DNA of 64,000 nucleotides from Rhodothermales bacterium. GTDB taxonomy: Bacteria > Bacteroidota > Rhodothermia > Rhodothermales > Bin80. The DNA lies in contig OX638318.1 in NCBI GenBank assembly GCA_951812585.1, positions 1,366,819 to 1,430,818 on the forward strand, given 5' to 3'. Position 1 is the first letter of the stretch, and each line of letters opens with the position of its first letter. The position numbers were made by a program, and so were the translations under genes. Below the pieces are notes generated by a model. The model had not been told where the DNA came from and searched no databases. It was given only the letters and a program-made list of their open reading frames with translations. Positions 1 to 64,000 of the stretch are shown here, piece after piece.

Positions 1-1349
1 GTGCGTGTGGCTTCGTCGAAGTAAAGCATCTCGCCGGTGCGCTCCGACTGCTCCGCCATCGAAATGATGGTCTGGCAGCGAACCGCCACATCAATGTTGC
101 CGCTGGCGGGACGGTCATCCCGGATCGCGGTAAAGAAGTCATTGATGTGCACCGGAATGCTCACACCAGGCTGGACGTTCTCTGCCATCTCGCCATCCAC
201 CAGATCCGCGAACGGACGCTCGGGGCGCAGCTCCACGCTGGATCCGCTGAAGTACAACGTAGCCTCGTGGCCGCGAATGACCTGGTTGAGACCCTGCTCA
301 TTGACCGTACTCCCCGTGATCATCATGCACATGCCGCTGGGGAATTCGGCCAGAATCTGACAGTTGTCCGTCACGTCCCGGTCTTCCGGTCCGTTGTTGG
401 CGTCCCCAATCTTCTTGTTGCCGATAGAACACACGCGCTTCGGAAACTCGTTCGCGCCCGTGGCGATCACCAGCGGGTGAATCCGGTGCGCCAGAAGGTC
501 GCCCAGGATGCCCGCACAGTACGGGTAGTACTTGCGCCAGCGATGAAAATGCTGCTTGTTGAACGGACGATCAGACACGGGACCCAGCCATTTGGCCCAG
601 TCGATGGTCTTGCCGGCCTCGAGCTCGTCCTCGATCCGGTAGTAGTTCCACTCGCCGGTGGGACTGTTGCGGCAGTACGAATCCTGCGCCGACACCAAGG
701 GCCCGATCCTGCCTTCGGCGATGAGCTTGGCCGCGTGATGCCACTTGCCCTCCGTGCAGTACTGCGAACCGACCTGAAACTTCATGCCGGTCTCCTTGAC
801 CTTGTCGTAGATCTCGAACGCCTCGCCCAGATAACGGGTCATGGGCTTTTCGCAGTACACATGCTTGCCGGCATCCAAAGCGTCCACGGCAATCTTGGTG
901 TGCCAGTGGTCCACGGTGCCTATGAAGATGGCATCGATGTCCGGGTTGTCCAGCACGTACCGGTAATCCTCATGCGCGGTCACCTTGGCCTCACGACCGG
1001 CCGCCTGGCGGGCCTGCTCCAGCGAGGCCAGCGCCCGATCCTGGCGAACGGAATACAGATCGCACGCAGCCGCCCCAATCGCGTTCAGCGGAACGCTGTG
1101 CCGCGGCTTGCCTTCCCTGTCGATGTTGGTGACGTTCAAAAGATGCGAGTTGTACCCCTGCCCACCGACGCCGATGAAGCCAGCCACGATCATATCATTG
1201 GCCCCAAGCACGGGGCCGATGACCGGGGCCTTGGCCTGCGTGACCCTCGGCTTTGCTGCGGAACCAACCGCAGCGACTGCCGCAGCAGCACCCAAAGTGG
1301 ACTTCTTCAAGAAGTCACGGCGTGAAGTACGAGTTCCTGTCTGTTTCAT
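1..1349 (-). CDS. Gfo/Idh/MocA-family oxidoreductase, Tat-exported (C-terminus cut by window edge)
   Basis: Reading the complement from the ATG at 1349 gives an uninterrupted frame to the window edge. It opens with a twin-arginine signal (SRRDFLKK followed by an Ala-rich stretch), so export by Tat is likely. The next part is a Rossmann-type NAD(P)-binding region (MIVAGFIGVGGQGYNS), then IDAIFIGTVDHWH and the family-typical GKHVYCEKPM around residue 170, where the EKP lysine is the usual catalytic contact. Secreted members of this family in Bacteroidota and Planctomycetota act on sugars or inositols as NAD(P)-dependent dehydrogenases or hydro-lyases; the substrate cannot be told from sequence. 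About 449 residues are visible and the stop lies outside the window. Family call is firm, substrate unknown. Confidence 0.93.
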   Translation of the reverse strand, partial: MKQTGTRTSRRDFLKKSTLGAAAAVAAVGSAAKPRVTQAKAPVIGPVLGANDMIVAGFIGVGGQGYNSHLLNVTNIDREGKPRHSVPLNAIGAAACDLYSVRQDRALASLEQARQAAGREAKVTAHEDYRYVLDNPDIDAIFIGTVDHWHTKIAVDALDAGKHVYCEKPMTRYLGEAFEIYDKVKETGMKFQVGSQYCTEGKWHHAAKLIAEGRIGPLVSAQDSYCRNSPTGEWNYYRIEDELEAGKTIDWAKWLGPVSDRPFNKQHFHRWRKYYPYCAGILGDLLAHRIHPLVIATGANEFPKRVCSIGNKKIGDANNGPEDRDVTDNCQILAEFPSGMCMMITGSTVNEQGLNQVIRGHEATLYFSGSSVELRPERPFADLVDGEMAENVQPGVSIPVHINDFFTAIRDDRPASGNIDVAVRCQTIISMAEQSERTGEMLYFDEATR

Positions 1350-1744
1350 TACCCGGTTACTGATTAGGTGAAGAAGTCGCGGCTAAGACCCCGCTGTTGC
1401 CCCGCCTCGCGAGGCGAGTACTGCAGTGCGAGGTGCCAACAGGCACGTTCGCTATTGGCCGCCATGTGCGTAAACTAAGGCTGGTATCATACGCATAGCG
1501 TCGGGCTGCACCGAGCCGCCCCCAAAGCCGATCTGCTTCGGCTGCGCCACCGGCACGGCTTGAAAATATACCACTCTACCGAGACCCTTGCCTGTGCATT
1601 GGATCCCAAGACTGCCATGAAACCGCTTCCTAATTCAATTTACTGTGAAATCTCGCCGGAGGTTCCAGATTGCCCTGTTGGAACCATTGTTGTGCCTTTT
1701 CGCTAGAAGTGCCTGAGATACATCCTGCACTCAGTCCAGATCCG
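1350..1744. other. Intergenic region between divergent genes
   Basis: This 395-base gap separates the divergent oxidoreductase and YceI genes, so it should hold both promoters. I see no RNA gene and no convincing coding frame. A GC-rich inverted segment (CCTCGCGAGGCGAG near 1407-1421) and an AT-rich stretch near 1561-1645 are the only local features. No promoter could be placed with confidence. Confidence 0.5.
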
Positions 1745-2341
1745 ATGCTACGCTTGCTCCCTGCGCTTGTGCTCACCGCTCTGATTGCGAGCACAGCCTC
1801 TGCCCAGTCCACCACCTACGACTTTGACCCGGACAGCTCCAAGATCTGGATAGAGGGAACCTCCAACAACACGCCGCACTGGACCGTGTACGCCACGGAA
1901 TTCAGCGGGTCCATCACATTGGGCGCCGCTTCAGAAAACAGCCACGCCGCAGTGGAGGCAGTCACGCTGACGGTGCCGACTAAGATGATCAAGAGCAACA
2001 AAAGCGGCATTATGGACCGCGTTATGTACGATGCCTTGGACATCAAGACACACCCCGAAGTGACCTTCGCACTCACCAGCGTGTCTGACTTGGAGGTTAC
2101 CTCCGCGTCGACGGCAACGCTCGTTGCGCATGGCGATCTCACCCTTGGGGGTCAAACTAATGCGGTTGCGATCCCGATAGAGGCTACGCTTCGCGAGGAT
2201 GGCATGGCCGTCTTCACAGGAAGCCATGTCATCACGCTCAAGGACTACGGCCTGTCGCCCCCCACCGCCATGTTTGGCTCGCTCCGCACGGGTGCGGATG
2301 TAACCGTCACGGCTGTGTTTCATGCGGGGCCCTTGCAGTAG
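1745..2341 (+). CDS. YceI-family periplasmic protein
   Basis: From the ATG at 1745 the 198-residue product begins with a clear signal peptide (MLRLLPALVLTALIASTASA, cleaved before QSTTYDF). The frame is open upstream to 1670, but that would bury the signal peptide, so the later start was chosen. The mature part has the YceI lipocalin-like pattern: an opening FDPDSSKIWIEG strand, a central strand pair reading VTLTVPTKMIKSNKSGIMD, then YDALDIKTHPEVTFALT, and a closing LKDYGLSPPTAMFGSLR. YceI proteins are periplasmic beta-barrels that bind isoprenoid or amphiphilic ligands. It sits alone between two oppositely oriented genes. Ligand unknown. Confidence 0.88.
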   Translation: MLRLLPALVLTALIASTASAQSTTYDFDPDSSKIWIEGTSNNTPHWTVYATEFSGSITLGAASENSHAAVEAVTLTVPTKMIKSNKSGIMDRVMYDALDIKTHPEVTFALTSVSDLEVTSASTATLVAHGDLTLGGQTNAVAIPIEATLREDGMAVFTGSHVITLKDYGLSPPTAMFGSLRTGADVTVTAVFHAGPLQ

Positions 2342-2511
2342 GCGGGGTCGAGAGCCGCATATGGACCCACAATACCCTGACCTGCCGCGTCGGCCCCAGT
2401 GGTCGCTGCTACAGGCGGAATCGCGCAGAACGCTGGTGTACAGTGCACCTTGTGCACAGGTACGCGGTGGTCCGCAGTCCCTGAGAGAAACCGCTATTAT
2501 GCGGTAGGTAC

Positions 2512-5500
2512 CTAGTTGTGATCAATAGGGGGCGCGCCGCTGGCCGCCAAGGCCGCTTCCAGCGCCGGCAGCACGTTGGCAACGTAGGCGCTGAGCGCCG
2601 CCTCCAACACGCCGATCTCCTCAGTTGCAATCGCGATGCTTTCGCGGTGCAGGGGCGTGGGACCGTACGTGTTTCTTAGCCCGCTGAAGCCTACCGACAT
2701 ACGCGACTGTATAGTGGGCGCATTACGCTCCCCGGGCTCTCGCTTGGACTTGAAGCCGCGCAACTGACGCTCCAGAGACAACAGCGTGCTGCGGGCCTCG
2801 CTCAGCGAGGTGACCAGGCCGTCCACGGGATTTTCTGCGCGGGAGAGGGCCATTTGCATCGCAGAGACGTTGTCCATCTGCGCGTTAAGCCCGCTCGAGA
2901 ATTGCGTTACGCGGTTCTGCAGCGTCTCGACCTCTTTGCGAAAAGCAATGATCTCCTCTGGCGCGGCACCCGCTAATGCGGCCTCCTTGAGCGGCACCAC
3001 GGAGAACGTGATTGGGCCGGACAGCTCGGTTTCGACGCCGTCCGCAATGCGAACCAGCGTTGCAGTGTAGTCGCCCGGCGTCGCCAGAAACCCGCCGCCG
3101 CCGAAACCCGACGATTCCCCTGGCTGAATCACCGCCTTGGACGCATAGCGCAGATTCCAGCTGACCCGATGGAACCCCTTGCCGGTGTCGCCATCCACGC
3201 GATTGGCGATGGCCCCGGAGCCGTCGCGAATAACGATCTGGACCTTGTCCGGCACTTCGTTCATCTCTTCGTCCAGTGCCTCCCAGCCCGGAAACGGAAT
3301 ATCGCCGTCGCCCGCTTCCTTCTCAGCTTCCCGGCGCTGCGCCTTGAGCGTGGTGGCCCCGTCCTTCAAATAGTAGGTGAAAGTGGCACCAAACGCAGGA
3401 TTGGGGGCCGCATAGTAGGTGTGTCCCTGCGAGCCGCCCGCAACGTCACGCGGCCGATAAAGCAGGGCCTTGCGCGTTGCAAACAGATGCGCGTCCTGCT
3501 CCAATAGTGCGGGCGTCACCGCTCGGAGGGGTGTATAATCGTCAAGGACAAAGAACCCACGCCCGAACGAGGCGGCCACCACATCATTCTCTCGGCGCTG
3601 AATGGTGATGTCCCTGAAGGAAATGGTCGCATCGCTGCTCACCTTGGTCCACTCCGCGCCGCCGTCGATAGTGAAGTAGATGCCGAACTCCGTTGCCGCA
3701 AAGAGCAGCTGCGGATTGACATGATCCTGGACCACGCGCCAGATAAGCGTTCGGTCAGGCAAGTTGCCCGCTATGGATTCCCACGTCTGGCCGCGATCCG
3801 AGCTCTTGATGAGGTAGGGCGTGAAATCACCAAACTTATGATCGTCCAAAGCCGCGTACACCACATCCGCGTCATGGAGATCCGCATACAGATTGTTGAC
3901 AAACGCCGTGGCCGGAATGCCGCGGATGGAACCCACCTCGATGCGGGTCCAGGTGCCTCCGTCATCCTCGCTGACCTGAATGATGCCGTCATCCGTCCCG
4001 GCATAGAGAAGGCCCGCCTGCACCGGCGACTCCGCCAAGGAAGTGATCGTGTTGTAGACCGACATCGCATTGAAATCCCAGGCGTTGTCCCAGCTCTGGA
4101 CGCGGCCCATGATAGGCAGCTCAAACCGCTCCTGATCGCGCGTCAAGTCCGGGGACACCGGCATCCAGCTGTCGCCGCGATCGATGGACTTCCATACCCG
4201 GTACGAGCCAAAATAAATAGTCGTCGGATTGTGCGGACTCACCACGATGGGCGCATCCCAGTTGTAGCGTTCAAACTTCTCTCCAGCGCGCGGCTGCGGC
4301 TGAATGAGCACCTGCTCTCCGGTCACTAGATCGATGCGGTGCAGGCGGCCTTGCTGCGCCTCGGCATATATGATGTCGGGATTGCCCGGCTCGGTAGCCG
4401 ACTGGTGTCCGTCCGCTCCCAGTGTCTTGAACCAGTCGGCATTGCGGATGCCCACCTGCCACTCCGTACGGGAGGGACCGCCATGCGACCCGTTGTCCTG
4501 CGTGCCCCCAAACACATTGTAGAAGGGCAACGCGTCATCTACGGCGACCTTGTAGTATTGCGTCACCGAGAGGTTGGTGACAAAGCGCCAGGTTTCAGCG
4601 TCGTCATACGTTTCAAAAAGGCCGCCATCGGTCCCCATGAGGATGTAGTTCGGGTCGCTCTCCTTGAAGGCGATTGCATGATTGTCGGAGTGCTTCTCGG
4701 CCTCCGGCATGCGCTCGAAGGTCACGCCGTGATCCGTTGACACCTGCGTCCGTACATCCATTAGGTAGAGCGTACCATCAGCATGCGGCGTGGTGTAGAG
4801 CTCCTGGTAGTAGTGCGGCCCGGTAGCGCCAGAAACGACATCGGACTGCTTCGTCCACGACTCGCCCCGATCACGGGACATAAAGATGCCGCCGCTGCGA
4901 CGATCCAGCTCTATCGCGGCGTAGACGTTGTCTGGATTGTGAAAGCTGATCGCCAAGCCGATCTTACCTAGGTTGGAACCGGGAATGCCGTTCTTTAGCG
5001 CCTTCCAGGTGCGTCCGCCATCATCGCTGCGATGCAGCCCCGAGCCGGGCCCGCCGCCCATGTACGCCGCCACGTTGCGATGGCGCTGCCAGGTCGCTGC
5101 GTAAAGCCGATTGGGATCGCGCGCGTCTATGACGACATCCGTTACGCCGACCCATTCGTCGTCGCCGAGCGTCTTCGTCCAGGTTGCGCCACCATCGGTT
5201 GTCATGTACAGACCCCGCTCGCCACCTGCATTCCACAGTGGTCCCTGAGCCGCTACCCAAACGACATCGCTGTTGTCCGGATGTATGATGATGCGCGAAA
5301 TGTGCTCGGACGCGCGCAGCCCCATATTTGTCCAGCTCTTGCCGCCATCGTCGCTGCGGTAGATGCCATCGCCGTAGCCTACATGGCGTCCACCCACGTT
5401 TTCGCCAGTGCCTACCCAGATGATGTTAGGATTGCGGGCATCGATGGCAATGGCCCCGATGGAGTAGGAGCCCTGCCCGTCAAAAAGAGACTTCCAGGTG

Positions 5501-5724
5501 GTGCCTGCATTGTCAGTCTTCCAGACTCCGCCGGAGCCGACGGCTACGTACCAGACGCTTTCGTCCTCGGGATGGATCGCAATGTCTGCGATGCGGCCGG
5601 AGGTGAATGCCGGCCCGATGTTGCGCAGTTTGAGGGCCGAGAAGTTTGTCTCGGCCACGGTTTGACCGAATAGCGGAGCGGCAAGGAACAAGCCAATGAT
5701 CAGCGTGAGTGCGTGACGAATCAT
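2512..5724 (-). CDS. Secreted VPS10/BNR-repeat beta-propeller protein (glycosyl hydrolase-like)
   Basis: The 1070-residue product starts at the ATG at 5724, giving a signal peptide (MIRHALTLIIGLFLAAPLFG); the frame is open to 5895 but the extra 57 residues look non-coding. The body is a sortilin/VPS10-type multi-blade propeller with many BNR Asp-box motifs, for example SDDGGKSW, TTDGGATWTK, SRDRGESWTK, SEDDGGTWTR and SSDRGQTWES. The last third, from about residue 780, has an Ig-like segment and a helical, possibly coiled-coil tail (around FRKEVETLQNRVTQFSSGLN). Annotation pipelines often call such proteins glycosyl hydrolases, but no catalytic pair can be pointed to. Secretion and an extracellular binding or hydrolytic role are inferred. 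Confidence 0.9.
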   Translation of the reverse strand: MIRHALTLIIGLFLAAPLFGQTVAETNFSALKLRNIGPAFTSGRIADIAIHPEDESVWYVAVGSGGVWKTDNAGTTWKSLFDGQGSYSIGAIAIDARNPNIIWVGTGENVGGRHVGYGDGIYRSDDGGKSWTNMGLRASEHISRIIIHPDNSDVVWVAAQGPLWNAGGERGLYMTTDGGATWTKTLGDDEWVGVTDVVIDARDPNRLYAATWQRHRNVAAYMGGGPGSGLHRSDDGGRTWKALKNGIPGSNLGKIGLAISFHNPDNVYAAIELDRRSGGIFMSRDRGESWTKQSDVVSGATGPHYYQELYTTPHADGTLYLMDVRTQVSTDHGVTFERMPEAEKHSDNHAIAFKESDPNYILMGTDGGLFETYDDAETWRFVTNLSVTQYYKVAVDDALPFYNVFGGTQDNGSHGGPSRTEWQVGIRNADWFKTLGADGHQSATEPGNPDIIYAEAQQGRLHRIDLVTGEQVLIQPQPRAGEKFERYNWDAPIVVSPHNPTTIYFGSYRVWKSIDRGDSWMPVSPDLTRDQERFELPIMGRVQSWDNAWDFNAMSVYNTITSLAESPVQAGLLYAGTDDGIIQVSEDDGGTWTRIEVGSIRGIPATAFVNNLYADLHDADVVYAALDDHKFGDFTPYLIKSSDRGQTWESIAGNLPDRTLIWRVVQDHVNPQLLFAATEFGIYFTIDGGAEWTKVSSDATISFRDITIQRRENDVVAASFGRGFFVLDDYTPLRAVTPALLEQDAHLFATRKALLYRPRDVAGGSQGHTYYAAPNPAFGATFTYYLKDGATTLKAQRREAEKEAGDGDIPFPGWEALDEEMNEVPDKVQIVIRDGSGAIANRVDGDTGKGFHRVSWNLRYASKAVIQPGESSGFGGGGFLATPGDYTATLVRIADGVETELSGPITFSVVPLKEAALAGAAPEEIIAFRKEVETLQNRVTQFSSGLNAQMDNVSAMQMALSRAENPVDGLVTSLSEARSTLLSLERQLRGFKSKREPGERNAPTIQSRMSVGFSGLRNTYGPTPLHRESIAIATEEIGVLEAALSAYVANVLPALEAALAASGAPPIDHN

Positions 5725-5994
5725 GTGTATAAGGAAGCACTGTTTACAGGTATCAATGCCGCGCGCTGCGGCGCAACCCCGAATAATACGAATGCATGGC
5801 ATAGCCATCGCAATGGCGCACATTGCTAGTGCGTACAGGGAATTTGCGGCGTGGCCGAAAGCCGGGCCCAAGCGTTCGTCACGCAGACTATGCATGCCGT
5901 TTGTTCAACGCTTCTACAAGCGCCACGGCATGTGCCGCACGAAGTTCTCTATATTTCGCTATTCCGCTGACAACCGGGTTAAAACACCTGTGCC

Positions 5995-6816
5995 ATGTAC
6001 GAAGTACCTGCCACATCCGCGCTCGTATTGCTCTTTACCGAGCCTGACATCTACGATGGTACCGCGGCCAAGCGATTCCTCGCCAGCGTTGACCTCAGCG
6101 CCGGACAGGGACTGAAGGATCATTTCGTAGAATACTGGGACTTGTGCTACGCCGAGCTATGCTCACGCAAGGTGCGTGTAAAGAAGCTCTCCCAGGAGTA
6201 CCTACAAGCCCACCCTGCCGCGCAGGTCGTATCGCTCGGCGGCGGACTCGATCCCATGACTCTGGACTTGGCGGAGCGCTTCCCGGAGGCGGCGGTCTTT
6301 GATTTGGACATGAGCCAGATGGACCTAAAGGCGGAAATAAATGCTGCCGTACAGGGCCCCAAGGTGCAGTTTGTCACCGCCAACCTGGCGGATGGGGCCG
6401 CCCTCGCCCAGTCTCTCAATGCGCACGGATGGATGCCGGATAAGCCGACCCTGATATTGGCAGAGGGCATTACCTACTATGTGCCGGCACCAATCTTTGC
6501 ACAGGCGCTGGCCGCCGTGCGGACCGATGACGGCGCGCTGGTGCTGGAGTATTCCTTACCCGAAGAGGAGATTACCGATGTCAAGCACAAGGAGACCTAT
6601 ATCATATTCTTCCAGGAGCTGACCGAGCTGCTGAACTTGCCGTTTCCGATGGTACGCTACAGCAAAGCGTACGTGCACCAGCTGGCAGCGCAACTGAAGG
6701 GCCGGGTTACCAAGACACTCTATCCGCACGAAACCGAGCGCGAGATGAAGGGCTACAACGAGTTCTTCGATCAGCCGGACTCCGGTGTCATCCGGGCCAC
6801 GCTCATCACGTTCTAG
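5995..6816 (+). CDS. Class I SAM-dependent methyltransferase, LCMT-like
   Basis: The 273-residue protein carries a glycine-rich SAM-binding motif VVSLGGGLDPMTLDL near residues 79-93, followed by the acidic end of strand 2 (FDLDMSQMDLK). The later LILAEGITYYVP matches the leucine carboxyl methyltransferase / Tcm-PpmA fold, which methylates carboxyl or hydroxyl groups on small molecules or proteins. Start chosen at the ATG at 5995; no strong Shine-Dalgarno sequence is visible. It stands alone between two minus-strand genes, so context gives no substrate. Function beyond methyl transfer is unknown. Confidence 0.85.
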   Translation: MYEVPATSALVLLFTEPDIYDGTAAKRFLASVDLSAGQGLKDHFVEYWDLCYAELCSRKVRVKKLSQEYLQAHPAAQVVSLGGGLDPMTLDLAERFPEAAVFDLDMSQMDLKAEINAAVQGPKVQFVTANLADGAALAQSLNAHGWMPDKPTLILAEGITYYVPAPIFAQALAAVRTDDGALVLEYSLPEEEITDVKHKETYIIFFQELTELLNLPFPMVRYSKAYVHQLAAQLKGRVTKTLYPHETEREMKGYNEFFDQPDSGVIRATLITF

Positions 6817-7004
6817 GTGCACTCGAAGCGCACCGCTGGACAGAGGCGACTGCGCCTGCACCAGCGCAGTTTGATGCCTTGTGTGCAGGAAGAACCTGCG
6901 GCTGGATAAGGACGGGGAGGTGCATACAGGCCTCGGCGTATGCAGCGCCGCCTTGCTGACTGAATGCTCGGCGGGCAAGGCCAGCCGATTGCGCAGCAAG
7001 AAGG

Positions 7005-7817
7005 CTAACCATCCAGGACCCGGACGTGGTCCAGACAAGGCAGCTTTCGCCGCGTTTGGGCCAAGTGCTCGAAGTCGAGCTCGGCTACAATTACGCCGGG
7101 ACTGTCAGGTGCCTGGGCCAGGATCTGTCCCCAGGGATCAACGATCATTGCATGCCCATAGCTCTCGCGGCGATCATTGTGGCGGCCTTGCTGCGCCGGC
7201 GCAACCACATAGCAAAGGTTTTCGACGGCCCTAGCGCGCAGCAAGAGCTCCCAGTGGTAGGTCCCAGTACGCCAGGTAAATGCGGAGGGAACGAAGAGTA
7301 CCTCTGCGCCGCGGAGCGCCAAGCGACGAAACAGCTCAGGGAATCGGAGATCGTAGCATATGCTAAGACCCATCGTGCGCGCGTATGCCTTGAAGGTCAC
7401 CAACTCGTTGCCCGGAGCAATGTAGCGTGATTCCTGAAATGCGTGATCGGCGTCCAAGGCGATATCAAAAAGGTGGATCTTGTCGTAACGGGCAACGATG
7501 GCGCCCGAAGGGTCAAACACCAGGCAGGTGTTCGTTACTTTGTCACCGGCTCGCAGCGGCACGCTACCGCCCACGATCATGACGCCGTGCATTGCGGCAA
7601 ACGAGCGGAGCAGTTGTATGCTGGGCCCGTGTTCCAGGTCTTCAACGACCGACAGCTTTGCGCCCTCCCAGGCCAGGAAAGAGAAGTTCTCGGGCAGCGC
7701 GATAAGCTGCGCACCCCGAGCAACAGCCTCCTCCATCAGGGTTTGCGCCTGCGCAAGGTTGGCGCTCCGGTCCTGACCTGAACACATCTGTACTGCAGCA
7801 ATGCGTAGCGTCCTCAT
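7005..7817 (-). CDS. Carbon-nitrogen hydrolase (nitrilase superfamily, Nit/omega-amidase type)
   Basis: The 270-residue length is typical of single-domain nitrilase-family amidases. The catalytic triad is visible: Glu43 in LIALPENFSFL, Lys113 in RYDKIHLFDI, and Cys154 in LSICYDLRFPELFR. The sequence matches the branch containing Nit1/Nit2-type omega-amidases and deaminated-glutathione amidases, which hydrolyse small amides in the cytoplasm and often repair damaged metabolites. No signal peptide. The gene diverges from the lipoprotein gene that begins at 7966. Family and catalytic residues are certain; the substrate is inferred. Confidence 0.92.
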   Translation of the reverse strand: MRTLRIAAVQMCSGQDRSANLAQAQTLMEEAVARGAQLIALPENFSFLAWEGAKLSVVEDLEHGPSIQLLRSFAAMHGVMIVGGSVPLRAGDKVTNTCLVFDPSGAIVARYDKIHLFDIALDADHAFQESRYIAPGNELVTFKAYARTMGLSICYDLRFPELFRRLALRGAEVLFVPSAFTWRTGTYHWELLLRARAVENLCYVVAPAQQGRHNDRRESYGHAMIVDPWGQILAQAPDSPGVIVAELDFEHLAQTRRKLPCLDHVRVLDG

Positions 7818-7965
7818 AGAGCATTATGCTTTGATAACATGGATTGCAGCGGCCAAGGCCGGGTGGCGTGCAACGTACCGCCGCTGTGCTGGTTGGATGA
7901 CAAAGCGGGCTATGGTGCGCTGTCGCGACTGGGCCCGACCTTCTGGTGCGAATCTAACTGATATC

Positions 7966-8820
7966 ATGCGTTTTCTGTCTATTCTGTGCCTAATGGCCCT
8001 TATTGCAGGCTGTCAGACTCAAACTGCGGATCCCTTGGCGGCCGAGGAAGCAGCCATCCAGGAACGGCTTGCCACCACCGATGGCGGTCAAATTCTGCTG
8101 CGGGCCATTGATGCGGCTGGAGGCATCAGAGCCTGGCTTGAAGCGCCAACCAGCTCGTACACATGGGAGTATGGCGGAGAAAGCTTTCTGGTGAAGTCGC
8201 ATCTTGTTGCCAACAACCGTACGCGCGTCGTCTATCATGATCTGCTCGCGATGGGCAGCAGGCCGGAGCCCATACCGCTTGAGGCGCAGATGGCCTGGGA
8301 TGGCACCGACGCTTGGGTCTATCCCGACACCACGCAGATCAATCCGCGGTTTTGGGCTACTACGGCATACTACTTTCAGTCTATTCCCTTTGTGCTTGCG
8401 GACGACGGCATTCGCACGGAAGCGTTGCCGGACGACACGTTGGATGGCGCAGCGCATCAGATGGTGCAGGTCACATACGACGACGGTGTGGGCGACTCTT
8501 ACGGCGACCGGTATACGCTTTACGTTCACGAAGAGACGGGGCGCTTGAGCGCGATCCGGTATTCAGCCACATACGGGCGTGGACGTCCAGCACCCGACCA
8601 GATGAACGAAACGCTGATGTACTTTTTGGACTACGTCACCGTGGATGGGCTCACTGTGCCCACGCGCTTTGAGAGCTACGCCTACCGCGATGGCCAGAAG
8701 GGTGACCTGCGCGGGACTGCTTCGGCATCAGACATCTCGTTCAGCGAACCCTTCGACGAGTCGCGCCTCGTCATGCCGGAAGGGGGCCGCGTACAGCCAT
8801 TTCCGGCAGCTGGCGAGTAG
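7966..8820 (+). CDS. Lipoprotein of the DUF6503/LolA-like type, function unknown
   Basis: From the ATG at 7966 the 284-residue product has a type II signal (MRFLSILCLMALIAGC), with the lipobox cysteine at residue 16. The frame is open upstream to 7801 but the lipobox fixes the start. The body has repeated beta-strand patterns (SYTWEYGGESFLVKSHLV, DGTDAWVYPD, YTLYVHEETGRLSAIRYS, YFLDYVTVDGLTVPTRFE) like the half-barrel fold of outer-membrane lipoprotein-sorting-like proteins common in Bacteroidota. It opens with the helix GGQILLRAIDAAGGIRAW. No catalytic residues are evident. Membrane anchoring is well supported; biochemical role unknown. Confidence 0.8.
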   Translation: MRFLSILCLMALIAGCQTQTADPLAAEEAAIQERLATTDGGQILLRAIDAAGGIRAWLEAPTSSYTWEYGGESFLVKSHLVANNRTRVVYHDLLAMGSRPEPIPLEAQMAWDGTDAWVYPDTTQINPRFWATTAYYFQSIPFVLADDGIRTEALPDDTLDGAAHQMVQVTYDDGVGDSYGDRYTLYVHEETGRLSAIRYSATYGRGRPAPDQMNETLMYFLDYVTVDGLTVPTRFESYAYRDGQKGDLRGTASASDISFSEPFDESRLVMPEGGRVQPFPAAGE

Positions 8821-10194
8821 CGCCTTCAATTGTCTTCTGCCTGGGTAGAAGCAGAAATCAATTCCGGCGACTCATAGCTTGGACCATGCGCCGGCGCGTG
8901 AGGACAACCCATTGTGTCGCGTTGCCGGTATGCTCCTGACCCGTTCGTGACCGGACCTTGGCGGTTTCGGCTCGCAAATCCGGTAGTAAAAGGGCCTAGT
9001 CTGAATTGGCACTTTACGCTTGGCACATTGCTGTGCTGAATAGCAAAGACACAAAACTCCACAGGGCGTGATTGAGCTGCTTCAGCTCGCAGGTTCGTGC
9101 GGCCGCTTCTTGCCGCGCGGCTTCGCGCATGACGTTTTTTCCAAACAACCCCGGAAAGTGAAAACCATCGACCGGACTCTGCGGACTCCTTCGAGCGAAT
9201 TCATGGAAGATCGTGAATGGAGGCAGTCAGTAACACCGTGTGGCATATGAACCTGGCAACTGCACCCGCCACCACTTGAGTGCAGGCACGGCTCGTTTCA
9301 TGGCACGCACCACCGGATGAAGCGGGCAGCATTGATTGGCCAGTTATGAGCGCATACCTGTGAGCAATTGGCCTGCTGCAGAGCCACGACGATCTGAGAC
9401 AAAGTCCAGACTTTTGGCGTGGACAATATCACTCAGAACAGGCCAGTGCCCACTGGCAGCGGCGCGGTGGAAACGTACGCGCGCGCCTGTCGACGATGAA
9501 GTAGGACCCAGATCAGACTCCGAGGTCTTATTGAGGATCTTACTGGAGGGTCTTATTCTGGCCTTATTCCGGCCTTATTGGGAGTCTTATTAGGGGTCTT
9601 ATACCGCTCTTATTGAGGATCTTACTGGAGGGTCTTATTGGAAGTCTTATTCCGGTCGTGCACCGGCTATCGTACCATTGCCGATTGTTCCACAGTCCTG
9701 CTCGGGAAGCTGTTCCGATCTTGTTAGACTCCCCTTGCTCCGCATGCTCATGGGCAAAATCTCAATACCCGCGAAACGGGAAGCGTCAAGAATGGACCCG
9801 TATCCGATGCGCTTTCATGGATCAGCCCCTGACCGAGGGCCACGATTGCCTTCAGCTCGGAAAGTCTGCCGCAAAACGGCATTGCACGGGTCCGGCGCGC
9901 TACTCGGCGCCACACTTCGACCCCTGGCGGTGCGTAGCCATCCAAGCGGGCCCGTCGGAGAGCACCATCGGCGGGGCTGGCGCGCCGTTTGAATCCGCGT
10001 TGAGTCCGCGCACAGTGTGCTTTGGGGAATCCAGCACCGCCCGGCTGCCCACGGTTCGCTCCTCACGCACGGCATTTGCGCATGCGCAGGCTCGCCCAGC
10101 ATAATGCACGCAAGGCCCGCGTCTTACAAACAGTACGCGGGCCTGGCGCCTATCATAAGGGCGTGGCAGCAGGCTTTCCTGATGCGCGATGCTC
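8821..10194. other. Long gene-free region
   Basis: This 1.37 kb stretch lies between the ends of two convergent genes, so it need not carry promoters. Several frames are open for 60-160 codons, but none has recognisable domains, composition like its neighbours or a plausible start. The one structured feature is the TCTTATT-type array at 9524-9655. The rest could be decayed coding DNA or a non-coding RNA locus; nothing decides between these. Confidence 0.55.
9524..9655. repeat. Eleven-copy ~12-bp degenerate tandem array (core TCTTATT)
   Basis: The core TCTTATT, or a one- or two-base variant (TCTTACT, CCTTATT, TCTTATA), begins at 9526, 9538, 9551, 9562, 9573, 9585, 9597, 9608, 9620, 9632 and 9645. 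Spacings are 11-13 bases, mean about 12, and the bases between cores are G-rich (GAGG, GGAGG, CCGG). A higher-order duplication is present: the segment from TCTTATTGAGGATC through the next TCTTATT occurs at 9526-9557 and again at 9608-9638. Function unknown. Confidence 0.85.
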
Positions 10195-10776
10195 TTACTT
10201 CGCGACCTGGAAATCTACCGCAGCCTTCGTATGCTCCCACATCATGGCGAGCGTGCCGCCCTCGCTGGTCACGTTCTGAAAACTGATCGTGAACTGGTCC
10301 ACCGATGCGTCGCCCTGATGCACATGCATGGGAACCCGCAGCACGTCCTGATCCGCGGTGTAGCCGTAGGCACCCCAAAGACCCGGACCCTCTTCACGGC
10401 CGGAAGCCTTCGCGGCATGATTCGAGAAAATCAGCGTCCACTCGTCCTCTGCCAACTCTGCAAACACGCTGTATTCACCCGCGGCGAGCGTGCCCGTTCC
10501 AAACTGCAGATCCACCTCCGTGCTCAGGCGCGTAGACTTGTTTGCTCCCACGCGCCAAACCGGTGCGCGACCAACAACCTGGTCTCCGTAAGTATCGCCC
10601 GAACCAAAAATGCTGGCACGCCCGCGCAGAATGGGACGCCCATAGTCAACCGTGATCCAAGCCTCGCCGATCTGCGTGGCCGCCTCACCACGAGGGGAAG
10701 CCGGGCGCTGGGCATAGGCCCAGTCGGCGCTGAAAAGTAGTATTGCCAGAACAATGGCTGCTGTGACTGTACGCAT
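10195..10776 (-). CDS. DUF2911-family exported protein
   Basis: The ATG at 10776 gives 193 residues with a signal peptide (MRTVTAAIVLAILLFSADWAYAQ); the frame is open to 10803 but the later start fits the signal better. The mature region shows the DUF2911 pattern: ITVDYGRPILRGR, VWRVGANKSTRLS, GEYSVFAELAEDEWTLIFS and a C-terminal FTISFQNVTSEGGTLAMMWE. DUF2911 proteins are small secreted beta-sandwich proteins common in Bacteroidota and Rhodothermota, of unknown function. The gene is monocistronic, followed at 3' by the long gene-free region. Confidence 0.88.
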   Translation of the reverse strand: MRTVTAAIVLAILLFSADWAYAQRPASPRGEAATQIGEAWITVDYGRPILRGRASIFGSGDTYGDQVVGRAPVWRVGANKSTRLSTEVDLQFGTGTLAAGEYSVFAELAEDEWTLIFSNHAAKASGREEGPGLWGAYGYTADQDVLRVPMHVHQGDASVDQFTISFQNVTSEGGTLAMMWEHTKAAVDFQVAK

Positions 10777-10988
10777 GATGACCGTCCAAAGTGTAGGTTG
10801 CATAAGCGCATTTTAATGCTTGAATCGCCGCGCTGTTCCACAAGACCCACGCCACCAGGTATGCATTTGCGCCGCCGATGCGCGTGCCCATAACCGTACT
10901 GCGCGTCCGCTTGTACCGCGCGCTGCCGCTCGACGACCGGTAGCCGTGGCGGGCATGCAGTGCGTCCGCCTTTGCGCACGGCCTGCGC

Positions 10989-12581
10989 CTAACCGTCCGG
11001 CAGGCCACGAAGGAACGCCACCAGATCAATGAGCTCCGCGCGCGTCATCTGCTCCTGCAGCGCAGGCATGAGCGACAGCTCCAGGGAAACCTGCGTCCCG
11101 ATCTCTTCCCGCCCAATCTGATGCGTCTGACCATCGGAGGTGCGGAGCCGGATCGCGCCTCCAGAATCGTCAAGCACGTACCCTGTGCGCACAGTGCCGT
11201 CGCGCAGTGTTATGGCCACGCCCTCAAACCTCATGCTGATACCCGCACTAGGATGCAGGATCGCCTCAAACAGCGCAGCCTTGGGCAGCTTGGCCCCGAT
11301 ATCTCCGAGCGGCGGTCCAAACGGACTTTCGCCCGCGCGCAGGCTGTGACACGGGCTACAATGAGTCCTGAACGCCCGGCGACCCCGCCGCGGATCACCG
11401 CGGGCCACAAGAAGTGACCGAAGCGGCGGCAGCGGCTCTGCGTTGCGGTCTTCCGGAACGCCAAGGACCGCTTCGGCCGCCCTGCGCTGCGCTACGTCCC
11501 AGACGTTCAGCAAGCGGGGCCGCACCGCATCAACCTGTGCGGCAGACAGCCTGCCTGCCTGGATAAGCGCCAATAGCCGCGCTTGGCCCGACGCGCTCCG
11601 GGCCATGGCCGCGGCCGCCTGCTTCCGAAGCACCATGGACAACCCTACATTCAAAGCCGCACCCTCCAGAAGCGCCACCGCATCGGGACTACCGATGCCC
11701 GCCAGCCGCTCCAGCGCTACGGAAGCCGCTTCGCCGCGGAGCGCCTCTTCGAACGCTGCTGCGCCATGGATCTCAACCAGGAGACGCGTCGCCTCACGGC
11801 CAAGGCCTGTTGCCGCCGTGTCCAAGGCCATCGCCCGAAGCACACTTTCCTGGGAAGACACCCTGAATCGCCCCACAACATCCAGAAATTCCTGCGTGCC
11901 TGGGGCCATGGCCAGAAGCTCGTTTATCGCAGCCTGTACCGCGGCGCTCCGCTCAACGGAAGGCTCGGCAAGGTGCAAGAGCGCCCGATGCAACACCGTC
12001 GCCCGGTCTCCATCGGCCTCGCTAACGACCGTACTGAACCAGGGCATCTTGTGGTCGAGTGCATGGAAGTCCAGAGCCCTGAAGTACCGATCACGCACCG
12101 CAGCAGGCTCATCAATAACCAGCTGCACCAGAAGCGGTACAGCCGCAGCGGCCCGTGCGCGCCAAACGATATCACGCCCGGCCGCAGTACGCCAGTCGTC
12201 GCCGATCCGCACAAGCCATGCGCCAAAGTATGCGTCCCACTGCCCTTCGGCCCCAATGCCGAGCGCTTCAAGGTACCACCGGTCAGCACCGTCATGCTGC
12301 TGGGCCAAGGCGGCCCACAGGTCTGCGGCTTCCGGCTCTGAAGCGCCCCGAAGCGACAGGATAGCCTCGCGGCGCACCTCGGGCGCCGGATCGTTCACTG
12401 CCTGACGCACAATCGGTACGGGTGGCCGCCGCATTTCGCGACCCAGCCGTATGCCGGCCACGCGAACGTCCGCGTGATCGGATGCCAGGGCAAGGTTTAT
12501 GTAATGGTAAGGTGCGAGCTCCAGCGTCTTCATCGCTAAAATGGCGCGGGCCACATGCCGGGGGCCTGAACCACTGATCAT
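10989..12581 (-). pseudogene. C-terminal part of a broken PVC-type cytochrome c dehydrogenase (HEAT repeats plus heme domain)
   Basis: This frame encodes an alpha-helical HEAT-like region (for example DPAPEVRREAILSLRG and HADVRVAGIRLGREM) and ends in a class I cytochrome c domain with heme-attachment motif CSPCH in RTHCSPCHSLRAGESPFGPPL, followed by LRDGTVRTGYVLDDSGGAIRL and a closing LIDLVAFLRGLPDG. These are the back two-thirds of proteins annotated as PVC-type heme-binding CxxCH proteins, in which a propeller dehydrogenase precedes them in the same chain. Here the propeller part lies in a different frame immediately upstream (12292-13740), and residues that should join them are missing. 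It has no signal peptide of its own, so independent function in the periplasm is unlikely. Confidence 0.75.
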
Positions 12582-13740
12582 CCGGATTGGTCATGATGTC
12601 CATGATCTCGGCGCTGTAGCCCGCCCCCTCCTTGGTCAGGAGGTAGGCGCGTACAACGCCTGGGCCGGCATCGGCATGGATGAGCTGGTTGTGGAACACC
12701 GCCGGCAGCAATGTGCCCTCGTACATCGTCATGCCGGTCGGCGATCCTGCACCCGTCTGCAAAACGTTCGGCACCACGCCCGGATCATTTTGATGCCAGT
12801 GTCTGAGCGGGATCGAGTCATGCATGCCCGTCCGGCGCACGGACCAGTGCGCGCCTGTCCGCTCGTCCCGGTAGCCGTAGTTGCCATGATCCATCACGAA
12901 GTTGAGCCGCACGCCGCGATTTCCATCGTCGTCATTGTCCGCCTGCCACACCGTGCCGAAGGCGTCCACGGCGACCTCGTAGGGGTTGCGAAAATTATGC
13001 CCTAGCACTTCAACTCCAACTCCGTGCCAATAATAGCGTGAAAGACGAACGATCATGCCCTGTCTGAATGGCGTGCCCGTGGCGGCAACCAGGCGGCCAT
13101 CCCGGTCGCGCACCGGCTTGCCATCCTCGTCCAGAAGCTGCGCTCCGGCGTTGCCAAAATTGAACAACCAGTTCCCCCCAGGACCGAACACAAATGAATG
13201 CACACCATGGTCATCCTGCTCTCCGCCGATGCCCGTGAACAACAGCTCCTTGCGGTCCGGCTGATCATCACCATCCTCATCAGTGAACCGCCACACATTG
13301 GGACTGCTGGACACGATTACCGATGAGCCTGCCACCGCAATGCCCAGCGCGGCATTGATGTCTGTGCCCTGGTAATAGACTTTGCGCACATCGGCGACGC
13401 CATCCCCGGTGGTATCCTCCAGAATGAGAATGCGGTCGCCCGCTTCCTGCGGCCGATGGTGCGGATTGTAGTCGGGCCGGTAGTTTACAGCCTCCGTGAC
13501 CCAGACGCGCCCGCGCGCATCCACATCGATGTTGGTGGGGTTGACCAGCATGGGCTCGGCTGCAAAAAGCGTCACGGCGAGTCCCTCGGCTACGACGAAT
13601 CCGTCCACGGCGCGCGCCGGGTCGCGCCGCGGATCGTCCCGCCCGATGTCCTCCGCAGTCCGCCCGGCGCAGCCGCACAGCATGCAGAGCACCCCCACGA
13701 GGACGAAAGGGTGACCGCGAATGCTTGGTAGATGTTGCAT
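12292..13740 (-). pseudogene. N-terminal part of the same broken PVC-type dehydrogenase (lipoprotein propeller)
   Basis: The ATG at 13740 gives a lipobox signal (GVLCMLCGCAG), then a soluble propeller dehydrogenase domain: FVVAEGLAVTLFAAEPMLV, NIDVDARGRVWVTEAVNYR, RILILEDTTGDGVADVRKVY, HNFRNPYEVAVDAFG and GAGSPTGMTMYEGTLLP. The homology stops at NPDDQWFRP near 12565, where the family normally continues through the last blade (a SDV-APDGS-ADWYDPGVGGH-type segment, from general knowledge of the family). The remaining roughly 90 codons, to 12292, are out-of-frame translation of the HEAT region. The frame therefore changes at a point where roughly 100 or more codons also seem lost. A GTG at 13752 is an alternative start. 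Confidence 0.75.
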
Positions 13741-13821
13741 TAGCCGTGTCACCGTGTTTATTCTTAATGCAGAAAACAGCGGTGTTCACGCGCCCGTCGG
13801 GCGCTCAACCATAGGAATCTA

Positions 13822-15408
13822 ATGATCAATCGAAATAAACTCTTCTGGGGCAGCTGCCTGGCCCTGCTTACCACGGCCTTCGCCTTCACCGTTATCACCG
13901 GCATCGCCTTTGCGGTCAAGCAGGAGCTTGTGCTTACCAATGCCCAGTTGGGAGTCTTCACAGGGGTCTTCTTCATCGGCTTCACCATCAGCCAGGTGAT
14001 CTTTTCGCCGCTCTGCGACACCATCGGCATGCGATGGATTGTGCGCGGCGCTTTTGTGGGACATGTCGCCGGCGCGATCCTGATCATGCTTGCCGGGGGC
14101 TACGAGATGGCCGTGGCCGGCTCGCTCTGCTGCGGCTTGGGAGCCGGCCTCGTGGAAGCCGGCTGCAACCCCCTCGTGGCTGCACTCTATCCGAACGACA
14201 AGACCTCCAAGCTGAACCACTTCCACATGTGGTTCCCGTATGGCAACCTTCTGGCTGCCATCATCCTGACGCTGGTCTTCGCTAGCCTGAGCATAGGATG
14301 GCGTGGTCAACTGCTTCTGGTGTTGGTACCGGCCCTGGGCTACGGCGCCATGATGTTCTTCGCACCCTTCCCGCCAACCGAGGGCGTAAGTGCCGGCATC
14401 TCCGTTGGCCAGACCTTCAAGGCGCTCTTTGCACCTATCATGCTCATCATGATGCCGATGATGCTGCTGACCGCCTCGATGGAACTGCCACCCGCCGCCT
14501 GGGTGCCGCCCGTGCTGCAGGCCGGCGGCATCAACGGCCTGCTCGTCTTCGGCTTTGTGTTCGGCATCATGGGCACTTTGCGCCTGCTGGCACCACCCGT
14601 CGTACGCGTGCTGACGCCCACGGGCATCCTGTTCTTCGGTTCCATCCTCGCCGTGATCGGGCTATACCTGTTCAGCATGGCTGAAACCACGCTCATGGCC
14701 TTTGCGACCGCGGCCATCTGGGCCATCGGGATTGCCTACTTCTGGCCCACCATGCTGGGATTGGTCTCTGAGCGCAATCCCAAAAGCGGCGCGCTGGGAC
14801 TCGGCGTCATGGGCGCCATCGGCATGCTGGCCTCCTTCCTGGTCACGCCCTGGCTCGGAGGCATCGCCGACGAGAAAGGGCACGAAATGCTGCCAGAAGA
14901 CGACACCAGAGAGGTGCTGATGGCGGCCGTGGACCAGCTGCCCGCGGCAGCAATGGACGCACAAGCGGACGATGTCCAGGCCCTCGTTGACGATATCATA
15001 TCTGTCATGGCGCCCCTTAATGCCTTCCAGGATTCTGTAGAGGCGCTCAACGAGCGCGATTCGGCGCTGAGGAGGCTGCCTGATTCGCTGCGGACGCCTG
15101 AAGTCGAAGCAGAGCTTGCAGACAACGTTGCCAAGGCCCGTTCGATGGCTGCGGACAAGCCCATGCTGCCGCCCGGCATAACGGCGCAGCTCCTGCGCGG
15201 GATCACCGGCGTGGGCGTAGAGGCCGCGGTCGTGGAAGAAGCCGGCGCACTGCTTAATCCTGCAGACAACTACGGCGGCCGGCGCTCCTTCCGCACGCTC
15301 GCGCCCTTTGGACTGATCCTGGTGCTGGTCTTCGGCCTCATGTACATCCGCGACCGCATGACAGGCGGCTACAAGACGGTGAAGCTCCAAGCAAAAGAAG
15401 ACGCTTAA
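13822..15408 (+). CDS. MFS transporter with a large loop before the last helix
   Basis: The 528-residue protein has the hydrophobic pattern of a 12-helix major facilitator carrier of the sugar/FucP-like or NNP-like branch. Helices 1-11 occupy residues 8-345 and include the N-half signature region FSPLCDTIGMRWIVRGAF and a conserved NHFHMWFPYGNLLAA. Between residues 351 and 488 lies a hydrophilic, helical, acidic segment of about 138 residues, after which a final helix (LAPFGLILVLVFGLMYI, 493-509) completes the fold. The gene diverges from the broken cytochrome gene with only 81 bases between starts, and converges with the FAD/Fe-S gene 13 bases downstream. Substrate unknown; role in sugar uptake is a guess. 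Confidence 0.85.
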   Translation: MINRNKLFWGSCLALLTTAFAFTVITGIAFAVKQELVLTNAQLGVFTGVFFIGFTISQVIFSPLCDTIGMRWIVRGAFVGHVAGAILIMLAGGYEMAVAGSLCCGLGAGLVEAGCNPLVAALYPNDKTSKLNHFHMWFPYGNLLAAIILTLVFASLSIGWRGQLLLVLVPALGYGAMMFFAPFPPTEGVSAGISVGQTFKALFAPIMLIMMPMMLLTASMELPPAAWVPPVLQAGGINGLLVFGFVFGIMGTLRLLAPPVVRVLTPTGILFFGSILAVIGLYLFSMAETTLMAFATAAIWAIGIAYFWPTMLGLVSERNPKSGALGLGVMGAIGMLASFLVTPWLGGIADEKGHEMLPEDDTREVLMAAVDQLPAAAMDAQADDVQALVDDIISVMAPLNAFQDSVEALNERDSALRRLPDSLRTPEVEAELADNVAKARSMAADKPMLPPGITAQLLRGITGVGVEAAVVEEAGALLNPADNYGGRRSFRTLAPFGLILVLVFGLMYIRDRMTGGYKTVKLQAKEDA

Positions 15409-15421
15409 GACCGGCGGCGGC

Positions 15422-18349
15422 TTACGCCGACGTAGCCTTAAGTGCGGCGCGAATGACTTGCGCCGGGTGCATGGCGCGGCGGCCTGTGCCATGCCTGATC
15501 TGGTGGCGGCAGCTGACGCCTGCCGCCACCATGATCGTGTCCTCTTCGGCGCTGCGGACCGCGGGCAGAAGGCGGCGCTCAGCCATCTTCATTGAGATGT
15601 CATAGTGCTCCTTCTCGTATCCGAAAGCGCCCGCCATGCCGCAGCAGCCTGATTCTACTTCGCGCACCTGGTAGCGGGGCGGAAGAGACAAGGCACGCAC
15701 GCTGGGGCCGGACCCTACCAGCGCCTTCTGGTGGCAATGGCCGTGCAGGAGCACTTGCCGCACTGACGATGTAAAGGTCAGCTGCACCTGCTCCTCGTCT
15801 GCCAGTCGCGCCAGAAACTCCTCAAAGAGGACGGCATGCTGCGCGACCTGCTCCGCACGCTGGTCTCCAGGCAACAGGTACAGATACTCATCACGCAGCG
15901 ACAGGAGGCAGCTGGGCTCAAGGCCGACAATAGGGATGCCCCTGGCCGCGTAAGGGGCCAGCCGCGCCACCGTGTCCTGCGCCGCCGCGCGCGCTGCGCG
16001 CACCATCCCCTTGGAAATCATCGGCCGCCCGCAGCACCGGTGCCCCGGCAAAATCACTGCAAAGCCGGCCGCTTCCAGCACCTCCGTGGCCGCTATCGCA
16101 ATCTCAGCCTCGTGGTAGGTGGTAAAGGTGTCGTTGAAGAGCACAACCTGCGGCTGATCGCTGCGGGCACGCGGCCGCCCCTTGAACCAACTGAGAAAAG
16201 ATCTGGAGGCAAACGCCGGCAGCGTGCGATGACGACTCAGTCCCAGCGCGGACTCCATGCCCCGGCGGATGGCCTGACTCTTCAACAGGGCGTTGATCAG
16301 TGGCGCATGCCGTCCGCTGCCGAGACGTCCAAGCCGGGCCGCCTCTGCAAAGACGCGGCTGCGCAGCGGTGTGCCGTGCTTCGCATGGTACTGCGCCAGG
16401 AACTCGAATTTGATCTTGGCCATGTCCACCGAAGACGGGCACTCGGCCTTGCATGCCTTGCACTCCACGCAGAGGTCCATCGCCTCGTACATGCGGCGAC
16501 TGCTCAATGCGTGCTCCGGCAGCGCGCCAGACAGCGCCGCGCGTAACAGGTTGGCGCGCCCGCGTGTGGAATGCTCCTCTTCACGCGTGGCCATAAAGCT
16601 CGGACACATGGTGCCCGCGGTCTCCTTTCGGCAGATGCCCGCACCGTTGCACATCTCCACGGCGCGGTCAAAGCCCAGATCCTGACTCCAGTCCAGCGCG
16701 AGTGGCACGGACCTCACGCTGTAGTCTTCGCCAAAGCGCAGGTGTGTGTCCACCGGGGGACCATCCACGACGTTGCCGGGGTTGAGGATATGCTGCGGGT
16801 CGAAGAGCTGCTTGACCTCCTTGTAGAGTGCATACAGGTCGGAGCCGAAAAAGCGTTCATTCATCCAGCTGCGGACGCGACCGTCGCCGTGTTCACTGGA
16901 AAGCGCGCCGCCATAGCCTTTAAGCAGCTCCACCGCGAACGCGGAGATCTCTGGAATCTTCGCGATTTCGGCCGCCGCCTTCGTGTTGATCAGCGGCCGA
17001 ATATGAACGCACCCGGCGCTAGCGTGCGCGTAATAGGCAACGCGCGCGTCCAAGGTCCGACAGAAATCGCCGATCTGCTTTACGTAGTCCGCGAGGTGAG
17101 CCGTCGGCACTGCCGCGTCTTCAATGAACGGGATGGGCTTGTGGTCGCCCTTGATGCTCATCAGAAGCCCAAGGCCGACCATGCGCACCGTCCACACGTC
17201 CCGCTGCCGTGCTGGATCCAGCACGGGGACAACCATCCCCGTATGATGCTTTCTGAGATGCGCACCTAGCCGCTCGATCTTGCCCGCCACCTCCGCCCTG
17301 GTGTCGCCATAGAACTCGGTGATCAGGATGCAGTCCGGGCTGCCCTCGACAAACTGCGTCACCAGCCGCGCATACTTCGGCACGCCGCGGCACAGTGTCA
17401 GCCCCAGGTTGTCGAAGAGTTCTACCGCACTCGGATCCACCTCCAGGATGACCGGCACGGCGGTGAGCGCGTCCCTCAGGCTGTTGAAGTGCACCACGCC
17501 CAGCCCCTTGGCCTTCGGCACCGGCACCAGGTTCAGCTTGACATCTTCGATCACCGCCAGCGTTCCTTCAGCGCCACATACCAGCTTCGCCAAGTTAAAC
17601 CGCTCATCCTGCGGCCACCGGAAGGAGGAACCCGCGCCTACCAGGCGGTCCAGGTTGTACCCCCCGCAGCGGCGCCAATGGCGCGGCGTGCCCTGCAGGA
17701 TGGTGTGCCGGTTCGCCGTACTGCCAACCAGGCGGCGCACGCCCCGGTAGAGCGCACCCTCCAGGCCGCTCCGGCAGGCCAATCCATCCAGCTCCTCCGC
17801 GTGGACGGGACCCAGATGCGCACGCGATCCGTCGCTCAGCACCACACGCATGTCCAGGACATGGTCCGCCGTCATGCCGTAGCAGATGGAGTGGCTGCCT
17901 GTAGAGTTGTTGGATACGATACCGCCTATCGCGGCGCGGTTGGCACTCGCCGGGTCCGGCCCGAACTGCAGCCCGCTGGGCGCCAGGTCCAGGTTGAGCC
18001 GGTCGAGAACAATGCCCGGCTGCACCCGCACCCACTGCTCTTCCCTGGAGACTTCCAGTATACCGTTGAGATGGGCCGTGAAGTCCATCACCAGCGCCTC
18101 GCCTACGGCCTGCCCGGCCAGACTGCTGCCGCCAGTGCGTGGCAAGAGGTTGATGCCGTATTCCGCGGCGAGCGTCACCGCCAGGTGCACATCGGCCCCG
18201 GACCGCGGGAAGAACACCCCGTGCGGCAACACCTGATAGATGCTCGCATCGGTGCTGTAAAGCACGCGGCTGAAATCGTCCGTGCGAAGCTCTCCCTCGC
18301 ACTGCGACCGCAGTGCAGTCAAGAAGTCTGGCAGCGCACCGTGAGACAT
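15422..18349 (-). CDS. FAD-linked oxidoreductase with C-terminal Fe-S and cysteine-rich domains (D-2-hydroxyacid dehydrogenase type)
   Basis: The 975-residue chain has four parts. Residues ~35-270 are a PCMH-type FAD-binding domain (FFPRSGADVHLAVTLAAEYG, LLPRTGGSSLAGQAVGEALV). Residues ~275-540 are an FAD oxidase C-terminal domain ending YGGALSSEHGDGRVRSWMNE. Residues ~560-660 hold two 4Fe-4S clusters (CNGAGICRKETAGTMCPSF and CVECKACKAECPSS). The last ~230 residues carry CCG-type cysteine-rich modules (GHRCCGRPMISKG, HGHCHQK, SGCCGMAGAFGYEKEHY). This is the YdiJ/D-lactate or D-2-hydroxyglutarate dehydrogenase architecture, passing electrons to a quinone or other carrier. It starts 2 bases after the stop of the sorbosone-type dehydrogenase gene, so the two form an operon. 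Exact substrate is inferred only. Confidence 0.92.
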   Translation of the reverse strand: MSHGALPDFLTALRSQCEGELRTDDFSRVLYSTDASIYQVLPHGVFFPRSGADVHLAVTLAAEYGINLLPRTGGSSLAGQAVGEALVMDFTAHLNGILEVSREEQWVRVQPGIVLDRLNLDLAPSGLQFGPDPASANRAAIGGIVSNNSTGSHSICYGMTADHVLDMRVVLSDGSRAHLGPVHAEELDGLACRSGLEGALYRGVRRLVGSTANRHTILQGTPRHWRRCGGYNLDRLVGAGSSFRWPQDERFNLAKLVCGAEGTLAVIEDVKLNLVPVPKAKGLGVVHFNSLRDALTAVPVILEVDPSAVELFDNLGLTLCRGVPKYARLVTQFVEGSPDCILITEFYGDTRAEVAGKIERLGAHLRKHHTGMVVPVLDPARQRDVWTVRMVGLGLLMSIKGDHKPIPFIEDAAVPTAHLADYVKQIGDFCRTLDARVAYYAHASAGCVHIRPLINTKAAAEIAKIPEISAFAVELLKGYGGALSSEHGDGRVRSWMNERFFGSDLYALYKEVKQLFDPQHILNPGNVVDGPPVDTHLRFGEDYSVRSVPLALDWSQDLGFDRAVEMCNGAGICRKETAGTMCPSFMATREEEHSTRGRANLLRAALSGALPEHALSSRRMYEAMDLCVECKACKAECPSSVDMAKIKFEFLAQYHAKHGTPLRSRVFAEAARLGRLGSGRHAPLINALLKSQAIRRGMESALGLSRHRTLPAFASRSFLSWFKGRPRARSDQPQVVLFNDTFTTYHEAEIAIAATEVLEAAGFAVILPGHRCCGRPMISKGMVRAARAAAQDTVARLAPYAARGIPIVGLEPSCLLSLRDEYLYLLPGDQRAEQVAQHAVLFEEFLARLADEEQVQLTFTSSVRQVLLHGHCHQKALVGSGPSVRALSLPPRYQVREVESGCCGMAGAFGYEKEHYDISMKMAERRLLPAVRSAEEDTIMVAAGVSCRHQIRHGTGRRAMHPAQVIRAALKATSA

Positions 18350-18351
18350 GC

Positions 18352-19620
18352 TCAGCCGCCGTAGATGATCCGCCAGATGCGCCCCTTGACAGAATCAGAG
18401 ATGTACAGCGACCCGTCCGGACCCGTAGCAAGTCCCGTAGGACGCGCCTTGGCCGCACCTGCGACCCGCACGGAATCGGATCCGACAAACCCCGCAGCAA
18501 ATGGCTCTGCATCGCCGGTCACGGCACCTGATGCAAAGGGTACGAACGTTACCTGAAAGCCCGCCTGCACCGGCTGCCGGTTCCATGATCCGTGAAACGC
18601 GATGAATGCCCCGCCGTGATAACGCGCTGGAAACTGCACTGCATCGTAGAAGAGTAGGTCATTGGGGGCCCAATGCGCCGGTAGCCCCATGAGAGGAAGC
18701 TTGGCCTCCGCGCACCGACCCACCACGGTCCCATCGCCGCCGTACTCCGGGCTCAAGAGCTTCATGCCCTGATGATGATCGTGGTAGCAGTACGGCCATC
18801 CGAAGTCATCGCCCTCCTCAACCTCGAAGAACTCCTCGGATGGCAGCATGTTGTTTTGCTCCTCCGTGTAGCGGTCCGGCCAAAGGCGATGCAAGTCATC
18901 GCGGCCATGCTGGACCACATAGAGCTTCCCGGTTGCGGCATTCCATGCGTTGGCCACGCCGTTGCGTATGCCGGTAGCGTACCGCACGCCATCGTCTGCA
19001 AACGTCTGACCCAGCTGCTCTGCGGAAAAGCGCCAAATGCCCGCGGTGCCCTCCAGCAGTGGGCAGGGGTCCTGTCCAGGGCTCCCGGGCGTCCGACTCT
19101 GCTCCATGCATGTGTTGGAGGGCGCGCCTATGTTGACATACATGGAGCCCGCATCATCAAACTCAAAGGGCTTCACAGCGTGGCTTGGCTGCGCGGCAAA
19201 GCCCGTCACGACGGGCTCCGCCTCGCCAACCGGCAAGAGACCATCGCCCAGGAGATACCGGACGATGAACGTGTCCGCGGCGAAGTACAGGTAGTCTCCA
19301 CGGAGGTGGATGCCGGTTCCTCCCGTATCGCCGAAGTAGGCGACCGTATCGGCGCGTCCATCGCCATCATAGTCGCGCAAAGCGGCAATTGCGCCCTGAT
19401 CCGTGGCCCGGCGAAGCGCCACATAGATATCACCATTGTCGCGAACGGTCAGGTGGCGCGCGCGGCCCACCGAGTCGGCCACGACGAGGGCACAGAACCC
19501 CTCTTGCAGCGTCAGGCCGTCGTTATCGTCCTGGCACAGGACCCGAGCTCCGTAATCCAGATCCGATTGGCAGGCACTCAGAGCTATCAAGAGCGCCGAC
19601 AATAGTAATGTAGTCCTCAT
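18352..19620 (-). CDS. PQQ-type glucose/sorbosone dehydrogenase family lipoprotein
   Basis: The 422-residue protein has a lipobox signal (MRTTLLLSALLIALSAC, Cys17) and a six-bladed propeller of the glucose/sorbosone dehydrogenase family: HLTVRDNGDIYVALR, YDGDGRADTVAYFGDTGG, YATGIRNGVANAWN and VVQHGRDDLHRLWPDRY. The active-site segment EEGDDFGWPYCYHD and the closing RPTGLATGPDGSLYISDS are also typical. Enzymes of this family oxidise aldoses or similar alcohols in the periplasm using PQQ, although some homologues lack activity. The downstream FAD/Fe-S oxidoreductase gene begins 2 bases after its stop, suggesting sequential oxidation of a sugar acid or hydroxyacid; that link is inference. Confidence 0.88.
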   Translation of the reverse strand: MRTTLLLSALLIALSACQSDLDYGARVLCQDDNDGLTLQEGFCALVVADSVGRARHLTVRDNGDIYVALRRATDQGAIAALRDYDGDGRADTVAYFGDTGGTGIHLRGDYLYFAADTFIVRYLLGDGLLPVGEAEPVVTGFAAQPSHAVKPFEFDDAGSMYVNIGAPSNTCMEQSRTPGSPGQDPCPLLEGTAGIWRFSAEQLGQTFADDGVRYATGIRNGVANAWNAATGKLYVVQHGRDDLHRLWPDRYTEEQNNMLPSEEFFEVEEGDDFGWPYCYHDHHQGMKLLSPEYGGDGTVVGRCAEAKLPLMGLPAHWAPNDLLFYDAVQFPARYHGGAFIAFHGSWNRQPVQAGFQVTFVPFASGAVTGDAEPFAAGFVGSDSVRVAGAAKARPTGLATGPDGSLYISDSVKGRIWRIIYGG

Positions 19621-19629
19621 GATGTGAGT

Positions 19630-20646
19630 CTATGATTGGTCGAACAGGTCGCGCGTCGCTTTGGTGCCGAAGTGGGCATACGCCCGCGCGGTGGCCTTGC
19701 GCCCGCGCGGGGTGCGCTGCATGTAGCCCTCCTGGATCAGGTACGGTTCGTAAACCTCTTCGATAGTTCCCGGCTCCTCGCCCACCGACACGGCCAGGTT
19801 GGTCAGGCCCACCGGCCCGCCATCAAACTTCTGTATCAGGGCCTTCAGTATGCGGGCATCCATGTCGTCCAGGCCTTCGCTGTCCACTTCCAGGGCGCGC
19901 AGCGCCTTGTTCGCAATGGCCAGGGTGATCCGTCCATCGCCGTGCACATCCGCGAAGTCGCGCGCGCGGCGCAACAGCCGATTGGCTACGCGCGGCGTGC
20001 CGCGGCTTCTGCATGCGATCTCCCTGGCCCCTTCAGGATCGATGGAGACCTCCAGGATGCCGGCGGAACGATGCAGAATCTTTTCTAGAAGCGGTGCTGT
20101 GTAGTAGTCGTATCGGAAGTCTATACCGAAGCGAGCCCTGAGCGGTGGTGTCAGGAGCCCCTTGCGCGTCGTCGCCCCCACCAGCGTGAAGGGCGGCAGC
20201 ATGATCTTGACGCTGCGCGCGTTAGGCCCCGAATCGATGACGATGTCGATGAAATAGTCCTCCATGGCCGAGTAGAGGTATTCTTCTACAACCGGCCCGA
20301 GGCGGTGTATTTCATCGATGAACAGCACATCACCCTTGTTGAGCTTTGTCAGGATGCCGGCCACAGCGTGGGGTTTGTCCAGCACGGGTCCGCTTGTTGT
20401 GGTGATCTGCGCCCCCATCTCAATAGCGATGATATGGCCGAGCGTCGTCTTGCCCAGGCCGGGCGGCCCCGAAAGGAGCACATGGTCCAGCGACTCCCCG
20501 CGGCCCAGGGCGGCCGTCATGAAGACACGAAGGTTGTCCTTGATCCGCTCCTGCCCGACAAATTCGTCCAAGCTGAGAGGACGGAGCTTCTTCTCCAGGT
20601 CCTCTTCGCGCAGGTATGGAGACGTTACCTGTGATCTCGGGCGCAT
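19630..20646 (-). CDS. ruvB: Holliday junction branch migration helicase subunit RuvB
   Basis: The product from the ATG at 20646 is 338 residues, the usual RuvB length. It begins [22 protein letters not shown], has a Walker A motif GPPGLGKTT at 60-68, Walker B with [10 protein letters not shown] at 107-115, the sensor/arginine-finger region PPLRARFGI, and a C-terminal winged helix ([28 protein letters not shown]). RuvB is the hexameric AAA+ motor that drives branch migration with RuvA, whose gene is at 52633-53214 in this window. The frame is open far upstream over the rpoN gene on the other strand, but that part is an artefact. It is divergent from rpoN, starts 117 bases apart. Confidence 0.98.
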
Positions 20647-20763
20647 GCGTGACAGTTTGGGTCGTGCCTGCGGCAATAGTCCAAGGTACAAACATAAAGT
20701 TAGTCGCTCCGTTTCAAGACGGGTAGTTTGCGCACGCTGAGTGACGGTCGCGTGTACGGGCAA

Positions 20764-22266
20764 ATGTTGAAGGTTCAGCAGCATCTCAAACTTGATCAGA
20801 AGCTTTCGCCGCAGCAGATACAATTCATCAAGCTGCTGCAGCTGAATAATCTGGCACTGGAGCAACGCATCAGCGCAGAGCTTCAGGCCAACCCTGTGCT
20901 GGAGGAGATCACGGAGCTTGCGGAAGCACCGCAGGAAGAGGCTAGCGACGATGAAGGGGCTAGCAACGATGAGGTGGACTGGGACGAACTGTTTCCTTCG
21001 GCCGATGACGACTTCTACGGTCACAAGGCGCAGGTAGCCCATGCAGAGCGTCCGGCGCGCCCGCTGCCTGCGAAGGAATCTTTGACGGAGCACCTGCGTG
21101 CGCAATGCGCGCTGATGGATCTGAGCCCGGTGCAGTCGCTCATTGCGGAGCAGATCTTGGGCTCCATCGACGAGGACGGGTATATGCGGCGGGATGTGGT
21201 TTCTATCGTGGACAGCCTGCTGTTTACGCACGGTGAGCGCGTTCAATCGGACGCTGTGGAAGCCATCCTCGCCAAAATCCAGCGGCTGGACCCGCCCGGT
21301 ATTGCGGCGCGTGATTTGCGCGAGTGCTTGCGCATTCAGCTTGAAGCCCTCCCTGTGCACATGGCAGGCCGCGATATGGCACTGGCTATGCTGTCCAACT
21401 GTTTTGACGACTTTGCCAACAAGCGTTTCAGCCGCCTTAAGGAAAAGCTGGATGTGGACGAGCGAACACTGAAGGCAGCTTTTGATGTCATCTTGCAGCT
21501 GAATCCCAAGCCGGGCGAGGGCACGTTTGCCGCAAGCGAGAACTACATCACGCCGGACTTTGAGGTACGCGCGGACGGGGACGAGTTTACGATTGCGCTG
21601 CGCTCCGGCCAAGGCGCGCGCATCAGGATCTCACCGGAGTACCTGAAGATGCTGAAGCGATTGAAGTCCAGGAAGCGGCAGGCGCGGCCCGGTGAACTGG
21701 AGACGCGCCAGTTCCTTATGCGCAGGCTAGGTTCCGCCAGGGAGTTTGTGAAGGCCGTAAATCAGCGTCGCCATACCATGATCACTGTCATGCGCGCCAT
21801 CGTAGTTCATCAGCGCGACTTCTTTGCGCATGGCCCGGGACACCTGAAGCCGCTTATCCTTCAGAACATTGCCGAAACCATCGACATGGACATCTCCACG
21901 GTAAGCCGCGTGGTCGCGGGCAAATACGTGCAGTGTCGTTTTGGCATCTATGCGCTGAAGTACTTCTTCAGTGAAGGTGTCGCCACGCGTAGTGGCACGC
22001 AGGTGTCCAACCGGGAGGTCAAGGCCATCATCGAGCAGACCATCAGCCAGGAAAACAAGGCGCATCCGCTGTCCGACCGCGAAATCACCGAACAGCTCAC
22101 GGCACGCGAATTCCTGATTGCAAGACGCACTGTCTCCAAATACCGCAAGCAGCTGGGCATCCCCGTGGCGCGCATGCGCCGGGAGATTGTCCTGGACCAG
22201 AACACCTTCGCCAATGGCGTGGCCGACGCAGCCAGCACCACCGATGCGGTCAAAAATGCCGCCTAG
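20764..22266 (+). CDS. rpoN: RNA polymerase sigma-54 factor RpoN
   Basis: From the ATG at 20764 the protein is 500 residues. It begins with the glutamine/leucine-rich activator-responsive region I ([20 protein letters not shown]), then an acidic linker, the core-binding domain ([20 protein letters not shown]) and the central domain ([16 protein letters not shown]). It closes with the DNA-binding part including the HTH ([20 protein letters not shown]) and the RpoN box ARRTVSKYR at residues 453-461. Sigma-54 directs polymerase to -24/-12 promoters and needs AAA+ activators, none of which is seen in this window. A TTG at 20728 is an unlikely alternative start. Confidence 0.97.
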
Positions 22267-22707
22267 CGCCAGGTACCGGGACTGATCGCCTGATCCGCAC
22301 CCGCCCGAATCCGCCGACGCTGCGCCTTCCGTAACATGCGCCGCACTGATCACAGGGATCGCACACGCCGCGCATTCTTCACTGCCGCTTCACGGACTGT
22401 GAACCGCTTCCACGATGCGTTAGAGGCATAGACGATGTGTTAGAGGCATAGCAGGGATTTGCCGTGGCATGCCGGAAAGCGCAACCTTTGGGGGTGATCT
22501 TACGTCCACAATAGGCAGCCGCCTTGGAATACCTCCGGAAATACCTCCTGCCGCTTGTTTTTGCGTAGGCCGCTGTGATCGGGTGTACTACATATGGATG
22601 CATAGATACCTGTCGCCGGCCGAAACGCCAAGCCTCACGGGTTCCGGGCGTTGGCGCGGTTTTTGTTTGAAATAGCGGTGTGCCTCACCCGTAAAGCTGA
22701 TCAAAAG
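22267..22707. other. Intergenic region downstream of rpoN
   Basis: These 441 bases separate rpoN from a small same-strand gene. No RNA gene or conserved coding frame is seen. The one structured element is a 20-bp tandem duplication at 22412-22451. The segment near 22551-22605 is relatively AT-rich and could hold the promoter of the small gene, but no motif is convincing. Confidence 0.45.
22412..22451. repeat. Two-copy 20-bp tandem duplication
   Basis: The unit ACGATGCGTTAGAGGCATAG at 22412-22431 is followed directly by a copy differing by one base (T for C at unit position 7) at 22432-22451. It may reflect replication slippage or a paired protein-binding site; it does not fold on itself. Confidence 0.8.
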
Positions 22708-22965
22708 ATGAACGAAAACACCTTAAGCAGGCGCGCGGCCCACTTGCCGACGCTATTTGCCCGATACATCAAGGGGGAAATAGACGAGCCGCTGTGGAAG
22801 CGGTTTGTATCCCTTCTGGACGCCACGGAATCGCATCCACAGGAGCGGATGGCACTCATCGCGTTCATGAACGACTTCCTGCTGGACCGGAGCCAGCAAG
22901 CGCTCCAGCTTTCCCGGCAGTTTGCCGACATGTTTGTGCATCAGCCCGCACTCTGCACCAGCTGA
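22708..22965 (+). CDS. Small hypothetical protein, soluble and helical
   Basis: The 85-residue product starts MNENTLSRRAAHLPTLFARY and looks all-helical, with an amphipathic stretch LWKRFVSLLDATESHPQERM and a C-terminal helix rich in Gln and Leu. There is no signal peptide or membrane segment. The start at 22708 is preferred over 22651 because the upstream extension looks non-coding. It lies alone downstream of rpoN on the same strand. I do not recognise the family; its amino-acid composition is plausible for a real gene, but support rests on that alone. Confidence 0.5.
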   Translation: MNENTLSRRAAHLPTLFARYIKGEIDEPLWKRFVSLLDATESHPQERMALIAFMNDFLLDRSQQALQLSRQFADMFVHQPALCTS

Positions 22966-23055
22966 GCGAATTGACTGACGGTCTGCGCATTGCGCTGGGC
23001 ACCCGCCTGCGAAACCCGGTCGGCGTCAGTCGCTGATGGTTCTCCGCAAGCGAAG

Positions 23056-23946
23056 CTAATCGCTGCTCGGCACACTGCGGGGCCAGATGGCCTCTGCATA
23101 AGCAACGAGGCATCCGTACCAGCCAACGATAACGGCTGCGGTCAGCACCTGCATGCCTTGCTGCGCGGCAAAGCGTACGATGGCGGGTAGTGCACCCGGA
23201 GTCACCAGCTCCGCCAGAAGCGAGAGCGCCGCAAAGAGACTGCCCGCCCCAAGGCACACCAGGAACGGGATCCCGATGCTCCGGTGCCGCACAGCTGCAG
23301 AGATGCCCGCCGCGGCGGCATCCAGGGTGGATCGCCCGCCAACCACCAGTGCGGCGCGGGCGGCGTCTCGCATCACGGTCACCACGGCAAGGCCAAAGGC
23401 CGCGGCGGCGGGCCCAAAGAAGAACCATACCCAGGTACGCCCGATCTCGCCCTCCCACTGCGCACCGATCAGCGCAAAGAGCAGGACAACGACTACCACT
23501 ACAAGCAGGCTCAGGCAAAAGAAGAGCATGCCAAGCAGCAAGCTGCGAGGCCCGTAGCGGGCGGCACCTTGCCAAAAGGAATGGCCTTGTAGCGCGTGCA
23601 GGATGCCCACGCTGGCCGCTGCCTTCCAGAGCAGGCTAACAGGTATGATCCACGCGAGGTGGATGAGCTGCGAGCGGACGGCTCCGCCGCGGAGCTCCAG
23701 AAGGTCCGCCCACAAGGCCAGATCAAACGACTCGGCAAGCGTTGGCGCGTAGCTGGAAGCAGCGACAGCCTCCTGCAGCGGCTTAACCAACAGCCCTGCA
23801 AACGCCAGCGAAAGAAGCGCCCCGACACTGTACAAGAGCGCCACAAGCCCCAAGCGGCCCCGCGCCGCCTGCAGGCCGCGCACCAGAAGGGTCCGGCCCG
23901 GGGTCAAAACAGCGACGCCAGCATGTGCAGCGCGTACTGAATCCAC
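23056..23946 (-). CDS. Polytopic membrane protein of unknown function
   Basis: The 296-residue protein has about six predicted helices: 33-53 (LGLVALLYSVGALLSLAFAGLL), 95-112, 138-162 (GMLFFCLSLLVVVVVVLLFAL), 175-192, 220-240 and 265-285. No family motif is recognised. Its ATG at 23946 lies within the last 43 bases of the upstream M1 peptidase gene in another frame, which suggests translational coupling; a TTG at 23904-23906 overlapping the peptidase stop is an alternative start. The coupling hints that the two products act in the same membrane process, which is inference. Confidence 0.7.
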   Translation of the reverse strand: MDSVRAAHAGVAVLTPGRTLLVRGLQAARGRLGLVALLYSVGALLSLAFAGLLVKPLQEAVAASSYAPTLAESFDLALWADLLELRGGAVRSQLIHLAWIIPVSLLWKAAASVGILHALQGHSFWQGAARYGPRSLLLGMLFFCLSLLVVVVVVLLFALIGAQWEGEIGRTWVWFFFGPAAAAFGLAVVTVMRDAARAALVVGGRSTLDAAAAGISAAVRHRSIGIPFLVCLGAGSLFAALSLLAELVTPGALPAIVRFAAQQGMQVLTAAVIVGWYGCLVAYAEAIWPRSVPSSD

Positions 23947-25892
23947 AGAGTGAACTTGAACGTGTGCCGAAGCCCGAAGGCGCGTGAGTGTGTGACCGCC
24001 CGTCCGTTATTGAGTCGGTTGATGTCCAGCGCCACCAGAAAATCCGGGTCGATCCTGGCATGCACCGCAGGAATCTCATGCGTAAAGGTGAACGTCGCCG
24101 CAGGGAGCTGCCCGTCCCAGACTGTGTCCTGCGCCGTGCCGTCCGCAAAAGCCACGCGTAACACCTGCGGAAACACCCCGTCCCGCAGCCGCTCCACGCG
24201 AACGCGTGTGGTATGCCACCCATCCTCGGTCTGGGAGGTCTCCAGGTCCGTCACCGCGTAATCCAGCACCTGGGTGCCGTACACGTACGGCGCAAAGAAC
24301 CAGTCCAGGTCCTGCACCGACACCTCCTCGGCTACCGCCTGAAAGTCTCGCGTGGTCGGGTGGCGAAAACGCCACCGCTCAAAGTATGTGTGCAGAATCT
24401 TTTGCATGAGCGGCCAGCCCAGGTAGCCCTCCAGGGTACTAAGGACCGTCGCGCTCTTGGAATACGACACCTTGCCGTATTCGGCGGCGGATGCATACTC
24501 CCAGCTGTTGGTCACCAGCGCGCCCCGCTCTGGAGCATCCTTGGCGTACAGCAGCCGATGCGCTGCGCGGCTTCCTATCGGCATACCTGGAAGATCCACC
24601 AGGCTTCCCGGGCCGTAGTGGCCGTCCATCACCTTGCTCTCCACATACGAGTTGATGCCTTCATCCAGCCACGCTTCTTCAAACTCGTTGGAAGCCAAAA
24701 GCCCATAGAAATACTGATGGCCAAATTCGTGGATGAGCACCAGTTCGGAAAGCCTGAACCAGCGCGGGGCTCCGTACCGCGTACCGCACAGTATCAGCGT
24801 CGGGTATTCCATGCCGTTGCTCGCTCCGAGGCCATCCACCAGCGTAAGCGTGGTGTAGGGATAGGTGCCAACCATGCGGTCGTACCCTTCCATCGCAATG
24901 CGCGCGGCGTCAAAATGGCGACGGGCCTGACCACGGTGCTCCGGCTGCAGCAAGAGGCGCAGGTTTACATGGCGCCAATGGTCCGTGTATTCCAGAAAGG
25001 CCGGACTGGCCGTCCAGGCAAAGTCATGCACATCCTCGGCCTTGTAACGCTCTCGGCGGCGGCCATCTGACTCGCTGGTTTCCACGCGCACGCCGGTGGC
25101 CCCCACGACATAGCCCGCGGGCACATCAATCGTGACATCATAGGTGCCGAAGTCTGCGTAGAACTCACTGTTGGCATGAAACTGGTGAGCATTCCACCGG
25201 CCCGCGGGTGCGTCCGGCGGCACATAACGCTGGCCGGGGATCTCATACACCCCGAACTTGGGAAACCACTGCGCCGCCATGACGAACAGCTGTCCATCGG
25301 GGCGCACCTCATATCCTGTGCGCGCAAGGATCCGGGGCAGCTTGGCTTCGAATGCCACCGTTAGCGTCACCGCCTCGCCGGGCAGGACTGGAGATGGCAT
25401 GGGAACTGCCGCGACGGTTTGGTCGGCCGCGTTGTCATCGTCCGGCTGGATGAAGAGAAGCTGCTCCAGCAGGTCGGCGCCGGCCTGCGTTTCAAGGCGC
25501 GTGATGTCAATCCAGCCCCAGCCTTCTGCGAATCCTGGCAGCGTGCCGCCGCGCTCGCGCATGAAGGTGGTCTGATCACTCTTGAAGGCGTTGAGATACA
25601 GGTGCAGCTGCAGCGAATCTACAGGCACCGCGCCCGGATTGCGCCACGCCATGCGGCCTTCGCCGCGCAGGGTGCGCGTGGCGCTGTCCAGCGACACGTC
25701 AAGCTCATAGGACACGATGCGGCTGCTCTGGGGCGCATCAAAGATCGTTGGCCGCTGCGCGCTGCTGCCCGCGACGACCATAACCGCCAGCGCGAGTGCC
25801 AAGAGGCGGCGCCAGGCGCATAAAGGGTGCACGAAACCGCGTATAAAGCGGGAGCGCGGCGGGTTGCGGAAGCACAGCGGGAAGCAGGACAT
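23904..25892 (-). CDS. M1-family zinc metallopeptidase, exported
   Basis: The ATG at 25892 yields 662 residues with an N-terminal hydrophobic export signal ([17 protein letters not shown], preceded by a basic stretch). The zinc site is complete: HEFGH at 388-392 and the third ligand Glu411 in FEEAWLDEG, the HExxH-18-E spacing of M1 (gluzincin) peptidases. Upstream, [12 protein letters not shown] replaces the canonical GAMEN motif, as in many bacterial membrane-associated M1 homologues. The N-terminal 200 residues form the usual beta-saddle. It likely trims peptides in the periplasm. It is the first gene of a two-gene unit with the membrane protein. A GTG start further downstream is possible because the N-region is long. 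Confidence 0.9.
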
Positions 25893-26004
25893 CAGGCGGC
25901 GTGCAATGCACGGACACAACGTGGAAAAACCTGCGCTCCTGAACGCGTGCAAACCCCTGGCATTGGTGTATTTTGTTCGGATCGTATGGCGCATTAGGAA
26001 TTCG

Positions 26005-26268
26005 ATGAAACGATTCGAAGAGCTCTTCGCTGAGCTACAGCATAAGGTACGGACGCAGGAACCGACCTCCGGCACTGCCCAGTCAGTCGCTGCCGGGACG
26101 CACGCCATCGGAAAAAAGATACTGGAAGAAGCGGGCGAGGTGTGGATGGCGGCCGAGCACGAGAGCCGCGCGCGATGCGCGGAGGAGATTTCACAGCTTC
26201 TTTACCATGTCCAGGTGATGATGGTCGCACTTGGATTGGAGCTCGATGATGTGTATAAGCACCTCTGA
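26005..26268 (+). CDS. hisE: Phosphoribosyl-ATP diphosphatase HisE
   Basis: The 87-residue protein matches stand-alone HisE, an all-alpha MazG-fold pyrophosphohydrolase that converts phosphoribosyl-ATP to phosphoribosyl-AMP, the second step of histidine synthesis. The metal-binding motif is visible as [13 protein letters not shown] (about residues 38-50), followed by [20 protein letters not shown] with the second acidic pair. The ATG at 26005 gives the normal length. It is six bases upstream of hisG on the same strand, so they form an operon. The remaining histidine genes are not in this window. Confidence 0.93.
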
Positions 26269-26274
26269 ATACGC

Positions 26275-27123
26275 ATGTTGTACATCGCACTGCCAAATAA
26301 GGGCGCCCTGTCTGAGGGTGCGGCCGCGCTGATCGAATCCGCAGGGTACCGCTGCAGACGAACGGGACGCGAACTGTCCGTACGCGACAACGCAGGCGGC
26401 GTAACGTTTGTCTTCCTGCGCCCGCGCGACATCCCGACCTACGTCGGCAACGGCGTCCTGGACCTTGGGATCACCGGACGCGATCTGCTTCTGGAGAGTT
26501 GTGTGCCGCTATTGGAAGTGATGCCCCTGGGCTTCGGCTCTGCGCGCCTGTGTTACGCCGGTCCGCGCGACGCTGACATCACGCTGGACAACCTGGACGG
26601 CCTGCGCATCGCCACGACGTTCACCCACCTGGTTGCAGAAGATTTGCGCAGGCGCGGACAAACCGCCCATCTTGTGCACCTCGATGGCGCCGTGGAGGTA
26701 TCGATACAACTGGGGGTGGCAGATATCATCGCCGACCTGGTCCAGACCGGAACCACCCTCTACCAGGCAGGACTCAAACCCATTGGCGAGCCGATCCTGG
26801 AATCGGAGGCAATCATAGTCGCGCGACCGCCCGCATACAGGAAGGATGCCGGTTTGCGGCAGTTTATGTCGCGAGTGCGTGGCATCCTGCGCGCGCGCGA
26901 ATACGTTATGGTTGAGTACGACTGCCCGGACGCACTGGTCGAAGCGGCTTGTGCCATCACGCCCGGCATTGAAGGACCGACCATCGCCCCGCTCAGCCGC
27001 GCCGGTTGGGTTGCCATCAAGGCCATGGCCCTGCGCAGCAACGCCAACCGCATCATGGACGAACTGGAAACACTGGGTGCCAAAGGCATCCTGATCATGA
27101 ATATCCAAACATGCCGGATCTAG
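26275..27123 (+). CDS. hisG: ATP phosphoribosyltransferase HisG, long form
   Basis: The 282-residue length marks the long HisG form, with two catalytic domains (residues 1-205) and a C-terminal ACT-like regulatory domain (about 210-282) that binds histidine. Motifs include LYIALPNKGALSEGA at the N-terminus, DIPTYVGNGVLDLGITG, and the PRPP-binding loop region VADIIADLVQTGTTLYQAGL. The enzyme condenses ATP and PRPP in the committed step of histidine synthesis and is feedback inhibited by histidine. It follows hisE by six bases. The long form does not need HisZ. Confidence 0.96.
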   Translation: MLYIALPNKGALSEGAAALIESAGYRCRRTGRELSVRDNAGGVTFVFLRPRDIPTYVGNGVLDLGITGRDLLLESCVPLLEVMPLGFGSARLCYAGPRDADITLDNLDGLRIATTFTHLVAEDLRRRGQTAHLVHLDGAVEVSIQLGVADIIADLVQTGTTLYQAGLKPIGEPILESEAIIVARPPAYRKDAGLRQFMSRVRGILRAREYVMVEYDCPDALVEAACAITPGIEGPTIAPLSRAGWVAIKAMALRSNANRIMDELETLGAKGILIMNIQTCRI

Positions 27124-27127
27124 GCCC

Positions 27128-28036
27128 ATGCGCACCCTACTCCTCTTTGCCGCGCTGACCGCTTCGCACATGAGCCTCGCACAGTCTGCGCTGACAGATA
27201 CGCTGGAGTCTATCATCCGACGAGAGCCTGGCGCCACGGTCGCAGTAGCGCTGCGGGATGCCGCAACCTGTACCGAAGTGAACCTGCGCGCCGACAGCGT
27301 CTTCCACGCTGCAAGCACCATGAAGATACCGGTGATGATCGAAGCATACCGGCGCGTAACGGAGAAAACGCTTTCGCTGGAAGCGACGCTCACCGTCGAA
27401 AACTCGTTTCGCTCCATCGTGGACAGATCGTTGTACAGCATCGAAGACGATTCGGACGATGCCATCTACGAGCGGCTGGGCCAGAAGATGACCTTCGGCG
27501 AACTCCTGCACCAGATGATGACGGTATCATCCAATCTGGCGACGAACCTGCTCATCGACCACCTCGGGGCCGATGCCATCCAGCGAACCGTAGACCACTT
27601 AGGTGCCGAAGGCATGCGCGTTTTGCGCGGGGTGGAGGACCTCAAGGCCTACGAGCGCGGCCTCAATAACCGCACCACCGCACGGGCGCTGGCAGACCTT
27701 TTAGAGCACCTGCGTGCAGGCACCGCGGTCTCCAGCGCCGCCGACAGCGCCATGGTGGCCACCATGATGCGGAGCCAGTTTGACGAAATGATACCAGCCG
27801 GGCTGCCGCCCGCGGTCAAGGTGGCCAACAAGACCGGTTGGATCACGCGCATCCACCACGATGCCAGCATCGTGTATCCGCCAGAGACCCCGGCCTACGT
27901 GCTGGTCATACTCACATCCGGCATAGAGGACCACGCCCGATCAGCCGCGCTGGGCGCCCGCCTAGCGCAGGCTGTGCATCGCACCGTGATGGCCGCCGCA
28001 CGGACCACGCCCGCGGAGCGTGCCGTCTGTCCCTAG
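27128..28036 (+). CDS. Exported class A beta-lactamase-like serine hydrolase
   Basis: The 302-residue protein has a signal peptide (MRTLLLFAALTASHMSLA) and the penicillin-binding serine hydrolase motifs in order: Ser63-x-x-Lys66 (STMK), Ser134-Ser-Asn136 in the SDN position, and Lys235-Thr-Gly237 (NKTGW). The omega-loop glutamate of true class A enzymes is not obvious, so it may be a peptidoglycan-acting hydrolase instead of an antibiotic-degrading enzyme. It lies 4 bases after hisG on the same strand and may be cotranscribed. The C-terminus (AARTTPAERAVCP) ends exactly where a DUF4338 remnant begins, so its last residues may be altered by that insertion. Confidence 0.85.
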   Translation: MRTLLLFAALTASHMSLAQSALTDTLESIIRREPGATVAVALRDAATCTEVNLRADSVFHAASTMKIPVMIEAYRRVTEKTLSLEATLTVENSFRSIVDRSLYSIEDDSDDAIYERLGQKMTFGELLHQMMTVSSNLATNLLIDHLGADAIQRTVDHLGAEGMRVLRGVEDLKAYERGLNNRTTARALADLLEHLRAGTAVSSAADSAMVATMMRSQFDEMIPAGLPPAVKVANKTGWITRIHHDASIVYPPETPAYVLVILTSGIEDHARSAALGARLAQAVHRTVMAAARTTPAERAVCP

Positions 28037-28254
28037 ACTGGATCCGCCGCTACAACTTCTCCCCCGTCCTCGTCGAGACCTTCGTCGAAGTACCTCGCTT
28101 CACAGGCGGCGTCTACAGGGCCTCCAGCTGGATCCGCGTCGGAACGACCAAGGGACGCGGGCGCTACGACACCGCCAAGAACTACGGCAAGCCCAGCAAG
28201 GATGTCTGGGTCTGCCCGCTCGCCAAGCACTGGAGGCGTACCCTCAACCGCTGA
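28033..28254 (+). pseudogene. 3' fragment of a DUF4338 / DruA-like gene
   Basis: In this frame about 70 codons translate as a recognisable C-terminal piece of the DUF4338 family: DWIRRYNFSPVLVETFVEV, RFTGGVYRASSWIRVG, then TTKGRGRYDTAKNYGK and VCPLAKHWRRTLN before the stop. DUF4338 is named DruA in Druantia phage-defence loci but also occurs in stand-alone, transposon-associated genes. No start or N-terminal half is present, and the frame begins at the stop codon of the serine hydrolase gene, so this is a remnant. It marks the left edge of the acquired island. Confidence 0.75.
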
Positions 28255-28514
28255 GACTCGCCCCCACGCGATCCACACGCAGGACACTCGTTACGGCTTG
28301 CTACGGCTTGGCTAAAAGGAGACAAAAAGAGGTGCCGAACAATAAGCTGGATCCCGCTGCACCGAATTTGAGGCTTCGGACCAATTCCAAATCTTCGCCA
28401 GTGCACGATAACGACCGGTTCAGACGCGCACTCAACGACCACGTGTTGTCACGCCGAGCCTGCCTGCTAATCGTCGCTTTCCCAGTCTGAACTGCTAGTG
28501 TTTTTGCTGAGTAC

Positions 28515-28542
28515 TTGACAGATTGTACCCTGAATCTGTCAA
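28515..28542. repeat. Perfect 10-bp inverted repeat next to the permease stop
   Basis: TTGACAGATT (28515-28524) and AATCTGTCAA (28533-28542) are exact reverse complements around an 8-base loop. The element lies 6 bases beyond the stop of the minus-strand permease gene. It could be that gene's terminator, though no T-run follows on the minus strand, or the end of a lost insertion element. Confidence 0.7.
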
Positions 28543-28548
28543 AGTCCT

Positions 28549-30276
28549 CTACGCCACCTTCCCCTCCACCCGAACCGACACGATATCTATGTCGTGGTAT
28601 TTCTGGTGGCGCACCGATGTCGCGATGTGCCGCAGCAGGCGCAGCGAGAAGTCCTGCTCCACCGGCATCTCGGACGCCTGCGCGCCGATGAAGGCAATGC
28701 GATCCTCGATGTTGCCCTCACCCGCGGCGGCCAGGAACTCGAGTTCGGCGGCGCCGGACTCGGCGCGCACCGTCACCCGCAGCCGGCGCTGGCCAAGGGC
28801 ATCGTCCTCCGCGATCTCATCGAGCAGCACCAGCAGCGTCTCCTCGGCCGCGAGGCTCACCCGGTGGGCCATCTCCTCGGATAAGTTGGCACGGGTCGCG
28901 AAAGCATCCAGAAACTTCTGAACTTTCGGCTGCGCCTCGACACTCAGGCTGGTCTCGATCCGCCGCCGGGGCCCCGACAGCTCCATGAAGGTCGAAAGCA
29001 AGATCGCGGTCAGCCCGCCCGACGTCATCCCGTTCTCAAGCAGTGGGCCCGCCCAGCCGAAATACTCCGTCGGAATCTGGCCGCTCTGGAAGGCGATGCC
29101 GGTCCAGAAGGAGACGCCGATGATTGCGGCCTTGCGGTAGTCGATCCCATCCTGTGCGACCATCTCCAGGCCTAGGACGAAAAGAATCGCGATCAGCACG
29201 ATGATGTAGACGCCCACGACCGGACCGGGGATCACAAGGAGCACCGCGGCGACTTTGGGGAAGAAAGCGAGCGCGATGAAGCCCAGCCCGATGCACACCC
29301 CCACCCGGCGCGCGGCGGTCCCGGTGATGTCGACGACCGAGACGCTGGCCGAGTAGCTGGTGTTGGGGACCGTCGCGAAGAGCCCTGACAGGAGGTTACC
29401 CATCCCGTCGGCCGCCACCGCGCCCTGCACCGCCCGGAAGTCCGTGGCCCGGCGTTCCCGCCAGGAGACCCGCTGGATGGCCACCCCGTCCCCGATCGTT
29501 TCGATTGCGCCGATCAGGGTGACGAAGATGAAGGCCGGGAGCATCGCCCAGAAATGGGGGCCCAGATCGATGTCGAATCCCGGCCATCCGGCGGCCGGCA
29601 CGCCGAACCAGCCCGCGTCGGCGACAATGCTCATGTCGTAGATCCCGTAGCCGGCCGCGATCAAGCAGCCAACCACCGCGCCGATCACCGATCCCCAGAG
29701 CCGAAGCGCGCCCCGGGCCCGCAGCACGATCACGATGGTAACGACCATTGCCGCGAGGGCTGTCAGCGGCGCGGCCGCAGGATCGGCCCCTTCCGGCGCC
29801 TGGAAGAGGAGATCGAAGCCGATCGGCATGACCGTGACCGCGATCAGCATGATGACGGTGCCCACGACGATCGGCGTGATGATGCGCCTGAGCAGCGACA
29901 GACGCGACGAGACGAGGAACTGGAAGAGCGACGAGACCACGAGGAGGGTGGCCAGCAGCGCGGGGCCGCCGCGTTCCAGCGCGGTCACCGACACCGCGAT
30001 GAAGGCCCCCGACGTGCCCATGAGCAGGATGTACCCTGCCCCGATCCTGCCGATCGGCCGCGCCTGCAGCAGGGTCGAGACACCGCTCACGATCAGCACC
30101 GCGAAGGCGGCCCACGCGAGGTACTCCTCGCTGCCGCCTCCCGCCCGCACGATGATCGCCACCGTGATGACGATCCCCGTGATACTCAGTAGGATGTGCT
30201 GGAAGGCCAGCCCGAAGGAAACGGGGTAGCTCGGCGTCTCATCGGCCTGGAAGCGGAGGCCCTGCGACTCGGCCAT
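28549..30276 (-). CDS. NCS2-type nucleobase permease fused to a C-terminal HATPase-like domain
   Basis: The 575-residue chain has about 14 hydrophobic helices over residues 18-440, with the NCS2/SLC23 (uracil-xanthine permease) pattern: GAGYILLMGTSGAFIAV in the helix 3 region, IGAIETIGDGVAIQR in the substrate-loop region, and NLLSGLFATVPNTSYSASV. From about residue 455 a soluble domain follows: RANLSEEMAHRVSLAAEETLLVLLDE resembles the N-box helix of RsbW-like GHKL ATPases, with LRVTVRAESGAAELEFLAA behind it. No clear G boxes are seen, so ATP binding is uncertain. The DNA looks more GC-rich than its neighbours and lies between two transposase-type remnants, which suggests horizontal transfer. 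Substrate likely purines or pyrimidines, by family. Confidence 0.85.
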   Translation of the reverse strand: MAESQGLRFQADETPSYPVSFGLAFQHILLSITGIVITVAIIVRAGGGSEEYLAWAAFAVLIVSGVSTLLQARPIGRIGAGYILLMGTSGAFIAVSVTALERGGPALLATLLVVSSLFQFLVSSRLSLLRRIITPIVVGTVIMLIAVTVMPIGFDLLFQAPEGADPAAAPLTALAAMVVTIVIVLRARGALRLWGSVIGAVVGCLIAAGYGIYDMSIVADAGWFGVPAAGWPGFDIDLGPHFWAMLPAFIFVTLIGAIETIGDGVAIQRVSWRERRATDFRAVQGAVAADGMGNLLSGLFATVPNTSYSASVSVVDITGTAARRVGVCIGLGFIALAFFPKVAAVLLVIPGPVVGVYIIVLIAILFVLGLEMVAQDGIDYRKAAIIGVSFWTGIAFQSGQIPTEYFGWAGPLLENGMTSGGLTAILLSTFMELSGPRRRIETSLSVEAQPKVQKFLDAFATRANLSEEMAHRVSLAAEETLLVLLDEIAEDDALGQRRLRVTVRAESGAAELEFLAAAGEGNIEDRIAFIGAQASEMPVEQDFSLRLLRHIATSVRHQKYHDIDIVSVRVEGKVA

Positions 30277-30305
30277 GGATTGACTTAGGCTCCAAGATTC
30301 AAGGC

Positions 30306-30323
30306 AGCCGGCTGACGCCGGCT
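30306..30323. repeat. Short perfect hairpin upstream of the permease
   Basis: AGCCGGC (30306-30312) pairs with GCCGGCT (30317-30323) around TGAC. It lies 29 bases upstream of the permease start, in its presumed leader or promoter. Whether it acts as an operator, attenuator or chance palindrome is not decidable. Confidence 0.35.
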
Positions 30324-30496
30324 AACGCTAACGGTTTTGAAAAGATTCACGCTATACTCACCGCCTCCAATCCGCTACGTCCGGCGAAGTAGTGGAGCGG
30401 GGCAGGTACTTGCCGTTGTCTGCCGTTTGTGATCGAATGTAGGTTGGGCAGCAGTAGGGTCGGACCGCCCGATGCAGTCTACCGGCCCGTGGGCTG

Positions 30497-30930
30497 CTAT
30501 GCAGCCTTCTTTTGCAGCGTGGCTGGCTGTAGCGGCTGCCAGCGATGCGGCGACAGTTCAGCCACGCGCAAAGCGGGATGCGTCGGAATACGCGCGATCA
30601 CGTCCGCAAGCCACACCTCAGGATTAAGGCCATGCATCTTGCATGTGCCGAAGAGCGAATAGACCATGGCGGCCCGCTGGGCCGCGGCATGCGATCCCGC
30701 GAATCGTTCTTCCGGCTCAGTACCAACGGCCGCAGCGCATTCTCGACCTTGTTGTTGTCGATCTCAATGCGGCCATCTTCCAGATAGCGGATCAGCTTTG
30801 GCCAGCGTTCCAGCGTGTATCGAACAGCCACGCCCCATGGGCTCTTGGCCAGCCCCCTGCTTGGCCTCCAGCCAGAGGGCTTCAATGCCTCCAGTATCGG
30901 CTTTGCCTCCGCCTGTACGGCGCCTCTGGA
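30497..30930 (-). pseudogene. IS66-family transposase C-terminal remnant, frameshifted
   Basis: On the complement, two frames together give the IS66 TnpC C-terminus. The upstream frame has LAKSPWGVAVRYTLERWPKL, RYLEDGRIEIDNNKVENALR and PLVLSRKN. The downstream frame has MVYSLFGTCKMHGLNPEVWL, ADVIARIPTHPALRVAELSP and HRWQPL, stopping at 30497. The DNNxxEnalRP segment is the family signature. At least one frameshift separates the two parts (around 30690-30720), another is likely near 30870, and the N-terminal two-thirds and inverted repeats are missing. It is inactive and marks the right edge of the island carrying the permease. Confidence 0.85.
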
Positions 30931-31029
30931 GGACCTGCCTCCATCTCCTGCATGGCTCAGCTGTTGGAGGGTTATGTCATAGACAACACCCTATGCCTTC
31001 TTGGCACACACCGGACGGTAACGGTGAAC

Positions 31030-31257
31030 CTACAAGCCGTTGTGCGGCGTCCCGGCCGATGCAATGGCTTCCAGGTGCTCTATCCTTCGCTGCAGATGCA
31101 GACATTCCGCTTCGGCCTCCTCAAGCCGGTCACGGAGCGCCTGCAGCTCACCTGCAGCAATCCGGGGCCGTGTGCGGCGATCAGCCAGATGCCAGAGCAC
31201 CAGGAGAATGCCCCCGGCAATAACAACGAGCGCACCAAGAATTAGAAGGAAAGGCAT
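31030..31257 (-). CDS. PspB-like small membrane protein with coiled coil
   Basis: The 75-residue protein has one N-terminal membrane helix (MPFLLILGALVVIAGGILLVLWHLA), a basic stretch, and a C-terminal coiled coil ending HLQRRIEHLEAIA. The architecture, length and the RIxxLExI motif resemble PspB, the inner-membrane partner of PspC in the phage-shock (envelope stress) response. No pspA or pspC is nearby. It follows the next gene (31266-31544), of the same architecture, after 8 bases, forming a two-gene unit divergent from rnc. Similarity to PspB is by pattern only. Confidence 0.6.
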   Translation of the reverse strand: MPFLLILGALVVIAGGILLVLWHLADRRTRPRIAAGELQALRDRLEEAEAECLHLQRRIEHLEAIASAGTPHNGL

Positions 31258-31265
31258 AGGGCAAA

Positions 31266-31544
31266 CTACGGGCGCAGCCGCGACGCCAAGCGAGCTGTGC
31301 GCAGCTCCTCTGAGGCATCGTCCAAAGGCAGCGCGATGGGCTCAGACGCCTCTTCCAGGCTGTTCACCACGATGGCTTCCAGGTTGGCGATTCGCTTCTG
31401 GGCGGCCTGCAGCTCGAGTGCATTCTGATCGACGCGCGCCCGCAGCGACCCGGACGCCGCGGCACCCGCCTTTTTGGTCTCCAGCCACTTAACCCAACCG
31501 CCAAGCACCATCGCACAGACGGCTATCACCACAACCCAAGCCAT
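31266..31544 (-). CDS. Second PspB-like small membrane protein
   Basis: Starting at the ATG at 31544 the product is 92 residues: a membrane helix (MAWVVVIAVCAMVLGGWVKWL), then a coiled coil (LRARVDQNALELQAAQKRIA) with NLEAIVVNS, and an acidic tail. The upstream in-frame ATG at 31628 would overlap the divergent rnc gene, so the shorter form is preferred. The helix-plus-coiled-coil layout and the RIxNLEAI motif match PspB-type proteins. With the following 75-residue gene it forms a pair of probable paralogues, perhaps a hetero-oligomer in the inner membrane. Function is inferred from architecture. Confidence 0.6.
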   Translation of the reverse strand: MAWVVVIAVCAMVLGGWVKWLETKKAGAAASGSLRARVDQNALELQAAQKRIANLEAIVVNSLEEASEPIALPLDDASEELRTARLASRLRP

Positions 31545-31607
31545 AAGAGAATAGAAAGCGTTTATTACCTTTGGGCAAGATACGTTTCTGCACCCGTAGG
31601 GTTGCCT

Positions 31608-32594
31608 ATGTTCGCTGTGCTCCGGCACCTTTTACTTCGCATGACGCGGCGCCGCTCGGCCACGCATGTGCGTTTGGAGCACCTCTTAGGCACCCGCATT
31701 CACGACTTCAGCCTCTATGAGCGTGCCCTCAGACACCGATCCATAGGGAGCGGACAAGCGACGGACCTGCTCCGGAGCAATGAGCGCTTGGAATTTCTGG
31801 GGGATGCGGTGCTGGGACTCGTGGTGGCGCAGCACCTGTACGAAACGTTTCCGGACAAGATGGAAGGCTTCCTGACGCCGCTTCGCGCCAAGCTCGTCCG
31901 AGGCAAAGCCCTGGCCGAAGTCGCGCGGCAGATGGGGCTCGGCGTGATCATTGAAATGAGCCCTGTGGCGGCACGGCACGGCGGCCGCGAACAGAACGCC
32001 ATGCTGGCCGACGCCCTGGAAGCAGTCATCGGCGCACTGTACCTCGACCGCGGTCTCCCGGCTGCACGCCGCTTTATTTACCGTGCCATGCTGGATGGCG
32101 TCGACCTGGAGGCGTTGGCTGCACGACGAGACAACTTCAAGAGCCTCCTGCAGGAGTACACGCAGGCCCGGGGCCTGCCCCGACCCACCTACCAGGTAAC
32201 GCAAGTCAAAGGACCGCCGCACGCCCGGGATTTCAAGGTCGTCGTACGTGTCGGGGAGGTCGCGCGCGGCAAAGGCCGGGGAAAATCCAAGAAAGACGCC
32301 GAACAGCGGGCCTCGCGGAGCGCGCTGCGCAAGCTGAACAAGCCGAAAGGCAGTACTAACCCCAAGGGACAGCTCCAGCAACTAGCCCAGGCTCGGGGCT
32401 GGTCGATGCCCCGGTACAAGCTCCTGGACACCCAAGGCCCTGACCACGCGCCGCTGTTTACGGTCGAACTCCGGGTGGGCCCCGACCTGTGCCTTACGCA
32501 GCGGGGCAAATCAAAGAAGAGTGCGCAGCGCGCGGCTGCGCGCAAAGCACTGGAGCAGCTCTCCGCTCGAACAGCCGGTGGCGCCCATCGTTGA
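31608..32594 (+). CDS. rnc: Ribonuclease III with two dsRNA-binding domains
   Basis: The 328-residue protein from the ATG at 31608 is about 100 residues longer than usual RNase III. The catalytic domain (about 22-165) has the signature NERLEFLGDAVL with Glu59, Glu62 and Asp66, plus Asp135 and Glu138 in LADALEAVIGALYLD, so metal binding looks intact. The first dsRBD spans about 176-244 (NFKSLLQEYTQARGLPRPTY ending in GKSKKDAEQRASRSAL). A second, similar dsRBD spans about 251-318 (NPKGQLQQLAQARGWSMPRY ending in GKSKKSAQRAAARKAL). RNase III cleaves double-stranded RNA such as rRNA precursors. It is 33 bases upstream of gcvP and divergent from the PspB-like genes. A TTG at 31602 is a less likely start. 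Confidence 0.95.
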   Translation: MFAVLRHLLLRMTRRRSATHVRLEHLLGTRIHDFSLYERALRHRSIGSGQATDLLRSNERLEFLGDAVLGLVVAQHLYETFPDKMEGFLTPLRAKLVRGKALAEVARQMGLGVIIEMSPVAARHGGREQNAMLADALEAVIGALYLDRGLPAARRFIYRAMLDGVDLEALAARRDNFKSLLQEYTQARGLPRPTYQVTQVKGPPHARDFKVVVRVGEVARGKGRGKSKKDAEQRASRSALRKLNKPKGSTNPKGQLQQLAQARGWSMPRYKLLDTQGPDHAPLFTVELRVGPDLCLTQRGKSKKSAQRAAARKALEQLSARTAGGAHR

Positions 32595-32627
32595 ACCGGC
32601 TCCTTGAACCAGCGCGCATCTCATGTT

Positions 32628-35524
<2,897 letters not shown>

Positions 35525-35528
<4 letters not shown>

Positions 35529-35544
35529 GCCCGTACAGGCCTAT
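35525..35544 (+). terminator. Possible intrinsic terminator of gcvP
   Basis: ATAGGCC (35525-35531, including the gcvP stop) pairs exactly with GGCCTAT (35538-35544) around a 6-base loop and is followed by CTTGTTTG, a weak T-rich tail. Short stem, so only a candidate. Confidence 0.35.
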
Positions 35545-35578
35545 CTTGTTTGCCAAAGCCGTATAGCAGCATAGCCGC

Positions 35579-36877
35579 ATGATCGACAAAGCAAAGCACT
35601 GGATGCGTCACTCGCTCAACTTCAAACTGCTTTCCATGGCAGTGGTGATCCTGCTGCTCATCATCCCTTCTGTCATCATCTCCGTCCTTATCGAGGAGCG
35701 CAGCAACACGGCGGACGAAGCCACCGAAGAGGTAAGCCAGAAGTGGGGGTATGCGCAAATAGTGACCGGACCTATGCTGGTGGTGCCCTTCAAGGAAGCA
35801 CGCCAGAACAATGCGGGCGAGGCCGTGCAAAGAACCCGGCACGCCTATTTCCTGCCGGAATCACTGCACTTCGAGGGTTCCATCGCGCCCAGCGTACGCT
35901 ACCGCGGCATCTATGAAGTCACCGTCTATACCGCAGGCCTGTCGGTAGCCGGCACCTTTGCCGCGCCTACCTTTGCCGACTGGGAGGTGGAGACCGAAGA
36001 CATCTTGTGGAATGAAGCCACCGTCATCCTGGGTATTCGCGACATGCGGGGGATCAACGAGGTCATCACGCTGAACTGGAACGGCCGCGAAGCGGAGTTC
36101 ACCGGCGGCATTGAAGCCAATGACGTTGTGGCGCTCGGCGTGAGTGCCCGCGTGGATGCGAGCGCGGGAGGAGACTTTTCCTTCGACCTCAGCCTCAACG
36201 GCAGCCGCTCGATCAGCGTGGTGCCGGCCGGCAAGGAAACCCTGGTCTCCCTCACGTCTCCGTGGCCTTCCCCAAAGTTCGACGGAGCCTTTCTGCCGGA
36301 CGAGCGCGAGGTCAGCGACGAGGGCTTTACCGCCACCTGGCATGTGCTGGATCTGAACCGCCCGTATCCGCAGCGGTGGCGCGACGCCACGCACGGCGTC
36401 GCGGAATCCGCCTTTGGCGTGTCGCTGGTGCTGCCAGTCGATCACTACCGCAAGGCGCTCAGGGCTTCGCGGTATGCGTTCATCGTCATCACGCTGACGC
36501 TGCTCACGTTCTTTCTTATCGAGGTGCGACAGAAAAAGCATGCGCACCCCTTCCAGTACATCCTGGTCGGGCTCATGCTGTGCCTGTTCTATACGCTCCT
36601 GCTTTCCATCTCGGAGCACGTATCATTCAACGCAGCCTACGCGATTGCCGGCTTATCCACCATCACAGTCATCGCGTGCTACATACAAAGCGTGTACCAC
36701 ACGCGCGTGCTCAGTGCGCTTACCGCCGCGGTCCTGGTCGTCCTCTACCTCTTCATATACCTGCTTCTGCAGCTTGAGGATTATGCCTTGCTGTCGGGGA
36801 GCATCGGCCTCTTCATCGCGCTGGCGCTGACGATGTACCTGACGCGCAATGTCCAGTGGTACGCTCACGAGTCCTGA
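35579..36877 (+). CDS. creD: CreD-family inner membrane protein
   Basis: The 432-residue protein begins with a membrane helix (FKLLSMAVVILLLIIPSVIISVLI) followed directly by EERSNTADEATEEVSQKWG and ARQ-type segments typical of CreD. A long periplasmic beta-rich region runs over about residues 60-290. From about residue 297 onwards there are five or six helices (YAFIVITLTLLTFFLIE, FQYILVGLMLCLFYTLLLS, YAIAGLSTITVIACYI). E. coli CreD is controlled by CreBC and linked to colicin tolerance and envelope state; its biochemical role is still unclear. The gene converges with the glycosyltransferase gene and overlaps its 3' end by 13 bases. Confidence 0.9.
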   Translation: MIDKAKHWMRHSLNFKLLSMAVVILLLIIPSVIISVLIEERSNTADEATEEVSQKWGYAQIVTGPMLVVPFKEARQNNAGEAVQRTRHAYFLPESLHFEGSIAPSVRYRGIYEVTVYTAGLSVAGTFAAPTFADWEVETEDILWNEATVILGIRDMRGINEVITLNWNGREAEFTGGIEANDVVALGVSARVDASAGGDFSFDLSLNGSRSISVVPAGKETLVSLTSPWPSPKFDGAFLPDEREVSDEGFTATWHVLDLNRPYPQRWRDATHGVAESAFGVSLVLPVDHYRKALRASRYAFIVITLTLLTFFLIEVRQKKHAHPFQYILVGLMLCLFYTLLLSISEHVSFNAAYAIAGLSTITVIACYIQSVYHTRVLSALTAAVLVVLYLFIYLLLQLEDYALLSGSIGLFIALALTMYLTRNVQWYAHES

Positions 36878-38052
36878 CCGGGCCCTAGCAGCGTCCTGTA
36901 GTAGTCAGATGTCTGCCGCGCGATCGCTTCCCAGCTGAAGTGCGCTTCCACGCGGGCGCGCCCGCGCCGCCCATAATCCCGGCACCGGTCCGGATCGGCC
37001 ATCAGGCTGTTCACGGCACCCGCCAGCGCGCGGGCAAAGGTGTCCGAAGCATACGGCACCAGGAGCCCCGTCGTGCCGTGCTGCACGACGGCGGGAATGC
37101 CGCCCACGCGTGAGGCAACGACGGCGGTTTCGCACGCCATCGCTTCCAGGTTGATGATGCCGAACGGCTCGTAGACCGATGGGCACACGAAGACGCGCGC
37201 GTGCGAATACAGCACAATGATGTCTGGCCGCGGCAGCATGGTCTGGATCCAGACCACGCGGTGCGCGCCCGCTGCCTGCACGCGCGCAACCTTCTGTTGC
37301 ATCTCGCGGGCAATCTCCGGGGTGTCGGGCGCACCGGCCGCCAGGACGATCTGCATGCCCGGTGTCAGGTGCGCGATGGCTTTGACCAGGTGAATGATCC
37401 CCTTCTGACGCGTAACGCGGCCCACGAAGAGCATGTAGGGCACCGCCGGATCCACGCCGTAGCGCCGCAGCACGCCCGCATTGAAGGTTGGGCGATACTC
37501 GCTGGCGTCGATACCGTTCGGAATCACCGTCACCCGCGCCGGTTCCACGGCATACAGCGCGCTGACATCCGTGCGCATCTGTTCTGACACGGCGATCACA
37601 CCGTCGGCGTTCTCATAGGCCGTCCGTTCGACCCAGCTGCTGACATGGTAGGCGGCGCCGAGCTGCTCCACCTTCCAGGGCCGGTGCGGCTCCAGCGAGT
37701 GCGTGGTCAAGACCAGCCTGGCACCGGTAAGTTGCCGCACCAGGCACCCCGCCCAGTGCGAATACCAGGTGTGGCAATGCACGATGTCGGCCTTTTCTAT
37801 CTGCGCGGCCATCTGGAGGTTGCGCTGCAGCGTGTCGAAGAGCTTCCCGAACCGCGCATCATACACCATCACGGGTTCGCCGCGCGGCACACCGCGCACC
37901 GTGGGATTGCCCGAAGGCAGGGCCTGATCGCCAAAGCTTAGGACTTGCACCTCGGCATGCCGCGCAAGCGCACGCGTCAGGTACTCCACATGCACGCCTG
38001 CGCCTCCATACACGTGCGGTGGGTATTCGTTTGTCAGGATCGCAACGCGCAT
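36865..38052 (-). CDS. Glycogen synthase-type GT4 glycosyltransferase
   Basis: From the ATG at 38052 the product is 395 residues, with the GT-B fold of the actinobacterial-type GlgA/GlgM group. Visible are the N-terminal ILTNEYPPHVYGGAGVHVEY loop, HCHTWYSHWAG, the TTHSLEPHRPWK segment, VIPNGIDASEY, and the C-terminal nucleotide-sugar site VYEPFGIINLEAMACETAVV with its E-x7-E spacing. These enzymes use ADP-glucose (or make maltose 1-phosphate) to build alpha-glucans. No other glycogen gene is adjacent, so the exact product is inferred. Upstream ATG at 38106 rejected because the family start is at MRVAILTNEYPP. Confidence 0.9.
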   Translation of the reverse strand: MRVAILTNEYPPHVYGGAGVHVEYLTRALARHAEVQVLSFGDQALPSGNPTVRGVPRGEPVMVYDARFGKLFDTLQRNLQMAAQIEKADIVHCHTWYSHWAGCLVRQLTGARLVLTTHSLEPHRPWKVEQLGAAYHVSSWVERTAYENADGVIAVSEQMRTDVSALYAVEPARVTVIPNGIDASEYRPTFNAGVLRRYGVDPAVPYMLFVGRVTRQKGIIHLVKAIAHLTPGMQIVLAAGAPDTPEIAREMQQKVARVQAAGAHRVVWIQTMLPRPDIIVLYSHARVFVCPSVYEPFGIINLEAMACETAVVASRVGGIPAVVQHGTTGLLVPYASDTFARALAGAVNSLMADPDRCRDYGRRGRARVEAHFSWEAIARQTSDYYRTLLGPGQDS

Positions 38053-38199
38053 GGCCTCTGCCAAGTGATGGACGGTGCAAGATAGTACATGAGCCCGTTG
38101 CTGCACCAGCGCTGCGCAGTGGCCTGTCGCCGGCAGGTGCGGCGGCCAAGCGCTGCGGCCTGCACTATTGAGTAGATTAAGGCGTAAAGTGTTTTGCCT

Positions 38200-40401
38200 A
38201 TGCCGCTACTGGAATCACAGCCTGAGTCCCAACGACGGTTCGGCACCTTCGGCGGCGTATTCACCCCCACGCTGCTGACGATTCTCGGGGTGATCATGTA
38301 CCTCAGGGAGGGCTGGGTGATCGGCAATGCCGGCCTTCTGGGCGGCTTCCTGATCATCGCCCTGGCCTATGCGATCACCATCTGCACGGGTCTTTCCATG
38401 TCGTCCATCACCTCCAACCTGCGCATCGGGGCGGGCGGTGCCTACGCGATCATTTCGCAATCTCTGGGCCTGGAGATCGGGGGCAGCCTGGGTATTCCGC
38501 GCTACCTGTCGCAAGCACTGGCGATTACGCTATACATCTTCGGATTCCGGGAAGCGTGGCTTTGGGTGTTTCCGGGGCACCCCGGCTTTCTGGTGGATGT
38601 GGCCGTCTTCCTGCTGCTTTGGGGCATCGCTTACAAGAGCGCCGATCTGGCTATTCGCGTGCAATACCTGGTGATGGCCATTATCGGCGTATCGCTGCTT
38701 TCAATCGCGCTGGCGGCGTTTACCGGGTCCATGCAGTATGACCTGTCGGAGGTAGCGCTTTGGGGACGCTTTCCTGGTGCACCGGAAACCGACTTCTCCG
38801 GCGCATCTTTCTGGGTTGTCTTTGCGGTCTTCTTTCCTGCTGCCACGGGCATCATGGCGGGAGCCAATATGTCGGGCGATCTCAAGGATCCACGCCGCAG
38901 CATTGCCGTAGGGACGATGGCCGCCATCGGCGTCAGCCTGGTGATCTATCTGCTGCTCGGCTACTGGGTCGCGCGTTCGGCCACGCCACAGGAGCTGGTA
39001 TCCAACTACTACGTGATGGTGGAGAAGGCCTACTGGGGGCCGGCGGTCATCGCAGGAGTCTTCGGGGCGACTTTCTCGTCGGCCTTAGCCTCCATGGTAG
39101 GGGCTGCGCGCATCATGCAAGCGATGGGATCGCACCAGGTCGTGCCGCGGAGCACCTGGGTGGGGCGGCTTACCCGGCGCGGGGAGCCACGCAACGCCAT
39201 GCTGATCACGGGCGGTATTGTTTTTGTGTCCATGCTGCTGCGCGATTTGAATGCCATCGCGCCGCTCATCACGATCTTCTTCCTGGTGACTTATGCGATG
39301 CTCAACGTTGTCGTGCTGGTAGAGCATAGCCTGGGCCTGATCAGCTTCAGGCCACTGCTCCGCGTTCCGCCGATGGTGCCGGTGATCGGCGTGGTGGGAT
39401 CCGTTTTTGTGATGTTCATCATCGATCCGGTGCTGAGTCTTTTGTCTGCGGCAGTCGTGGTGGCGTTCTACGTGTTTTTGATCAATCGCAAGATTGATGC
39501 CCCGTTCGAGGATGTGCGCAGCGGCCTGTTCATGGCGTTTTCTGAATGGGCCGCCAAGAAGGCGGCGGCGCTGCCAACCAAGCAGGAACGCGCCTGGAAG
39601 CCCAACCTGCTCATTCCCGTGGATGACCCCACGGCGTTTCGCGGTGCATTTGCGCTGGTAGAAAACATTGCACGGGCCAAGGGTGCCGTCAAGCTCTTCG
39701 GGATTCGCTGCGCCTCTGCACCCGCGGACCTTAGTACGCAGCTCGATCGCCTCAAGCGGGCCTACCGCGAGCGGGGCGTGTTTGCCACCGCTACGATGCT
39801 GGATCACGAGTCGTTTGCGAAGGGAGTCATTTCAGGCATGCAGGTGCTGCACGGCGGCTTCTTTCGGCCCAACATCGTCTTCCTGGGCACGCCGCGCGGC
39901 GCGGCGCAGGAGCACAGCTATGGACACCTGATTCGCACGGCCTCGGCGCTTGGGATGGGGACGCTCATCTACGCGCCGCACGCCGAGGCGGCGCTCGGAC
40001 AGCGGTCTCGCATCAATGTATGGATACGGGACCGCAGCCCCGACTGGGTGTTGCGCTGGAATGTGGGCAACCTGGACCTGTCCGTCCTTACGGCCTATAC
40101 GCTGATGCGGAGCTGGAACGCTTCCTTGCGCATTCTGGCCGTCATCCGCTCCGAAGAGGATCGCCCGGGCGCTGCCTACTTCCTGGAGCGCCTCGTTGAT
40201 CTGGCGCGCATACCCGACACGGAAACGGTCGTGGCCAGCGGCGACTTCATCCGCTACGTACCCGAGGCGCCTCCGGCTGATTTGAGCATCTTCGGGCTGG
40301 CAGACGACCCTGACTTTGACTTCATGCGCGCCATGGTGCGGGACACAGGCGGCAGCTGCCTCTTTGTGAGGGACTCGGGCCGGGAGAACGTCTTCGCATA
40401 A
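38200..40401 (+). CDS. SLC12-type cation-chloride cotransporter / amino acid permease family protein
   Basis: The 733-residue protein from the ATG at 38200 has an APC-fold core of 12 helices (residues ~20-435), beginning TFGGVFTPTLLTILGVIMYL as in the SLC12 family, with FFPAATGIMAGANMSGDLKD and a PRNAMLITGG motif. A C-terminal cytosolic domain of about 290 residues follows, as in Na-K-Cl and K-Cl cotransporters (VENIARAKGAVKLFGIR, VFLGTPRG, DRSPDWVLRWNVGNLDLSVL). Ion specificity cannot be told. It is convergent with a second SLC12-type gene (40497-42740). Confidence 0.88.
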   Translation: MPLLESQPESQRRFGTFGGVFTPTLLTILGVIMYLREGWVIGNAGLLGGFLIIALAYAITICTGLSMSSITSNLRIGAGGAYAIISQSLGLEIGGSLGIPRYLSQALAITLYIFGFREAWLWVFPGHPGFLVDVAVFLLLWGIAYKSADLAIRVQYLVMAIIGVSLLSIALAAFTGSMQYDLSEVALWGRFPGAPETDFSGASFWVVFAVFFPAATGIMAGANMSGDLKDPRRSIAVGTMAAIGVSLVIYLLLGYWVARSATPQELVSNYYVMVEKAYWGPAVIAGVFGATFSSALASMVGAARIMQAMGSHQVVPRSTWVGRLTRRGEPRNAMLITGGIVFVSMLLRDLNAIAPLITIFFLVTYAMLNVVVLVEHSLGLISFRPLLRVPPMVPVIGVVGSVFVMFIIDPVLSLLSAAVVVAFYVFLINRKIDAPFEDVRSGLFMAFSEWAAKKAAALPTKQERAWKPNLLIPVDDPTAFRGAFALVENIARAKGAVKLFGIRCASAPADLSTQLDRLKRAYRERGVFATATMLDHESFAKGVISGMQVLHGGFFRPNIVFLGTPRGAAQEHSYGHLIRTASALGMGTLIYAPHAEAALGQRSRINVWIRDRSPDWVLRWNVGNLDLSVLTAYTLMRSWNASLRILAVIRSEEDRPGAAYFLERLVDLARIPDTETVVASGDFIRYVPEAPPADLSIFGLADDPDFDFMRAMVRDTGGSCLFVRDSGRENVFA

Positions 40402-40496
40402 GGCCGTGCGCCGCCGGCCAGGCCAGGCGCAGGAGCGCATGTTGTGGCTCGGTCTGGAAGCCTGTCTTTGCGGAGCGCTGTGTATCTGGCAGAGCG

Positions 40497-42740
40497 CTAT
40501 TCGAACGAGACCTCGTGGGGCGCGTGCACAAACAGCACGTCGCGAAGGGCCGCATGGTCCGTGAACACATGCAAGCCGCGCCGATTCAGCCTGTCTGTGC
40601 TGAATCCTACCACGACCAGCGCCGCTGACGCCGAGCGCGCCGCCACCATCTCCTGAAACGACGCCTTCGGTGATGCCGGAATGAACACAATATTTTTGTC
40701 GGCAATGGGCAACCGCCCCTGAAGCTGGTGCCGCCGGAATTCGTTTTCGATGCTGTTGGCACTCTCCTCCCCAAGGGCCACAAAGACCTTGATCGTAGCC
40801 TCGTGCCACTCAGGGTGACCCAGCAGTATGTAGCTGAGCAGGATCATCATGGTGGCGTTCTCCCGGTCATCCGGCGACAGCCATATGTGGATGGTATCAC
40901 GTTCGCCGAAGTAGTACTCTCCGTGACGAAGCACCAAGAGCGTCTTGTCGGTGCTGGCCGCAAAGAGACAGTTCTGGACCAGATCTTCCACCACCTCTGG
41001 CTCGTCCTGCCGTGCAAACTCAAACATGACGATGTTGTTGGGCGTGCCGGTAACGCCCGGAATCTGCAGACTCTGCGCCAGCGCCGAAATCATGGAGGGA
41101 CTCACAATCGTGTCCATATAAACGGTGCTCCGCTGAAGGCGCGCCATCTCCACCAAGTGCTCTTTGGCTGACAGACTGTCCACGAAAGACTCGGCATTGA
41201 GCATGCCGTGGATGTGATGCAGATAGGTCCCGAAGCCATGCCGATGGCACAGCCAGCGCATCATCGTGAGCGGACTGCGCCGGTCAAAGGTGCGGTCGTT
41301 CACCATGATGATGCTCGGACGCCACTCGTCGTGCAGCTCGTCCCGGCGCCTGCGCTGGAGTCTGACATGCATATAGCGCATCGCCTGCGTCATTACGCCC
41401 TGAAACATGGCTGCCAGATCACCCTCGCGTCCCTTGGCACGCCGCATGCCCTGGTACAATGCAGTCATCAGCAACAGCGCCAAAAGTGCAAAAAGTGGGT
41501 CCATCTGAAACATCATGAACAGGCACATCACTGCCCCCAGGAGGCTGATATACCAGCGCGACCGGAACGCAGGCCGAAAGCTCGGGCGCGCTGCGAAGTG
41601 CTCCAGAAAACTGATTGCACACAGCGCCCCGTAGGTGACCATAAAAAACATGGAGATCAGCCGCGCGACAAGGTTCACATTGCCCAGCAGCACGATGATA
41701 AGGGCCATCACGCCGGTGATCAGCGTGGCGTTGCGCGGCTCGTTCTGTTTTCCGTGCCCCTGTGCCAACCAGCCGCTGATTCCGCTGCCTGGGACGTTGG
41801 CGTCTGCGCCGAGGGCCTGCAGCGTTCGCGGTGCCACCAGCACGGACCCGATAGCACTGCTGAGGGTTGCGCACCCCAGGCCCATGTATATGATCGGTCC
41901 CCACACGGCGATATCCGCCATGATGAGCTGATTGCCTGCCAGCGCTTCCGGCGGCGCCGAAAAGTGCAGCTTCAGCACGATGCAGACGTAGGCCACCATG
42001 CCCACGAGCGTGGCGGCCAGCGTGCCGCGCGGAAGCGACTGCCGCGGATTCTTGAGGTCCCCGGAGAGCCCCACGCCGGCCGTCATGCCGGTGAAGGCCG
42101 GAAACACAATCGCAAAGACGACAAAGAAGGCATCGCCGTCGGATACCTTGGAGGTAAGCGAGGAGGCCTCCGGCACATACTCCGCCACCGGGCTGCCCAG
42201 AAAGAACATGCCCAGACTCACCATGAGCACCGCTACAACCACGTACAGCAGCTTGATGCCCACATCTGCTCCCTTGCGCAGCACCGTGGCAATAAGCACA
42301 AGAAGCGCCGGGACCGACACCAGGCGAACGTCAAAAGGCACGCCGAACAAGCGCTCGAATCCCGCTGCAAACGGCGTGAACGCCTCAGCGAAGGCGATCA
42401 GGTAGAAGGCCACGGAGATGGCCTGCGACAGGTACAGCGACAGGCCGATGACACCGCCGATAGTGGTGCCGAAAGAGCGAGAAATGATAAAGTATTCGCC
42501 ACCCCCTTCCACCTTGCGGTTGGTGGCGATTTCCGCGAGGGCCAGGGCGGTGGGGATCGTGACCAGGTGGCCCAGCCCGATGATGACGAAGATGCCGAGA
42601 AGCCCAACATGTCCTACGGCATAGCCGAACCGCAGGAACATGATCGCACCAAGTATGGTGCTGATCCCCGCCAGAAAAACGGGCAGGGTGCCGAACCCAT
42701 GCCCAGTGTGCGCCGCTCCGGCCTGTGAATTGGCTGCCAT
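40497..42740 (-). CDS. Second SLC12-type transporter
   Basis: The ATG at 42740 gives 747 residues: an APC-type core (FGTLPVFLAGISTILGAIMF, FPAFTGMTAGVGLSGDLKNP, EPRNATLITG) and a large soluble C-terminal domain. The core resembles the neighbouring carrier but overall the two are clearly divergent, so this is an old paralogue or separate acquisition. The C-terminal part (SIIMVNDRTFDRR, DKTLLVLRHGEYYFGERD, ALVVVGFSTDRLN) has a Rossmann/USP-like look. Likely an inner-membrane ion or amino-acid symporter. TTG at 42779 is a longer alternative start. Confidence 0.87.
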   Translation of the reverse strand: MAANSQAGAAHTGHGFGTLPVFLAGISTILGAIMFLRFGYAVGHVGLLGIFVIIGLGHLVTIPTALALAEIATNRKVEGGGEYFIISRSFGTTIGGVIGLSLYLSQAISVAFYLIAFAEAFTPFAAGFERLFGVPFDVRLVSVPALLVLIATVLRKGADVGIKLLYVVVAVLMVSLGMFFLGSPVAEYVPEASSLTSKVSDGDAFFVVFAIVFPAFTGMTAGVGLSGDLKNPRQSLPRGTLAATLVGMVAYVCIVLKLHFSAPPEALAGNQLIMADIAVWGPIIYMGLGCATLSSAIGSVLVAPRTLQALGADANVPGSGISGWLAQGHGKQNEPRNATLITGVMALIIVLLGNVNLVARLISMFFMVTYGALCAISFLEHFAARPSFRPAFRSRWYISLLGAVMCLFMMFQMDPLFALLALLLMTALYQGMRRAKGREGDLAAMFQGVMTQAMRYMHVRLQRRRRDELHDEWRPSIIMVNDRTFDRRSPLTMMRWLCHRHGFGTYLHHIHGMLNAESFVDSLSAKEHLVEMARLQRSTVYMDTIVSPSMISALAQSLQIPGVTGTPNNIVMFEFARQDEPEVVEDLVQNCLFAASTDKTLLVLRHGEYYFGERDTIHIWLSPDDRENATMMILLSYILLGHPEWHEATIKVFVALGEESANSIENEFRRHQLQGRLPIADKNIVFIPASPKASFQEMVAARSASAALVVVGFSTDRLNRRGLHVFTDHAALRDVLFVHAPHEVSFE

Positions 42741-42820
42741 CGGTGACCTGGTTGGACCCGACTCCGCCAGCGGCACCAAAAAAGACTAACGTGCGCGCCC
42801 GCTTGCGGGAACGCGCCGCC

Positions 42821-43189
42821 CTAGCCCGTCATCTGAGCCCAGATGGTGCAGTAGCCCAAGGGGTGGATCGGCCCTTTGACGGTCTGGCATGTGCCGCACC
42901 CCGCGCCCGATTCCGGCACTACGTAAAGCGCGCAGTTCGCGCAATTCTTTTCCTCTTCGGGCGAGATGTCGGTGTACTGCAGCGTGGTGCGCATGGTAAC
43001 ATCCGCTTCGGCAAGCCCGCTGGTATCCATACACGCAAAGGACTCGTCGGCCGCAGCCGGTGTCATCTCTTCAGCTGGTGCCATGTCTGCGCTATCGCCC
43101 CCACCGCATCCGGCGACCGCGGCCGTCGTGGCCACGCCGCCCGCGACGCCGAGCATCTTCAGAAATCCACGCCTTGTAAAGTCTGTCAT
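42821..43189 (-). CDS. High-potential iron-sulfur protein (HiPIP), Tat lipoprotein
   Basis: The 122-residue protein has a Tat signal (TRRGFLKMLGVAGG) ending in a lipobox-like AAVAGC, so it may be both Tat-exported and lipid-anchored. The mature domain carries the four HiPIP cluster cysteines at 83, 86, 101 and 114 (NCANCALYVVPESGAG, GTCQTVKGPIHPLGYC), with one extra Cys at 98. HiPIPs hold a 4Fe-4S cluster at high potential and carry electrons in the periplasm between bc1-type complexes and oxidases or reaction centres. It is upstream-adjacent to the second SLC12 gene's start but on its own transcript, as far as can be seen. Confidence 0.9.
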   Translation of the reverse strand: MTDFTRRGFLKMLGVAGGVATTAAVAGCGGGDSADMAPAEEMTPAAADESFACMDTSGLAEADVTMRTTLQYTDISPEEEKNCANCALYVVPESGAGCGTCQTVKGPIHPLGYCTIWAQMTG

Positions 43190-43584
43190 TACCTCTGGCT
43201 AAGGTTTTTTACAACGGTGCGGGCAATAATAGCGGATTGGAAGGATAAGAATCAAGGCAGGCGCGTAGTTTTTGCGCAGACCCAAACTGCGCACCGCCGC
43301 GCATGACCGGACAAGCAGCTGAAAAACGAGCCTAAACCCGCCCATCAGGCAGCTTATCGGCAAGAAGTGCCCCTTTTTGGCGCCCGCCGCACATTGCACA
43401 CCGCGTGCGGCCAGGGCGCTTCGGCAAAAATTCATGAAAACGCCCAGCGATGGCGGTCGAGCATTGGCGCCGGCAGGTCCAACCGGGGCTCGTCCATTGG
43501 CCCCTGGGCGCGCCCGCCAAGCCGTGCCCGCAGCGTCCAAAACGGCACCGTGCCGTACCTTGTAGGCAGGACTGCCTCCGCAGC
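43190..43584. other. Gene-free region between HiPIP and the response regulator
   Basis: This 395-base gap lies between divergent genes and should hold both promoters. Several GC-rich frames are open across it but none resembles a protein family. AT-rich bases at 43200-43255 near the HiPIP start are the best place for its promoter. No RNA gene seen. Confidence 0.45.
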
Positions 43585-44325
43585 ATGGCTGCTTGCCCCC
43601 GCAAACATTCAAACCGCGTGATTGTGCCCACGAAAGACGCCTCGGTTGTGCTCCTCGTTGACGACGAGCAGGACATCCTGGACCTTTTGACCTACAACTT
43701 CCAGATGGCTGGACTGACCACGCAATCGGCAGGAGACGGTCGGTCGGCACTGGAACGGGCCCGCCGCGAGCCGCCCGACCTCGTCGTGCTCGACATCATG
43801 ATGCCCTTCATGGATGGCTATGACGTGTGCCGCGCCTTCCGTAGTGACACCCAGCTGCGCCATATCCCCGTGCTGATGCTAACCGCCTTGCCGGGAGACG
43901 AGAACCACATCAAAGGACTGGATGCGGGGGCAGACAGCTACCTGCCCAAGACAAAGATCGGCGTCGTCATCTCTCAGGCCAAAGCCTTGTTGCGCGGCGT
44001 GCGGCGCAGAGAGCATTCGCCCGCCCGTCTCCAGGTGCACGACCTGGAGATTGACCGCGACCGCTATGTGGTCTATCGCCATGCCAAAGGGGAACGGGTC
44101 GCGTTGCGTTTTCCGCGCAAGGAGTTTGACCTGCTGCATTTCCTTGCGAGCTCGCCTGGACTGGTCTTCACCCGGCCTGAACTGCTTGATCGCGTCTGGG
44201 GCACGGATGTCCATGTGGTGGACCGGACTGTTGATGTGCACATCCGCAAGATCCGCGAGAAGCTCGGCAAGAAGTATATCGACACCGTCAAGGGCGTAGG
44301 CTACCGCTTCGCAGAAAAGATGTAG
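43585..44325 (+). CDS. OmpR/PhoB-family response regulator
   Basis: The receiver domain has the acidic pair in VVLLVDDEQDILDLL, the phospho-acceptor in LVVLDIMMPFMDGYD and the conserved lysine after DAGADSYLPK. The C-terminal winged helix (LRFPRKEFDLLHFLAS, VWGTDVHVVDRTVDVHIRKI, YIDTVKGVGYRF) is of the PhoB/OmpR type. The ATG at 43585 is used; GTG at 43618 is an equally possible start closer to the conserved domain. The histidine kinase gene begins 21 bases downstream, so this is a two-component operon. A role in phosphate control is suggested by resemblance to PhoB/PhoR only. Confidence 0.92.
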   Translation: MAACPRKHSNRVIVPTKDASVVLLVDDEQDILDLLTYNFQMAGLTTQSAGDGRSALERARREPPDLVVLDIMMPFMDGYDVCRAFRSDTQLRHIPVLMLTALPGDENHIKGLDAGADSYLPKTKIGVVISQAKALLRGVRRREHSPARLQVHDLEIDRDRYVVYRHAKGERVALRFPRKEFDLLHFLASSPGLVFTRPELLDRVWGTDVHVVDRTVDVHIRKIREKLGKKYIDTVKGVGYRFAEKM

Positions 44326-44346
44326 CCGCCCGCTTAAACATCCGAC

Positions 44347-45414
44347 ATGGCCACGCGTGGCTTCCTTGCCAACGTGCATCGCTTGTCTGGTACCTTGGCC
44401 CTAGGTGCCGGAGGCGTATGCGCGCTCGTACTTCTTGTGCTTTCATTTCTTGGTGCCAGCCTGCCGCTGTGGTCGGCCATGCTCGGCATCGTCCTGGTAA
44501 GCCTGGGCGTGTACGGAGTGGCTGAGTTACTCCTGAAACGCCGGATTGCGGAGGCGCGGGCCACCGTGAAGCAGATCCGGCGCGGAGCCTTTGATGGATC
44601 CAGCGGCAGCAACACCCGGCGCACCAGGGATGAGCTGGGTGCCCTCGTACGGCAGATCAATGCGACCGGCCGCAGCGTGCGGCTCAAGATGGAAGAGCTG
44701 GAGCGTATAGAGCACTACCGCCGTGAGTTCCTGGGCAATGTCTCCCATGAACTGAAGACGCCCATCTTTTCTATTCGCGGCTTTGCCGATACGCTTTTGA
44801 ACGGAGCGCTCAACGACGAAAGCGTGCGACACTCCTTCGTGCAGAAGATTCAGCATAATGCAGCGCGCCTGGACGCCCTTGCTGAGGACCTTGCAGAAGT
44901 GGCACGCATTGAGATGGGCGAGCTTGCCATGACCATCGAGCAGTTCAGCCTGCGCAGCGTCGTAAACGAGGTTGCTGAATCTATTGAACCCCTGGCGGCA
45001 CGCCTCAAAGTAATCGTGCGCCATACCATCACGGACGAATTGCCAGACGTTTTAGGGGACCGCAAGCGAATCCGTCAGGTTCTATCCAACCTCGTGGACA
45101 ACGCGGTCAAGTACAGCAAGCCGGGCGGGCATGTCGAAATTGGCGCGCGTCAGCTGCCCACCAGCCAGATCAAAGTGTCCGTAGTAGACAATGGCATCGG
45201 CGTCGCGCCCGAACACATTGGGCGACTGACCGAGCGGTTTTTTCGTGTGGACACCAGCCGCTCCCGCAGCCTGGGGGGCACTGGACTGGGACTTGCGATT
45301 GTCAAGCACATCCTCGGCGCACACGGAAGCAAACTCATCGTAGAGAGTCACCTCCATAGAGGCTCCACTTTCGGCTTCTCCTTGCCGGCAGCTACGGAGC
45401 AGAAGCGCGCGTAA
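44347..45414 (+). CDS. Sensor histidine kinase, PhoR-like
   Basis: The 355-residue protein has two N-terminal membrane helices (about 18-38 and 42-60) with almost no periplasmic loop, then a HAMP-like linker. The dimerisation domain carries the phospho-acceptor His134 in NVSHELKTPIFSIRGFADTL. The HATPase domain has the N box (QVLSNLVDNAVKYS), G1 (VVDNGIGV) and G2 (GGTGLGLAIVKHILGAHGS). It is cotranscribed with the response regulator. The short sensor region suggests sensing within the membrane or through a partner, as in PhoR with the phosphate transporter. Its 3' end overlaps the convergent coaE gene by 23 bases. Confidence 0.93.
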   Translation: MATRGFLANVHRLSGTLALGAGGVCALVLLVLSFLGASLPLWSAMLGIVLVSLGVYGVAELLLKRRIAEARATVKQIRRGAFDGSSGSNTRRTRDELGALVRQINATGRSVRLKMEELERIEHYRREFLGNVSHELKTPIFSIRGFADTLLNGALNDESVRHSFVQKIQHNAARLDALAEDLAEVARIEMGELAMTIEQFSLRSVVNEVAESIEPLAARLKVIVRHTITDELPDVLGDRKRIRQVLSNLVDNAVKYSKPGGHVEIGARQLPTSQIKVSVVDNGIGVAPEHIGRLTERFFRVDTSRSRSLGGTGLGLAIVKHILGAHGSKLIVESHLHRGSTFGFSLPAATEQKRA

Positions 45415-45994
45415 CGGTTTCAAAGAGGTGCGTCACCTGCCTGTGCAGCGCGCGTAGCGAGCCGCTGTTGTCCAATACGTAGTCTGCGCGCCGCTTAAGC
45501 TCTAATGCCGGCAGCTGGTGCTGCATCCGCGCCCGCACGGCGGCCTCCTCCACGCCATCACGCGCCATCACGCGGCGTATGCGCAGTTCTACGGGCGCAT
45601 CAATGACGGCTACATAGTCCAGGCCCGCATCTATGCCGGCTTCATAGATGAGCGCCGCTTCGTACACGAGCAGCGCAAGCCCCGCCCGCTCAGCATCCGC
45701 ATGTCGTACCGCAAAGGCGGCCCGCACCCGTGGATGCACGATGGCATTCAGGCGCGCCAGGGCTTCACTGTTGCCGAACACCTGTCCGGCCAGCCAGGCG
45801 CGGTTCAGCGCGGGCGTGTACGCCTTGGCTCCGAAGGCTGCTATGACTTCCGTGCGCACCGCTACATCGTGCGTCATGGAATGCCGCGCCACCTCATCGG
45901 CCGCAAAGATGTGCGCGCCCAGCCCCTGCAGCATCCCGCAAGTAGCGCTCTTGCCGCTGCCGATGCCGCCCGTTATGCCCAGCGTGCAGGTCAC
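45392..45994 (-). CDS. coaE: Dephospho-CoA kinase CoaE
   Basis: The 200-residue protein starts at a GTG (45994) with the P-loop TLGITGGIGSGKSATC (GGIGSGKS at 9-16), then ADEVARHSM with the CoA-binding aspartate, LNAIVHPRVR and the LID segment RVMARDGVEEAAVRARM. It phosphorylates the 3' hydroxyl of dephospho-CoA in the last step of CoA synthesis. The GTGA overlap with the stop of the upstream beta-barrel gene indicates translational coupling in a HIT - barrel - coaE unit. Confidence 0.96.
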   Translation of the reverse strand: MTCTLGITGGIGSGKSATCGMLQGLGAHIFAADEVARHSMTHDVAVRTEVIAAFGAKAYTPALNRAWLAGQVFGNSEALARLNAIVHPRVRAAFAVRHADAERAGLALLVYEAALIYEAGIDAGLDYVAVIDAPVELRIRRVMARDGVEEAAVRARMQHQLPALELKRRADYVLDNSGSLRALHRQVTHLFETVTRASAP

Positions 45995-47973
45995 AGGTTC
46001 CAGACTACGGTAAGGGTCATCATGGGGATGAATCGTCGCGTGCCCGCGCGGGCCGCTGCACGTATCCTTGGCGCAGAGACCTCTGGAAGGTCGCCGTAAA
46101 GTCTATGGTATACGCGCTGGATGTTGGCCCAGGCATCGAGACGGAATTCGGACGGGCCACGCTGCCAGCTGACGGCGGCTGTGGGCCCTATCTGCTGTAT
46201 CCAGCGGCGACCGGGCCGCGTGATCCTGCTTGTAAGCACTTGGCCTTTATCATCTCGGATCACTGTTCCATCAGTCCCGACCCGTTCATACTGCACCGTG
46301 GCCGCCCGGTCATAGTCCGAGCGCAGGTACAGCCGCCAGCCAATGGTGGTGCGCAGCCGGCGACCGGTTTCCATCCGCAGCCATGCATTGTAGGTGCGCA
46401 ACGTATCGAAGGGAATCTCTGCGAACGAGTCCCAAAGCAGCCGGCCCAGCCTGAGGTCCGCGTAGCTGACTGATGCGCGCAGGTCCGTGTCCATCCATAC
46501 GCGCTGATCCAGGGCGGCTTCCATGCGCATCTCGCGTGCGGACTGATCCGTTGGACGGCGGCCCGGCAGCACAAAGTCGTCTACGGTATAGTTGGCCCGC
46601 ACCTCTGATGCAATGCGCACACGCGTATGTTCTGTAGGATTCCACCGTACCGTAGGACGCAGGCGCAAGGAGCGCTGCACGTTGTTTTCTGCCGAGCGCT
46701 CCGAGCGGAGGTACACTGCGTGGAACCAGGACCCGAACAGACGCACATCTGCCTGCACGTATCGACTGAGCAGCCACTGCAATCCAAGCTCGGCCTGGTG
46801 ATACACTTCGTCGCGATCATCTGGATTGGCCTCCGGCGTATCATGGCGCACAATGCGGCTGCTGCCTGTCAGGAGCACGGCGAGGCGCGGCAATAGCGTC
46901 CCGCGCAGCGACCCGCGGATCCCCACGATGCCCTCGTCGAAGTCGGCCTGCAAGAGCAGGTTGGACTTTTGCGTGGCCTCTGAAGGCGGGAGCGTAGCGC
47001 CGTTGGTCAAGCGACGCTGTTCGGAGGCTGCAGTGGATTCCACCAGGAGTTGGGCCGCCAGGTTAGGCGCATCGTACACCAAACCGACTGAGGCATCCAG
47101 CGCGCGGCGATCAAAGTCTGTGTCAAAGAACAGCGTCTCTTCCGGCGCGCGGTGGGTTCGGATTTGTCGCCGGTTGGCGCGCAGCTCCGCCTGCGCCCGA
47201 AGGCGCAGACCTCGATACACGGGAGCCAAAAACTCTATCGAAGCATCCAGCGTGTCGCTTACGGTGGCCTCTATGGTTTCGCTCCGCGCGACGTTCCTGT
47301 TCAGAAACGAGGCGGACTGGTAGGTGTCGCGCCGGCGCGAGGCTACGCGTACGGCGGTGGTGAGGGTGGCGCTGCCGAAATCGCGTGCGGCCCCGCCCGC
47401 AAACTGGAGACTGCGCCCGCGGCGCGGCGTAATCTGCTGCCAGAGGGCCTCGCCTTCCAGCGTCAGCTGATACCCCGGACCCCCTGTGCGGCGTGCGCCC
47501 ATACGGGCCCCAAAGGCAGGCCCGGTGTCCAGCCGCTGCGGCAGCGTGCCGTCGTCTTGCAGCACGCCTGGACGGCGGTCGGCGGCAATTCCGATGGTGG
47601 GCTCCACAAACGCCGAGGGCGACAGTGCCGCGCGGACGCCCGCGTAGAGGCCTTGCGTGAAGGCGCGGCTTAAGCCATACCAGTCCATGCGTCCGCGGAC
47701 CTCTGCAGACAGCACCCTGGTGAACGGCCGGCGGACTGTCAGGCGCAGGATGTTTTCGTCGCGAAAGCGCAGTCTGTTGTCGTACTGGACGTACGCATCG
47801 GATACGAACCGGTTGGCCATTGCCAACTCCCAGCCGCCCGCCGCCGCGTCGACGAACGCGTTGGAGGTCCACCGATAGCGGTTGACATCCCGCTCAAAGC
47901 CGCTGCTGACCACCTGCGCCTGAATTGTGGTGGCCGCGAGCATCGCCGCTGGAAGCACCGCAAGGCAGCGCAT
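45991..47973 (-). CDS. Predicted outer-membrane beta-barrel protein
   Basis: The ATG at 47973 lies one base after the stop of the HIT gene and gives a signal peptide (MRCLAVLPAAMLAATTIQAQ). The 660-residue mature chain has the alternating hydrophobic/polar strand pattern of a large beta-barrel, with many arginines and aromatic girdle residues (LRLTVRRPFTRVLSAEVRGR, IRGSLRGTLLPRLAVLLTGS, DVRLFGSWFHAVYL), and ends in a strand finishing MMTLTVVWNL, hydrophobic as expected of a terminal barrel strand. No plug or TonB box is evident. Family not recognised; outer-membrane location is inferred. Confidence 0.75.
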   Translation of the reverse strand: MRCLAVLPAAMLAATTIQAQVVSSGFERDVNRYRWTSNAFVDAAAGGWELAMANRFVSDAYVQYDNRLRFRDENILRLTVRRPFTRVLSAEVRGRMDWYGLSRAFTQGLYAGVRAALSPSAFVEPTIGIAADRRPGVLQDDGTLPQRLDTGPAFGARMGARRTGGPGYQLTLEGEALWQQITPRRGRSLQFAGGAARDFGSATLTTAVRVASRRRDTYQSASFLNRNVARSETIEATVSDTLDASIEFLAPVYRGLRLRAQAELRANRRQIRTHRAPEETLFFDTDFDRRALDASVGLVYDAPNLAAQLLVESTAASEQRRLTNGATLPPSEATQKSNLLLQADFDEGIVGIRGSLRGTLLPRLAVLLTGSSRIVRHDTPEANPDDRDEVYHQAELGLQWLLSRYVQADVRLFGSWFHAVYLRSERSAENNVQRSLRLRPTVRWNPTEHTRVRIASEVRANYTVDDFVLPGRRPTDQSAREMRMEAALDQRVWMDTDLRASVSYADLRLGRLLWDSFAEIPFDTLRTYNAWLRMETGRRLRTTIGWRLYLRSDYDRAATVQYERVGTDGTVIRDDKGQVLTSRITRPGRRWIQQIGPTAAVSWQRGPSEFRLDAWANIQRVYHRLYGDLPEVSAPRIRAAARAGTRRFIPMMTLTVVWNL

Positions 47974-47974
47974 G

Positions 47975-48313
47975 TCACCCCGGTGGCCACGCCATCGTGC
48001 GCCCACCAATGACATGTAGATGGAGATGGTTAACGGTTTGGCCGCCGTCGTTGCCGCAGTTGATCACCACGCGATAGCCTTCAGTAAGCTGTTCCTGCTT
48101 TGCGACCAGCGCAGCCACATGCAGGAGATGTCCCGCCAGCGCACTATCCAGTGGTCCATCGAGACTCGGTACAGGCGCTACAGGCACGACCAGGACATGC
48201 GTCGGTGCTTGGGGGGCGATGTCTCTGAAGGCTACGCAGTGCGCGTCTTCATAGATGATGTCAGCGGGGATCTCGCGCCGAATGATGCGCTCAAAGAGCG
48301 TGCTTGAAGGCAT
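47975..48313 (-). CDS. HIT-family nucleotide hydrolase (HinT-like)
   Basis: The 112-residue product from the ATG at 48313 has the histidine triad NHLHLHVIGG with His96, His98 (nucleophile position) and His100. It also has TLFERIIRREIPADIIYED and APTHVLVVPV, typical of the HinT branch, which hydrolyses nucleoside phosphoramidates. Family length is normal. The gene is the first of a three-gene unit with the beta-barrel and coaE genes, joined by one-base and four-base junctions. It diverges from queD, with 79 bases between starts. Confidence 0.92.
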   Translation of the reverse strand: MPSSTLFERIIRREIPADIIYEDAHCVAFRDIAPQAPTHVLVVPVAPVPSLDGPLDSALAGHLLHVAALVAKQEQLTEGYRVVINCGNDGGQTVNHLHLHVIGGRTMAWPPG

Positions 48314-48392
48314 GGTCTGTACATTGTTGTGCCCGTTCGCTGAACAATCCCTTCCATTGTTCGTTCCGGTAAGATCACTGCGCTGAGGCTGG

Positions 48393-48818
48393 ATGTCCAC
48401 AGTTTACGTCACCCGCCGTGCCCACTTTAATGCGGCGCACCGTCTGCACAATCCAGCCAAGTCGCATGCTTGGAATCAGGCCGCCTTCGGCAAGTGCAAC
48501 AATCCCAACTGGCACGGCCACAACTATCTGCTGGAGGTCACCGTCGCGGGCACGCCGGAACCAAGTACTGGATTTGTGCTTGACCTGGGCGAATTGAAGC
48601 AGCTTATTCAGGAGCATGTCGTGGATCACTTGGACCACAAGAACCTGAACGTCGATGTGACCTTCATGGCCGGTGTCATCCCGTCCACGGAAAATCTGGT
48701 CATCGCCATCTGGCATATACTGGCTCCGCACATCCCCGCAGGACGTCTGCACAGGATCAGACTTTTTGAGACCGAACGCAATTACGCTGAGTATTTTGGC
48801 CCCACCCATGATCAGTAG
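48393..48818 (+). CDS. queD: 6-pyruvoyl-tetrahydropterin synthase / 6-carboxy-tetrahydropterin synthase family (QueD-like)
   Basis: The 141-residue protein shows the T-fold zinc site: His16 in AAHRLHNP and His41/His43 in NWHGHNY, with the catalytic Cys35 in FGKCNNPN and the later DHKNLN and [11 protein letters not shown] motifs. QueD makes 6-carboxytetrahydropterin from dihydroneopterin triphosphate for queuosine tRNA modification; close relatives make tetrahydrobiopterin. The downstream folE overlaps it by 11 bases, so the pair makes and uses the same pterin intermediate. Which end product is made cannot be told without other que genes. Confidence 0.9.
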
Positions 48819-49446
48819 CAGTAGCAACGACTTGGGGCTCGTTCCCGCACTGTACGAGCGACAGGAAAATTTTGACGCAGCGGCGACCCGGGAGATCGCC
48901 TCGCATGTGCGCGCTATTCTGCATACCGTGGGGGAAGAGCCTTCACGCGAGGGACTCCTCAAGACGCCTCTGAGGGTGGCACGGGCATACCAGTTCCTGC
49001 TTCAGGGGTATGCCATCGACGCACACCAAATTCTGGCCTCGGCCATCTTTGAGGAATCGTACAACGAGATGATCCTGGTGCGCGATATCGACATCTTCAG
49101 CTTGTGCGAGCATCATCTGCTGCCGTTTTTCGGGAAGGCACATGTCGCGTACATGCCCAACAAGAAGATCGTTGGCCTCAGCAAGATTCCACGCGTCGTG
49201 GATGCGTTTGCCCGCCGGCTGCAGGTGCAGGAGCGGCTGACGGTTCAGATCCGGGACGCCATCCAAGAGGCTGTCGAACCGTTCGGCGTGGCCGTCGTGA
49301 TCGAGGCGAACCACCTGTGCATGGTGATGCGTGGCGTGCAGAAGCAGAACGCGATAACGGCCACCAGCTCCATGAGCGGGGAGTTCCTTAACAGCCACCG
49401 CACCCGCGCTGAGTTCATGCGGCTCATCAATAGCCGCAATAACTAG
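48808..49446 (+). CDS. folE: GTP cyclohydrolase I FolE
   Basis: The 212-residue product from the ATG at 48808 is normal for FolE. Zinc ligands are Cys100 and His103 in [13 protein letters not shown] and Cys171 in [13 protein letters not shown]. Other typical parts are [36 protein letters not shown] and the closing [10 protein letters not shown]. The enzyme converts GTP to 7,8-dihydroneopterin triphosphate, the entry to folate, queuosine and biopterin synthesis. Its start overlaps the end of queD, so the two are translationally coupled. The frame upstream of 48808 is an artefact. Confidence 0.97.
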
Positions 49447-50000
49447 TTCGAGCGTGGATCATCCGGGTAGTTGACGAGCAGCGCATACTCGCCGCCCATG
49501 CGGGCCAGCGCTGTGCGCCACAATCCATCAGGCTCGTCAGCGAAGACCAGCTGATCGTGACCTCTCAGTACAAACCAGCCGCCGCTCTGGATCTCGTCTT
49601 CGAGCTGCCCGGCCGACCAGCCTGCGTACCCCAAGAAGAAGCGCAAATCCCTGGGTGTTGCCGCCTCCACCTCCAGTAGCAGCCGCACCGCGGAAAGCTC
49701 CCCGCCCCAGTGTACGCGCCCCGTCACCTGGATGGTGTCCTGGACCAGGCCCCCATGGCTGTGCAGAAAATGCAGCGTATTGGTCTGTACCGGGCCGCCC
49801 AGAGACAGCGGAGCCGTGCTGCCAAGGTCAAGCGGAAGATCGCACACCCGCGCCTTCAGCGTGCGGTTCAGGATCAATCCGAAGGAGCCTTCCGTGGTGT
49901 GCTCGCAGATCAGGACCACGGTCCGTCGGAAGTTTGTGTCCCTGACCTCCGGCGGCGCTATCAGCAAGTCTCCAGGGACGAGTGTTGCGGTTCTGTGCAT
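49443..50000 (-). CDS. YqgE/AlgH-family protein
   Basis: The ATG at 50000 gives 185 residues beginning [18 protein letters not shown] and continuing [20 protein letters not shown] and LNRTL, the hallmark of the UPF0301 (YqgE/AlgH) family. [14 protein letters not shown] and [16 protein letters not shown] are also conserved. The cytoplasmic fold is known from structures but the biochemical function is not settled. The gene lies 20 bases after the 141-residue hypothetical gene and overlaps the 3' end of folE by four bases (convergent). Confidence 0.93.
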
Positions 50001-50020
50001 GTGTGGGCGACTCCTATATC

Positions 50021-50446
50021 CTAACCCCGATGACTTTCCAGCAGTGCCTGTCGGGCACCGCACCACCAGTCCGCATTCCGTGTGATCGTCTTTACAGAGA
50101 TTCTGCTGAAGTGCGGCACCAGCGCGATCAGCGCTGCCGGCACCTCATCCCACCGGTTGTCGCGTATCAGGCCTTCCAAATGGTCTGCCGCCTTGGTGCT
50201 CCATTGCCACGCATGGCGCAGCCGCTCCGCCTTCCGCCAATAGCTGCGGTCATCCCAGACCTGGGCACTGTCGTCAATAGTACGATAAATACCGCGCAGG
50301 TTGAACACAAAGAAGGCGGTCATGTCCTGCGCCTCGTCGTCAAACGAGGTGCGCTGCGCCAACAGGCGCAGCACTTCGGCGCACGAGCGCATGTGCGTCC
50401 GGCGGGTTTTTGCGGGCGTGTCTCCGGTCCGTATCAGGCGTGCCAT
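50021..50446 (-). CDS. Hypothetical helical protein upstream of the YqgE gene
   Basis: The 141-residue product is soluble and mostly helical, with TSFDDEAQDMTAFFVFNLRG, IDDSAQVWDDRSYWRKAERL and SRISVKTITRNADWWCGARQ as its more distinctive parts, rich in Trp and Arg. No signal peptide or known motif. The 20-base gap to the YqgE gene on the same strand implies an operon. The domain is unrecognised; lineage-specific distribution is likely. The composition and operon position support a real gene. Confidence 0.65.
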   Translation of the reverse strand: MARLIRTGDTPAKTRRTHMRSCAEVLRLLAQRTSFDDEAQDMTAFFVFNLRGIYRTIDDSAQVWDDRSYWRKAERLRHAWQWSTKAADHLEGLIRDNRWDEVPAALIALVPHFSRISVKTITRNADWWCGARQALLESHRG

Positions 50447-50648
50447 AGCACAAGGTCGTTGGGGTGCACCATGAACTGCCCAGTCGGTGATCTGTTGTTG
50501 TGTGTGTCCGGGATTTTACGCCGGACTTGCGACTCAATTCCTTCTACTGCCGACAACGCAGGCGTACCACCATTCGCACATTCGCGTTATGCACCTGGAA
50601 CATCCCGCCGACCTCGATGCCAGTCCGCCTCCTTGTGGTTCGAATCCT

Positions 50649-50777
50649 GATCTTTTGCAGCTCGATCAGAGGCTGCACGGCGCGGTTCAGTCTGGTCGGT
50701 TGTTGCCCTACGAGCTCTTGCGGCACTTCAGCGCGCTGGTACAGCACCTGACGTGCAGTTTGGAGTCCGACGTTTAG
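50649..50777 (+). repeat. Dispersed repeat, copy 1 (coding-like)
   Basis: This segment aligns without gaps to 58115-58240 over 126 bases (about 103 identical by my count). In the plus frame it reads DLLQLDQRLHGAVQSGRLLP followed by YELLRHFSALVQHLTCSLES and a stop at 50775, and several differences between copies are at third codon positions, which hints at a former gene. Weaker similarity continues past the stop to about 50805. The surrounding 50447-50859 region holds no other gene. Confidence 0.7.
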
Positions 50778-50859
50778 CAGCATGCCGCATGGAGGAGCAG
50801 GTGCACGGCGCCGAGCGGCCGTGGCTGATCGCGCTAAGCGAGGTGCCATGCACGAACCC

Positions 50860-52521
50860 CTAAGGCCTTGACCTTAGGCGCAGCCGGGCGATCCATGCAG
50901 AGAGTTCGGAAAAGCGCAGCAGGTGGGCGCTTCCGAGGTACAGGGCCGCAAAAAGCCCGACGACCAGTCCGGCGAGCGCGATAGGCGGCCATGCCGGAAG
51001 GAGCCACCAAAAGGCAAGACTAGCCGCTGCTGCCCCGAATGCGAGCATTGCCATCACAAGAATCGCGCGCCAGGGCAGCGCAAACGCATCCATGCGCCCA
51101 TGCAGCGATGTGTACAGTCGCCAAAGCTCTATCCACGCAGCGACTGCGCTGCCCAAGCCCAGCCCCACCGCGCCGAACATGAGCGCAGAATCATCGGGTG
51201 CCAAGCCCACAACCTCCGATACCGCCCACTGGTCCAGCCAGAGCATCAGCGGTGCCGCAAAGGCCGCAGAAACAACCACGCGCAGCGCCGCAATCTTGGC
51301 AGGTGTTTTTGTGTTGCCAAGCACCCAGAACGCGTTCTGCAACAGCCGGCTGATCGTGGTCGCCACCAGACCCAGGCTGTAGGCGCATAACACGGCCCAG
51401 ACCAGGTAGTTGTCTTCCAGGCCAAACGCACCACGACGGTAGCAGGCCGCCACAATCAGGAATCCTACGCTGAGGTATCCTACCGTTACCGGCATCGTCA
51501 GAAACATGCTCTGCCGCACAGATGCGCGCAGGCGGGCCAGAAACGGACGCATCCGGCCCTCGCTCATGCGTGATAGCTCTGGCAGCTCCGCCGCCGCAAC
51601 GGAAAGCCCGAAGAGACTGATCGGCAGGAGATACAGCATAAGTGCCAGGCGCATCGCGGCCAGCCCTCCCGCTGCCAAGAAGGTTACCAGGAAGAGGTCC
51701 ACATAGGACGACAACTGCGAAACACCCCGTCCGGCTACGGCCGGGCCGAATGCCCTGATTGCCGTCATGACGCCTTCAACGCGGACGGAAAGGCGCAGCC
51801 GAAACCCCTTCATCACGCGACAAACCAGCGGAAGTTGAACGCAGAATTGCAGTATGCCTCCGATAAGGGCACCCACAAAGGCTGCAAACAGGACGCGCGT
51901 AAGGGCGTCGATGTCCCGCAGCAGCACTTGGTCCATCACGGCCTGTGCAGCCACCACAAGCGCTGCAATGATGGCCAGGTTCCAGAGGACCGGAGCAAAG
52001 TACGGAACGAAAAATCGGCGGTGACTGTTGAGCACGCCCAGCGCCCATGCGGAAAGCACCAGTATTCCCGCCATCGGAAAGACAATGCGCACCGCCTTGA
52101 CCACCAGCGCCAAGCGGTCAAAGGGCAACTCTCCTGCTGCGACGCGGGCAGCATCGCTCGTCCAGTTGTACAGCATGACGGACACTATCGGGCGCGCAAA
52201 TGCGATGCCGATCAAGACCAGCGTCGCTACCGCTACGACCAGCAGGGCGAACACGGCGCCGGCGAAGCGCCCCGCGTCCTCTTCGCGTCCATCTTTCAGA
52301 AAGCGGCTGTAGACAGGCACAAATGCCGCCGAAATTGCGCCCTCGCCCAAGAGGTTCTGTAGCACGTTAGGAGCTATGAATGCCGCCTGCAGCATATCAG
52401 CGTGAGCACCAACACCCAGAAAGAAGGTCACCACCGACTCGCGCACCAGCCCTAGGATCCGGCTCAAAAAGATGCCCGCGGCGACCGTGGAGGCGCGGCT
52501 AGGCTTGGACTTATGCGTCAT
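50860..52521 (-). CDS. murJ: Lipid II flippase MurJ
   Basis: The 553-residue protein has the MurJ/MviN pattern: AAGIFLSRILGLVRESVVTF, ADMLQAAFIAPNVLQNLLGE and GAISAAFVPVYSRFL at the N-terminus, conserved charged residues within the first helices, and 14 predicted helices in all. MurJ moves lipid II across the inner membrane for peptidoglycan synthesis. It starts at the ATG at 52521 and diverges from ruvA, whose start lies 112 bases away. No truncation is seen. Confidence 0.96.
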   Translation of the reverse strand: MTHKSKPSRASTVAAGIFLSRILGLVRESVVTFFLGVGAHADMLQAAFIAPNVLQNLLGEGAISAAFVPVYSRFLKDGREEDAGRFAGAVFALLVVAVATLVLIGIAFARPIVSVMLYNWTSDAARVAAGELPFDRLALVVKAVRIVFPMAGILVLSAWALGVLNSHRRFFVPYFAPVLWNLAIIAALVVAAQAVMDQVLLRDIDALTRVLFAAFVGALIGGILQFCVQLPLVCRVMKGFRLRLSVRVEGVMTAIRAFGPAVAGRGVSQLSSYVDLFLVTFLAAGGLAAMRLALMLYLLPISLFGLSVAAAELPELSRMSEGRMRPFLARLRASVRQSMFLTMPVTVGYLSVGFLIVAACYRRGAFGLEDNYLVWAVLCAYSLGLVATTISRLLQNAFWVLGNTKTPAKIAALRVVVSAAFAAPLMLWLDQWAVSEVVGLAPDDSALMFGAVGLGLGSAVAAWIELWRLYTSLHGRMDAFALPWRAILVMAMLAFGAAAASLAFWWLLPAWPPIALAGLVVGLFAALYLGSAHLLRFSELSAWIARLRLRSRP

Positions 52522-52632
52522 GGCTCAGCGGTACTGCAGGACTTTAGGGCTGCACTACGCGTAAGGTACTGCCTACAACCTGTCTCGGCAGGACCTTCGT
52601 ATCTTCTCGTGCAGCACAGCAGCGTTATCTGG

Positions 52633-53214
52633 ATGATTGAATTTGTCAGCGGAAGGCTCAGGGGCCGCAAGCCGGCGGAAGCCATCGTGGAAGTCAATGG
52701 CGTCGCCTTCAAGGTCCTGATCCCCACCTCAACCTTCAACCGACTGCCGCCCCCTGATGCCGAAGTCAAGCTGCTTACGTATCTGCATGTCCGCGAGGAC
52801 GCCTTGCAGCTGTTTGGCTTTTCAACACTGGCGGAGCGTACGCTGTTTGTGCTGATGATTCGCGCTTCGGGAATAGGCCCCAAGCTCGCCTTGGCCGCCC
52901 TGTCAGCCATGAACCCGGCGCACCTGTGCGAACACATCCGTAGTGGCGATAGCCAGATGCTTACCCGCATCCCAGGCATCGGACGCAAGACCGCGGATCG
53001 ACTCGTCATTGAATTGAGGGACCGCATAGACGAGGTTATCGTTGATGATGCCGTGCCCAGCCCTTCGGCGCAGGCCCGTTCAGACGCCTTGGCTGCACTC
53101 GAAACGCTGGGTTTCACGCGCGTTGCCGCGGAGCGGCGGCTTCGCGGCGTGCAGCGCGCACACCCGGAAGTAAACGCCGCGGACGCACTGATTCGGCTGG
53201 CGCTTCAAGTGTAG
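52633..53214 (+). CDS. ruvA: Holliday junction DNA helicase subunit RuvA
   Basis: The 193-residue product from the ATG at 52633 has domain I (IEFVSGRLRGRKPAEAIVEV), domain II with two helix-hairpin-helix motifs (ASGIGPKLALAALSAM and IPGIGRKTADRLVIEL), a linker, and domain III (ARSDALAALETLGFTRVAAE), which contacts RuvB. RuvA tetramers hold the four-way junction for RuvB (19630-20646 here). The frame is open upstream to 52513 but the family begins at MIEFVSG. The genes ruvA and ruvB are 32 kb apart, as in many Bacteroidota. Confidence 0.97.
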   Translation: MIEFVSGRLRGRKPAEAIVEVNGVAFKVLIPTSTFNRLPPPDAEVKLLTYLHVREDALQLFGFSTLAERTLFVLMIRASGIGPKLALAALSAMNPAHLCEHIRSGDSQMLTRIPGIGRKTADRLVIELRDRIDEVIVDDAVPSPSAQARSDALAALETLGFTRVAAERRLRGVQRAHPEVNAADALIRLALQV

Positions 53215-53263
53215 TTTCTGCGTGCCGCCTGAGTAGATCAACCACCACTTACCACGACCTTTC

Positions 53264-54310
53264 ATGCCTACCAACACTGTTTCCCGACGCGCCTTCTTGA
53301 AAACAGGCACCTTCGCTGGAGCGGCGGCCTTCGTACCAGTCACCGGCAGCGCCGTGCGGCATGTAGGCCCGGTCGCCATCGCGAGCGGCAATGGCCGAGG
53401 CTGCGTGGCTGAAGCGGTACGGCAGATGCAGGCGGGTGCCGATGCATTGGATGCCGTGGTTGCTGGCGTAAACCTGGTTGAAGAAAATCCTGACGACACC
53501 TCTGTTGGCTATGGAGGACTGCCTAATGCGGAGGGCGTGGTGCAGCTGGACTCCGCCGTGATGCACGGCCCAACCGGCCGTGCGGGTGCCGTAGCAGCAC
53601 TGGAGGGCGTGATGTATCCATCCAGGGTGGCGCTCCAGGTCCTCCGTAGAACGGACCATGTGCTTTTGGTTGCCGAGGGTGCGCAGGCGTTCGCTCGTAT
53701 GCATGGCTTCCCAATAGAAAACCTCCTGACCGAGCGGGCACGGGAAGTCTGGGTTCGCTGGCGCGAAAACCTCTCCAATCGTGACGACTACCTCCCGCCG
53801 CATGGTTCGGAAGATCGTGACCTTGGGAGAGCTATGCGCAGATCGTACGACCATTGGGGCACGATCCACTGCTCGGCGATAGACCTCACCGGCAATATCA
53901 GTAGCGTTACGACCACCAGTGGCCTGGCTTTCAAGATTCCCGGGCGCGTAGGTGACTCGCCCATCATCGGGGCTGGACTATACTGTGACAATGATGTCGG
54001 TGCCGCCGGCTCCACAGGGCGCGGCGAAGCCAACCTGGAGAGCCTTGCCTCGTTCCTGATTGTCGAGCGGATGCGTGCAGGGGACAGCCCGCAGGATGCA
54101 TGCCTGTTTGCATGCCAGCGCATCGCAGACAACACGCGGCTGGCCCGCTTGCAGAACGAAAACGGGGAGCCCGCCTTCAACGTGTCATTCTATGCGTTGA
54201 ACAAGGCTGGCGTGGTTGGGGGTGCACGCATTCGTGGATCCGGTGGCCGGATGGCCGTAGCGGACGCGGACGGAACACGCATGGTGGATTTGGCTTACCT
54301 GTACGCGTAG
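53264..54310 (+). CDS. Exported glycosylasparaginase (N4-(beta-N-acetylglucosaminyl)-L-asparaginase)
   Basis: The 348-residue Ntn-hydrolase has a Tat signal (SRRAFLKTGTFAGAAAF). The precursor cleavage site and nucleophile are in HWGTIHCSAID, with Thr200 becoming the new N-terminus after autoproteolysis. The substrate-binding parts NPDDTSVGYGGLPN and GDSPIIGAGLYCDNDVGAAG are conserved. The enzyme removes N-glycans from asparagine or hydrolyses related beta-aspartyl amides in the periplasm. The trmB gene begins 3 bases downstream, so they are cotranscribed, although no functional link is apparent. Confidence 0.92.
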   Translation: MPTNTVSRRAFLKTGTFAGAAAFVPVTGSAVRHVGPVAIASGNGRGCVAEAVRQMQAGADALDAVVAGVNLVEENPDDTSVGYGGLPNAEGVVQLDSAVMHGPTGRAGAVAALEGVMYPSRVALQVLRRTDHVLLVAEGAQAFARMHGFPIENLLTERAREVWVRWRENLSNRDDYLPPHGSEDRDLGRAMRRSYDHWGTIHCSAIDLTGNISSVTTTSGLAFKIPGRVGDSPIIGAGLYCDNDVGAAGSTGRGEANLESLASFLIVERMRAGDSPQDACLFACQRIADNTRLARLQNENGEPAFNVSFYALNKAGVVGGARIRGSGGRMAVADADGTRMVDLAYLYA

Positions 54311-54313
54311 GGC

Positions 54314-55252
54314 GTGCTGCTTAGGCCGTTTGACATTGGGGAGTCCGCCATCTTTGAGCGTACAGGTCCCCTCGTGTTCGAGGCTGGGTTTGGGGACGGG
54401 AGCTTTCTGGTGCACCTGGCGCGCGCCCACCCGGCATGGAATATTTTGGGAGCCGATGTGTCGCGCGGTTCGATCTCTCGGGCCTTTCGACGCGTAAGTC
54501 GCGCTGGCGTGGACCGTGTGCGGCTGTTTCAGGGCAAGGCCGAGTTTCTGCTCCGCAATGTGGTCCCAGAGAACGGCTTGTTCCGTATGTACGTGAACTT
54601 TCCGGACCCGTGGCCCAAGAAGCGCCACCGAGACCGTCGCCTCTTGAAGCCGCCCTTTCTTGCGTTGCTGTCTACCCGACTAGCTGATCAAGGCACGCTG
54701 CTGTTGACGACGGACGATGCGGCGTACTTTACCCAAGCCGTTGATGATGCCAAGAAGAGCGGATGGTATACTGTTAGTGAACCTGCACCACCGGCTGCGG
54801 CACTGCGCACGAAGTATGCAAGGAAGTGGAACGTGCTCCAACGGCCCGTATATCACGCTTGTCTGACCAAGGTGGGCGCTAGCGCCGAATCCTTTCCGCG
54901 CACTGCTACGCGCGTTGCCATGCACCATGCTTTGCTTACGGGCCCGTTGCCGAGGCTGGAGGCTTTCGAGCCGTTCAGGCGGCGTTTGGCAGATGGCCAC
55001 ATCATCGTTCTAGGCGCGCTCACGCGTGTAGGGGACGGGGCCATACTGTTTGAGGTACGTATCGAGGAGGACGACCTTACCCAGGAGATCCTGATTGAAG
55101 CCAAGCGGGCTCACGCCGCCCAGGCAGATGTGATAGTCACCGTGTCCACGTTTGGCCGGCCGCTGCTAACCCGAGGCACTCGGGAGGCTGTGCGTGCAAT
55201 CACCGCGTGGCTCAATGAGCGCGGACTGAATACCGTGGAAACTTATTTCTAG
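54314..55252 (+). CDS. trmB: tRNA (guanine-N7)-methyltransferase TrmB with C-terminal extension
   Basis: The 312-residue protein begins at a GTG (54314). The SAM site is FEAGFGDGSFLVHLA (22-36), the family motif is VNFPDPWPKKRHRDRRL (94-110), and the tRNA/guanine region is TKYARKW (166-172), near where usual TrmB proteins end. About 120 more residues (190-312) follow as an alpha/beta segment (FPRTATRVAMHHALLTGPLP, DADVIVTVSTFG-like core). TrmB makes m7G46 in tRNA. Extended TrmB forms are known in thermophiles such as Aquifex, where the extension stabilises the enzyme. Converges with the AlkD-like gene, overlapping by 4 bases. Confidence 0.92.
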   Translation: MLLRPFDIGESAIFERTGPLVFEAGFGDGSFLVHLARAHPAWNILGADVSRGSISRAFRRVSRAGVDRVRLFQGKAEFLLRNVVPENGLFRMYVNFPDPWPKKRHRDRRLLKPPFLALLSTRLADQGTLLLTTDDAAYFTQAVDDAKKSGWYTVSEPAPPAAALRTKYARKWNVLQRPVYHACLTKVGASAESFPRTATRVAMHHALLTGPLPRLEAFEPFRRRLADGHIIVLGALTRVGDGAILFEVRIEEDDLTQEILIEAKRAHAAQADVIVTVSTFGRPLLTRGTREAVRAITAWLNERGLNTVETYF

Positions 55253-56040
55253 GCTCGCGTCTTTTTTGCGGAGCGGTAGTCGAGGTGTCGGGGCAGGTGC
55301 TTGGTGTGCCGGCGAATCACTTCCGTCGAAAGATCGTCCAGGTGCATTTCCACGATCTGCGCGGCAACCGCTGGCCGCACCTTGGACAGATCCGATAAGT
55401 ACCATCCCACGCCAGTCTGGATGAATCGCGCCTTCTCTTTGACCAGCGTGGCTATTGTGCTCTGGACGAGCGGATCGTAGGCTGGATCCTGCTTCACGGC
55501 TCTGAACGGCACGATGGCAGCGCGCCGCTGCCACAGGATGGCACTTGTTTTCCAGCCTGCAATGCGCGTTGCCGCCCCGCCTTTTTTAACGAGCGGACCG
55601 AGGACGCGCACACAAAACCAGTCCGTAGTGGACCAGTCGTAGAAGGCACCGCCTTCAAACAGGGACTCTGCGACCTCCAGAATGGCCCCTGGTGCCGCAC
55701 TACGCAGCAGGTACTTCTGAATCAGGATGATGCCTGCCAGCTTATCCTCCGCCAGCGGCTGCTGAATGAGCGCCGTTGCGAGCGCTAATTGTCGCACCGC
55801 CGGCAGGGCGTGGATCTGATGGTTCTGGTACCATGCGGAAAGGATGCGAGTGATGACGGGCGTCTTTATGCCCCGGTACTCGATGGCATGGCGCAGGTAC
55901 GCCTCAAACCACGCCTTGGTGTCTGGATCAGCGGCCGCCTGCATGCTACGCTGCAGCGGAGCCAACAGGTCTTTTGTCAAGCGATGCGGATTGGGATCAT
56001 TGTTCGAGGTCATTTCGATATGCGTGGCGCGTAAGATCAT
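55249..56040 (-). CDS. AlkD-like DNA alkylation repair protein (HEAT-like fold)
   Basis: The frame gives 263 residues from the ATG at 56040, or 254 from 56013 (MTSNNDPNPHRL); both lack a strong ribosome-binding site. The all-helical sequence matches the DNA alkylation repair / AlkD ALK-repeat family: YRGIKTPVITRILSAWY, AEDKLAGIILIQKYLLR, YDWSTTDWFCVRVLGPLV and FIQTGVGWYLSDLSK. AlkD removes bulky cationic N3- or N7-alkyl bases without flipping them. The conserved W-x-x-x-D-W and acidic residue needed for catalysis seem present in DWSTTDWF. Monocistronic. Confidence 0.85.
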   Translation of the reverse strand: MILRATHIEMTSNNDPNPHRLTKDLLAPLQRSMQAAADPDTKAWFEAYLRHAIEYRGIKTPVITRILSAWYQNHQIHALPAVRQLALATALIQQPLAEDKLAGIILIQKYLLRSAAPGAILEVAESLFEGGAFYDWSTTDWFCVRVLGPLVKKGGAATRIAGWKTSAILWQRRAAIVPFRAVKQDPAYDPLVQSTIATLVKEKARFIQTGVGWYLSDLSKVRPAVAAQIVEMHLDDLSTEVIRRHTKHLPRHLDYRSAKKTRA

Positions 56041-56210
56041 GCGCGCTTAACCGCCCAGAATATACCAGAGCCGCCCAAGGTGCCAGTCAGTGGTTCAGCT
56101 CGTCAAGCTCCATAGCCTAAGGCATGGTTCCAAGATGTAATCCCGAGTTTACGACTGTCAGATCGTTCACACGACGATGGCGTGAGTCACGATGTCGGCC
56201 GATGTCCCTA

Positions 56211-56648
56211 CTAGATCAACCCGTCAAACGCCCCCTTCCGCGCGCGGAACCGATTCCGCTCCAGCTTCTCCTCCGCATCTTGCAGTTCTTCGTCCGTAAT
56301 CACACCGGTCTTCACCGCCATCATCAGAATCTTAGGTGTTGTCAGTATGGGGCGATCTCCTATCCGTTCACGGGCGATTCTGTGGAATCAGCCACGTTCG
56401 TCCGAAGCAAGCATCCATCCACGGGTTTCTGCCGCCGCTAAGCACGCCGCCTCTCCCAGTCCCATCACTCTCTGGTGTTCCGCAAAGATATCACGTTCCT
56501 TTGGCGTTGCGGCACCCACCTGATCGACAAGTTGCTGTTCGAAAGCTGCGGCCAACGTGATCTGCTGCTGCTGTCGCAGCACTTCCCGCTCCACAGCATC
56601 CAGCACGACGGTTGCGACATGTCGCGCCGAGGGAGGGTTATTGCCCAC
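56211..56648 (-). pseudogene. PIN-like toxin partner, truncated and interrupted by an in-frame TGA
   Basis: Starting at GTG 56648, inside the last bases of the XRE-ImmA gene, the frame reads VATVVLDAVEREVL ... KERDIFAEHQRVMGLGEAACL and AAAETRGWMLASDERG, then meets TGA at 56390-56388. It then continues in the same frame FHRIARERIGDRPILTTPKI and LMMAVKTGVITDEELQDAEE to a TAG at 56213-56211. The GLGEAACLAAAETRGWMLASDE part is the acidic core of PIN-domain nucleases of the kind found beside XRE/ImmA proteins. The N-terminal strand with the first catalytic Asp is absent. Two lesions make it a probable dead toxin, unless TGA is read through. Confidence 0.65.
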
Positions 56649-57897
56649 TAATTTCCTCGCTGTCGAGAACGAGGTCCTCCCCGATCCCAGCCTCCTCCAA
56701 GCTCCCGCTTAGGCATTCCAAACCGACCAGCCGACCTAATTCGTCGAGCTTCCGCGTCGTGATCTTGCTGCGGACATACGCCTCGATTGCCAATGTCAGA
56801 AAAGTGGACCGAACCCTCTCCTGCCCGCCAGAACTGTCCGGTTCTGGAAGACTTAGGCACCCTCTGAGCACCTTGGAGAGTCCGTCACTATCCTGGTCAG
56901 CCAATCGAGCACGCTTATCTTCGGTCAGGAATCTGAGCCCCTTCAACCGGTATAGCATGGCCTCACAGCTGACCCCGAAGTGGTGAGCCATCCTGACGAC
57001 ATCGTGCAGCTCGACATCCTGGATTCGAGCGTTCAATCTCTCTTCGCCCCGCGTGGCTGCCTCTTCATCGACGTTGTCCTCCGCGGGTCGGCTCGACAGC
57101 CCCTTCGCCATCGCCTCCACATAGGTTCGCACGCCCTCAGTGGGTATAAGAAACGCTGCTGCGTACGCATTCGCACGTACCTCCATCAGAGAGGGCCGGC
57201 TCATCGTGTGGCTCAGGATGGCCTCCCGTTCGCGATCCAACAGAACGTGCGCGTATTCATGAGCGAAGGAGAAGCGGCGGCGGAGAATGTGATGATTTCG
57301 GTTCGCTGCGATGAGGATGTTGCCCCCGTCACTGATCAGGGTCAACCCAGAGATCTTGTCGTCCATTTCGGACAGGGCCGTGCTAATGCCCTGCCCTCCG
57401 AGGAGATCGGTCAAATCAGGGAGTGGTGCCATTCCTAGGTCGAGTCGCAGACGCTCTTCTTGCGCCGCGGCTTGTCCCTGTTGAACAGCATCTCTCTTCG
57501 ACTTGGGAATGGGCCACGAATACGTGGGTACGGTCGACAGTCGACGAGTCAGCCCGAGAACCTCGCGCAGGTTTACGAGCTCCCGGTGGTATTCCCCGCA
57601 GCGTCGCAGGGATTGCATGGCTGCCGGACTGCCCCATAGCTTGGGGTGTGCCCGGAACATGGCGCTGACCGCATTCGTCTCCTCAAACCTGTCGTCGAGG
57701 AAAGTCCGTGCATCGCGCAGGTACAGCTGGGCCAGCCGGTCGAGTTCCAAGCTAGACACGCCTCGCTGCCCGGATTCCATCTGCGACAAGGCGGAGCAGG
57801 AAATACCAATGGCTTTGGCGGCATTCTCCTGCGTGACATAGCAGGCCTTGCGTGCATTACGAAGGCGTCGACCGATTTCGTACTGGCTGATCGCCAT
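56638..57897 (-). CDS. XRE-family HTH regulator fused to ImmA/IrrE metallopeptidase
   Basis: The 419-residue protein from the ATG at 57897 has an N-terminal XRE helix-turn-helix (residues ~8-62; RRLRNARKACYVTQENAAKA and ISCSALSQMESGQRG) and a central COG2856 zinc-peptidase domain with HEYAH at 213-217 (FSFAHEYAHVLLDRE) and the downstream EVRANAYAAAFLIP carrying the third ligand. Such proteins repress mobile elements or act as antitoxin-like regulators, with the peptidase cleaving a partner. Its C-terminal region (300-419) is unassigned. The PIN-like remnant overlaps its 3' end by 11 bases, suggesting a toxin-antitoxin-like pair. A TTG/ATG start further upstream (57924) is less likely. Confidence 0.88.
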   Translation of the reverse strand: MAISQYEIGRRLRNARKACYVTQENAAKAIGISCSALSQMESGQRGVSSLELDRLAQLYLRDARTFLDDRFEETNAVSAMFRAHPKLWGSPAAMQSLRRCGEYHRELVNLREVLGLTRRLSTVPTYSWPIPKSKRDAVQQGQAAAQEERLRLDLGMAPLPDLTDLLGGQGISTALSEMDDKISGLTLISDGGNILIAANRNHHILRRRFSFAHEYAHVLLDREREAILSHTMSRPSLMEVRANAYAAAFLIPTEGVRTYVEAMAKGLSSRPAEDNVDEEAATRGEERLNARIQDVELHDVVRMAHHFGVSCEAMLYRLKGLRFLTEDKRARLADQDSDGLSKVLRGCLSLPEPDSSGGQERVRSTFLTLAIEAYVRSKITTRKLDELGRLVGLECLSGSLEEAGIGEDLVLDSEEISGQ

Positions 57898-57905
57898 TTT
57901 GAAGC

Positions 57906-57922
57906 GTGTCGCAATTAGACAC
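57906..57922. promoter_or_regulatory. Candidate operator upstream of the XRE-ImmA gene
   Basis: GTGTC (57906-57910) and GACAC (57918-57922) form an inverted repeat with a 7-base AT-rich spacer, centred about 17 bases upstream of the XRE-ImmA start. Position and symmetry suit an autoregulatory XRE site; no other evidence. Confidence 0.35.
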
Positions 57923-58114
57923 ACATCGGCCCGCGTTGCTCCACGGGACTAGCATCCACGTAAGCGGAATTTCTGGCCTGCTTCCTGACTAGGGCCGCAT
58001 GGTGACAGAATTAGTTGGGCTTGGGACACAGATTGGTCGTGACCGGGGTGGAATTGCCCTAACCTATCGCATGATCCAACCACTATCGCCCATGATCCCA
58101 TGATGTGGTCATAC

Positions 58115-58240
58115 GATCTTTCGCAGCTCGATCGGAGACTGCGCGACGCGGGTCAGTCCGGTCGGCCAATGCACTACCAGCTCTTGCGGCATTTCAGCGG
58201 GCTCGTACAGCCATTGACCTGCAGTTTCGAGTCCGACATG
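58115..58240 (+). repeat. Dispersed repeat, copy 2 (within an open frame 58100-58342)
   Basis: This copy aligns to 50649-50774 with about 82 percent identity and no gaps. It lies in an open 80-codon plus-strand frame (58100-58342) reading DLSQLDRRLRDAGQSGRPMH, YQLLRHFSGLVQPLTCSFES and on to a Pro/Glu-rich tail. Weaker similarity to copy 1 continues to about 58270. Whether the frame is expressed is unknown; the family is not recognised. Confidence 0.7.
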
Positions 58241-58489
58241 CAACCACAGCCGCACGAAGAGGCGGGCGCAGATCCAAGCCACCAGGTCGAAGTGCCACCG
58301 CGGCTTCTGGAGTCTAAGGCAACACTACGCTGCGGCGATTAGCAATGATGCTGTGCAGCGCCATGTGCGCATAGATGCGTACGGCTTTGAGCCGGCCCGT
58401 CGCGGCGTACAGCTGTAGGATAATCCCCTGCACAGATTGGTGCCATCAAGCGCATACCGTGCCCGCGACTTGATCAGCTGCCGCGCGAC

Positions 58490-58822
58490 ATGCTGGAATA
58501 CGCGGATAGATCGTTCGACCGCCTGAGCAGTACCGAACTGAAGCCCGCATGCCAGGCGCAAGACGAGGCGCTCCGTGAGGAAAGACGCGTCCGCGCACTG
58601 GGAAAAGAGCTGTTTGAGAGCTGGCCCGAGGACCGTCGCCGCCAGTTCGACAGCCGGCTGGAGGCTCGCCTGGCGAGTCAGATCGACGAAGACACGGGAA
58701 CTCCCGTACTGCCACCAGATTCCTACCTGCGGGCGCTCACGCTGAAGCACCACAGAGCCGCCGGGCTCTCCAAGCTGGTACGCCTACAGGAAACTCCTGC
58801 CGCGCGCGCTGAGGCGCCGTAG
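58490..58822 (+). CDS. Hypothetical protein ending at an attC-like inverted repeat
   Basis: The 110-residue product starts MLEYADRSFDRLSSTELKPA, is highly charged and helical (LREERRVRALGKELFESWPE, DRRRQFDSRLEARLASQIDE), and ends LSKLVRLQETPAARAEAP. No signal peptide or membrane segment, and no recognised family. The stop codon (58820-58822) lies inside the left arm of the inverted repeat at 58816-58904, an arrangement like that of integron gene cassettes. No clear ribosome-binding site. The composition is plausible for a real protein, but it could be a fragment of a mobile-element gene. Confidence 0.4.
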   Translation: MLEYADRSFDRLSSTELKPACQAQDEALREERRVRALGKELFESWPEDRRRQFDSRLEARLASQIDEDTGTPVLPPDSYLRALTLKHHRAAGLSKLVRLQETPAARAEAP

Positions 58823-58904
58823 AGCCGTTCTAACGCGAGATAAGGTTTTGCAGGAGGTGGTTTTACAGCTACGGGGTAGGTCGCCGTTAGAACAGCTCTA
58901 CGGC
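58816..58904. repeat. Imperfect 23-24-bp inverted repeat with attC-like core
   Basis: The left arm GCCGTAGAGCCGTTCTAACG + CGA (58816-58838) pairs with the right arm TCGCCGTTAGAACAGCTCTA + CGGC (58881-58904) with one mismatch and one bulged base, around a 42-base loop. The inner core TTCTAAC ... GTTAGAA resembles the RYYYAAC / GTTRRRY boxes of integron attC sites, and the extra unpaired base fits too. The pairing outside the core is longer than usual, so a terminator or a miniature element is also possible. Confidence 0.6.
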
Positions 58905-59047
58905 ACCTTTAAAGGAAGGTTAAACGTCTAATTCTCTAATCCTATGGGCGGAGCCCAAGGGGTACGCTGCCGGCTGCGCCGAAGCCGTGGCCCAAGAAAC
59001 CTTACGCACCAGATACGAGCCCCGCGGAGACTGTACGATATCCTGCA

Positions 59048-59727
59048 TTAAGTCCTGCAGGAATGTAACGGCCGTCTCGGGGCCGCACGGGATTCCTCGA
59101 GCGACCGCCCAAAGCGGCGCTCGAGCTTCGGACGGCTTAGGTCGCGATGGACACGGGAAGCCGACATCTGCCGCTTACCATCGGTGAAGACCAGCCCCGC
59201 ACGCGCGGTGGATCTTTTTGGCCAGCGGCTCAACGCCACGCTTGCGCCACGCGGTCGGACGCGCCTGGTCGGGCGCACGGTCGCTTGGAACGATCCGCCA
59301 GCCCATTTCACGCTCAAACCGGCGGCAGAGCACGTGCAACCCGCGCTACCAGTGCGGGGCTTTCCACGTCTTGCCCGTGTCAGGGTGCACCCGATTGGCC
59401 ACGATGTGGACGTGGGCGTATCGCGGTGGCGCACTACGAGCGCCTGGTGCTCCTGAAGCCCCAGATCGCGCAAAAACGGCTGAAAGTGACGGCAACCTGT
59501 TCTGGCGTAGGACGATCCTCTGGAGCCCAGGACAGAGACAGGTGGTAGGCCGGTTTTATGCACCGCATGTTCTGCTCTGCGCATAGGCGCATCTGGTCCA
59601 GAAAGAGCGCCCGCTCGTCGGCCCTGAAAAACTCCTGCTGGTGAATGACCTCTACGCCTTTCTCTTCGTCCAGCACGTACCGCAGCACGCCCCCGAAGTC
59701 GCTCCCTGTGGCCGCCTTAGCGATCAT
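59048..59727 (-). pseudogene. Relaxase (MobA/VirD2-like) remnant with frameshifts and a stop
   Basis: The start ATG (59727) overlaps the mobC stop as ATGA. The first frame gives MIAKAATGSDFGGVLRYVLD and AYHLSLSWAPEDRPTPEQVA. A second continues RDLGLQEHQALVVRHRDTP. A third gives the metal-binding YAHVHIVANRVHPDTGKTWK (HxH core) and then a TAG. A last part has GLVFTDGKRQMSASRVHRDL and SRPKLERRFG, a conserved relaxase C-terminal motif. At least two frameshifts, one stop and an apparent internal deletion are present, so the relaxase is dead. It is the nuclease that would nick oriT for plasmid transfer, so an integrated mobilisable element once lay here. Confidence 0.8.
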
Positions 59728-60149
59728 CGCAGGGTCCGTATGGTAGCCCACACCGCGTCCGCCAGAGCGTAAAGTTCAGCCTCCAGCGCTATGCGTCCGG
59801 TGGTGTTGGCGTGACGGGTCAGCTGGTTCAGGTTGTTGCCGATGCGTGCGAGCGCGTGCAGCGCGCGCCGGTTGAATCGCGTGGGAAGAGGCACGCCTGT
59901 AGCGGCGGCCCGGCAGTAGTCGCTCATGCTCACACGCGCCAGCGATGCGCTCGAACGGATGACATCGTACTCCGCATCCGTGACGTAAATCGACACGCCA
60001 CGCAGGCGCCGTTGGGAATCCGGCAGGGCAGGACGCCCCCCCCCCCGCGCGGGGGAAGTGGCAGACAGCAGAACGATCACCAGACACGCAGGGAAGCGCT
60101 CAGAATCGCCCTGAGTCGGGTATTTGGTATTTACCCGCTCAGACGGCAT
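59724..60149 (-). CDS. mobC: MobC-family mobilisation protein
   Basis: From the ATG at 60149 the product is 141 residues. The C-terminal two-thirds match the MobC relaxosome family: VSIYVTDAEYDVIRSSASLA, SMSDYCRAAATGVPLPTRFN and ALHALARIGNNLNQLTRHAN, the last being the family signature. The N-terminal 45 residues are unusual and include GGGRPALPD, encoded by an 11-base G run (C run at 60036-60046 on the plus strand). A change in tract length would shift the frame, so the N-terminus, or the gene's on/off state, is uncertain. MobC helps the relaxase open DNA at oriT; here the relaxase is broken. Confidence 0.7.
   Translation of the reverse strand: MPSERVNTKYPTQGDSERFPACLVIVLLSATSPARGGGRPALPDSQRRLRGVSIYVTDAEYDVIRSSASLARVSMSDYCRAAATGVPLPTRFNRRALHALARIGNNLNQLTRHANTTGRIALEAELYALADAVWATIRTLR
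60036..60046. repeat. C11 homopolymer inside mobC
   Basis: Eleven consecutive C (G on the coding strand) lie within the N-terminal part of mobC. Tracts of this length are prone to slippage in replication, transcription and sequencing. Confidence 0.9.
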
Positions 60150-60361
60150 TTTGGGCGATTCTGACAGCCCAAAATGGCAAACCGCAGCAGAAAACCCCGT
60201 AGCATCACCGTAGAGGCCCCTAAAACGGCCAGTTACGGTTTTTCGGCTAGGTAAAAAAAGGGGAATATCCCCCGCGTGGCGTACACGGGCCGCCAGAGGC
60301 GCTCTATGGGGCCTCAGCGCGGTGTGCGGGGAGAGTATGGTGAAGGGCTGGGCTGAACTTA

Positions 60362-60410
60362 TGCATGTATATGCCGTATTGTTTGGATATACCGCATACA
60401 TGCCGTATGC
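60362..60410. promoter_or_regulatory. Cluster of ATGCCGTAT-type direct and inverted repeats
   Basis: ATGCCGTAT occurs at 60371-60379 and 60400-60408 (29 bases apart), with a one-mismatch inverted copy ATACCGCAT at 60389-60397, in an AT-rich stretch between mobC and the divergent small gene at 60444. Such clusters occur at oriT sites, iterons or operators of mobile elements. Which applies here is open. Confidence 0.45.
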
Positions 60411-60443
60411 TTGGGTACAGCAACCACTAACCACTGAGACGCT

Positions 60444-60638
60444 ATGCACTCCGAAAGCAATCGCTTTGACCGCTTAATTATCACCCGTCGGCGCCACGCA
60501 AGTTTTAGGGAAATCCTCGGAAAGAGCTCCAGGCGCAAAGAGCTCCAGGCAGAGCAAAGGAGCGGGCACATGCTGCACGATATACTGCAGGGGGGGGGGC
60601 TTGATGCTGCGAGGGAGGAGGAGAAGAAGCCAAATTAG
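60444..60638 (+). CDS. Small basic protein gene with a G10 tract
   Basis: The 64-residue product (MHSESNRFDRLIITRRRHAS ... RKELQAEQRSGHMLHDILQG) is highly charged, mostly basic, and ends EEEKKPN. It is divergent from mobC and downstream of the repeat cluster. A run of ten G (60590-60599) encodes Gly-Gly-Gly near residue 50, so slippage would change the C-terminus. Family not recognised; a small DNA-binding or entry-exclusion-type protein of the mobile element is only a guess. It converges with the next gene, overlapping its stop by 4 bases. Confidence 0.4.
   Translation: MHSESNRFDRLIITRRRHASFREILGKSSRRKELQAEQRSGHMLHDILQGGGLDAAREEEKKPN
60590..60599. repeat. G10 homopolymer inside the small gene
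   Basis: Ten consecutive G near the 3' end of the 60444-60638 gene. Together with the C11 tract 540 bases away it is one of two long G:C runs in the same mobile region. Confidence 0.9.
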
Positions 60639-61408
60639 CTTAGTCTCATTAGAGAGAACCTATACGCGAATAGCAATAGAACCAATGAAACCAATGAAAC
60701 CATGAGCCGGCTAATGGACCCAAGGTATCGTTTTTGCTGGGTGAGCACCCAGCGATTGAAGTCGATCTTCTGCCTGTAATACGCAGCGAAGTCTACTAGG
60801 GTTTGTGCGGCCTTCTGCCCACTGGCTGTGTTGCGCACGTAAACCTCAGCATGCCCCACGTCGTACTGTGCAGTCAAATAAGGCATGATGACGAATCTCC
60901 AAGCTAAGGATACTATCAAAACAAGCACAGCCAAGGATACTACCAAAACAAGCACAGCCAAGGAAACGGCAAACTCAAGCTGCCATTCTCCGCCCGATGC
61001 CAGCGTTTCCGCCTCCGCCGCCAGCGCTTCCGCTACCTTCAATTGAATTCCAAACAGCACCGTGGCGAGTGTGATTATGCCACCGCCAGCGGCGGAGTGC
61101 TGCTTGCTGATGCGATTTTGGTCTAGGACGGTATCCCTGCACAACTCGAGGTAGGCCCTAGCCGCGTGTTCGTTCTTTGGCGCCCTCCGCCTCCGGTCTG
61201 GTTGCCCAGATAAGAGTTTCGATTCGTCGTCAGCCATAGCCATAGCAGTTTTACGGTGCGCACACTTGCGCCAAGATAGCACCGCATCCCAGATTGCCCA
61301 ACGCAGGCTCTCGAAGAAAGCCGCCGTTGGTGGTGTGGTGTGGGGTGTGTCGCTAATGGTGTTTTCCAGTCGCGCAGCTGTTGCATGCTCAGCCTCGCTG
61401 GTGTCCAT
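60635..61408 (-). CDS. Membrane protein of unknown function with a duplicated helix segment
   Basis: The ATG at 61408 gives 257 residues: a charged N-terminal half (about 1-115), a hydrophobic segment at about 119-138 (GIITLATVLFGIQLK), a long hydrophobic segment at about 155-185 containing a tandem repeat of nine residues (AVLVLVVSL then AVLVLIVSL), and a C-terminal helix (ISRLMVSLVSLVLLLFAYRF). Between them lies a soluble loop (YDVGHAEVYVRNTASGQKAA). Membrane effectors with few helices and soluble heads are common in defence loci, but no partner is present. The frame continues upstream into the IS630 element, so the native start could have been lost. Function unknown. Confidence 0.55.
   Translation of the reverse strand: MDTSEAEHATAARLENTISDTPHTTPPTAAFFESLRWAIWDAVLSWRKCAHRKTAMAMADDESKLLSGQPDRRRRAPKNEHAARAYLELCRDTVLDQNRISKQHSAAGGGIITLATVLFGIQLKVAEALAAEAETLASGGEWQLEFAVSLAVLVLVVSLAVLVLIVSLAWRFVIMPYLTAQYDVGHAEVYVRNTASGQKAAQTLVDFAAYYRQKIDFNRWVLTQQKRYLGSISRLMVSLVSLVLLLFAYRFSLMRLS
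60906..60959. repeat. 27-bp tandem duplication within the membrane-protein gene
   Basis: AAGGATACTATCAAAACAAG + CACAGCC (60906-60932) is followed directly by a copy with one changed base (60933-60959). The duplication is in frame and adds nine residues to a predicted transmembrane helix; a partial third unit (AAGGAAAC) follows. Confidence 0.9.
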
Positions 61409-61541
61409 TTGGGCGGCGCCAGCACTCCAAAAGCGCGTGGTGGCAGCGTAGCTGCAGAAGCAAAAATGGATGGCTGTTTTTCCACTGGAACAACAACAAA
61501 CAGGGTGGGTGGGCGCGGTTTCACCTTGTTTGTTGTTTCTA

Positions 61542-62724
61542 GTGTCATGACACATGTGATATGTCGTGAGGATGGTGTTAGATTCCTTGCCAGTCCACGA
61601 TCACAGGGAGGCTGGCATGAAACGGTATCTGGTGGAGCTGGAAGCTGGGGAGCGCGAGGCGCTGGAGGCGATCACGCGCAAGGGCTCGCATCGTTCGCAG
61701 AAGGTGCTCAACGCGCTGGTTCTGCTCAATTGCGACGCGGGCGAGTACAACGAGCGGCGCGCGAGCGGCCGGGAGATCGCCGGGGTGTTGCGGATGAGCG
61801 CGCGCAGGGTGGACCGGGTCAAGCAGCGGTTTGTGGAGGAGGGTCTGGACGCGGCGCTTGGGGCCAGGCAGGGTCGTCGTGCGAAATACCTTCGCAAGGC
61901 AGACGGGGAATTCGAGGCGCGCCTCGTCGCGCTCAGCTGCGGCGATCCGCCCGAGGGGCGCGCGCAGTGGTCACTGCGCCTGCTGGCGGACCGCGCGGTG
62001 GAACTCGGCTATATCGACAGCGTCTCGCACGAGACGGTGCGGCGGGTGCTAAAAAAAACGCCATCAAACCGTGGCGGCGCATCGGCTGGGTGATCCCGCC
62101 CCAGCGCAACGCCGACTTCGCAGCGGGGATGGAGCGGGTGCTCGACGTCTACCGGCGTCCGTACGATGCGAACTTCCCGGTGGTGTGCATGGACGAGACG
62201 CCGCGCCAGTTGATCGGCGAGACGCGCACGCCCGTCCCACCGGCACCGGGACGGGCGGCCCGCGAAGACTACGAGTACCGGCGCCTCGGCACCTGCAACG
62301 TGTTCATGGCCACCGAACCGCTGGCTGGCCGGCGCCAGACCAAGGTGACCGAGCGCAGAACGAAGACCGACTGGGCGCGCTTCCTGCGCGACATCGCCGC
62401 GCAGTACCCCGGCGCCACCCGGATCACGCTGGTGATGGACAACCTCAACACTCACCGCCCCGGCGCGCTCTACGAGACCTTCGAACCCGCCGAGGCCAAG
62501 GCGCTCTGGGATCGCTTCGAGTTCGTCCATACCCCCAAGCACGGCAGTTGGCTAAATGTCGCCGAGGTTGAACTCAACGTCATGATCCGCCTACGCGCCG
62601 AAGTCGCCGCCTGGCAGGCGGCCAGAGACCGAATCCGAGCGAAGGTCGACTGGCAGTTCACCACGGACGACGCCCGTGTCAAGCTCAAGCTCCTCTATCC
62701 GACGTTTGCTGTGTGACATGACAC
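61542..62724 (+). mobile_element. IS630-family insertion sequence, apparently complete
   Basis: The element is 1183 bp. Its ends read GTGTCATGACACA (left, 61542) and, as reverse complement from 62724, GTGTCATGTCACACA, so the terminal inverted repeats match over about 13 bases with one mismatch near the middle. TA lies immediately outside each end (61540-61541 and 62725-62726), the target duplication expected for IS630/Tc1-mariner elements. It carries a two-frame transposase (61617-62716). Intact ends and target duplication suggest a recent insertion. Confidence 0.9.
61617..62716 (+). CDS. IS630-family transposase, expressed by likely -1 frameshifting
   Basis: The first frame starts at ATG 61617 behind a strong ribosome-binding site (GGGAGG, 61606-61611). 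It encodes two helix-turn-helix parts (GREIAGVLRMSARRVDRVKQ, SVSHETVRRVLKK) and ends at 62093. The catalytic DDE part lies in the -1 frame: VVCMDETPRQLIGET (first Asp), ITLVMDNLNTH (second Asp), and HTPKHGSWLNVAEVELN (final acidic residue, in the E of AEVELN). The switch sits at A8 C (62051-62059), a typical slippery heptamer A AAA AAA, giving VLKKNAIKPWRRIGWVIPP. The fused product would be about 366 residues, normal for the family. Frameshifting is inferred; a mutation is the alternative. Confidence 0.88.
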
Positions 62725-62789
62725 TAGGCCCGCAGCGGCGGTTTAGATCAGATCGCTACCTAACCCAGGCATACAGGTGGACCAGCCGC

Positions 62790-63854
62790 CTAGTACGGAA
62801 ACTCGTAGCGCAGTATGTGCGGATGGCGACGGGACGATACGTACAGGTGGCGGCCATGGACCATTGCCCTGTTGGATCTCTTGAGGATGTTGTCGTTGTC
62901 CGATGTATCCATGGTTGTGCTCAGAAGAACCGTGCCCACATGCTTGTAGCGATCGCTACCACTAATCCGGATGAAGTACCACCGTCCGCTGTTAGGGCTG
63001 ACCGGAACAGCTATGTACTCGTTATTCAGCACATGAAAAACCTGAATTAAAAAGCGTAATCCCACCCCCGGCATACCAGGCCGCTCCATTTTGTAATTGC
63101 CTGCATGCTCCTTAACTGAAGTACCAGTGAATATTATAGTATGAACATGCTGATGATTGTCGTCGAATACAAAGACATAGGGTAAGCCTACGTAGACTGC
63201 AAATACAAATTGATCCTCTGGCGTAGCCCCAACCGCAACGAGATCCATCGGTGGTTGTGTGATACCCAGTGAAGGTAGAAATGGTTTGGTCGCTTCATAG
63301 GGCGCCTCTGTTTCCCGCGAGCAAACCCGAAACTCATGCCCCATGGGACACGGAACGTATAGATACGTGGCACTTGCTGACAGGCCCGCGCCAATCGCGC
63401 CGGAAACCAAACGGGATGGCGCAGTGGCCACATATTCAAGACGGGTGGATAAGACCTGCAGGCGAGATCTTTCGCTGGCAAACAAGTGCGGCTCAGCATA
63501 AACCAGGCTGGACAGTCCATCGAACTCGAGAGGACCGGATCCCTCTCGGCCTACTCTCCTGCGCAGCAAGCCATCCAGTCCACTCACAAAAATGGCGTTT
63601 GCCTGAGCGTCAGCAACGTAAAGGCTGTCCTGTGCAATGGTAAACCTAAATTGGTTGCCTAGCATCAGGGAGTCCCGCATCTGCCCCAACTCCAGATTGG
63701 GATGCCACACCTGTTCGGGTAAGGCATCCACGTCTATCACCGTCTGGGGTGCAGCGGCCAGCAATGAGTCGATGATCTCCGACTCTATGATTCGCACGAA
63801 ATCGGGAGATTGACGACAGCCCCCCGCCGAAGCGAGGAGCATCGCCAACAGCAT
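62790..63854 (-). CDS. Beta-propeller lipoprotein (6-bladed, NHL/DUF4934-like)
   Basis: The 354-residue product from the ATG at 63854 has a lipobox-like signal (MLLAMLLASAGGC); the N-terminus lacks a positive charge, so a TTG at 63872 or the frame start at 63926 (adding Arg/Lys) are alternatives. The mature part has repeated propeller strands: FRFTIAQDSLYVADAQANAI, GREGSGPLEFDGLSSLVYAE and HLFASERSRLQVLS. The GREGSGPLEF motif is typical of 6-bladed propeller proteins in Bacteroidota and Gemmatimonadota. Function unknown, probably an outer-membrane surface protein. IS630 inserted 65 bases beyond its stop. Confidence 0.8.
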   Translation of the reverse strand: MLLAMLLASAGGCRQSPDFVRIIESEIIDSLLAAAPQTVIDVDALPEQVWHPNLELGQMRDSLMLGNQFRFTIAQDSLYVADAQANAIFVSGLDGLLRRRVGREGSGPLEFDGLSSLVYAEPHLFASERSRLQVLSTRLEYVATAPSRLVSGAIGAGLSASATYLYVPCPMGHEFRVCSRETEAPYEATKPFLPSLGITQPPMDLVAVGATPEDQFVFAVYVGLPYVFVFDDNHQHVHTIIFTGTSVKEHAGNYKMERPGMPGVGLRFLIQVFHVLNNEYIAVPVSPNSGRWYFIRISGSDRYKHVGTVLLSTTMDTSDNDNILKRSNRAMVHGRHLYVSSRRHPHILRYEFPY

Positions 63855-64000
63855 TACTCTTGTGTCGAACAAATTGGCCTTCGTACGCGAACCTTCGCAG
63901 CTTGCTGAGCCTGGGTAACGTGCCACGCTCTTGCAGCGCTGCCGACATAAACCTTATCAGCCACCTCCGAACTCGACACCGCAGATGGTGCCCGTCCATG

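Follow-up and report, generated by a model that had tools for sequence, protein, structure and literature searches.

Bacterial RNase III is described in a review as an enzyme that consists of one RNase III domain (RIIID) and one double-stranded RNA-binding domain (dsRBD) (PMC8708148). RNase IIIs with two dsRBDs have otherwise been described from plants, budding yeasts and iridoviruses, the bacterial protein being the textbook one-dsRBD enzyme. In Arabidopsis, RTL2 has two dsRNA-binding domains beside a single RNase III domain (PMC4687873), and the iridovirus protein PPR3, a class 1 RNase III said to resemble RTL2, has two putative dsRBDs (PMC4352025). Dcr1 of budding yeasts (Kluyveromyces/Naumovozyma) is a homodimer with two dsRBDs per subunit, the second of which is dispensable in vitro for siRNA production and required in vivo for normal siRNA levels (PMC7528652). 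A literature search for a two-dsRBD bacterial RNase III found none, which is weak evidence of absence since the search was restricted to open-licence papers. The analysis of a 64,000-nucleotide stretch of the genome of a Rhodothermales bacterium (hereafter, the window) now identifies an RNase III gene, rnc, whose product carries a second dsRBD.

The gene occupies positions 31608-32594 of the forward strand and is an open reading frame of 328 codons with an ATG start and no internal stops. A TTG located six bases upstream could provide an alternative start, and the ATG was preferred because it lines up with the Met of the protein of a same-genus relative (G001; record JAAXGV010000205.1, Rhodothermales). 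The product scored 275.9 bits against the NCBIfam RNaseIII equivalog TIGR02191, for a cut-off of 166. The catalytic domain extends over residues ~22-170 (31671-32117), where Pfam recognised Ribonucleas_3_3 (PF14622, 35-163) and Ribonuclease_3 (PF00636, 59-149), and it contains the signature NERLEFLGDAVL with E59, E62 and D66, followed by a second acidic pair formed by D135 and E138; E62, D66 and E138 were invariant in an alignment of 26 sequences. No further PF00636 match was found in the single 3.2 Mb contig that makes up the window's genome (G000), so a second RNase III or a Mini-III sharing the work was rejected. A role as an anti-phage defence protein was likewise discarded, rnc having no match in PADLOC. 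Judged by its sequence, the protein is the housekeeping RNase III of this bacterium and belongs to bacterial class I.

The region following the catalytic domain distinguishes the protein from its class. The initial annotation had read two dsRBD-like modules there, at residues ~176-244 and ~251-318, and had proposed to verify them by domain search, by comparison with relatives and by structural modelling. Pfam dsrm (PF00035) matched two stretches of the protein (whole-protein E 5.5e-36; best stretch 178-243) and, when the domains were scored singly in a six-frame search of the genome, they reached E 4.9e-19 and 2.0e-15, each above the Pfam cut-off. The first domain (dsRBD1, residues 175-244; 32130-32339) is a canonical RNase III dsRBD according to Pfam, the model and the alignment with the single dsRBDs of the family. 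A basic linker, KPKGST (residues 245-250; 32340-32357), joins it to the added copy (dsRBD2, residues 251-319; 32358-32564), and a C-terminal tail (residues 320-328; 32565-32591) completes the protein. The protein thus shows the acidic catalytic signature and the C-terminal alpha-beta-beta-beta-alpha dsRBD of class I enzymes (dsRBD1, 178-243) but departs from the usual description of exactly one dsRBD. Because its two dsrm domains are each over the cut-off, it is best described as a variant of bacterial class I RNase III.

Modelling of the structure and a search by fold led to the same layout. An AlphaFold2 model of the full-length protein, built on the 26-sequence alignment, had a mean pLDDT of 90.7 (87-97 in the dsRBD2 blocks) and placed two consecutive, separate alpha-beta-beta-beta-alpha units at 177-244 and 252-325, in agreement with the limits first proposed; with a pTM of 0.66, the model cannot be relied on for how the domains are placed relative to each other. 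The predicted elements of dsRBD2 are H252-263, E269-276, E283-290, E294-300 and H303-325. The first ~230 residues of the model matched the RNase IIIs of E. coli (Rnc, 7r97) and Aquifex (2nug) with 33-36% identity. Modelled alone (pLDDT 83.6), dsRBD2 matched in Foldseek the RNA-bound structure 1di2 with an rmsd of 0.8 A over 68 columns, as well as TRBP (3adl) and the Aquifex RNase III-RNA complexes 2ez6 and 2nug. By profile score (E 2.0e-15), fold and KK/GPxH contact motifs, dsRBD2 is therefore a PF00035 domain.

A survey of 536 genomes showed that this architecture is uncommon. The survey comprised 114 genomes of the order, a class sample of 147 and a phylum sample of 198, which overlap, together with 118 Planctomycetota, 81 Bacillota and one Acidobacteriota; it covered four of the many bacterial phyla, Bacteroidota and the latter three. 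A dsrm match was present in 523 genomes and a tandem-dsRBD RNase III in three, at a sensitivity (matches to E 1e-3) that would miss a very diverged second dsRBD above that value. Together with the window's genome, the carriers are G001 and a member of another genus of the same family (G005; record CATQHT010000003.1, Rhodothermales). The remaining sampled members of the family had one dsRBD each, and no tandem form was detected in the 118 Planctomycetota, the 81 Bacillota or the rest of the phylum sample (198). The assumption that a single dsRBD is the bacterial norm is consequently supported. Two Planctomycetota genomes (G405 and G408) had two dsrm matches each, located on different contigs or ~130 kb apart and so not in tandem. 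In another genome of the phylum sample (G322), an additional dsrm pair was located in an RNB-domain protein and not in an RNase III. This protein (L061:1-2286, contig C103; 761+ amino acids in an open frame of 943) combines an exoribonuclease domain of the RNase II/R type (E 3e-23) with a Dicer_dimer-like match and two stretches matched by dsrm, and is thus an enzyme of RNase R-like make-up that carries tandem dsRBDs.

The recurrence of the architecture bears on whether the second domain could be the product of a frameshift, a chimera or an assembly error. The same in-frame arrangement occurs at the same locus in three independent assemblies, one of them the single 3.2 Mb contig and another a 2.9 Mb contig, so this explanation was rejected and its probability is regarded as negligible. 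The tandem-dsRBD rnc is a real, rare and lineage-specific variant of the ordinary bacterial enzyme.

Comparison of the loci provided information on how the second domain was acquired. Downstream of rnc lies gcvP (glycine dehydrogenase; 32604-35528, forward strand), and the order rnc, gcvP, creD was conserved in the 13 family loci that were read (13/13), which indicates that tandem and single forms are orthologous at one locus. On the other side of rnc, a divergent gene that overlaps its start (31266-31628, reverse strand) encodes a small protein with one membrane-helix-like and one coiled-coil-like stretch; it is conserved in G001 (49% over 96 amino acids) and matched DUF2681 only below threshold. 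Beyond it there is a remnant of an IS66 transposase (30598-30885, reverse strand; PF03050 positions 222-272, E 3.9e-17), which separates rnc from a xanthine/uracil permease gene (28549-30276, reverse strand; PF00860 at residues 23-395). The permease has a C-terminal extension of ~180 residues that lacks a Pfam match and, on visual inspection, looks like an anti-sigma-type ATPase domain. As for the genomes themselves, a 16S rRNA match was found in one of 11 searched, being absent from G000 and from nine of the ten relatives searched, which probably reflects sequence missing from the data or a limit of the search filter and not biology.

In a tree of the catalytic domain plus dsRBD1, the three tandem proteins formed one branch (support 97/94). 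This grouping agrees with the gcvP identities to the window's protein, which were 82% and 79% in the tandem relatives and about 70% or less in single-dsRBD genomes. The dsRBD2s also formed one branch (support 100/98) in a domain tree restricted to bacterial rows. Because the tandem carriers constitute one supported clade, dsRBD2 was most likely gained once, in the common ancestor of the two genera. It probably arose by internal duplication, possibly of dsRBD1. The domain tree, with 69 columns, did not single out a donor, and dsRBD2 is 46% identical to its own dsRBD1, a value close to its 49% identity to the single dsRBD of a genome from another family of the order (G044). The best PDB sequence matches of dsRBD2 were the dsRBDs of TRBP, ADAR and Loqs and not bacterial ones; a eukaryotic origin was nevertheless not adopted, dsRBD2 being grouped with Rhodothermales dsRBDs in the bacterial-rows-only tree. 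In a tree without eukaryotic rows, the part of the protein made up of catalytic domain and dsRBD1 falls among the single-dsRBD enzymes of Rhodothermales, a position that favours, for the two-dsRBD form, an origin independent of the eukaryotic and viral enzymes.

Could the second domain be a neutral, redundant duplication without consequence for the enzyme? Apart from dsRBD2, the enzyme is an ordinary RNase III present in one copy, its single-dsRBD sisters manage without a second copy, and dsRBD2 is evolving somewhat faster than dsRBD1. The dN/dS values of dsRBD2 were 0.38/1.22 (G000-G001), 0.48/1.89 (G001-G005) and 0.71/2.41 (G000-G005), the first being close to that of dsRBD1 for the same pair (0.31/1.26). 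They correspond to a ratio of about 0.25-0.3, which is rough since dS is near saturation. At such distances, decay or truncation would be expected of a neutral domain, but dsRBD2 has been kept over two genera with 43-56% identity and an intact fold, and neutrality is accordingly considered quite improbable. On these rates, purifying selection acts on dsRBD2 as it does on dsRBD1, and conservation across genera suggests that the tandem architecture is in use.

The motifs retained by dsRBD2 give an indication of this use. The window's copy keeps K254, P268-Y270, GPDHAP (277-282) and K303-K304, and all three dsRBD2s share K, PxY, GPxHAPxFTVE, KKxAQ and AAR; in the tail, R321-T322 and R328 are also common to the three proteins. 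The initial annotation had attributed an LQEY/LQQL...ARG opening to both modules and the lysine pair to the second. This holds in part: the second copy has the lysine pair, but the canonical LQE of helix 1 is replaced by LQQ in the window's protein and, in the relatives, by LHA and LYR. The helix-1 Glu, a usual although not strictly defining feature of PF00035, occurs in 82% of the aligned single dsRBDs and is Q, A or R in the three dsRBD2s; two of these also lack the second helix-1 Gln, which is found in 94% of single dsRBDs. Other shared departures are the change of the G223 equivalent to Q and of KKxAEQ to KKxAQ(R/H), KKxAQR in the window. In a published homology model, helix 1 and the GPxHA loop of the dsRBD correspond to RBM1 and RBM2, respectively (PMC6990573). 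These motifs suggest that the domain still makes the backbone and loop contacts, with recognition by helix 1 relaxed, and point to a generic RNA clamp more than to a copy of the recognition by dsRBD1.

The same helix-1 losses, together with the presence of the ADAR1 dsRBD3 dimer (7zj1) among the Foldseek matches of dsRBD2, could speak for a protein-protein module devoted to dimerisation or partner docking, like the third dsRBD of TRBP/Loqs, which might, for example, link RNase III dimers to one another, to the ribosome or to the degradosome; in G001 and G005 in particular, RNA binding could be weakened and a protein-contact role taken up instead. Protein-binding dsRBDs typically lose the KK, GPxH and positive-charge features of RNA contact, yet all three dsRBD2s retain the KK pair and the GPxH loop and are strongly positive (net charge +7 to +10), and the closest structural matches of the window's dsRBD2 are RNA-binding dsRBDs. 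A protein module is hence regarded as unlikely.

The most likely role of dsRBD2 would be that of an auxiliary clamp, which would give RNase III a higher affinity or a longer footprint. Bacterial class I RNase IIIs are homodimers that cleave dsRNA with 2-nt 3' overhangs, and the enzyme should likewise be a homodimer, in which case each dimer would carry four dsRBDs. While dsRBD1 would take its normal position beside the catalytic valley, dsRBD2, at the end of a ~6-10 residue linker (four residues longer in G001 and G005 than KPKGST), would bind the adjoining duplex, its KK/R cluster and GPxH loop gripping the neighbouring phosphate backbone. Because the usual helix-1 Glu has been lost, the domain is expected to contribute less to sequence choice than to affinity and footprint, the latter growing by roughly one helical turn on each side. 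The effect on affinity, footprint or substrate choice initially proposed is plausible and consistent with the retention of the KK and GPxH motifs. Taken as a whole, it is fairly likely that a second dsRBD, probably duplicated in the ancestor of two genera, adds affinity and footprint to a housekeeping RNase III. A doubtful extension of this proposal is a division of work in which dsRBD1 would read the cleavage register and dsRBD2 would act as a sequence-blind clamp for side-by-side packing of dimers or for longer duplexes, as in the Dcr1 dimers of budding yeast; if true, the lineage would process a different set of substrates or release products of other lengths.

In comparison with the known systems, the enzyme shares with bacterial class I RNase IIIs the catalytic domain, the acidic active-site residues, dsRBD1 and its presence as the sole copy found, and differs from them in the second dsRBD. 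Its domain architecture is that of RTL2, a plant enzyme with which there is no evidence of specific kinship, and, by description, that of PPR3, a viral RNAi suppressor of 371 residues. In both the window's protein and Dcr1 (3rv0; a weak sequence match, E 5e-12) two dsRBDs follow one RNase III domain, but Dcr1 belongs to eukaryotic RNAi, in which it acts together with Argonaute. An added bacterial dsRBD, kept by selection in one clade beside close single-dsRBD sisters, offers, in the absence of eukaryotic cofactors, a clean comparison of how a second dsRBD affects affinity, footprint and site choice.
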